From contig CAMQRS010000016.1 in NCBI GenBank assembly GCA_947036815.1, forward strand, positions 1 through 34,602: a stretch of 34,602 nt of DNA. The letters are read 5' to 3'. Shown one piece after another: positions 1 to 34,602 of this stretch. This DNA is from an uncultured Erysipelotrichaceae bacterium. GTDB taxonomy: Bacteria; Bacillota_I; Bacilli_A; Erysipelotrichales; Erysipelotrichaceae. Below the pieces are notes generated by a model, which was not told where the DNA came from, made no database searches, and worked only from the letters and a program-made list of their open reading frames with translations. Made by a program: the position numbers and the translations under genes. How positions within the stretch are numbered: the first letter of the stretch is position 1; each line of letters opens with the position of its first letter.

Positions 1-145
1 ATTTGTAATGCTTGATTCAATTTTAAATGTGTCCAGGAAACTGGGTACATATCATTTTTCAATTATTATATTTACTTTTTTTAATTTTATATCATCATCC
101 CTATCTACTCTAAAAATCTTCCATTAGTTAATTTTCATATTATAT

Positions 146-1534
146 TTAATCAAAATCGTCCTCGCACATTGACAAAGACTGTCTAAATTCTTCTGCTAAT
201 ATTGATTTGTTGAATTCAGCCGTTGGTTGTAATTCAAGAACAATACTTTCTAACTCATCAATTGATTTTTTGAAAAATTCTTTTCTCATGTTCACCTTAT
301 TTAAACGGTTCCCGTTCAATAATTTATGCATTCTTGATTCTAAATTAACCGCATCGTTTGAGAAAATAAAACTATGTACATCAAATTTAAATGGTACACT
401 TGCATCCCCAAGTTCATTCACTCTATCCATTGGGTCGAGTCTTCTTGTCATACCTACTTTAAATACATCTTCTCCAAAAGATCCTAAATTACTAATTATA
501 TAAACTGTTCCTGCTTTACCATTTTGAAGGGATTTAATCTCTTCTTTCTTTAATACAACATCCGAAAGTTGAGTTTCTAACTCCATAAGTCTTTTTTTCA
601 ATAATTCGATTTCGTCATGACTAGTACAACTAACAAGTTGTTCATTTAATTTGATCATTTGTTGATTGTACTTTTCTTCTTCTTTTTGGATTTTCTTTTG
701 CTCTATCTCAAGAGCCTTACGCTCTTCCGATTCCTGTCTCATTTGTGCTTTTAATGCTAATTGTTCTTGTTTTGCTTGTTCTTTTTTTACATAGTAATTA
801 TATTCGATTTTAATTGAATTAATAAATAGATATTCTATCTCTCCGATGAACTTAGTTATAGTTCCAGCTATACTTTGATTTCCTTCACTTGATATAGACA
901 GATATTTAGATGTCATTTCTTTCAAAGACTCTATAGCTACATCTAATTTTTCATATTTCATTTGTACCAAGATATTTTGTAATTCAGCTTGTAACGCTAT
1001 AACCATAAGAGTGTATATAGTTTTATTAGTTTTAGTTGTATACCTGCTTTTATATTGTTCTAAAAGTTTTTCTATCTCTTTTTTATTAATATTATTTGCA
1101 ATTCTAAGATCACTAACATTCATTGAATTCAACTTTAAAATTACAGTAGGAAAAAACTCATCGACATATTTTACATCACTACAATTAAGTTTGCAATGAC
1201 TAAAATCAACATCTTTCTCAAAGAAATTTCCAATAGAATACTCTATGGCTTTCAAAATCTCTTTATTCTTATATATTTTATTAATCGAAGTTTTAAGTTG
1301 TTTTTCTTTTGTTGTAGATTGGATAGTTAATTCTTCAATTTCTTGTTTCAGTTCATTAATAATTAATGAATGATTTTCCATATCCACAGTCATCTCATCT
1401 AAAGCATGCTTTGTTTCCGCATATTCTGTGTATCCCAAATCGTCTAACCTTTTATTGAGTAATAAGACCTCTTCGCTCAATCTTACATTCTCTAGTTTAA
1501 TTTTCCCTGCTTTTAACATATCTAATAATGACAT
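146..1534 (-). CDS. DUF4041 protein with C-terminal GIY-YIG-like (T5orf172/MUG113) nuclease domain
   Basis: The 462-aa protein has a coiled-coil N-terminus (about residues 10-85), a middle part resembling DUF4041 and a long charged helix rich in K, E and Q (about 245-335). The C-terminus, about 340-425, resembles the T5orf172/MUG113 branch of GIY-YIG nucleases. There I see GTVYIIS (342-348) in place of the GIY..YIG strands, KVGMTRR (359-365), the likely catalytic Glu399 in LESRMHKLL, and EFF at 419-421. Families with this architecture are common in phages, mobile elements and bacterial accessory regions; the substrate is not known. The ATG is preceded by a strong AGAGGGGG site. The gene sits alone, downstream of a displaced copy of the guaA 3' end, so it is probably horizontally acquired. 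A defence or phage-related role is possible but not shown by the sequence. Confidence 0.8.
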   Translation of the reverse strand: MSLLDMLKAGKIKLENVRLSEEVLLLNKRLDDLGYTEYAETKHALDEMTVDMENHSLIINELKQEIEELTIQSTTKEKQLKTSINKIYKNKEILKAIEYSIGNFFEKDVDFSHCKLNCSDVKYVDEFFPTVILKLNSMNVSDLRIANNINKKEIEKLLEQYKSRYTTKTNKTIYTLMVIALQAELQNILVQMKYEKLDVAIESLKEMTSKYLSISSEGNQSIAGTITKFIGEIEYLFINSIKIEYNYYVKKEQAKQEQLALKAQMRQESEERKALEIEQKKIQKEEEKYNQQMIKLNEQLVSCTSHDEIELLKKRLMELETQLSDVVLKKEEIKSLQNGKAGTVYIISNLGSFGEDVFKVGMTRRLDPMDRVNELGDASVPFKFDVHSFIFSNDAVNLESRMHKLLNGNRLNKVNMRKEFFKKSIDELESIVLELQPTAEFNKSILAEEFRQSLSMCEDDFD

Positions 1535-1555
1535 ATAAATTCCCCCTCTTTAATG

Positions 1556-1646
1556 AATCCTTATCGTAGAAAATTATATATGTTCGTCGATAAGATTCCT
1601 TATCAACTGTATTAACAATTATCTAACTTTTATATATTTCAGTATA
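1556..1646 (-). promoter_or_regulatory. Putative promoter and TTATC dyads upstream of the GIY-YIG gene
   Basis: On the minus strand an extended -10 (TGCTATACT, hexamer at 1641-1646) would start a leader of about 100 nt. The leader contains a perfect hairpin GATAAG-ATTC-CTTATC (1589-1604). A further AATCCTTATCG at 1556-1566 can pair with CGATAAGATT (1588-1597). No good -35 is visible. The repeats could be an operator or an RNA structure; this is inference. Confidence 0.35.
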
Positions 1647-1848
1647 GCATAAATCTAATTTCATTAATGTTTTTACATACTATTTTTTTACCTTTACCTA
1701 TTCATACCACATTTATCCCTTTCATTTAGTAGTTAAATTACGAAGTCTTGAATCTTTTTGAACTATTTTTCTTATCTCTTTGATCGGTTCCTTTCATCAT
1801 CACTTTTGTTCCTCTACTCTTATACATGCTGATTCATTCATCTAACGC

Positions 1849-1869
1849 TAATTCTTAATTCTTAATTCT
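1849..1869. repeat. Three tandem copies of a 7-bp repeat
   Basis: TAATTCT occurs three times in exact tandem, followed by the degenerate TAATTAA. It lies in the gene-free stretch between the GIY-YIG gene and the small membrane-protein genes. No function is apparent, and slippage in AT-rich DNA is enough to explain it. The rest of 1650-1870 shows nothing recognisable. Confidence 0.6.
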
Positions 1870-1941
1870 TAATTAAATGAACTCATTTTTTTAATTCATA
1901 TACAATAGAGGCTTACGTAGATTATTACGTATCAAACATAA

Positions 1942-1980
1942 AAAAGAACATACCCCTTAAAAAAAGGAGTATGTTCTTTT
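1942..1980 (-). terminator. Terminator hairpin homologous to the guaA terminator
   Basis: The arms AAAAGAACATACCCCTT (1942-1958) and AAGGAGTATGTTCTTTT (1964-1980) pair with one C-A mismatch around a 5-nt A loop. Read on minus it ends in a T run. Its layout, and the sequence after it, match the hairpin at the end of guaA (4541-4579). The outer stem bases differ but remain paired, as expected for an old duplicated terminator. Confidence 0.75.
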
Positions 1981-2004
1981 ACTATTTTATTCAAATTAAA
2001 TTCG
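1976..2004 (-). repeat. Displaced copy of the guaA 3' end (possible att remnant, distal)
   Basis: Seventeen bases (1976-1992) are identical to 4575-4591, which cover the guaA stop codon and the start of its 3' flank. The next dozen bases match the last guaA codons with a few changes and one indel. The copy is in the same orientation as guaA and is followed by a homologous terminator. This is what remains at the far edge of an island that has integrated into the 3' end of guaA and restored it. No recombinase gene is visible, so it is called a remnant. Confidence 0.6.
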
Positions 2005-2057
2005 TAAAGATAGTTTTATCATCTATTTTTTAAATCAATTTAGTTATTAATTATCAT

Positions 2058-2097
2058 TGTAATCATAACGAGTCAGAATGAGAATATTATGATTACA
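2058..2097. repeat. Perfect 11-bp inverted repeat, 18-nt spacer
   Basis: TGTAATCATAA (2058-2068) and TTATGATTACA (2087-2097) are exact reverse complements around an 18-nt spacer. It lies between the displaced guaA end and the broken 61-aa gene copy. It lacks a T run on either side, so it is not a typical terminator. It may be a protein-binding dyad or an element-end structure. Confidence 0.6.
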
Positions 2098-2141
2098 CGT
2101 TAAACCATGTATTAATTGTTTTTAACAAAATGAAATCCTAG

Positions 2142-2312
2142 TTATTCTTTATCAGATGTATATACATACATGCGATATTAAATATAAGATAATAAAGCAA
2201 CTATTCCACTTGTAAACTCACCGAAGTAACTTGCAGGAGTTATATCCAGCATGTAGGTTTTCGTAAAGATAAGTAGTAATGCGATACATATAATAGTAGG
2301 TACTACGATTTT
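2142..2312 (-). pseudogene. Broken second copy of the 61-aa membrane-protein gene
   Basis: Translated on minus, this stretch matches the intact 61-aa protein encoded at 4166-4351 along nearly its whole length. Shared blocks include TYMLxI, SYFGEFT, and the YTSDKE/YSSDKD ending. It has no start codon, and an in-frame TAA (2178-2180) replaces the CAA of the intact copy. It follows directly and in frame after the stop codon of the 220-aa gene. I read it as a decayed paralogue whose 5' end was replaced or fused during rearrangement. Confidence 0.75.
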
Positions 2313-2975
2313 TTATTTTAATTCATCATTTTCATTGAAATATAGAAGAAAATGTTTTTCTTTACAATGAGTCACAATAAATGATTTTGGAGGAACAATT
2401 AAATTATCATTCAATTTTATATCTTTATTAAAAAGAAAATAGCTAAACATAATCGCTGGTGTATAGGTATAAAATATAGACACTACTAAAAATGAATAAG
2501 AAAAAGTTGTTAAAAAATCGCTTAAATTTAGATATATAAATATTGTTGGTACAACTATCCATAAAATAATTGTTATCAACATCATTGCTATTTCTTTATA
2601 AACTTTAACAGTTTTCCATTTATTATCTTTTATATTTACTTGTTCGTCTATTGCTATATTTTTATAAATACTGCGATATAGAATATCTGAAACTTTCGTG
2701 TGTTTAATAATAATTCGTAAAGCAACTGCAAGGATTATCGCTATATAGTATTCTTTTACCCAAATAGTCATTGCATTTATAGTAATTCCATTTTTTATCA
2801 AACAAAGTAATCCTATTATGAATAATATATAGTAAAGAATAAGTACTATAATAATTGTTTTTCCTTTATGTTCTAAAAACTTTACTGTTTTATTCATTGA
2901 TTTTACTTCCATTGGTATTTCATTAATAATTGTTTCTTTTTCTAATTTGTTCAAATGAATTTCATCTGTTTTCAT
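2313..2975 (-). CDS. Hypothetical multi-pass membrane protein, 220 aa
   Basis: I do not recognise this protein. It has a charged N-terminal tail of about 38 residues and four likely membrane segments (about 40-60, 76-91, 130-149 and 157-182). The loop between segments two and three is long and polar (92-129), and the C-terminal tail is polar and ends NENDELK. The start is supported by GGGGGA nine bases upstream. It is the last gene of a small run with the 43-aa and 71-aa ORFs upstream. A broken paralogue of the 61-aa gene begins immediately after its stop, so the C-terminus may itself be a product of rearrangement. AgrB-type processing proteases were considered, but no matching architecture or motif is evident. 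Confidence 0.65.
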   Translation of the reverse strand: MKTDEIHLNKLEKETIINEIPMEVKSMNKTVKFLEHKGKTIIIVLILYYILFIIGLLCLIKNGITINAMTIWVKEYYIAIILAVALRIIIKHTKVSDILYRSIYKNIAIDEQVNIKDNKWKTVKVYKEIAMMLITIILWIVVPTIFIYLNLSDFLTTFSYSFLVVSIFYTYTPAIMFSYFLFNKDIKLNDNLIVPPKSFIVTHCKEKHFLLYFNENDELK

Positions 2976-2990
2976 TTTCAGTTTCCCCCA

Positions 2991-3020
2991 TTTTCTCTTG
3001 TTTATAAATTATCTAGTTTA
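2991..3020. repeat. 30-bp direct repeat, copy 1
   Basis: These 30 bases are identical to 3166-3195. The copy lies just upstream of the 220-aa gene on minus. Similarity extends weakly into the adjoining CCCC-rich ribosome binding site. Together the two copies bracket the 43-aa ORF. Confidence 0.9.
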
Positions 3021-3022
3021 AT

Positions 3023-3154
3023 TTATTTATTCATATATTTATTATATGTTTCTGGATAATGAAGTTTAAAATACTCTTCAATAGGTTTATCATCAAAAGA
3101 CAAGCAAAGTAACCAACCTATAAAAAGAATATATTTTTTGATAATTGATTTCAT
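3023..3154 (-). CDS. Small hypothetical peptide, 43 aa, one hydrophobic segment
   Basis: This short ORF begins MKSIIKKYILFIGWLLCLSF. It has an ATG with a good AGAGGGGAAAT site directly upstream. The first 20 residues are basic then hydrophobic, like a short signal or membrane anchor. A single Cys17 follows, then a charged, tyrosine-rich tail (DDKPIEEYFKLHYPE and onward). It lies between the 71-aa and 220-aa genes and is flanked by an exact 30-bp direct repeat, so it forms a self-contained cassette. The layout (amphipathic start, central Cys, acidic tail) recalls peptide precursors such as AgrD, but the family match is too weak to name it. Confidence 0.5.
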   Translation of the reverse strand: MKSIIKKYILFIGWLLCLSFDDKPIEEYFKLHYPETYNKYMNK

Positions 3155-3165
3155 ATTTCCCCTCT

Positions 3166-3195
3166 TTTTCTCTTGTTTATAAATTATCTAGTTTA
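3166..3195. repeat. 30-bp direct repeat, copy 2
   Basis: Exact match to 2991-3020. This copy overlaps the last codon and stop of the 71-aa gene and runs up to the ribosome binding site of the 43-aa ORF. The spacing between copies is 175 bp. Recombination between them would remove the 43-aa gene cleanly. Confidence 0.9.
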
Positions 3196-3408
3196 TTTGT
3201 CATTTATTTTTTTATATATTAAACATCCAAATGTGATTGTTATGAGCAAATTAAACAACCCTATTACATAGAGTATCTCCATGGTTGAAACTATATAATA
3301 GCTACCATTATTTTTTGCTGACATAATTAGATTACCTATAATAAGAATTATTACGAATAATAAAAGAAATATTGCTAATATATGAATTATAGTTAGTATT
3401 CTTTTCAT
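3193..3408 (-). CDS. Hypothetical small membrane protein, 71 aa
   Basis: I do not recognise this protein. It has two predicted membrane helices (about residues 5-28 and 44-66), a short polar loop between them, and a basic C-terminal tail (YKKINDK). A GGGGG stretch about ten bases before the ATG is the likely ribosome binding site. It is the first gene of the 71-43-220 aa run on minus. The small size, two-helix plan and accessory setting are shared with the 61-aa protein nearby, but there is no clear sequence similarity between them. An immunity or membrane-toxin role would be guesswork. Confidence 0.55.
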   Translation of the reverse strand: MKRILTIIHILAIFLLLFVIILIIGNLIMSAKNNGSYYIVSTMEILYVIGLFNLLITITFGCLIYKKINDK

Positions 3409-3552
3409 TTGTACATACCCCCAATGTGTATTGATATTAACTCTTCAAACTACTATAATTAGTATATCATAATATAATTAATTTAATGTAAAAACTAAAA
3501 TATTATATTAAATCTAAATTTTTGCAAATTTGGTACTATAAGTGTCTGATAT

Positions 3553-3880
3553 TCAAAAATTATAAGTTACTCCTTCAAAAGATTCATATTTACTCGATGC
3601 ATTATATGTAACACTTCCTTCCCTTTGTGTAATTACACATGATGAACTAATTCTACTAAATCTAGAAAACGATCCTTTACCCGCAATTGATATATCGTCA
3701 TACGTTTTTTATTGCTTCAATTTGTGTTTTTGTATAGTTTTTATTTTCAAGTTCTTCTATACTTAGTCCTTTTAATGCATATATATATAGTTTGTATATT
3801 CTTTAATATTATTTTCTATTTCTTTTAATTCAGCTGTTATTTCTCTGCTCTTTTTATACGTTCAACTGATAAGGGTATTT
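3553..3880 (-). pseudogene. Frameshifted remnant of an unidentified protein gene
   Basis: Coding-like sequence on minus is broken by at least two, probably three, frameshifts. Successive frames read PLSVERIKRAE, then ITAELKEIENNIKEYTNYIY, then ALKGLSIEELENKNYTKTQ, then YDDISIAGKGSFSRFSRISS with more residues to a TGA at 3553-3555. The order and density of reading frames argue that this was one gene. I do not recognise the family. The rest of the gap (3409-3552 and 3881-4165) shows no gene; there is only a short hairpin AACAAT/ATTGTT near 4080. Confidence 0.5.
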
Positions 3881-4165
3881 AAACAAATTAATTTTAATTT
3901 CGAAGTTTTGCACACTCTAAAACACTTAGATGAATCATTGGTTAGCGTTCTTTGAACATACAAATGATATAATTAAAAAGCATGAAAATATTTCTATTTT
4001 CATACCTAGATTAATTCCTATATTGTGCGGTTACTAGAATTTATCAAAAGCAACAAACAACACTTTTATAAAGAACTGAAACAATAAGAATTGTTTTTAA
4101 ACATATACTCATTATCCTTAAGTTCATTGCATGTCTTAATCATTTTTAGTGAAATGAAATCATGG

Positions 4166-4351
4166 TTAGTCTTTGTCAGATGAATAGACAATTATGCGAT
4201 ATTGAATATAATACAATATTGCAAGTATTCCGTGCGTAAACTCTCCAAAATAACTTGAAGGGGCTATTTGAAGCATGTAGGTTATCAAAAAGATAAGTAT
4301 TAATACAATACATATAATACTCAATACTGTGATTATTTTGTTTTCATTCAT
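4166..4351 (-). CDS. Hypothetical small membrane protein, 61 aa
   Basis: I do not recognise this protein. A strong hydrophobic helix covers residues 6-27, and a second weaker one about 40-54; the tail ends YSSDKD. An AAAGGGG site lies about nine bases before the ATG. A degenerate copy lies 2 kb away (2142-2312), so the gene was duplicated together with the guaA end. Conservation of the copy's reading frame over most of its length supports this being a real, once-translated gene. Downstream of guaA it would be read in the same direction as guaA but after the guaA terminator. Confidence 0.55.
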   Translation of the reverse strand: MNENKIITVLSIICIVLILIFLITYMLQIAPSSYFGEFTHGILAILYYIQYRIIVYSSDKD

Positions 4352-4540
4352 TCTCTATTTCCCCTTTATCTTTTATATAGTGTTATTCTCCTACCTCTTA
4401 TTAATTTTTATATTTACTACAATCATTATAACCCTAATTTATCATTTATACATATATTTTATCATATGTTTCCACTTTTTAAAACAATGTATTATTACTA
4501 CTAATTTACAGTAAACGAACTCGTTATTCATATACAAAAA

Positions 4541-4579
4541 AAAAGCATAGAACCCTTAACTAAAGGACTCTATGCTTTT
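4541..4579 (-). terminator. Rho-independent terminator of guaA
   Basis: AAAAGCATAGA (4541-4551) pairs with TCTATGCTTTT (4569-4579), with an inner CCCTT/AAAGG pairing. On minus the hairpin is followed by a run of nine T. It begins seven bases after the guaA stop codon. A homologous hairpin is at 1942-1980. Confidence 0.85.
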
Positions 4580-4602
4580 ACTATTTTATTCGAATTCAAT
4601 CG
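4575..4602 (-). repeat. guaA 3' end repeated at 1976-2004 (possible att remnant, proximal)
   Basis: The 17 bases 4575-4591 are exactly repeated at 1976-1992, and similarity continues into the last guaA codons. guaA 3' ends are a known integration target for site-specific recombinases of genomic islands. This copy would be the junction that restored the gene. Confidence 0.6.
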
Positions 4603-6133
4603 TTCCCGGAGGCTTACTAGTTAAGTCATACATAACTCTGTTTACACCACGAACTTCATTAATGATTCTACTCATTACTTTGTTTAATACTTCATAAGGG
4701 ATTTCAGCAGCTTCAGCTGTCATGAAATCAACTGTATTTACAGCACGTAAAGCAACTGCAAAATCATATGTTCTCTCATCACCCATAACTCCTACTGAGC
4801 GCATATTTGTTAATGCTGCAAAGTATTGTCCAATGCTTGATGCGATTCCCGCTTTATCAATTTCATCACGGTAAATGAAGTCAGCATCTTGTACCATCTT
4901 CACTTTTTCTTCAGTTACTTCACCAATAATACGAATTCCTAATCCAGGTCCTGGGAAAGGTTGTCTAAATACTAAGTATTCAGGAATACCTAATTCTAAT
5001 CCTGCTTTTCTTACTTCATCTTTGAATAAATCACGTAATGGTTCAATGATTTCTTTAAAGTCTACACAGTCAGGTAATCCCCCAACATTATGATGAGATT
5101 TAATCATTGCTGATTCTCCACCAACACCACTCTCCACAACATCTGGATAAATTGTTCCTTGTACTAAGTAATCAACTTTACCAATTTTTTGTGCTTCTTC
5201 TTCAAATACACGAATGAATTCTTCTCCAATGATTTTACGTTTCGTTTCAGGATCACTTACACCTTTTAATTTCTCGTAATATCTTTCTTGTACATTTACA
5301 CGAATAAAGTTTAAGTCATATTGTCCACCTGGTCCAAATATAGCTTCTACTTCATCCCCTTCATCTTTTCTTAATAACCCGTGATCTACAAACACACAAG
5401 TTAATTGATTTCCAATTGCTCTTGATAGTAATACCGCTGCTACTGAAGAATCTACTCCTCCTGATAGCCCACATAATACTTTACCATCTCCTACTTTTTC
5501 TTTAATTGCTTGAATAGATTCTTCAACGAATGAATCCATTCTCCAATCTCCACTACATCCACATACTTGAATTACAAAGTTAGATAACATTTTTGTCCCA
5601 CTTTGTGTATGTAATACTTCTGGATGATATTGAATTGCATATAAGTTAGCTTCTACATTTTGTGCAGCTGCTACAGGACAATTATCTGTATGTGATACGA
5701 TTTCAAATCCTGGTGCTACTTTTGAAATATAATCAAAATGTGACATCCAACATACTAAGTTATCACTTACTCCTGCATAGATTGCAGAATCTGTTTTATC
5801 AATAATTAAATCAGTCTTACCATATTCTCCTACCAATGCAGTTTCTACTTTACCACCTAATACATGCATCATTAATTGAGCACCATAGCATAGTCCTAAT
5901 ACTGGAATTCCTAATTCAAATAATTCTTTTGAATAGGTAGGAGCTTTTTCATCATAACAACTATTTGGTCCACCAGTTAAAATGATTCCCTTAGGATTCA
6001 TTGCTTTAATTTTTTCAATACTTACTTTATACGAATATATTTCACAGTATACATTACACTCACGAACACGACGTGCTACTAGTTGATTGTATTGTCCACC
6101 AAAGTCTATTACTATTACTAATTCTTTTTTCAT
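4586..6133 (-). CDS. guaA: GMP synthase (glutamine-hydrolysing)
   Basis: This enzyme converts XMP to GMP, using ATP and ammonia from glutamine, in the last step of cytosolic guanine nucleotide synthesis. The N-terminal class I glutamine amidotransferase shows GGPNS, the nucleophile Cys in GLCYGAQ and the His in YHPEV. The ATP-pyrophosphatase domain has the PP-loop GLSGGVDSS, and the dimerisation domain has [10 protein letters not shown]. The C-terminus is [11 protein letters not shown], where most bacteria have TIEWE. A start upstream is open, but I chose the ATG at 6133, which follows GGAGG and begins [14 protein letters not shown]. This gives 515 aa, the usual length. The 3' end and terminator are duplicated 2.6 kb downstream, indicating island integration. 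No purine riboswitch is visible in the short upstream gap. Confidence 0.97.
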
Positions 6134-6228
6134 ATTTTTTCCTCCATCATTCATTTTACTGCACATTATATTATAAATAAGCGTATTAATCAATACTATT
6201 TCCAGTGCATTTACACTTTTAATTAAAC

Positions 6229-6936
6229 TTACTTAGGAAATGCGCTTTCATCTACAAAAGTATTACAATTATGGTGTAACCAAAGTAAACTTGCAGGTGT
6301 ACTTGTTGTTATTTTTTGACTCATAAAAGCTTTGAATGAATCTTCTTTTCTTTTTCCACAAACAATCATCACGACTTGTTTACTTTCAAATATTGCTTTT
6401 AATCCCAAACTAATTCCACCACTCACTGCAGTTCCTCTTACCATATCATGTGTTCTAGTCTTTTCATCTAATACTGAGTAATGACTATCATATTTTAAGT
6501 ATTCATGAGGTTCATTCAATCCTAAATGACCATTCATTCCTAATCCTAATAGCATCATATCAATACGTACTTCATTTAATTGTCCTTCTACTAATGCGAT
6601 GTTCTCTTCTACACTATCAGCATTCGAATCAAACCCAATATATTGTTTAATTGGTTGGTGTAATTTATCTAACAAATGTTCCTTAATAAATACTTCACAA
6701 GTAAAAGGTTCAGCATTATCAACTTTATACCATTCATCTAATTTAACAAAGGTAACTTCACTAATATCAAGTTTCACTTCATTTACCATTTCCACAAAAT
6801 AAGCATATGCAAGACACGGAGAATTCCCAGTAGCCAAACAAATACAAGCATCTTTTTTATCTTGAATTAAGTCAAACATTTGTGTTGCGACAACTTTTGA
6901 CATAGTTTCATAATTTTTTTCATAAAATAGTTTCAT
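6229..6936 (-). CDS. Glucosamine/galactosamine-6-phosphate deaminase-isomerase, AgaI-like
   Basis: A 235-aa member of the NagB/6-phosphogluconolactonase superfamily, which deaminates and isomerises hexosamine 6-phosphates to ketose phosphates plus ammonia. Visible blocks are CLATGNSP (phosphate loop), [21 protein letters not shown] and a [10 protein letters not shown] ending. These resemble the galactosamine-specific AgaI of E. coli more than classical NagB, which has MDEY and GIGxDGHIAFNEP. Substrate preference is therefore inference. The start at 6936 follows GAGTAGGT; an in-frame upstream codon at 6969 would overlap the promoter. The gene is divergent from the sigma-54 gene. No amino-sugar transport or nagA gene is nearby, so it may act alone. 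Downstream is guaA, 95 bases away with no clear terminator between. Confidence 0.85.
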
Positions 6937-6967
6937 ATAATACCTACTCTTTCTTTTATTCAAGTTC

Positions 6968-6982
6968 ATTATACCTTATAAT
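6968..6982. promoter_or_regulatory. Divergent -10 boxes for nagB-like and sigma-54 genes
   Basis: Two perfect TATAAT hexamers face opposite ways, three bases apart: minus strand at 6968-6973 for the deaminase gene, plus strand at 6977-6982 for the sigma factor. Neither has a strong -35. The plus-strand box is only eight bases from the ATG at 6991. The two promoters probably cannot fire at once. Confidence 0.55.
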
Positions 6983-6990
6983 ATATACAT

Positions 6991-8076
6991 ATGGAATCAA
7001 AAAATAACCAACTAAAACAATCTCTTAAAGATACGAATGTCTCACATTTATCTTTACACAACTATAAGGGATTCATACGTCCCAACAAAGAAAATCTTTA
7101 TGATGTGATAATGAAACAAGTAGACGCTAGTTCATTCAATCCAGATAAAGAAATTTGCGAGTATCTTCTTTTACAATTAAATGAGAATGGTTTCTTCAGC
7201 AATGACTATAAAACAATCATCAATAAAAGTAAATTCCCTGCCGAAGCAGTAAAGAAAACCCTAGCCTTGTTACGTACTTTCACACCTCAAGGTCTATTCT
7301 CTTTCTCTGATAAAGATTGCCTACAAATACAGTGTATCTTATCGAAGGAAGAAATATCAGAAACTGCCTTTTTATTATGTGACTATTTAGATGAAATTAG
7401 ACTACAAAAGTATTCGTTTATTATGCGTAAATGCAAGGTTTCTCATTCTTATATTATGAGTGCTATCCAGTTTCTTGAACAATTAAACATTACCCCTACT
7501 GCCAATTATATTCATAATACACAAATGCAACAGCCTACCTTTATCATCACTTACGAAGATGATAACTTACAACTTATCTATAATGAAAAAGACGGTTCTA
7601 CTAGCGTATTACCTATTGAAACAATGAGTCGTGATCTTAAAATCAAGTACTTTCGTAAGCCTATCTGCTTAGTGATGATTTATTTGTGTCATTACCAAAA
7701 AACATTCTTTACGAACCACGATAATATTAGCTACTTAACACTCGCAATGATTAGTAAAGAAACAAACTTGCATCTATCGACCATTGCTAAATTAATACAA
7801 CATAAAACCTATTCGTACCAAAATAAGATACATGCCTTAAAAACATTAACGAATGCGAATGGTACTAAGGAAGCAAGTGCGCAAGTGATTAAACAACACA
7901 TTATTAATTATGTGAAAGAAGAAGACAAGGCGCATCCCTTAAGTGATGCACAGATTCAAGCAAAATTACTAGATGAGTATCAAATTACGATCGCTAGAAG
8001 AACGATTGTTAAATATCGTGAATCTTGCTTCATCTTCAATTCTAATAAAAGGAGAAATAAAAAAAGCGATAATTAA
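6991..8076 (+). CDS. rpoN: Diverged RNA polymerase sigma-54 factor lacking region I
   Basis: A 361-aa sigma-54 (RpoN/SigL) family protein, which directs core polymerase to -24/-12 promoters. From about residue 36 it aligns with the core-binding region (LYDVIMKQV, EYLLLQLNENGFF, FTPQGL then DCLQIQ). The DNA-binding part has a helix-turn-helix around TLAMISKETNLHLSTIAKLI and a near-canonical RpoN box, ARRTIVKYRE. Family members are usually about 430-480 aa. The missing part is the N-terminal, glutamine-rich region I that contacts AAA+ activators and holds the complex inactive. An in-frame TAA 10-12 bases upstream of the ATG rules out an extension. No Shine-Dalgarno is visible. The usual GAR after the PxG motif and the recognition-helix arginine (here Lys) are also changed. 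Confidence 0.85.
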   Translation: MESKNNQLKQSLKDTNVSHLSLHNYKGFIRPNKENLYDVIMKQVDASSFNPDKEICEYLLLQLNENGFFSNDYKTIINKSKFPAEAVKKTLALLRTFTPQGLFSFSDKDCLQIQCILSKEEISETAFLLCDYLDEIRLQKYSFIMRKCKVSHSYIMSAIQFLEQLNITPTANYIHNTQMQQPTFIITYEDDNLQLIYNEKDGSTSVLPIETMSRDLKIKYFRKPICLVMIYLCHYQKTFFTNHDNISYLTLAMISKETNLHLSTIAKLIQHKTYSYQNKIHALKTLTNANGTKEASAQVIKQHIINYVKEEDKAHPLSDAQIQAKLLDEYQITIARRTIVKYRESCFIFNSNKRRNKKSDN

Positions 8077-8084
8077 TCGCTTTT
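8062..8084. terminator. Shared bidirectional terminator between the sigma-54 gene and spx
   Basis: AAAAGCGAT (8062-8070) and ATCGCTTTT (8076-8084) pair perfectly around a 5-nt loop. The hairpin contains the stop codon of the sigma gene and touches that of spx. Both directions end in short T runs, so it can serve both convergent genes. Confidence 0.7.
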
Positions 8085-8508
8085 ACTTACGTAATGATCC
8101 ACACATCATATATTTTGGACAACTCTCATTACATGAGCATGTTGCCAATTGTCTTACTTCACTAGGTATGAATGATGTAATTTCATCATCATCATAACCT
8201 ACTACCATACTTTTACTATCAATTAAAATCGGTCTTTTTAATACCGATGGATTCTTTTGAATAAATTTAATTAAATCACTTATTGATAAAGACTCTAGTT
8301 CTTTACCCAATTGTTGAAATGCTTTAGAACGTGTACTAATTAGGTCTTCCGTCCCATTTTCAGTGCGATTTAATAAGTATTTTATTTCATCTTTATTTAG
8401 AATCGTTGAAAATATATTCTTTTCAACAAAGTCCATCTCATTATCTTTTAACCATTGTTTTGCTTTTCTACATGAAGCACACCCTGGTGAAGAATATAAA
8501 ATAATCAT
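8083..8508 (-). CDS. spx: Spx/ArsC-family regulator with cysteine-rich C-terminal tail
   Basis: A 141-aa Spx-like protein, which in B. subtilis binds the RNA polymerase alpha C-terminal domain and redirects transcription under disulfide stress. The redox pair is CASC (Cys10, Cys13). Gly52, Arg60 and Arg92 (in KRPILID), all important in Spx, are present. The usual protein is about 131 aa and ends in a short charged tail. Here the end is replaced by a cluster of four cysteines (124, 126, 130 and 136) in TCSCNESCPKYMMCG, suggesting a second redox or metal site. In B. subtilis the C-terminus is the ClpXP degradation signal, so turnover may differ. The start follows GGAGGAATGAGAA. It is convergent with the sigma-54 gene. 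Confidence 0.88.
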   Translation of the reverse strand: MIILYSSPGCASCRKAKQWLKDNEMDFVEKNIFSTILNKDEIKYLLNRTENGTEDLISTRSKAFQQLGKELESLSISDLIKFIQKNPSVLKRPILIDSKSMVVGYDDDEITSFIPSEVRQLATCSCNESCPKYMMCGSLRK

Positions 8509-8599
8509 TTCTCATTCCTCCTTCATCTACTTCTCCATTATACATGAATTCATTTCTTTTATCATTATTTATTTGTGCCTTTCCTATTTATTTTTTTAA

Positions 8600-8608
8600 T
8601 GATATAAT
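8600..8608 (+). promoter_or_regulatory. Extended -10 promoter of the trpS T-box leader
   Basis: TGATATAAT is an extended -10 element (TG, one base, TATAAT). Transcription would start near 8615, about 45 bases before the first T-box landmark. No clear -35 is seen. Confidence 0.5.
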
Positions 8609-8644
8609 AACGTAGTAATAAACATTGAAGTAATAAGTAAATAT

Positions 8645-8834
8645 AAAAATCGAATGTCTTAGAGAGTTACTGTTCGCTGGAAAGTAATCATTCGTTTATA
8701 TTGAATTGGGTTATGGAGTTTATCGGTCAACACCGTTATCGTTATCTTTGAGAGACTCTTACATTTATAAGAGTAAGTCGGGTGGCACCGCGTTATCGTT
8801 ATAACGTCCCTACATGTTATGGGACGTTTTTTTT
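8645..8834 (+). ncRNA. T-box riboswitch (tryptophanyl-tRNA) with terminator
   Basis: A 5' leader that senses uncharged tRNA(Trp). The T-box sequence GGGTGGCACCGCG is at 8780-8792, and AGAGAG opens Stem I at 8661. A terminator hairpin AACGTCCC/GGGACGTT (8803-8810 and 8821-8828) is followed by eight T. The likely specifier codon is TGG at 8707-8709 in GAATTGGG; another TGG at 8678-8680 lies in the distal loop. The Trp specificity agrees with the gene downstream. Uncharged tRNA should stabilise the antiterminator and raise trpS expression. Confidence 0.92.
8803..8834 (+). terminator. Regulated terminator of the trpS T-box
   Basis: Eight-bp stem AACGTCCC/GGGACGTT with a 10-nt loop and a T8 tail, 20 bases before the trpS start codon. 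The T-box sequence would pair with its 5' side in the antiterminator form. Confidence 0.85.
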
Positions 8835-8854
8835 ATTGTCGGGAGGAAATTATA

Positions 8855-9841
8855 ATGAAAAGATGCTTAAGTGGTATTAAACCAACAGGAATGCTTACAC
8901 TCGGAAATTACATCGGGGCAATTAGACAGTTTGTAACCTTACAAGATGAATATGAAATGTTTATCTTTATTGCGAACTTACATGCGATTACTGTTGCACA
9001 AGATCCAAAAGAATTAAAAACGAATACAAAAAATCTGATTGCTTTATATTTAGCATGTGGATTAGATCCAGAAAAAGTAACGCTATTCTTACAAAGTGAT
9101 GTAAAAGAACATGCAGAACTAGGATGGATTTTAACTTGTCATTCATATATGGGTGAGTTATCTCGTATGACACAATACAAAGATAAGATTGCTAAAGGTG
9201 AAACAAACATCACTGCTGGTCTATTTACTTATCCTGCATTAATGGCAGGAGATATTATCTTGTATGATGCAGATGTTGTACCCGTTGGAATTGACCAAAA
9301 ACAACATGTTGAATTATGCCGTGATATCGTGGAGCGCTTCAATAATGCACATGGTGATACATTTACATCACCTCAACCAATGACACCTAAGGTAGGGGCT
9401 AAAATCATGGATTTACAAGATCCTACGAAGAAAATGTCGAAGTCAGAAGACAACCCTAAAGGAACTATCGCATTATTAGATGAACCTAGTGTTGCGAGAA
9501 AGAAAATCAAAAGTGCCATTACAGATAGTATCGGTATTGTACAATACGATATCGAGAACCAACCTGGAATTGCAAACCTACTAACGATTCATAGTTGTTT
9601 AAGTGGACAATCTATTGAAGATATCGTCCAACAATTTGAGGGTAAAGGATACGGTGATTTCAAAGGTGTAGTTGCACAAGGTGTATTTGATTTCTTAACA
9701 GACTTACAAGCAAAACACAACGAAATTCTTACTAGTAAAATCATTGAGAAAACACTAGAAGAAGGAGCTGCGAAAGCAACTCTAGTAGCAAGAAATAAAA
9801 TGTATAAAGTGAAGAAAAAATTAGGTCTTCAAGTATTTTAA
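8855..9841 (+). CDS. trpS: Tryptophanyl-tRNA synthetase
   Basis: A class I aminoacyl-tRNA synthetase that charges tRNA(Trp) in the cytosol. The HIGH-equivalent motif appears as TLGNYIGA near residue 15-22, and the KMSKS loop is KKMSKSEDN near residue 195. The 328-aa length is typical for bacterial TrpRS. The ATG at 8855 follows GGGAGGAAATTATA; an open frame extends back to 8819 but that part lies in the T-box terminator and is not used. Expression is controlled by the T-box leader. The gene is monocistronic, with a terminator straight after it. Confidence 0.97.
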   Translation: MKRCLSGIKPTGMLTLGNYIGAIRQFVTLQDEYEMFIFIANLHAITVAQDPKELKTNTKNLIALYLACGLDPEKVTLFLQSDVKEHAELGWILTCHSYMGELSRMTQYKDKIAKGETNITAGLFTYPALMAGDIILYDADVVPVGIDQKQHVELCRDIVERFNNAHGDTFTSPQPMTPKVGAKIMDLQDPTKKMSKSEDNPKGTIALLDEPSVARKKIKSAITDSIGIVQYDIENQPGIANLLTIHSCLSGQSIEDIVQQFEGKGYGDFKGVVAQGVFDFLTDLQAKHNEILTSKIIEKTLEEGAAKATLVARNKMYKVKKKLGLQVF

Positions 9842-9861
9842 TGATTGGTATATAAACATAG

Positions 9862-9893
9862 AAAAGGACGAACTCGAGAGTTTCGTCCTTTTT
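9862..9893. terminator. Bidirectional terminator between trpS and uppP
   Basis: AAAAGGACGAACTC pairs with GAGTTTCGTCCTTTT with one bulge. T runs occur in both directions, so it can end trpS (plus) and the uppP operon (minus). Confidence 0.8.
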
Positions 9894-9897
9894 CTTT

Positions 9898-9921
9898 ACT
9901 TACTCCAATGATGGAGTAAGT
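9898..9921. repeat. Perfect 10-bp hairpin downstream of uppP
   Basis: ACTTACTCCA and TGGAGTAAGT pair perfectly around ATGA. It has no T tail of its own and lies just before the terminator when read on minus. It may protect or pause the 3' end of the uppP transcript. Confidence 0.65.
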
Positions 9922-9929
9922 ATTCATAT

Positions 9930-10736
9930 TTAAAATAAGAAGACAGCTAGTATAATGAATCCTAAAATAATACGGTAGTATCCAAATACTTTGAAATCAT
10001 GTTTACGTATATATGCCATTAAGAAGTTAATTGCGAATATTGAAACAATAAAGGCAACTACTGTCCCTGTCAATAATATGAACGTTTCATCCCATGTAAA
10101 TAAACCATATTCTAAGAAGTATTTAAGCAGTTTCAATCCACTCGCTCCAGCCATTGCAGGAATCGCTAAGAAGAATGAAAACTCACTTGCTACCATTCTT
10201 GAACATCCTAAGATAGTTGCTCCTAAAATCGTAGATCCTGAACGAGAAGTTCCTGGAATGATTGCCAACACTTGAAACATACCAATACCAAATGCTGTTT
10301 TATATGTTACTGCTTCTAAACTATTAATTGAAGAACGACGCTTATTACGTTCCAATATAATAAATGCTACCCCATATACGATTAATGCAATCGCAATTAC
10401 AATAGGTCCTGACAATTTACTTTCCACAAAATCATCTAATACAAACGCAATTACTAATGGTAAACTACCAATTATAATTTTCGTCCATAAATGCATTGCC
10501 TCTTTTCGTTCACTAATCGACTTGTTTGGATGCCATGGATTTAATTTCTTAAAGTAAATAACAAATACAGCTAGGATTGAACCAAACTGAATAACTACTT
10601 TAAATACTTCAAAAAATCTAGGATCGTTAAATGAAAACAGTTGTTCAAATAAGATTAAATGTGCGGTACTACTAATGGGTAACCATTCACTAATTCCTTG
10701 TATGATTCCTAACATTATACTTAATAAATAATTCAT
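9930..10736 (-). CDS. uppP: Undecaprenyl-diphosphatase
   Basis: A 268-aa integral membrane phosphatase (BacA/UppP family) that recycles undecaprenyl diphosphate to the monophosphate carrier for peptidoglycan synthesis; the family also gives bacitracin tolerance. Motif one is GISEWLPISSTAHL near the N-terminus, with the catalytic glutamate. Motif two is PGTSRSGSTI in the second half. Several hydrophobic helices follow the family pattern. A GAGGGA site precedes the ATG. It starts 13 bases after murD, so it is co-transcribed as the last gene of the murE-mraY-murD operon. That is an unusual place for uppP, which is normally elsewhere on the chromosome, but it makes functional sense since it supplies the carrier used by MraY. 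Confidence 0.95.
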   Translation of the reverse strand: MNYLLSIMLGIIQGISEWLPISSTAHLILFEQLFSFNDPRFFEVFKVVIQFGSILAVFVIYFKKLNPWHPNKSISERKEAMHLWTKIIIGSLPLVIAFVLDDFVESKLSGPIVIAIALIVYGVAFIILERNKRRSSINSLEAVTYKTAFGIGMFQVLAIIPGTSRSGSTILGATILGCSRMVASEFSFFLAIPAMAGASGLKLLKYFLEYGLFTWDETFILLTGTVVAFIVSIFAINFLMAYIRKHDFKVFGYYRIILGFIILAVFLF

Positions 10737-10749
10737 ATCTTTCCCTCAC

Positions 10750-12063
10750 TTATGTTTGTTTCATATACTCTACGATATACTGCTTAAATATTTCACCTCG
10801 TTGTTCATACGATTTAAATTGATCAAAGCTTGCACATGCCGGAGATAATAGAATCACATCTCCCGTTGTTGCTATCTTCAGTGCTTCTTCTAACGACTCT
10901 TTCATCGTATCACAAATACTTATATTACTGAATACTTGTTTAAATTCTTGTTTGGTTTTTCCAAAACTAAAGCAGTGTTTTACTCTTGCATCAAACTCAC
11001 TTAATACAGATAGATCCAATTGTTTATCTGAACCTCCTGCCAATAATATAATATTTTTATCAAATGCTTTTAAAGCAGGAATAACAGCTTCTGGATTCGT
11101 TGCTTTAGAATCATTATAAAACTTGATACCTTGTATCGTTGCTACATACTCTAAGCGATGCTCTACTGATTTAAAGTGTGATAAACCTTCTTGTATATTA
11201 GCTACACTGACACCCATTAAATATGCCATACAGCTTGCAATCATCGCATTGCATACATTGTGTATACCGACTACTTGTAACGTATCTATATCAAATAAAC
11301 ATACATCACGATAGTATACACTACCTTCTTTTACATAGATATCAACATCTGTTCTTACAAGTGAGAAATCTAAGGTTTGACACGGTATATGAGTCGCATA
11401 CTTCATGACTAATGCATCATCTACATTACGCAAGAAGTAACTCTCTGGTGTTTGGCTTTCATATATCTTCATCTTCGATGTATAATACGCTTCTTCTGTT
11501 TTCATATAATCTAAGTGATCTGCACTTAAATTACATATTACACTCACTTGTGGAGCAAAGGTCTTTGTTCCTAACAACTGAAAGTTACTCAATTCTAATG
11601 CTACTTGTTTATGTTTCGTTTCATGTGCCAATACACATTCACTTAAGGGTATTCCAATGTTTCCTGCAACTACTGCTTTTTTATTGAATTGTAGTAACTC
11701 ATACAGCATACTCGTAATCGTAGTCTTTCCATTTGTTCCACTAATTGCTGCATACTCAAAGTGTTTCGCATACCATGAAGCAATTTCAATTTCTGTATAA
11801 ATATCAATTCCTTTATCCACGAAGTACTTAATAAAAGGAACATGATAAGGAATACCAGGATTTTTAACCACAAATGCAAAGTCAATTTCTTTTAGTATAT
11901 CTGGATGTCCACATTCATATATATGAATTCCTATTGCACTTAATTCTTCCTTGTTAGCAATTGCATTAGCATCGCTTATATACACTTCATAATGATGTGC
12001 TACTAATAACTTACATACTGCTGTTCCACTTCTTGCTGCTCCAATAACTAGTACTTTTTTCAT
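10750..12063 (-). CDS. murD: UDP-N-acetylmuramoyl-L-alanine--D-glutamate ligase
   Basis: A 437-aa Mur ligase that adds D-Glu to UDP-MurNAc-L-Ala with ATP in the cytosol. The N-terminal Rossmann segment is VLVIGAARSGTAV. The ATP-binding P-loop is GTNGKTT, followed by ELSNFQL, and NDSKATNPEA is the conserved C-terminal domain motif. The end SPACASFDQFKSYEQRG is typical of MurD. Length is normal. It starts one base after mraY's stop and leads into uppP. In Bacillus the next gene would be spoVE/ftsW, which is missing here. Confidence 0.97.
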   Translation of the reverse strand: MKKVLVIGAARSGTAVCKLLVAHHYEVYISDANAIANKEELSAIGIHIYECGHPDILKEIDFAFVVKNPGIPYHVPFIKYFVDKGIDIYTEIEIASWYAKHFEYAAISGTNGKTTITSMLYELLQFNKKAVVAGNIGIPLSECVLAHETKHKQVALELSNFQLLGTKTFAPQVSVICNLSADHLDYMKTEEAYYTSKMKIYESQTPESYFLRNVDDALVMKYATHIPCQTLDFSLVRTDVDIYVKEGSVYYRDVCLFDIDTLQVVGIHNVCNAMIASCMAYLMGVSVANIQEGLSHFKSVEHRLEYVATIQGIKFYNDSKATNPEAVIPALKAFDKNIILLAGGSDKQLDLSVLSEFDARVKHCFSFGKTKQEFKQVFSNISICDTMKESLEEALKIATTGDVILLSPACASFDQFKSYEQRGEIFKQYIVEYMKQT

Positions 12064-12064
12064 G

Positions 12065-13030
12065 TTAGATTACTCCCATCACAAATCCAATAAAAGACAA
12101 TATAAAGGCTACACTATAAAACATTAATACTACTCTTGTTTCACTCATGCCACACAATTCAAAATGATGATGAATCGGTGCCATCTTAAATATTCTTTTT
12201 TTCGTTTTCTTATAGTATACAACTTGTATTACTACAGATAACATTTCCACTAGGAAAACGCCTCCAATTACTAATAATAATAATTCTTTTTTCTCTACCA
12301 TCGCTACTCCAGCAATTAAACCCCCTAGGGCTAATGAACCAGTGTCTCCCATAAATATCTTCGCAGGATGAGAATTGTATTTTAAATACCCTAGTAAGGA
12401 ACCAACAACCGCAACGATTAACATTGTGATATCCACATTCCCACTCATATATGTAAATAGAATAAAAGGAGCTAATGCAATTATCATAACTCCTGCTAAC
12501 AATCCATCTAATCCATCGGTAAAATTAACTGCATTACTCTCTCCCATAAACATGATTAAGATAAAGCCAAAATAGAAGATTCCAATATCTACTTGTATAT
12601 CTAAGATAGGTATCCACAACAATGTATCTGAAACATTGACATAGATGTAATAAAATACAATTGCTAAAATAAACTGTAGTAATAATTTATACTTAGGTCT
12701 TAATCCCTCATTGTCTTTTTTAACCACAATAATATAATCATCTAAGAATCCAATACTCGCATATCCTACATAGGCTAATACGATAACTAACACTTCTACT
12801 TGTAGAAACATAGTTGGATTTAAGATCAAACATACCAAGATTGGTACAATAACAAAAACAATTCCTCCCATGGTTGGGGTACCACTCTTTTTCTTATGAG
12901 AGGCCAAACCTTCTTCACGTTGTATTTGTCCAAACTTAATTTTATGTAAGTAAGGAATAAGGATATTAGGCAACACAACAATTGTCACTAACAAACTCAT
13001 TCCAAACGCCATCAGCATTTTTAATTCCAT
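12065..13030 (-). CDS. mraY: Phospho-N-acetylmuramoyl-pentapeptide transferase
   Basis: A 321-aa polytopic membrane enzyme that transfers phospho-MurNAc-pentapeptide to undecaprenyl phosphate, forming lipid I. Family motifs are SGTPTMGGIVF near residue 48, NFTDGLDGL (Mg2+-binding aspartates), KIFMGDTGSLALGG and MAPIHHHFE. About ten membrane helices are expected. Length is standard for Gram-positives. It begins two bases after murE and sits directly before murD. murF, often found between murE and mraY in other bacteria, is absent here, as it is in Bacillus. Confidence 0.97.
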   Translation of the reverse strand: MELKMLMAFGMSLLVTIVVLPNILIPYLHKIKFGQIQREEGLASHKKKSGTPTMGGIVFVIVPILVCLILNPTMFLQVEVLVIVLAYVGYASIGFLDDYIIVVKKDNEGLRPKYKLLLQFILAIVFYYIYVNVSDTLLWIPILDIQVDIGIFYFGFILIMFMGESNAVNFTDGLDGLLAGVMIIALAPFILFTYMSGNVDITMLIVAVVGSLLGYLKYNSHPAKIFMGDTGSLALGGLIAGVAMVEKKELLLLVIGGVFLVEMLSVVIQVVYYKKTKKRIFKMAPIHHHFELCGMSETRVVLMFYSVAFILSFIGFVMGVI

Positions 13031-13032
13031 GT

Positions 13033-14424
13033 TTATCTCTCCATTACTTTTCTTATGACATCAGCATCATTATACTTTATTTTTTGATTTCCTTTAGATA
13101 AAGTATCTTCATTCCCCTTGCCACTAATCAATATTATATCATTTTTTTGTGCTTTCTGAATAGCATAAACTATCGCATCTTGTCGATTTTCTATAATTAT
13201 TACTTCTTTCACTACTCTCTCGCACATATCTTCAATAATATTTAGTATATCTTCGTTTCTACTATTATCTTCAGTAAAGATACAAATATCACTCAGTTCA
13301 CTTGCATAATGTCCAATTTCTTTCCTTTTTTGTATTTCTCGTTGTCCTCCACACCCGACAACAACGATCAAACGCGCTTGTTTTATTTGATTAAAGAAAC
13401 GCATACTTTTATAAAATGCATAACTTGTATGAGCATAATCTACATATACATAACATTCATCATGTGCAATCAGTTGCATCCTTCCCGGATGACAAGTAAT
13501 GTTTTGAAGTCGTTCAATGATTTCTTGGTATGGCATTTGAATAAGTCGTAATAACGCAATTGTAGCACTCATATTATAAATGTTTTCTAGTCCTAATAAT
13601 TGCGTTTCACATGTATATCCATTCATCAAGAACGAAGATCCTTGCATCTCTAACTTTACTTTTTCAATTTGGAAATGACTACTACAAACACCATAAGAAA
13701 TCAATTGATTCGAACACAATGCTTTTAGTTCTGCATAATATAATTCATCAGCACAAGCAATTACTTTTCCACTACTCTTACATTTGTTCAATAGTTTATA
13801 CTTACTATAACGATAATGAAGTAACGTCTTATGATAGTCTAAATGATCACTTGCGATATTCGTATATACGATATAATCAAAATACACTCGTTGAACTCGT
13901 CCTTGGTCAATACCTTGTGAACTCACTTCCATGACTACATATTTCACATTTGCTTGATATGCCATATCTAAATAATGAAGTAGACTAATCTCATCCGGTG
14001 TTGTGTTTTCTTGTTTCATTTCTTGGTCTTGATATGCGACTAAACCGGTCGTTATTTTCATCACATTCGGTGCTAAACATTCATATATATTATGTGCAAC
14101 TGAACTTTTACCATTCGTTCCACACACCCCAATCAGGGTTAGTGAATCAGGCATACTCCGATAATAGACATCCAGAATCGAATTTACTACTTGGCTTAAG
14201 TGTTCTACATAGCATCCTTGTTTCAATGTTTTATCCTCATGAAGGACAATCCCTTGTTGGCATAGAGTATCTATATAAATACTCGGATCAAAGTGTTCCC
14301 CTTTACGTAATACATAAATATAATGACGTTTCATATGCTGATGATGATTCACAATCCCTTGTATTTCATAATCATCATCTAGGTCTAATGTTAATATATG
14401 CTTTATTGATCTATATTTAATCAT
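13033..14424 (-). CDS. murE: UDP-N-acetylmuramyl-tripeptide synthetase
   Basis: A 463-aa Mur ligase that adds the third residue (a diamino acid) to UDP-MurNAc-dipeptide. Motifs are GTNGKSS (ATP loop), TTPDEISLL, EVSSQGI, and YAHTSYAF in the C-terminal half. The amino-acid specificity loop reads DNSRNED near residue 385, where E. coli (meso-DAP) has DNPR and S. aureus (L-Lys) has DNPA. The retained Arg points toward a DAP-type enzyme, but the Ser in place of Pro makes this uncertain. The start overlaps the end of the spoVD-like gene by eight bases, implying translational coupling. Confidence 0.93.
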   Translation of the reverse strand: MIKYRSIKHILTLDLDDDYEIQGIVNHHQHMKRHYIYVLRKGEHFDPSIYIDTLCQQGIVLHEDKTLKQGCYVEHLSQVVNSILDVYYRSMPDSLTLIGVCGTNGKSSVAHNIYECLAPNVMKITTGLVAYQDQEMKQENTTPDEISLLHYLDMAYQANVKYVVMEVSSQGIDQGRVQRVYFDYIVYTNIASDHLDYHKTLLHYRYSKYKLLNKCKSSGKVIACADELYYAELKALCSNQLISYGVCSSHFQIEKVKLEMQGSSFLMNGYTCETQLLGLENIYNMSATIALLRLIQMPYQEIIERLQNITCHPGRMQLIAHDECYVYVDYAHTSYAFYKSMRFFNQIKQARLIVVVGCGGQREIQKRKEIGHYASELSDICIFTEDNSRNEDILNIIEDMCERVVKEVIIIENRQDAIVYAIQKAQKNDIILISGKGNEDTLSKGNQKIKYNDADVIRKVMER

Positions 14425-16321
14425 TTAAATATAAGTACACCTCGCTTCCTTCCATTACCACACTTCCTTCTTTTGGAAATTGGTCCACGACGACACTTCC
14501 TTCTCCTTGATTAGAGAATGAAACTTGTGTATCTTTAATATCTCCTACATTCTGACCGACGTATGAAGGTAAGGTGTAAGTGACGGGATCCAAATAAGAA
14601 GTCTTTTTCGGTATCTGTGTTTCATTTGGTTTAATTTCTAAATATTTAATAATATCTTCAAAGCAGTTTCCAATGACTGGGGCTATTACGGTTCCTCCAT
14701 ATTGCACATCATTATTCGGACTATCTACTGCAATATATAATACAATTTCTGGATCATCCATAGGTAGTGCTGCAATCATACTTAAAATATATTCATTACT
14801 TAAGTATGCCCCATTCTCTACTTTTTGTGCAGTTCCAGTCTTTCCTCCTATTTGGTATCCTTCAATATAAGCATTACTTCCTCCTCCAAGAGCTACGACA
14901 TGTTCTAACGCATCTCTCATTAAGTCACTTGTTTCTTCTGATATCACATCTCTTACTTCGGTTGGTTCATACTGCATAATGACATCTCTAGTATCATGTT
15001 GAATCATGCTATCCATAATGTAAGGTTCATATAATGTTCCTCCATTGATGATTGCACTAAACGCCGTTACTAATTGAATTGGGGTGACGCTTAATCCTTG
15101 ACCAAATGCGACTGTTGCTTGTTCAACTGGTCCCATCGCATCTTTCGAGAACATGATACCACTACTTTCTCCTGGAAGATCTATATTGGTTTTACTTCCG
15201 AATCCAAAGTTCATGATATATTCATATTGTTTATCTAATCCTAATTTTCTCTGTATATCCACAAAGCCTGGGTTACTTGAATTTTGTAGTACTTCTAAGT
15301 ACGTTTGTAATCCATGTCCACCAGCTTTCCATGACTTAATCGTAGCACCCTCTACTTTTTCATATCCATTATCCATATACGTATCTGCATACATATCAAA
15401 TAAGCCTTCTTCTAACGCACTCGCAAATGTCACTGTTTTGAAGGTAGAACCAGGTTCAAAACTCATCCAAATAGGGAGATTACGATTGATTAATTCAGCA
15501 CTATATTCTTGGTAGTTGTTTGGATCAAAATCTGGTTTAGAAACCATCGCTAATATTTCTCCAGTATTCGGATCCATTGCTAGGGCTAGGGCTTGATCTG
15601 GTTCATATTTTTCCATTAATACATCCATCTCACGTTCAACGATACTTTGTATATTACTATCAATGGTTAATACCACATCGTTACCTTCTCCACCATCTAC
15701 TAACTTATCATCATAATTTTCTAAGGGATTACCTTTGGCATCAAACCCTATATTTACACTTCCATTTGTTGCGCTTAAGTATTCATCATATTGTAACTCT
15801 AGGCCAGATAATCCTTGATTATCTACTCCACAAAAACCAAGTACTTGAGCCAAGTAATTTTCATTTGGATAATAACGTAAACTATCTTGTACCAAATAGA
15901 CTCCTGCAGCTTCTAACGCTTCTAATTCCTTTGCTTCTTTAGCATCTAATTGCTTTCCTTCTGGTAATATTTTTTGACTACTTACATGCTTTGTTAATTG
16001 TTCATAAATGTTCGCTTCATCACCCTCAATAATGGTAGCCATTTGCTTCGCCAATACTTCTGGTTCTTCAATTAAAGATGGTACTACGACTAAAGATGTA
16101 GAAGCAACATCATACGCTAGTGGTTCTAAGTTAGCATCTAAAATACTTCCTCTAGTTCCTGAGATATTGAAATCTCTTTCCCACAAATCTTCTGCTTTAG
16201 CTAAGATATTTTCGTGGTTAATTATTTGTTCATAAAATAATTTAGCTAGTATTAATACAAATACCACTAAAAACAAGATAAACGTCGTTTTCATTCTTTT
16301 TTTATTTTCTATTTTTAGCAT
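14417..16321 (-). CDS. spoVD: Class B penicillin-binding protein, SpoVD-like (one PASTA domain)
   Basis: A 634-aa peptidoglycan D,D-transpeptidase anchored by one N-terminal helix (about 12-30). A dimerisation domain with GTRGSILD follows. The catalytic domain has SxxK in EPGSTFK (about 289), SxN in NSSNP (about 346), and KTG in GGKTGTAQ (about 494). One C-terminal PASTA domain (about 580-634) matches the SpoVD plan. The position between pbpB and murE is the same as in B. subtilis, where SpoVD makes spore cortex. Whether this organism sporulates cannot be told, so a vegetative FtsI/PBP2 role is equally possible. It has a good GAGGGATAAC site and a promoter of its own after an upstream terminator. 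Confidence 0.88.
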   Translation of the reverse strand: MLKIENKKRMKTTFILFLVVFVLILAKLFYEQIINHENILAKAEDLWERDFNISGTRGSILDANLEPLAYDVASTSLVVVPSLIEEPEVLAKQMATIIEGDEANIYEQLTKHVSSQKILPEGKQLDAKEAKELEALEAAGVYLVQDSLRYYPNENYLAQVLGFCGVDNQGLSGLELQYDEYLSATNGSVNIGFDAKGNPLENYDDKLVDGGEGNDVVLTIDSNIQSIVEREMDVLMEKYEPDQALALAMDPNTGEILAMVSKPDFDPNNYQEYSAELINRNLPIWMSFEPGSTFKTVTFASALEEGLFDMYADTYMDNGYEKVEGATIKSWKAGGHGLQTYLEVLQNSSNPGFVDIQRKLGLDKQYEYIMNFGFGSKTNIDLPGESSGIMFSKDAMGPVEQATVAFGQGLSVTPIQLVTAFSAIINGGTLYEPYIMDSMIQHDTRDVIMQYEPTEVRDVISEETSDLMRDALEHVVALGGGSNAYIEGYQIGGKTGTAQKVENGAYLSNEYILSMIAALPMDDPEIVLYIAVDSPNNDVQYGGTVIAPVIGNCFEDIIKYLEIKPNETQIPKKTSYLDPVTYTLPSYVGQNVGDIKDTQVSFSNQGEGSVVVDQFPKEGSVVMEGSEVYLYLND

Positions 16322-16356
16322 GTTATCCCTCTATTCAATATATGTGATAACAGTTT

Positions 16357-16362
16357 ATTATA
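16357..16362 (-). promoter_or_regulatory. Likely -10 box for the spoVD-murE-mraY-murD-uppP operon
   Basis: TATAAT on minus, about 36 bases before the spoVD-like ATG and directly after the pbpB terminator. The -35 region is poor. It would start a second transcript within the dcw cluster. Confidence 0.5.
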
Positions 16363-16365
16363 TGC

Positions 16366-16392
16366 AAAAAAGACAAGCACTTTGCTTGTCTT
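16366..16392 (-). terminator. Terminator of the mraZ-rsmH-ftsL-pbpB operon
   Basis: AAGACAAGC and GCTTGTCTT pair perfectly (nine bp) around a 5-nt loop and lead into a T run on minus. The stem begins inside the pbpB stop codon. It divides the dcw cluster into two transcription units. Confidence 0.85.
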
Positions 16393-18601
16393 AGGTTAAT
16401 TCAATATGTAATACACTACTTTCTTCTATTAATTTTCCAACTGCTATATCTTGACTAGCCACATATCCACTACCACCAAAGGTAACATCTATTCCTATCA
16501 TTTCACAATACACCGTTACATCTTTACGACTCCATCCACTCATATCAGGCATAATATGATTGATTGAATCTGTTAGTAAAAATACTTTTTGTGTTGATAC
16601 ACTTTCTGCATTGGGACTTGGGTACTGTTCAATAACACTTGTTCCATCTCCAATGTAGATTACTTGATTTGCATTTCCTTCTAATTTTTTATTTATATAA
16701 TCAAAAGAATGATTCACTAAATTAGGCATCGCATATACGTTAAATACCGCACTTTGCGTATTTGATGTAGTTTGCGAATTATTAGTTGAATAACTATCCA
16801 CCGCTAATAAAGATTCACGTACAATATCTTGAAAATATTCAGTATCATAATATTGAATATTATTACTTTGGAATCCATAATAAATAATTACTTCAGGATT
16901 TTCACTCGGAGCTGCTGCTAATATAGAAGTTGTATAGATATCTTTTTGATATCCTCCATTTTCTGCATCATAAATTTCTCCAGTTCCTGTTTTCGCCATT
17001 AAACTAATATCACTCATTTCATAGTTGTTAGCTGTTCCATAGTCTTCACTAACTACTCTTTTCAGTAATGCTTGAATTTGGTTTAGCGTAGGATCACTTA
17101 ATAGCTGATCTGATTTTTCTTGTTCTGCTTGAAACACTACTTCATTTGTATTTGGATCAACTATTTTTTCCACAACATAAGGTGTTGTTACTCTTCCATC
17201 AGTAAAAAAGGCACTAGCACCTTGTATTAATTGATATGAATTTAATGAAGTTCCTTGTCCAAATCCCAACATTAATTGGTCTATTTCATTTGTTGCATTT
17301 AATTGTCCTGTATTTTCTTCAACACCATACATGTCTACACGATCAAATAATTTAAAGTTTTTCATATATTCTATATTTAATGATGGATCTAAGAAGTTTA
17401 ATAATATTTCTATAATAGCTGTATTAGTAGATCGAATAAATCCTTCATCATAACCAATTGTTCCATAGTCTTTTCCCATAGCATCATTAATAGTAACAAT
17501 ACCTGATCCTTCTGCTACTTCATACACTTCTCCATTACCATCTACTGCAACTGAGATACTTCCTGATTGGAACGACGCATCATTTGGGTATACACCCTCT
17601 TCCATCGCAGCTGCGTACACGAAAGGTTTCATAACTGAACCCGGTTCAAATACATGTTGACTAGGTAAGTTATTAAATTCTTCAATGACTTCTCGTTCAT
17701 TTAAATCAAAACTAGGATAGCCGGCTTGAGCCAATATTTTTCCTGTTTCTGCTTCCATCACAACACACCAAGCTTTTTCAGCATTGTTACTTTCCATTGT
17801 TTTAGCCAATGCAGCCTCAACTGTTACCTGTACATTTTGATCTAATGTTAAATAAATATTATTCCCATTTTCTGCAATTGCCGTATATTTAGATGTATTT
17901 GGAATATAGTTTCCAGCACTATCAGTTTGATAGGTAATTTCTCCATCACTTCCACTTAACTCTTCATCGAATAGCTTCTCCATTCCCATTACACCACTAA
18001 TTTTTTCATCGTCTTCGCTATATTGTGCATATCCGACTAATTGAGAGGCAAAGTGTGAAATTGGATATACTCTATCTATGGTTGATTCAAATTCTAGACC
18101 CGTAAGCCCACTATTTACTAAATCTTCTTTTTGTTGGGCAGTTAATTCTTTTCCATAACTACCAAATTCAGTTTGGTATAAGTCATTTGCTTGAGCATCA
18201 TTCAAATATCCTAGAATTATTGATTGTTCAACCCCTGTTACTTCTGAAATCTTTGCACTGGTTACATCATAATCTTCTACATAAGCAATCGATCCATCCG
18301 CACCTTTACGATTTTCATCAATAACGGCTATTAAATTATATGCTTCAATATCTTGTGCGATGATCTCACCATTACGATCATAAATTGCTCCACGACTCGC
18401 TATTATTTGTTGCTTATAAAGTCCACTATCTTTCTTTTCTTCTAAGATTGATTTACCACTACGAAAATGTACCCCAGATACCATTATATAGACTACATTC
18501 GCTATAATTAAAGAAACAATAAGTCCAAGAATCAACGTAATACTTAAGATTCGTCGATTTGCAATTATTGTTTTGTTTTTTATATGTTTTTTAATCTTCA
18601 T
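16391..18601 (-). CDS. pbpB: Class B penicillin-binding protein, PbpB/FtsI-like (two PASTA domains)
   Basis: A 736-aa division transpeptidase with a basic cytoplasmic tail and one membrane helix (about 22-46). ASRGAIYDRNGE opens the periplasmic-side pedestal domain. Catalytic motifs are EPGSVMK (about 320), RSTNTA (about 388) and AKTGTG (about 535). Two PASTA repeats at the end (about 620-736; MPNLVNHSFDYINKKL and MPDMSGWSRKDV) match B. subtilis PbpB and PBP2x. An upstream TTG in frame is possible, but I chose the ATG at 18601, which overlaps the ftsL stop by 11 bases with GAGG upstream. It works with FtsL at the septum. A terminator follows at once. Confidence 0.93.
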   Translation of the reverse strand: MKIKKHIKNKTIIANRRILSITLILGLIVSLIIANVVYIMVSGVHFRSGKSILEEKKDSGLYKQQIIASRGAIYDRNGEIIAQDIEAYNLIAVIDENRKGADGSIAYVEDYDVTSAKISEVTGVEQSIILGYLNDAQANDLYQTEFGSYGKELTAQQKEDLVNSGLTGLEFESTIDRVYPISHFASQLVGYAQYSEDDEKISGVMGMEKLFDEELSGSDGEITYQTDSAGNYIPNTSKYTAIAENGNNIYLTLDQNVQVTVEAALAKTMESNNAEKAWCVVMEAETGKILAQAGYPSFDLNEREVIEEFNNLPSQHVFEPGSVMKPFVYAAAMEEGVYPNDASFQSGSISVAVDGNGEVYEVAEGSGIVTINDAMGKDYGTIGYDEGFIRSTNTAIIEILLNFLDPSLNIEYMKNFKLFDRVDMYGVEENTGQLNATNEIDQLMLGFGQGTSLNSYQLIQGASAFFTDGRVTTPYVVEKIVDPNTNEVVFQAEQEKSDQLLSDPTLNQIQALLKRVVSEDYGTANNYEMSDISLMAKTGTGEIYDAENGGYQKDIYTTSILAAAPSENPEVIIYYGFQSNNIQYYDTEYFQDIVRESLLAVDSYSTNNSQTTSNTQSAVFNVYAMPNLVNHSFDYINKKLEGNANQVIYIGDGTSVIEQYPSPNAESVSTQKVFLLTDSINHIMPDMSGWSRKDVTVYCEMIGIDVTFGGSGYVASQDIAVGKLIEESSVLHIELT

Positions 18602-18911
18602 ACTCTTCTGTATCCTCAATTACTGAAACGATGCTATTTTGATCTACTTCTAAACCATTTTCTTGAGCAATCGTAAGAATACGTTCACGAGTATCTAATT
18701 TTTTTACTTCTAACTCTAAGTTAGCCACATCATTACTCACTTTAATGATGTCTTTACTTACCATTCCTTCTTCAATACTTAAATTATAATTCAAGGCTTT
18801 TAAAAATAACATAGATGATAAAAACAGCAAAATAGATATCGCACAAATTACTGTACATACATCTAATGCTTTATTTTTTTTAATTTTTTTCTGCTTTACT
18901 ATTTTCACCAT
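18591..18911 (-). CDS. ftsL: Cell division protein FtsL-like
   Basis: A 106-aa single-pass membrane protein. It has a very basic cytoplasmic N-terminus (KIVKQKKIKKNK), a helix at about 18-40, and a coiled-coil-like outer part (about 55-80, VSNDVANLELEVKKL). Primary sequence in this family is poorly conserved. The assignment rests on size, topology and position between rsmH and pbpB, as in B. subtilis. FtsL helps assemble the divisome and binds DivIC/FtsB-type proteins. It starts six bases after rsmH and overlaps pbpB. Confidence 0.88.
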   Translation of the reverse strand: MVKIVKQKKIKKNKALDVCTVICAISILLFLSSMLFLKALNYNLSIEEGMVSKDIIKVSNDVANLELEVKKLDTRERILTIAQENGLEVDQNSIVSVIEDTEEYED

Positions 18912-18917
18912 GATTGG

Positions 18918-19850
18918 TTACCTAACCCTTTCAATTACTCTTAATTTTGCTGAATGTGAACGCTTGTTTGCTTCTAACTCATCTTCTGTTGCAATAATTG
19001 GTTTTCTTTCCACTAATCGATACGGTTTTTCTTCTTCTTGACCTGGCATTACAATCATTCTTTTATTTACTTTTTCTTTTTTCGTAAATGATTGGAAACA
19101 ATCTTTTACGATTCTATCCTCTAAAGAATGAAAACTGATGACACAAATTCTTCCACCTATTTTTAATGCTGGAACCATTTCATCAAGGGTTTGTTTTAGT
19201 GTCGCTAATTCATTGTTTACTTCAATACGTATTGCTTGAAACACCTTTTTCGCTGGATGTCCTTTTGAATTTAACACTTTAGAAGGTAAACTAGACTTAA
19301 TAATATCCACTAACTCAAATGTTGTTGTGATCGGTTTTTCTATTCGTGCTTTTTCTATTTTTCTTGCTATTTGTTTAGAGAATTTTTCCTCACCATATTG
19401 AAATAAAAGACGAACTAATTTTTCATATGTGTATGTATTCACTACTTCATAAGCACTTAATTCTTGGCTTTGATCCATTCTCATATCTAATCTTGCATCA
19501 AAACGATAGCTAAATCCTCGTTCTGCCTCATCGAACTGAGGTGAAGATACACCTAAATCTAATAGTACTCCATCTACTGCTTCGATATTTTTTTCTTCAA
19601 GCATTTTTCTCATTTGTGAAAAATCTGTATGCACTAAAGTATAATTATCGCCTATTTCACTTAGAATAGGTTCGCATTTATGTATCGCATTTATATCTTT
19701 ATCAAAAGAATATAAGTGCCCATTTGGTATTTGTTTTAAGATTTTTGATGAATGTCCTGCGCGTCCTAGCGTTCCATCTATGTAAATACCATCTTCTTTA
19801 ATATTTAAATAATATAGACATTCATTTAGTAGTACACTGTAATGTTCCAT
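18918..19850 (-). CDS. rsmH: 16S rRNA (cytosine(1402)-N(4))-methyltransferase
   Basis: A 310-aa SAM-dependent methyltransferase (formerly MraW) that modifies C1402 in the ribosomal P site. Visible motifs are YIDGTLGRAGHS near residue 24, LLDLGVSSPQFDEAERGFSY in the middle and SFHSLEDRIVKDCF in the second half. The end SHSAKLRVIERVR is typical. Length is normal. Its ATG shares one base with the mraZ stop (TAATG), so the two are translationally coupled. It is the second gene of the dcw operon. Confidence 0.97.
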   Translation of the reverse strand: MEHYSVLLNECLYYLNIKEDGIYIDGTLGRAGHSSKILKQIPNGHLYSFDKDINAIHKCEPILSEIGDNYTLVHTDFSQMRKMLEEKNIEAVDGVLLDLGVSSPQFDEAERGFSYRFDARLDMRMDQSQELSAYEVVNTYTYEKLVRLLFQYGEEKFSKQIARKIEKARIEKPITTTFELVDIIKSSLPSKVLNSKGHPAKKVFQAIRIEVNNELATLKQTLDEMVPALKIGGRICVISFHSLEDRIVKDCFQSFTKKEKVNKRMIVMPGQEEEKPYRLVERKPIIATEDELEANKRSHSAKLRVIERVR

Positions 19851-20305
19851 TAGATTAAAAACTCCGTTAATGTTTCTGCGACTGTTTCAAAATCATCGCT
19901 ATGTTCATCGTTATATGCTAACCAGTTTTCTTTTGACCATATTTCTACAGTTGAACCAGTTCCAACGATAAAACATTCTTTTTCTAAACCGGCAACCGCT
20001 ACCAAACTAGCTGGGATTAAAATACGCCCCTGTACGTCTAGTTCACAACGACTTGCTTTCGATGCTAAATTTCTTTTATATAATCTTGTTTCTTTTTTTG
20101 TATTCGGTAACTTGGATACTTGTTCCATCAATACTTGCCATTGTGGAATGGTATAGATAGTTAAACAGCCATCCAACCCTTTCGAAACAATTAATTCATT
20201 GTTGTATACTTCACGAAAAGTAACTGGAATAATGATACGACCTTTTTTATCAATGTTGTGTGCATGCTCCCCAATTAAGGTACATGCTATTTTTAAATCA
20301 TCCAT
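19850..20305 (-). CDS. mraZ: Transcriptional regulator MraZ
   Basis: A 151-aa DNA-binding protein built of two AbrB-like MraZ repeats. The first is around HNIDKKGRIIIPVTFRE (about 18-34) and the second around CELDVQGRILIPASL (about 92-106). MraZ forms a ring that binds repeated boxes upstream of its own operon and controls the dcw genes. I chose the ATG at 20305 (MDDLKIAC), next to a GGTGGAAG site; an upstream in-frame start would lie inside the MraZ boxes. First gene of the mraZ-rsmH-ftsL-pbpB unit, with its own promoter just upstream. Confidence 0.95.
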   Translation of the reverse strand: MDDLKIACTLIGEHAHNIDKKGRIIIPVTFREVYNNELIVSKGLDGCLTIYTIPQWQVLMEQVSKLPNTKKETRLYKRNLASKASRCELDVQGRILIPASLVAVAGLEKECFIVGTGSTVEIWSKENWLAYNDEHSDDFETVAETLTEFLI

Positions 20306-20307
20306 AC

Positions 20308-20337
20308 TTCCACCACCTTCCACCACTTTTCACTACT
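20308..20337 (-). promoter_or_regulatory. Three contiguous 10-bp MraZ boxes overlapping the mraZ RBS
   Basis: On minus the sequence reads AGTAGTGAAA, AGTGGTGGAA, GGTGGTGGAA with no gaps. This fits the Mollicutes MraZ motif of AAAGTG-type boxes at a 10-bp period. The boxes lie downstream of the -10 and include the Shine-Dalgarno. Autoregulation by MraZ is the expected role. Confidence 0.75.
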
Positions 20338-20347
20338 TATTGACACT

Positions 20348-20376
20348 ATTATACCCTTTTCTCTTAAAAATGTATA
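20348..20376 (-). promoter_or_regulatory. Promoter of the mraZ (dcw) operon
   Basis: On minus TATACA (20371-20376), a 17-bp spacer, then TATAAT (20348-20353). The start point would be near 20341, a few bases before the MraZ boxes. The spacing and hexamers fit a housekeeping sigma promoter. Confidence 0.7.
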
Positions 20377-20401
20377 GAAATTTATATAGAAATGTACATA
20401 C

Positions 20402-20434
20402 AAAAAAAGAAAGAACGCGCGCTCTTTCTTTTTT
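20402..20434 (-). terminator. Terminator downstream of polC
   Basis: A 12-bp stem AAAAAAGAAAGA/TCTTTCTTTTTT with a GC-rich loop. On minus it ends in seven T. It isolates polC from the mraZ promoter. Confidence 0.85.
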
Positions 20435-20474
20435 ACAATATATGTAATTTTATTCAATCGTATTTTTATGTTTA

Positions 20475-23400
20475 CTAAAATAATGATAATTGATTTTCAT
20501 CTTGAAGTTCTTTTAGCACTCCTAATTGTTCTAATTTCTTGATGCTCGTTCCATTTAGTGAAGTACGATTAGATAAGTCTTGTTTCGAAATAAAGGCTCC
20601 TTTATTTCTCGCTTCTATAATACTTAATGCAACATTATCTCCCAGTCCATCAATACTCGTGAACGGGGGTAATATTTTTTCTGGATTTCTTGGATCTGGA
20701 ATAAATTTCATTGCATCAGAATGCATCATATCTATATTACTAAATTGATGTCCTCTTAATACCATTTCTAACGCTACTTCTAACGATGCAAACGTATCTA
20801 TTTCTTTTTTAGTAACATCCTTTTTAGTCTCATAATTTTTAAGTTTAGATTGCGTCAATGACATTTTTGAACGCATTGCACTTTCTCCCTTAATCATCGC
20901 ATCAATATCGTATGCATCACATCTTAATGAAAAGTACATACAGTAATAATATATTGGTTTATGTACCTTAAACCATGCAATTCTAACGGCCATCATAACA
21001 TAGGCAACCGCATGTGCTTTTGGGAACATATACTTAATTTTCTTACATGAATCAATGTAGTAGTCTTCCACACCACAACGTTTCATTTCAGGAACCCATT
21101 CATCCCTTACACCTTTCCCTTTACGAACACTTTCCATAATGGTGAAAGAAAGTTTAGGGTCTAGTCCTTTATGCATTAGATATACCATAATATCATCACG
21201 ACATCCAATTACTTCTTTCAATGTACAAATTTTAGCATCAATTAAATCTTTTGCATTATTCAACCATACGTCAGTTCCATGAGACAATCCTGAAATTTTA
21301 AGTAACTCATCAAACGTTGTTGGTTTAGTAAGTTCTAGTATTCCACGTACAAATCCGGTTCCAAACTCTGGAATCCCGACTGCCCCTGTTTTTTCTGTAT
21401 TTCTAGAAGTATCGATATTTAAACTATCAACTCCTGAGAAGATAGCCATTGTTGCTTGATCATTCATTGGTAATTGAGTGACATCTAATCCACTTAATTC
21501 TTCTAGCATCTTCATTGCTGTGGGATCTACGTGTCCTAGAATATCAAACTTCAATACATTATCATGGATACGATGGAAATCAAAATGCGTTGTTTTCCAT
21601 TCACTAGTTGCATCATTGGCAGGATATTGAATAGGCGTAAAGTCATGTACATCCATATCGGCAGGAATTACAATAATTCCCCCAGGATGTTGCCCACTAC
21701 CTCGTTTAACTCCAGCACATTGACTTGCAAGATACGTTGTTTTCGCACTACTCATATCCTCAATAGAGCGATCTTCACAATACCCTTTAATATATCCAAA
21801 GGCTGTTTTATCAGCAACCGTACCTATTGTACCGGCTCTAAATACATATTCTTCTCCAAACACTTCTTTTGTATACGCATGCGCTCTTGCTTGGTAATCA
21901 CCAGAGAAGTTCAAATCAATATCTGGTACCTTATCCCCTTCAAAACCTAAGAAGGTTTCAAACGGAATATCTTGTCCATCAACTTTCATTTTCGCATTAC
22001 ATTTAGGACAATCTTTATCTTGTAAATCATATCCACTTGCTACACTACCGTCTTCAAAAAATTCACTGAATTGACAATTGGGACAAACATAATGAGGTGC
22101 CAGTGGATTTACTTCCGTAATTTCTGACATTGTCGCTGCAAAACTTGAACCAACAGAACCCCTAGATCCTACTAGATATCCGTCATTTAACGATTTTTTA
22201 ACAAGTAGATGCGAGACATAATAAACAACCTCGAATCCATTTCCGATAATACTATCTAATTCTTTCTTCAATCTTTTTTCTACAATATCCGGTAATGTTT
22301 CGCCATATATTTTATGTGCATTTTCATAACAAATTTCACTTAACTTATCCGCACACCCTTCGATGTGTGGTGGATATAATCGATCTTTTATTGGATACAT
22401 CGGTTCAATCATGCTAGCTATTTTTTTTGTATTTTCTACTACATATGTATATGCTTCTTGTTCCCCTAAATATGCAAAATCTGACAACATCTCATTCGTT
22501 GTTTTAAAATGCTGATTAGGTGCTGCGATATTTAATCTATTCACATTACTATTTCTTAAAAATAAGGGATGAATGATTCCACCTACTGCTTGTGCAGATA
22601 TATAAACATCTCTTAATTGTTTTTGGTTTGGATCATTATAATGAACATCACCTGTTGCTACTATAATTTTATTTGATTTGTTTGCACAATCGACGATTGT
22701 TTTTAACATCAGTTTTAAACGTTCTTGATCAGGGACACTTCCTCTAGCAAGTAAATTACTATAACAATCTAACGGTTGAATTTCAATATAATCATAGTAA
22801 TCTATTAACTCTTGAACACGATCATCTCCTCGTGTTTGGGCAGCTTCAAACACCTCATTGTTTTGACAACTACTACCTACTAGGAAATTATTATTCACTC
22901 TTAATCTTTCTATTTCTTCTCTTGGAATTCTCGGTTCTGCAACTATCGTATTCCCACTTTTCCCTTTTTGAGATAAGTATTTAATATGACTCGTTGATAC
23001 CAATTGAAATATTTCTTTCATTCCTGCCGCATTTTTAGCTAACAGTGTCACATGTTTTGGGAACACTTTACTGAAACATGACGCATCATAATGCTTAGAT
23101 AACGCTTCTAATGTTTTTACTTGAGGGATTTCATTCAACATATGCAAGAATACATCTACTAATATATTAGCATCATAATCTGCTCTATGGGCTCCCCCTT
23201 TTTCATACTTAATTCCATAAAAACGTGCAGCAGCCCCTAGGTTACTTCCTTTTTTCTCAGCATGTACACTACGATATAATGCGACTGTATCAATCACTGG
23301 ATTACTTAATGGTTCTCTCCCTAATTTAATTAACAATGCATTTAAGAAAGAAACATCAAAATCTGCGTTATGTGCCACTAGCACACGATCCCCAATAAAT

Positions 23401-24821
23401 TCTAAAATTTCATCGATGCAATCTTCAATGAACGGAGCATTTTCAACATCACTATCTCTAATACCCGTTAATTCGGTTGTGAAGTTAGATAATGGGATAG
23501 GTGGTTTAAAAAACATTTGCTTGTTTCTTATCGTGCTTCTATCTTTTACTATTTGACCACCAAACTCAATAATATAATCATACTTACAAGACAGTCCTGT
23601 TGTCTCTAAGTCAAAAATACAGTATTCAGTTTTTTCTAATAATCGATCTTGTACATTTCTTACAATATGAAGGTGTGGATCAACCATATTCATTTCTACA
23701 CCATAAATCATAGTAAATGGTTTTTCTCTACCTCTATTAATATTGGCAACGACTTCTTGAGCCATAGGGAATGCTTGAATCACACTATGATCTGTAACTG
23801 CAATGGCATCATGACCCCATGCATTCGCTTGTAGAATATACTCTTTTATGTCACATAGTCCATCCATTTCTGAATATTTTGTATGCGTATGTAACTCTAC
23901 TCTTTTCACTTTAGCATCATCAGTTCTTTTATTCTCTTGTATTTTACTAATTTGAACTGCTTTAAATACGTTATCTCTTGCATATTGATTATATTCAACA
24001 CTTCCATAAGCAACAATATAATCGCCTTTGTCTATTTCATTTAATACTTCTTTTGTTAAACTTCCACGCTCAAACCTTTGGATACAAATAGCTTCTTCAA
24101 AATCGGTAATATATAAATTTTGTCGTAATTTCCCATTACGCATCTCATTATTTTCTTTTAAAAATACTTTACCTTCAATTTTGATTTCATATAAACCTTC
24201 GCTCAAATCTTTAATTGGCGTAGCCATATAATTATCTACTTTTTTTCTTGCAAAAGATTTTTTTTCTTGTTTATATACTTCCACAGGTCTATTTTCTTGT
24301 GGTTGAACTTTCACCTTCATTACTTCTACCTCAGACGTTAGGTTCAACATAGAAACCTGAATTTCAACTTGTATTCCATACTGAGTTAATAAGGTTTCCA
24401 ATTGCTTACTATTTTTCTTCGCTTCATGAACCAATTCCTCATTCGCAAAACGATAACTTAATGTTTTATTTTCTAAAATTGGAAAAGCCTTCATAAATAC
24501 CGCTAGATAATTATACTTCATGCAAATAAACTTTACATATTTGTTTATTTCTACAGCATCATATTCCGTTATCCTACAACTGATTTTCATATTTAATTCA
24601 CTTTGAAGTACACGAAGTAATTTAATACGAAACACATCATATACAGCAAAAGGAAGTAGCGATTCTACTTCAATTTGCATTTCGACTACATCTCTATCTG
24701 TATGAAAAATTGGTGTTGTTAAAAAAGTTGCATCTTTAAAGCAACTTAACTCTAATTCATTCATTTTGATTTTTTTTCCTAAACTATATACTGGCATAAT
24801 ATCACTCATTTCATACAACAT
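20475..24821 (-). CDS. polC: DNA polymerase III subunit alpha, Gram-positive PolC type
   Basis: A 1448-aa replicative polymerase with built-in proofreading. The order of domains is an N-terminal domain (about 1-200), an OB-fold (about 208-295), PHP (starting HTHTKYSEMDG at 311), and a DEDDh 3'-5' exonuclease inserted in PHP (CIFDLETTGL at 401). Then come a four-Cys zinc site (CPNC...CPKC, about 908-937), the catalytic palm with PDIDLNFSGDYQ (about 967) and a helix-hairpin-helix near the end (IDGLGDNVA). Length is typical of PolC (about 1430-1450). The start is uncertain: neither ATG 24821 nor ATG 24809 has a Shine-Dalgarno, and a TATAAT (24820-24825) overlaps the first. It is followed by its own terminator. 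Confidence 0.97.
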   Translation of the reverse strand: MLYEMSDIMPVYSLGKKIKMNELELSCFKDATFLTTPIFHTDRDVVEMQIEVESLLPFAVYDVFRIKLLRVLQSELNMKISCRITEYDAVEINKYVKFICMKYNYLAVFMKAFPILENKTLSYRFANEELVHEAKKNSKQLETLLTQYGIQVEIQVSMLNLTSEVEVMKVKVQPQENRPVEVYKQEKKSFARKKVDNYMATPIKDLSEGLYEIKIEGKVFLKENNEMRNGKLRQNLYITDFEEAICIQRFERGSLTKEVLNEIDKGDYIVAYGSVEYNQYARDNVFKAVQISKIQENKRTDDAKVKRVELHTHTKYSEMDGLCDIKEYILQANAWGHDAIAVTDHSVIQAFPMAQEVVANINRGREKPFTMIYGVEMNMVDPHLHIVRNVQDRLLEKTEYCIFDLETTGLSCKYDYIIEFGGQIVKDRSTIRNKQMFFKPPIPLSNFTTELTGIRDSDVENAPFIEDCIDEILEFIGDRVLVAHNADFDVSFLNALLIKLGREPLSNPVIDTVALYRSVHAEKKGSNLGAAARFYGIKYEKGGAHRADYDANILVDVFLHMLNEIPQVKTLEALSKHYDASCFSKVFPKHVTLLAKNAAGMKEIFQLVSTSHIKYLSQKGKSGNTIVAEPRIPREEIERLRVNNNFLVGSSCQNNEVFEAAQTRGDDRVQELIDYYDYIEIQPLDCYSNLLARGSVPDQERLKLMLKTIVDCANKSNKIIVATGDVHYNDPNQKQLRDVYISAQAVGGIIHPLFLRNSNVNRLNIAAPNQHFKTTNEMLSDFAYLGEQEAYTYVVENTKKIASMIEPMYPIKDRLYPPHIEGCADKLSEICYENAHKIYGETLPDIVEKRLKKELDSIIGNGFEVVYYVSHLLVKKSLNDGYLVGSRGSVGSSFAATMSEITEVNPLAPHYVCPNCQFSEFFEDGSVASGYDLQDKDCPKCNAKMKVDGQDIPFETFLGFEGDKVPDIDLNFSGDYQARAHAYTKEVFGEEYVFRAGTIGTVADKTAFGYIKGYCEDRSIEDMSSAKTTYLASQCAGVKRGSGQHPGGIIVIPADMDVHDFTPIQYPANDATSEWKTTHFDFHRIHDNVLKFDILGHVDPTAMKMLEELSGLDVTQLPMNDQATMAIFSGVDSLNIDTSRNTEKTGAVGIPEFGTGFVRGILELTKPTTFDELLKISGLSHGTDVWLNNAKDLIDAKICTLKEVIGCRDDIMVYLMHKGLDPKLSFTIMESVRKGKGVRDEWVPEMKRCGVEDYYIDSCKKIKYMFPKAHAVAYVMMAVRIAWFKVHKPIYYYCMYFSLRCDAYDIDAMIKGESAMRSKMSLTQSKLKNYETKKDVTKKEIDTFASLEVALEMVLRGHQFSNIDMMHSDAMKFIPDPRNPEKILPPFTSIDGLGDNVALSIIEARNKGAFISKQDLSNRTSLNGTSIKKLEQLGVLKELQDENQLSLF

Positions 24822-24857
24822 TATAGCACAATAATATGCCTAATTTAACTATAAATC

Positions 24858-25811
24858 TTACAATGATAAAACCACACTTAAGAAATAGCACCCCAACAAA
24901 AATGTTGAAAATGCAATAATATATATTCTATGACTTGAAAATTTCAACAATAAACTCGCATACACTAATGAAGCCAGAGTAAATATTAAAAATACAAATG
25001 TTTGATAATCATAACTATACACCACTTCTTTTATATACAGAAAATCAGAAATAGATAAAATCAAAAAGTTAAACATACAACTACCAATTAAACTCGCAAT
25101 TGCAGCATTCATATTATTCAATTTAAACAATGTAATTGCAGATGTTAATTCAGGTAACGAGGTAGCTATCCCTAAGAATATCGCACCTGCTAAGGTAGCG
25201 TTCAAGCCTAATGATATCGCCACTAAATCACTCACCTTCGTAAGTTGAATACTAATAAATACAAGGGCTATTGCCAACAGAATAAATTGAATAAATAACA
25301 CATATATTGATGTTTTCACTGGTTTTGATGGCACATTTATATCATCTACTTGTTGAAATGATTTTACACCGAAACAATATAATATAATAATTAATATACT
25401 TACTATATGAATACTCATGAAACTCACATCGATGCTTGCTTTAATAAACAAAGCAAATAAAACTAAGATACATTGAATCGCACAAAACGATAAAGCGATT
25501 ACTTGTTGTTTCATATATCGATAATGAACAAACTTCTTAATGTATACGAGACTCATTAATGCGATAATTGCAATATTAAATAAATTACTTCCTACTACAT
25601 TTCCCTGTACGACTTGTGGTTTATCAAGTTGAAAGAGCGCTGTTAGCGAAGTAAACAATTCAGGAAGTGATGTAATAATAGCTAAAAATACCCCACCTAA
25701 TAAAGCTCCACCTATCTCTGTTTTTTTGTCTATTTTATCCATACAATTTGATAACCCAATAGATACTACCACGATACCGATTACTAATAAGCCATAATTT
25801 ATGTACAACAT
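24858..25811 (-). CDS. Sodium/calcium (cation) exchanger family membrane protein
   Basis: A 317-aa member of the CaCA superfamily (YrbG-like). It has the two inverted alpha-repeats that bind cations. Repeat one has ITSLPELFTSL and GNVVGSNLFNI; repeat two has ATSLPELTSAI and LIGSCMFNFLIL. About ten membrane helices are visible. It exchanges a cation such as Ca2+ for Na+ or H+; the ion cannot be told from sequence. AGGAGG lies directly before the ATG, and the rnc terminator sits just upstream of that. polC begins 36 bases downstream without a visible terminator. Confidence 0.9.
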   Translation of the reverse strand: MLYINYGLLVIGIVVVSIGLSNCMDKIDKKTEIGGALLGGVFLAIITSLPELFTSLTALFQLDKPQVVQGNVVGSNLFNIAIIALMSLVYIKKFVHYRYMKQQVIALSFCAIQCILVLFALFIKASIDVSFMSIHIVSILIIILYCFGVKSFQQVDDINVPSKPVKTSIYVLFIQFILLAIALVFISIQLTKVSDLVAISLGLNATLAGAIFLGIATSLPELTSAITLFKLNNMNAAIASLIGSCMFNFLILSISDFLYIKEVVYSYDYQTFVFLIFTLASLVYASLLLKFSSHRIYIIAFSTFLLGCYFLSVVLSL

Positions 25812-25824
25812 TTAATTCCTCCTA

Positions 25825-25854
25825 TAAAAAAAGCAATACGATTATGTATTGCTT
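25825..25854 (-). terminator. Terminator downstream of rnc
   Basis: AAGCAATAC/GTATTGCTT stem (25831-25839 and 25846-25854) with a 6-nt loop. On minus it is followed by a T run of seven, immediately before the exchanger's ribosome binding site. Confidence 0.85.
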
Positions 25855-25894
25855 ATCTATTTCATTGTATGTTGTATTCTAAATGTTAGAACTA

Positions 25895-26578
25895 TTAATG
25901 AACCATTTTTTCAAAAGCATTCTTAGCTGCTGCTTGTTCTGCCTTTTTCTTAGAATGACCTTCTCCCATACCTAACACGATATCATCCACACTAATACTC
26001 ACTATAAATGTCGGATTATTACTTGGTCCAGTACTAGACACTACTTGATAGGAAATTGTATTGCGATTATCTGATTGTACATATTCTTGTAATTTTGTCT
26101 TATAGTCAATGACTAACGCTTCTTGATTTTTTTCTAAATGAGCAACTAATACACTATCTAATATCTTCGCTACCACATCAAATCCACAATCTAAATATAA
26201 GGCACCAATCAGTGCTTCAAACATATCTGCCAATAGAGAATCACGGTTTCTTCCACCACTTCTCTCTTCTCCAACACCTAATAAAATATACTCTTGCCAT
26301 CCCAAATCTCTAGCATATAAAGCAAGTGCTTCTTCACGTACTAATTGAGATCTTAATCGTGTCATATCCCCTTCACTTAGCATCGGTTCTCTATGAAACA
26401 ATACATTTGTAGAATATAATTGTAAAACTGCATCTCCCATAAATTCCAATCGTTCATTATCGCCTTTTTCTTGCTTGTGTTCATTTAAGAAAGAAGTATG
26501 AATACAAGCCTGTTTTATCAACGCTTTACTTTTATAGGGAATTTTCTTATCATCTAACCAACTGAATATATCGTTCAT
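25895..26578 (-). CDS. rnc: Ribonuclease III
   Basis: A 227-aa double-strand-specific RNase that processes rRNA precursors and structured mRNAs. The N-terminal catalytic domain carries the signature NERLEFMGDAVLQL (about 41-54) and the second acidic cluster in DMFEALIGALYLD (about 117-129). The C-terminal dsRNA-binding domain (about 155-225) ends KKKAEQAAAKNAFEKM. Length is standard. It has AAAGGTGAGG before the ATG and a near promoter. In Bacillus rnc precedes smc and ftsY; here it precedes an ion exchanger. Confidence 0.97.
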   Translation of the reverse strand: MNDIFSWLDDKKIPYKSKALIKQACIHTSFLNEHKQEKGDNERLEFMGDAVLQLYSTNVLFHREPMLSEGDMTRLRSQLVREEALALYARDLGWQEYILLGVGEERSGGRNRDSLLADMFEALIGALYLDCGFDVVAKILDSVLVAHLEKNQEALVIDYKTKLQEYVQSDNRNTISYQVVSSTGPSNNPTFIVSISVDDIVLGMGEGHSKKKAEQAAAKNAFEKMVH

Positions 26579-26600
26579 AATTACCTCACCTTTAATCTTT

Positions 26601-26608
26601 ATTATACC
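26601..26608 (-). promoter_or_regulatory. Promoter -10 for rnc
   Basis: TGG followed by TATAAT (hexamer 26601-26606) on minus is an extended -10, giving a leader of about 16 bases that carries the rnc Shine-Dalgarno. It lies in the 35-base gap after recG. Confidence 0.5.
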
Positions 26609-26613
26609 ACAAT

Positions 26614-28605
26614 TTAATCTAAATACTCGCTCAAGCTAACATTTTGTAGGAACGCTTCTATCCTTGGATAGTTCATTCTGTTTTTCAATATGACTGTTGC
26701 ATCATCTCGTGCTACTTCTAAGATATGAAAATCATTTATAATATCACCTAAAATGAAACTAGGTACTCCACTTTGTCTAACTCCTAATAAGTCTCCACTT
26801 CCTCGAATACTTAAGTCTGCCTTCGCTATTTCAAAGCCATCATGGCATGACTCTACTAATGACAATCTTTTCTTAGCATCTGCATCTTTGGTTGCACTTA
26901 ATAAATAACAGTATCCCTGCTTCGTAGATCTTCCTACTCTACCTCTTAACTGATGTAGTTGACTCATTCCAAAGCGGTGGGCATCGTAAATTACCATGAT
27001 GTTTGCATCCTTCACATCAACACCTACTTCAACTACCGTCGTCGTAATTAATATATCATACTTGTGATCATTGAAGTCTTGCATAATCGCTTCTTTTTCT
27101 ATCGCATTCATTTTTCCATGCAACAAGGCTAACGTATATTTATTCCCTAGTATTTGGAGCATCCCGGCATATAGTTCTTCCACATTACGCATACTATATT
27201 CTTCGTTAATCGCAATTGCTGGACAAACAACATACATTTGATTTCCTTCATCTATTTTTTCTAACACATCACTAAGGATACTAGACATACTATCTTCATT
27301 CACGAAACTTGTATGAATTGTTTTTCTTCCCATCGGTAATGTCTCAATAGTACTGACATCCATATCTTTAAATATACTTACTGCTAATGTTCTAGGAATT
27401 GGGGTTGCACTCATTAATAAGAAGTCTACACCCTCTCCTTTTTCTAACAATTGTCTACGTTGTCTCACTCCAAAACGATGTTGTTCATCCGTCACAACCA
27501 TGCCTAAAGAGGCATAATTAACCTTTTCTTGGAATAACGCATGGGTTCCTATTAAAATATCAATTTCGTGTGCTTCTAACTGATCTAGCACTATTTTTTT
27601 ATCATTCGTTTTTAAACTTGAAGTTAATAACCCTATTCTAATTCCATAAGGTTCAAACAAAGCTTTTAAGTTCTTATAATGTTGCTTGGCAAGTATTTCA
27701 GTAGGTACCATAAAGGCGCATTGATCATCCGCTAATACACTAGCATACATACCGACACATGCTACCATTGTTTTCCCACAACCGACATCTCCTTGAACCA
27801 AACGATACATCGCTTTCGTATCTTTTAGATCCTGTACTATATCTTGAATTGCTTCTACTTGTCCCTGTGTCAAGGTAAAAGGTAATGCACTAATAAAGGT
27901 CTCAATTGTAGATTCATCAAATTGCTTACTTTTCCCATTATCACTTAACATCAATTGCTTTCTTGCTTGCATTTGTAGTTGAAACTTTAAAAATTCTTCA
28001 TACTTTAAATAGCGTAAACTTTGTTTCAAACTTTCTTTATGCTGGGGTTGATGGATACCATTCAGTGCCTCTTGTTTATTCATCAAACGATATTTATCTT
28101 TATATTCTTGAGGAATTAAATCATCACTATGATAGGCTTGCAGTGCCTTTACTATGTATTTATGAATATCCTTACTACTTAATCCATGCTTTGTATTATA
28201 TACAGGAATAAGTCCTAATTGTTGCTCCATAGATTCAAAATTATAAGAGATGCATGTGACTTTATCATAGCCTTCATAGCGACCAAAAACACTAATTTGT
28301 TTTCCTTGCACAAAACTGCTTGTCCATGGTCTATTAAATAAAGTGATAATTAGTATATTACCTTCGTAATCCACTTGAAATTTAGTTGCACTTTTCTTAA
28401 ATCCATACCGTGTTACTCGAGCACTGGATACAATCGTAGCCATAAAGCATACATTGTGTTTAATCTCCCATTGATCAAAAGGTTTTAACTCATTAAATTC
28501 ATAACGAAAAGGATAGTGTTCTATTAATTTTTCCACACTATCGATATTCATTTGAGATAGTATTTCTATCTTTTTGTCTGTTGCTTTAATGTCTTTTAAA
28601 TTCAT
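26614..28605 (-). CDS. recG: ATP-dependent DNA helicase RecG
   Basis: A 663-aa superfamily 2 helicase that remodels stalled forks and Holliday junctions. The N-terminal wedge/OB domain lies at about 40-160. Helicase motifs are GDVGCGKT (Walker A, about 273), DEQHRFGVRQR (motif II, about 370), SATPIPRTLA (motif III) and QLRGRVGRS (motif VI). LSIRGSGDLLGVRQSG near the end is the RecG-specific TRG region. Slightly shorter than E. coli RecG (693 aa) but complete. No Shine-Dalgarno is visible, and an extended -10 lies six bases before the ATG. Confidence 0.97.
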   Translation of the reverse strand: MNLKDIKATDKKIEILSQMNIDSVEKLIEHYPFRYEFNELKPFDQWEIKHNVCFMATIVSSARVTRYGFKKSATKFQVDYEGNILIITLFNRPWTSSFVQGKQISVFGRYEGYDKVTCISYNFESMEQQLGLIPVYNTKHGLSSKDIHKYIVKALQAYHSDDLIPQEYKDKYRLMNKQEALNGIHQPQHKESLKQSLRYLKYEEFLKFQLQMQARKQLMLSDNGKSKQFDESTIETFISALPFTLTQGQVEAIQDIVQDLKDTKAMYRLVQGDVGCGKTMVACVGMYASVLADDQCAFMVPTEILAKQHYKNLKALFEPYGIRIGLLTSSLKTNDKKIVLDQLEAHEIDILIGTHALFQEKVNYASLGMVVTDEQHRFGVRQRRQLLEKGEGVDFLLMSATPIPRTLAVSIFKDMDVSTIETLPMGRKTIHTSFVNEDSMSSILSDVLEKIDEGNQMYVVCPAIAINEEYSMRNVEELYAGMLQILGNKYTLALLHGKMNAIEKEAIMQDFNDHKYDILITTTVVEVGVDVKDANIMVIYDAHRFGMSQLHQLRGRVGRSTKQGYCYLLSATKDADAKKRLSLVESCHDGFEIAKADLSIRGSGDLLGVRQSGVPSFILGDIINDFHILEVARDDATVILKNRMNYPRIEAFLQNVSLSEYLD

Positions 28606-28611
28606 AAAATT

Positions 28612-28620
28612 ATTATATCA
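28612..28620 (-). promoter_or_regulatory. Extended -10 immediately before recG
   Basis: TGATATAAT on minus, with the hexamer ending six bases before the ATG. By normal spacing the start point falls on the A of the ATG, so the mRNA would be leaderless. The element abuts the T run of the ilvD terminator. Confidence 0.5.
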
Positions 28621-28621
28621 C

Positions 28622-28654
28622 AAAAAAAAGCATGAATGATAACTATATCATTCA
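28622..28654 (-). terminator. Terminator of the ilvBNCD operon
   Basis: TGAATGATA and TATCATTCA pair perfectly around a 4-nt loop. On minus this is followed by ATGC and then eight T. It lies seven bases after the ilvD stop. Confidence 0.85.
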
Positions 28655-28661
28655 CACCTAT

Positions 28662-30338
28662 TTATTTCATTATTGCTCCCTTAGCAGCACTGTCTACTAA
28701 TTGTGCATAGCGTTTTAACCATCCTGTAGTTACATTCGGTTTTCTTAACACTAGGTCTTTTCTTCTTTCAACTAATTGTTCATCACTTAGTTGAACATGA
28801 ATCGTATACTCAGGAATATTAATTTCGATGATATCTCCATCTTTTAATAATGCGATATTTCCTCCAACAGCAGCCTCTGGACATACATGTCCAATGGAAG
28901 CACCTCTACTTGCTCCTGAAAATCTTCCATCTGTTATTAATGCAACAGATTTATCTAATTTCATTCCTGCAAGCGCACTCGTTGGGTTCAACATTTCACG
29001 CATTCCTGGTCCACCAACGGGACCTTCATAACGAATTACCACAACATCACCTGCAACTATTTGTGAATTATAAATACCTGCAATGGCATCTTCTTCACAA
29101 TCAAAGACACGTGCTGGTCCTGTATGCACTAACATTTCTGGTGCAACAGCACTACGTTTAACAACACATCCATCCTTCGCAACATTCCCAAATAAAACCG
29201 CAATCCCACCAGTTTGTGAGTATGGAGTTTCAATTGGACGAATTGTATTTGGATCACTATTTTCTAATCCTTTGATATTTTCAGCTAAGGTCTTCCCTGT
29301 TGCTGTTAATACACTTAAGTCTAATAGACCTTGCTTCGCCAATTCATTTTGTACTGCTGGAATTCCTCCAGCAATATTTAAATCATGCATGTGTGATCCA
29401 CCAGCTGGTGCTAGATGACATAAGTTAGGTACTTTTTCACTCATTTCATTAAACATATCTAAATTTAATGCAACGCCTGCTTCACGAGCCACCGCTAATA
29501 AATGTAGTACACTATTACTTGAACATCCCAGTGCCATATCACAAGCTAACGCATTCTTAATAGAAGCTTCATTCACTAAGTCTCTTGCTTTAATATCGTT
29601 GTTCACAAGATTCATAATTGCCATTCCTGCTTTTTTAGCAAGTTGCATACGTCCACTATGTACTGCTGGAATTGTTCCATTCCCTGGTAAAGCAAACCCT
29701 AAAGCTTCACTTAAACAGTTCATTGAATTTGCTGTGTACATACCTGAACATGATCCGCATCCTGGACACGTATTTTTCTCATAATTATCTAATTCTGCAT
29801 CATCGATCATATTTGCTTTTCTAGCACCTACGGCTTCAAACATTTTTGAAAGAGACGTTTCTTCTCCGTTTACTAATCCAGACATCATTGGACCACCACT
29901 ACATACAATACTTGGTATATTGATACGTAATGCTCCCATCATCATTCCTGGTACGATTTTATCACAGTTAGGAACCAACACTAAACCATCAAAACAATGA
30001 GCATTTGCCATTGTTTCTACACTGTCAGCAATTAATTCTCTACTTGCTAAAGAGTATCTCATTCCCGTATGTCCCATTGCGATTCCATCACAAACACCGA
30101 TTGCTGGTATTTCAATTGGTGTTCCTCCAGCCATACGTACTCCCGCTTTCACTGCTTCAGCAACTTTATCTAAATGAATATGCCCTGGTACAATTTCACT
30201 ATGTGCACAGACAACTCCGATTAATGGACGATCTAACTCTTCTTTTACATATCCCATCGAATAGAACAAACTACGCATTGGTGCTTTTTCAATTCCTTGT
30301 GTCACATGGGCACTTCTTAATTTACTTTTATCTATCAT
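28662..30338 (-). CDS. ilvD: Dihydroxy-acid dehydratase
   Basis: A 558-aa iron-sulfur enzyme that dehydrates 2,3-dihydroxy acids to 2-oxo acids, the third common step of Val, Ile and Leu synthesis. Cluster-ligand regions are [11 protein letters not shown] (about 121) and [17 protein letters not shown] (about 190). GRFSGASRG and [11 protein letters not shown] near the end are also diagnostic. Length is standard. It is the last gene of the ilv operon, with a GGGGT site before the ATG. Confidence 0.97.
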
Positions 30339-30364
30339 GTTTTTTACCCCGTTTTTTTAAAGAA

Positions 30365-30380
30365 GAAGGCTTGCGCCCTC
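30365..30380 (-). repeat. Small hairpin between ilvC and ilvD
   Basis: On minus GAGGGC-GCAA-GCCTTC, a 6-bp stem closed by a GNRA tetraloop, sits in the 50-base gap. It is followed by TTCTTT rather than a strong T run. It may be an attenuating terminator or an RNA stability element. Confidence 0.45.
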
Positions 30381-30388
30381 TAATTTTT

Positions 30389-31904
<1,516 letters not shown>

Positions 31905-31917
31905 CACTTAGTCCCCC

Positions 31918-33582
31918 TTAATCAATAATCATATCTTTCAATGTACCACCATTAGGTATCATTGGCAAGACTCTTTCATCTCTATGAATACGACATGCAA
32001 TCCATACAGGTCCATCTATTTTTAATGCTTTTTTATATGCTTCTTCAAACTCTTCTAACGTACTGACCTCGAATCCAACAGCTCCAAAGCCTTTTGCCAA
32101 TTGTACATAATCAGTTTTTCTTTCAAGTATCGTTTGTGAATAGTGTTTTTGGAAAAACAGTGTTTGCCACTGATACACCATTCCTAATACCTTGTTATCA
32201 AATATGATAGTAATAATAGGTAAGTTATATGAAACTGCAGTACACGCTTCATTCAAGTTCATATGGAACGATCCATCTCCCGTAAAATGAATAACTCTTT
32301 TATCTGGGCAAGCGTATTGAGCACCAATTGCTGCTCCATATCCAAATCCCATTGTTCCTAGTCCACCGCTTGTTAAAAAGTTTTCCGCTTTTTTATGTTT
32401 TATGTATTGTGCTGCCCACATTTGATGTTGTCCTACATCCGTGACATACACAGTATCTTTATCCGTTAAATCACACGTTGCATGAATAAGATCTTTAGGA
32501 CGCAATGTTGCACCTTCAAGTTCAACATTCACTTCTTTTTTGAATGTCGCTACTTTTTCAATCCACTCACTATGATTTTGTTGTTTTAATAATGGTAACA
32601 TCGCTGTCAATGCTTCTTTAATATCAGCTACTAAATCGTAGTTGATTTCTACATTTTTATTAATTTCACCTTCATCTATATCAATTTGAATAATTGCGGC
32701 ATTTTGTGCAAAACGTGATGTATTTAGTGCCACCCTATCCGAGAACCGCGTTCCCATTGCCAGCACTAAGTCCGCTTCATCAATTGCTCGATTCGCCGCC
32801 ATACTACCATGCATTCCAATTAATCCTAAATTTTTAGGATCGCAATAATCTAAGACTCCTGCTGCCATCATTGAATAAGTTGCTGGAGCATCAATTAATT
32901 GAATAAATTGTGCAAATTCCGCTCTGGCTCTGCTTGCAACTACACCACCACCAAAATAAACAACTGGCTTTTTGGCTAAGTTAATTACATCTATTATTTC
33001 TGCTAACTTAGGTAAAGAAATAGTTGGAAATGGGTTAATCGGTAATGGTTCTTGTTGAATAAATTCACACAACACATTAGCACCTGTAATATCTTTAGTA
33101 ATATCCACTAAAACCGGTCCTTTTCGCCCTTCATTCGCTATCCGAAAGGCATTCCTAAGTGCTTCTGCTAAATCTTCTACTTTATTCACAAAGTAATTGT
33201 GCTTTGTGATTGGTAACGTAACTCCAGTAATAGATATTTCTTGAAAGGCATCTCTACCAATTAAGCTATCTGCTACATTACAAGTAATCGCAACCATCGG
33301 TATACTATCCATAAATGCCGTTGCAATCCCTGTTACTAAATTTGTTGCTCCAGGTCCACTTGTCGCAAAAACAACACCTGTTTTTCCACTTGCTCTTGCA
33401 TATCCATCAGCAGCATGCGCTGCACCTTGTTCATGTGCAGTCAATATATGATTGATGCTTGCACTATAATCGTACAATGAATTATACACATTTAACGCAG
33501 CTCCCCCAGGATATCCAAATACAGTATCTACCCCATGCTCCATCAAAATTTCCATAATAATCTGTGATCCATTTAATTTCAT
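31918..33582 (-). CDS. ilvB: Acetolactate synthase large (catalytic) subunit
   Basis: A 554-aa ThDP- and FAD-dependent enzyme that condenses pyruvate with pyruvate or 2-oxobutyrate, the first step of branched-chain amino acid synthesis. GYPGGAALNVY and the ThDP glutamate in TAHEQGAAHAADGYAR are near the N-terminus. The FAD domain is in the middle. The ThDP-Mg motif is GDGSFHMN through to FDNK near residue 430. Specific to anabolic AHAS are the FQE and GRDAFQE region. Length is normal. There is no Shine-Dalgarno right before the ATG; see the leader entry. First gene of the ilv operon. Confidence 0.96.
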   Translation of the reverse strand: MKLNGSQIIMEILMEHGVDTVFGYPGGAALNVYNSLYDYSASINHILTAHEQGAAHAADGYARASGKTGVVFATSGPGATNLVTGIATAFMDSIPMVAITCNVADSLIGRDAFQEISITGVTLPITKHNYFVNKVEDLAEALRNAFRIANEGRKGPVLVDITKDITGANVLCEFIQQEPLPINPFPTISLPKLAEIIDVINLAKKPVVYFGGGVVASRARAEFAQFIQLIDAPATYSMMAAGVLDYCDPKNLGLIGMHGSMAANRAIDEADLVLAMGTRFSDRVALNTSRFAQNAAIIQIDIDEGEINKNVEINYDLVADIKEALTAMLPLLKQQNHSEWIEKVATFKKEVNVELEGATLRPKDLIHATCDLTDKDTVYVTDVGQHQMWAAQYIKHKKAENFLTSGGLGTMGFGYGAAIGAQYACPDKRVIHFTGDGSFHMNLNEACTAVSYNLPIITIIFDNKVLGMVYQWQTLFFQKHYSQTILERKTDYVQLAKGFGAVGFEVSTLEEFEEAYKKALKIDGPVWIACRIHRDERVLPMIPNGGTLKDMIID

Positions 33583-33593
33583 TAATAATACAT

Positions 33594-33623
33594 GTAGAAT
33601 AATATAAATTCTACTACCCCTTT
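33594..33623 (-). promoter_or_regulatory. ilvB leader: SD separated from the start codon by a hairpin
   Basis: On minus AAAGGGG (33617-33623) is the only good ribosome binding site. Between it and the ilvB ATG lies a perfect 7-bp hairpin GTAGAAT/ATTCTAC (33594-33600, 33608-33614). Folding would bring the site to about a dozen bases from the ATG. A role in translation control is inference. Confidence 0.4.
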
Positions 33624-33667
33624 CTACACATAACGTTGTTCCATATAGTTTTCATATGATAGTCAAT

Positions 33668-33673
33668 ATTATA
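33668..33673 (-). promoter_or_regulatory. -10 box of the ilvBNCD promoter
   Basis: TATAAT on minus, preceded by a T-rich spacer; the -35 is weak (TAGATT at 17 bp). The start point would be near 33661, giving a leader of about 80 bases. A TATAAT followed by ATTGAC is the only good candidate in this gap. Confidence 0.5.
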
Positions 33674-33700
33674 CTAAAAAAAATGTAAAAAATCTACATT

Positions 33701-33715
33701 AATTTTCAAAATTTT
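33701..33715. promoter_or_regulatory. CodY-box-like site upstream of ilvB
   Basis: AATTTTCAAAATTTT matches the CodY consensus AATTTTCWGAAAATT at 12 of 15 positions. It sits just upstream of the -35 region. CodY controls ilv genes in many Bacillota, but in DNA this AT-rich such a match can arise by chance. Confidence 0.3.
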
Positions 33716-33731
33716 TATGTAAATTCTTTCA

Positions 33732-34514
33732 TTATTTTACTTTGTATATGTATATAATAAAAGATGCATTACATATTAGTGAGTCTAGCGCACATAAACG
33801 CTCTATCGAATCCTTTTTAGACTTGTAGTAATAAGGTGTCATCTTTAACAGATTTCTAATATCTTCATGTGGTAATTGCATATCGAATTCAATTACTTCA
33901 TAATCTATTAAAGACAAGCAATTACTTTCTAAATCTAATATTTCATTATCATAACTAGTTTCATATAACTCTTCTTTCAGTTGTATTAAGTGTTTTATAT
34001 TGGGATCGACTTTTATGACTATCCCATTTTGTTGAAGAATACGATGAAACTCTTCTTGTGCAAATGGTGCGAATATATTTAATATGATATCTACACTGTG
34101 ATCAGCAATTGGCAATTCAAAAATACTGTTTATAAAATATCTGTTTTCTTTATTGTTTCTTGCTGCTATTTTTATCGCATCTTTAGATAAGTCAAAACCA
34201 CAAAATTCATTACCTAACTCACGTTGTATATAATTCGTATAATATCCTTCACCACATCCGGCATCCACAACCTTATGATGTGAGTATTTTTTCATTACTT
34301 CAACTAATTTTTTTGCTAATGGTTCATAATACCCCTTCTTTAAAAATAAGTTTCTTGCGTCTACCATTTCTTTATTATCCCCTGATTGCTGACTTGATTT
34401 CAAAAACAAATTACAATATCCTTGTTTCGCAATATCAAAATTATGGTTTGAGGTACACACATATTTTCTTTCTTCTTTTACTAATTCTTTCTTACATACT
34501 GGACAAATTAACAT
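33732..34514 (-). CDS. RlmA-type 23S rRNA (guanine-N1)-methyltransferase
   Basis: A 260-aa SAM-dependent methyltransferase. The N-terminal zinc finger has CPVC (4-7), then Cys and His in CTSNHNFD, followed by the RlmA-type linker KQGYCNLFL. The Rossmann core starts VVDAGCGEGYYTNY, then GFDLSKDAIK and IFAPFAQEEFHRIL. Related proteins (RlmA-I/RlmA-II) methylate G745 or G748 in 23S rRNA helix 35; RlmA-II gives tylosin resistance. Which type this is cannot be told here. The ATG at 34514 is next to GAGGT; an in-frame ATG at 34535 lies at the -10 box and is less likely. Confidence 0.88.
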   Translation of the reverse strand: MLICPVCKKELVKEERKYVCTSNHNFDIAKQGYCNLFLKSSQQSGDNKEMVDARNLFLKKGYYEPLAKKLVEVMKKYSHHKVVDAGCGEGYYTNYIQRELGNEFCGFDLSKDAIKIAARNNKENRYFINSIFELPIADHSVDIILNIFAPFAQEEFHRILQQNGIVIKVDPNIKHLIQLKEELYETSYDNEILDLESNCLSLIDYEVIEFDMQLPHEDIRNLLKMTPYYYKSKKDSIERLCALDSLICNASFIIYIYKVK

Positions 34515-34536
34515 AAATACCTCTGCTTTCCACATT

Positions 34537-34542
34537 ATTATA
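34537..34542 (-). promoter_or_regulatory. -10 box for the RlmA-type gene
   Basis: TATAAT on minus about 22 bases before the chosen ATG, with a weak TTTGTT at -35 (17 bp spacing). This supports the ATG at 34514 over the one at 34535. Confidence 0.45.
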
Positions 34543-34578
34543 CGCTATATTTATCAGATAACAAAGGGATACACAAAG

Positions 34579-34602
34579 AAAGATAGCCATATGGCTATCT
34601 TT
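34579..34602. terminator. Perfect palindromic terminator at the window edge
   Basis: AAAGATAGCCAT and ATGGCTATCTTT form a 24-base perfect palindrome. On minus it would end an upstream gene that lies outside the window and precedes the RlmA-type gene. Confidence 0.6.

What the first reader, a model, noticed from the sequence alone, without database searches (positions are those of the whole stretch)
6991..8076. Sigma-54 factor without its activator-interacting region I
The protein aligns with RpoN from the core-binding region to an intact RpoN box but begins about 50 residues late. An in-frame stop just upstream rules out an extension. Region I normally enforces dependence on AAA+ activators, and its deletion in classical RpoN allows bypass transcription. 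The GAR after PxG and the recognition-helix Arg are also changed. It could be an activator-independent or differently gated sigma-54.
Basis: partly seen in the sequence, partly recalled or inferred. Interest (0 to 1): 0.65.

Follow-up and report, generated by a model that had tools for sequence, protein, structure and literature searches.

The report
Sigma-54 that lost its gate
This bacterium carries a single sigma-54 transcription factor that has lost the parts that make it wait for an ATP-burning activator, in a genome that appears to have no working activator, while the parts that grip RNA polymerase and promoter DNA are still conserved; it is either a rare natural escape from activator control or a relic caught part-way to loss.

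Summary
The ORF at 6991-8076 is the only sigma-54 in its genome. Its first 40 residues do not resemble region I, and no frame nearby hides one. It has also lost 12 of 39 columns of the extra-long helix (ELH). The R336 and R383 equivalents, invariant in 109 of 109 other sigma-54s examined, are Phe221 and Lys267.

The genome has no GA[FY]TGA motif in six frames; six relatives each have at least one. Its only bEBP-like protein lacks both the GAFTGA loop and Walker B. In relatives this rpoN type usually sits near an intact LevR/PTS cluster with a -24/-12 promoter; here it stands alone.

Acceleration is domain-specific: linker, ELH and helix-turn-helix evolve 3-5 times faster than in relatives, the core-binding domain 1.5 times, the -24-reading RpoN domain 1.2 times. 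The ORF has no stop.

Best reading: a sigma-54 that outlived its activators, whose ATPase-operated gate has been dismantled, but which still binds polymerase and -24 DNA. Whether it transcribes, occludes promoters or is dying cannot be told from sequence; meningococcal sigma-N is a cautionary precedent. 'Activator-independent sigma' is possible but not shown.

The parts
6991..8076 (+). sigma-54 (rpoN) ORF without region I, 361 aa; only sigma-54 of the genome
6977..6982 (+). -10-like TATAAT, 8 nt before the ATG, no Shine-Dalgarno (leaderless-like layout; 9 of 11 clade relatives have a -10-like hexamer 6-9 nt before the ATG, 7 of them with at least 5/6 matches)
6979..6981 (+). in-frame stop TAA that excludes an N-terminal extension
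6991..7083 (+). residues 1-31, no similarity to region I, predicted disordered
7084..7590 (+). core-binding domain (residues 32-200), near-normal conservation, helical part predicted with pLDDT above 90
7636..7698 (+). remnant of the extra-long helix (residues 216-236); 12 columns deleted, Pro224 lies at the break between two short helices, Phe221 replaces invariant Arg336
7768..7806 (+). -12 recognition helix-turn-helix LHLSTIAKLIQHK; Lys267 replaces invariant Arg383
7858..8073 (+). C-terminal RpoN (-24) domain, conservation normal
7993..8022 (+). RpoN box ARRTIVKYRE

Best explanation
This is a sigma-54 that has outlived its activator system and no longer carries the ATPase-operated gate. Shown: region I is absent, the ELH is shortened and (in the model) broken, the R336 and R383 equivalents are replaced, no GAFTGA motif is detectable in the 97%-complete genome, and the sole LevR/DagR-like regulator has no GAFTGA loop and no Walker B acid. 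Shown statistically: the RNA-polymerase-binding domain and the -24-reading RpoN domain are held close to the constraint seen in relatives, while the gating and -12 parts are not. Inferred: the protein is still made, probably from a sigma-70-type promoter directly at its ATG, and still binds RNA polymerase and GG-type -24 DNA without any AAA+ activator. Its output is most likely promoter occupancy (competition with the main sigma) or weak ungated transcription, rather than strong initiation, because the strand-separating ELH is damaged.
For: Region I absent by profile, six-frame and whole-genome search. ELH 27 of 39 columns; F221 and K267 at positions that are Arg in 109 of 109 others. AlphaFold gives helices 216-220 and 224-235 here, against one 38-residue ELH (299-336) and clear region I helices in a Clostridium control predicted from the same sequences. 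Zero GA[FY]TGA in the genome against 1-9 in each of six relatives; the only confident bEBP hit lacks GAFTGA and Walker B. GAFTGA-bearing LevR genes have a -24/-12 site scoring at least 9/11 within 150 nt downstream in 15 of 17; GAFTGA-less ones, including the own copy, 0 of 9. Terminal-branch ratio, window against relatives: CBD 1.5, link 4.2, ELH 5.4, HTH 3.1, RpoN domain 1.2. Relative identity: RpoN domain 0.97 (CI 0.86-1.06), link+ELH+HTH 0.61 (0.49-0.72). Conserved sites kept 15/17 against 10/26, Fisher p=0.0016. MurD of the same genome is not clearly accelerated. No stop or frameshift although 100 neutral replacements would meet about 8 stops.
Against: There are no strains or same-genus species to test present-day selection. 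No convincing intergenic -24/-12 promoter was found, so no target is known. Meningococcal sigma-N also keeps an in-frame RpoN box in 93% of isolates, yet was undetectable and without effect on pilE (PMC6755734). The neutral-decay argument covers the past branch, not necessarily the present. About 2.5% of the genome may be missing. Region boundaries come from an alignment in which the fast regions are the least certain.
Confidence: 0.5

Rival explanations
1. Relic on the way to loss: after the last activator was lost the gene had no job, it has been decaying, and the protein is absent or inert.
For: Activators and canonical promoters appear gone. rpoN is patchy in this family: 45 of 273 genomes have a match. 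The gene no longer sits near a LevR/PTS cluster. Branch accelerated about 2-fold overall. Direct precedent in Neisseria (PMC6755734).
Against: Acceleration is confined to the gating and -12 parts, with the RpoN domain at normal rate. ORF fully open despite many replacements; -10-like box retained at the distance seen in relatives. Indels are in frame.
Confidence: 0.35
2. Activator-independent (bypass) sigma factor that productively initiates transcription at its own set of promoters. (A stronger, more specific form of the best explanation.)
For: Region I deletion or R336A allows activator-free transcription in vitro (PMC5505868, PMC7057263); here both the region I and the R336 sites are lost; a non-consensus -12 contact also favours bypass (PMC4551910; discussion of PMC6755734).
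Against: Bypass in vitro needs a pre-opened bubble (PMC5505868, PMC7057263); deltaRI sigma-54 is nearly silent in vivo (PMC4551910); the ELH, which inserts between strands in the open complex, is shortened; no candidate promoters found.
Confidence: 0.15
3. Gated system whose activator lies in the unassembled 2-3% of the genome, with an unusual activator contact replacing region I.
For: Completeness is 97.45%, so absence is not proven.
Against: Region I and much of the ELH are missing, so even an intact bEBP would have no known docking site; relatives carry 1-9 GAFTGA motifs.
Confidence: 0.04
4. Assembly or sequencing artefact (frameshift or chimeric join) hiding a normal region I.
For: Draft assembly of 68 contigs.
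Against: No region I in any nearby frame or elsewhere in the genome; the ELH loss and both Arg replacements are independent of the 5' end; the -10/ATG layout matches relatives.
Confidence: 0.02

Closest known systems
Sigma-54 / RpoN (SigL), full length
   Same: Core-binding domain, RpoN domain and RpoN box; best PDB sequence and fold matches are all sigma-54 chains
   Different: No region I, shortened ELH, R336 to F, R383 to K, no AAA+ activator detectable in the genome
Engineered deltaRI and R336A sigma-54 bypass forms (PMC5505868, PMC4551910)
   Same: The same two contacts that hold the gate shut are removed
   Different: Natural, combined with loss of ELH length and of the -12 recognition Arg, and with loss of activators from the genome
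Neisseria meningitidis sigma-N / gonococcal RLS (PMC6755734)
   Same: Degenerate natural rpoN, RpoN box retained in 93% of isolates, no GAFTGA bEBP, activator truncated
   Different: The meningococcal form lost the HTH; here region I and much of the ELH are lost, and the HTH is altered but present
LevR/DagR-type PRD activators with mannose-class PTS operons
   Same: In relatives the same rpoN clade usually sits near GAFTGA-bearing LevR genes with -24/-12 promoters
   Different: The own LevR-like protein (G000:C26, L059:7763-10519) has no GAFTGA, no Walker B DE and no -24/-12 site

Membership tests
Sigma-54 (RpoN) | Core-binding domain (PF04963) | tested here: met
   3e-27, residues 32-200
Sigma-54 (RpoN) | DNA-binding domain with RpoN box ARRTVAKYRE | tested here: met
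   PF04552 3.6e-25; ARRTIVKYRE
Sigma-54 (RpoN) | Region I, activator-interacting domain (PF00309) | tested here: not met
Sigma-54 (RpoN) | Full-length ELH with the R336 contact | tested here: not met
   27 of 39 columns, Phe in place of Arg; helix broken in the model, intact in the control
Sigma-54 (RpoN) | -12 recognition helix with R383 | tested here: not met
   Lys267; Arg in 109 of 109 others
Sigma-54 (RpoN) | NCBIfam rpoN_sigma TIGR02395 cut-off (277 bits) | tested here: not met
   176.6 bits
Sigma-54 (RpoN) | Cognate GAFTGA AAA+ activator in the genome | tested here: not met
   0 motifs; genome 97% complete
Sigma-54 (RpoN) | Transcribes -24/-12 promoters with core RNAP | not testable with these tools
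   needs biochemistry
bEBP (own LevR/DagR-like protein, outside the window) | GAFTGA loop and Walker B DE | tested here: not met
bEBP (own LevR/DagR-like protein, outside the window) | Walker A and PRD/EIIA domains | tested here: met
Pseudogene | Stops, frameshifts or uniform loss of constraint | tested here: not met
   open ORF; RpoN domain at normal rate

The most novel reading that the evidence does not exclude
A naturally evolved sigma-54 that initiates transcription without any AAA+ activator: the escape from activator control that has been made in the laboratory but that, according to PMC4551910, has seemingly not or only rarely evolved in nature.
Probability: 0.15. Interest if true: 0.88.

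Novelty: new variant of a known kind. Interest (0 to 1): 0.6.

Why it matters
Why sigma-54 seems not, or only rarely, to have evolved activator independence has been called unclear (PMC4551910). Here the gate (region I, ELH, R336), the -12 contact (R383) and the key (GAFTGA activators, -24/-12 promoters) have all been lost in one lineage, while polymerase and -24 binding stay constrained. That is a natural experiment that makes the question testable with one protein. It also hints at the order in which a sigma-54 system comes apart: LevR-like proteins without GAFTGA already occur in relatives that still have working ones.

Tried and rejected
(1) A hidden region I by upstream start or frameshift: rejected. 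(2) A second, full-length rpoN in the genome: none. (3) The N-terminal 'QLKQSLKDTN' as a region I remnant: it looked alike by eye, but scores no better than shuffles. (4) Missing Shine-Dalgarno as a sign of decay: dropped, because most clade relatives share weak or absent SDs with a -10-like hexamer 6-9 nt before the ATG. (5) Close relatives by genome-contig scan with the window protein: none; the scan with the clade alignment returned general sigma-54s only, which were used as a reference panel and for the structure alignment. (6) -24/-12 regulon of the own genome: 8 strict sites against 3 in the control, none convincingly intergenic. (8) dN/dS was not possible: no congener is held.

Full report
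WHAT IS THERE. The ORF at 6991-8076 (+) encodes 361 residues and is closed upstream by TAA at 6979-6981. It lies between nagB and an ArsC/Spx-like gene, among housekeeping genes (guaA, trpS, murD, mraY; identities from sequence and Pfam). Pfam finds the sigma-54 core-binding and DNA-binding domains but no activator-interacting domain. NCBIfam rpoN_sigma scores 176.6 bits, below its cut-off of 277. It is the only sigma-54 in the 1.68-Mb, 97.45%-complete genome.

REGION I IS REALLY ABSENT. A profile of region I from 11 relatives gives the window's first 40 residues 1.7 bits, which 154 of 500 shuffles equal or beat. Region I of 16 other family sigma-54s scores 15-47 bits, and two more score 7-10. 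No frame of 6501-7300 holds one, and a whole-genome search with PF00309 finds only one weak hit at E=2.4, elsewhere. Among the other 46 order-level genomes with a match, I saw no comparable intact, region-I-less frame; the few short frames are at contig ends or frameshifted.

MORE IS MISSING. Against 28 family and 81 other sigma-54s (E. coli plus 80 from many phyla), the window has 27 of the 39 columns of the extra-long helix, where all others have 38 or 39. The R336 equivalent is Phe221 and the R383 equivalent Lys267; both are Arg in all 109 others. AlphaFold with a 32-sequence alignment gives a confident core-binding domain and RpoN domain, a disordered N-terminus, and two short helices (216-220, 224-235) in place of the ELH. 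The same sequences with Clostridium tertium sigma-54 as target give region I helices and a single 38-residue ELH. The best PDB folds are all sigma-54 chains; their TM-scores are low, which I put down to the arbitrary domain arrangement of an isolated model. Region I and the ELH together block DNA entry into polymerase, and loss of region I or of R336 removes the activator requirement in vitro on pre-melted DNA (PMC5505868, PMC7057263).

THE ACTIVATORS ARE MISSING TOO. The pattern for GA[FY]TGA occurs 0 times in this genome and 1-9 times in each of six relatives with the same rpoN clade. The only confident bEBP hit, a 919-residue LevR/DagR-like protein (G000:C26) in a mannose-class PTS operon, lacks the GAFTGA loop and reads IQQ where Walker B reads LDE. 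A second hit that passes the cut-off only when neighbouring pieces are added is, by sequence, a RarA-like ATPase. The closest relative, G147, has a GAFTGA-less homologue as well, but keeps two intact LevR genes. In most relatives the clade's rpoN sits beside or within a few kb of an intact LevR gene and a mannose-class PTS operon. A -24/-12 site scoring at least 9 of 11 lies within 150 nt downstream of 15 of 17 GAFTGA-bearing LevR genes and of 0 of 9 GAFTGA-less ones, the own copy included. Strict sites in the own genome are 8, against 3 for the reversed pattern, and none is convincingly intergenic.

IS THE PROTEIN STILL UNDER SELECTION? The window's RpoN terminal branch is 1.26 substitutions per site against 0.44-0.70 in relatives, while its MurD branch (0.39) is at the upper end of the others (0.20-0.40). 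The excess is not spread evenly. Branch ratios are CBD 1.5, link 4.2, ELH 5.4, HTH 3.1 and RpoN domain 1.2. Relative identity is 0.84 (0.73-0.96) for the CBD, 0.61 (0.49-0.72) for link+ELH+HTH and 0.97 (0.86-1.06) for the RpoN domain. Conserved sites are kept 15/17 in the RpoN domain and 10/26 in the middle part (Fisher p=0.0016). A simulation of neutral change meets about 8 stops per 100 replacements; none is seen. A TATAAT ends 8 nt before the ATG, and 9 of 11 clade relatives have a -10-like hexamer 6-9 nt before theirs, so the 5' end of the gene appears kept. These facts fit a protein whose polymerase and -24 contacts stayed useful after the gate did not. They speak for the past branch; with no congener they cannot prove present function.

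HOW IT MOST LIKELY WORKS. Shown: gate and key are both absent. Inferred: the protein binds polymerase and -24 DNA without remodelling. Whether this opens DNA is doubtful, because the ELH also separates the strands (PMC7057263) and because deltaRI sigma-54 is nearly silent in E. coli, whereas wild-type sigma-54 can repress sigma-70 promoters by competing for them (PMC4551910). Promoter occupancy or weak ungated transcription is therefore the first guess. The chief rival is a relic: meningococcal sigma-N keeps an in-frame RpoN box in 269 of 290 isolates, in a species without GAFTGA bEBPs, yet no protein was detected and neither deletion nor overexpression changed class II pilE expression (PMC6755734).

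NOVELTY. By domains and fold it descends from RpoN, but it fails four features of a working one (region I, ELH/R336, R383, cognate activator), so it is filed as a new variant, not as an ordinary member. The searches of open-access papers found no natural sigma-54 that combines these losses; subscription papers were not searched.

Noticed in passing
L070, L090-L093, L096-L098 (relatives' genomes) and L059:7763-10519: LevR/PRD-type regulators whose AAA+ domain has lost GAFTGA and usually Walker B recur in several genera, and none of these has a -24/-12 site downstream. They may act as plain PTS-regulated DNA-binding proteins.
   Followed up: partly
L030-L040, 5' ends: The clade's rpoN genes mostly have a -10-like hexamer 6-9 nt before the ATG and weak or no Shine-Dalgarno, which suggests leaderless transcripts.
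   Followed up: partly
L042 / L027-L028 (G001:C44:33554-34548): A clade rpoN in a relative is split near its 3' end by an apparent frameshift; that genome also has a full-length rpoN of another clade.
   Followed up: no
window 149-1534 (-): 462-aa protein with a C-terminal MUG113 domain (PF13455) behind a coiled-coil-like region, in a stretch with few other genes.
   Followed up: no
window 2316-2975 (-): 220-aa probable membrane protein (by eye) with no Pfam match.
   Followed up: no
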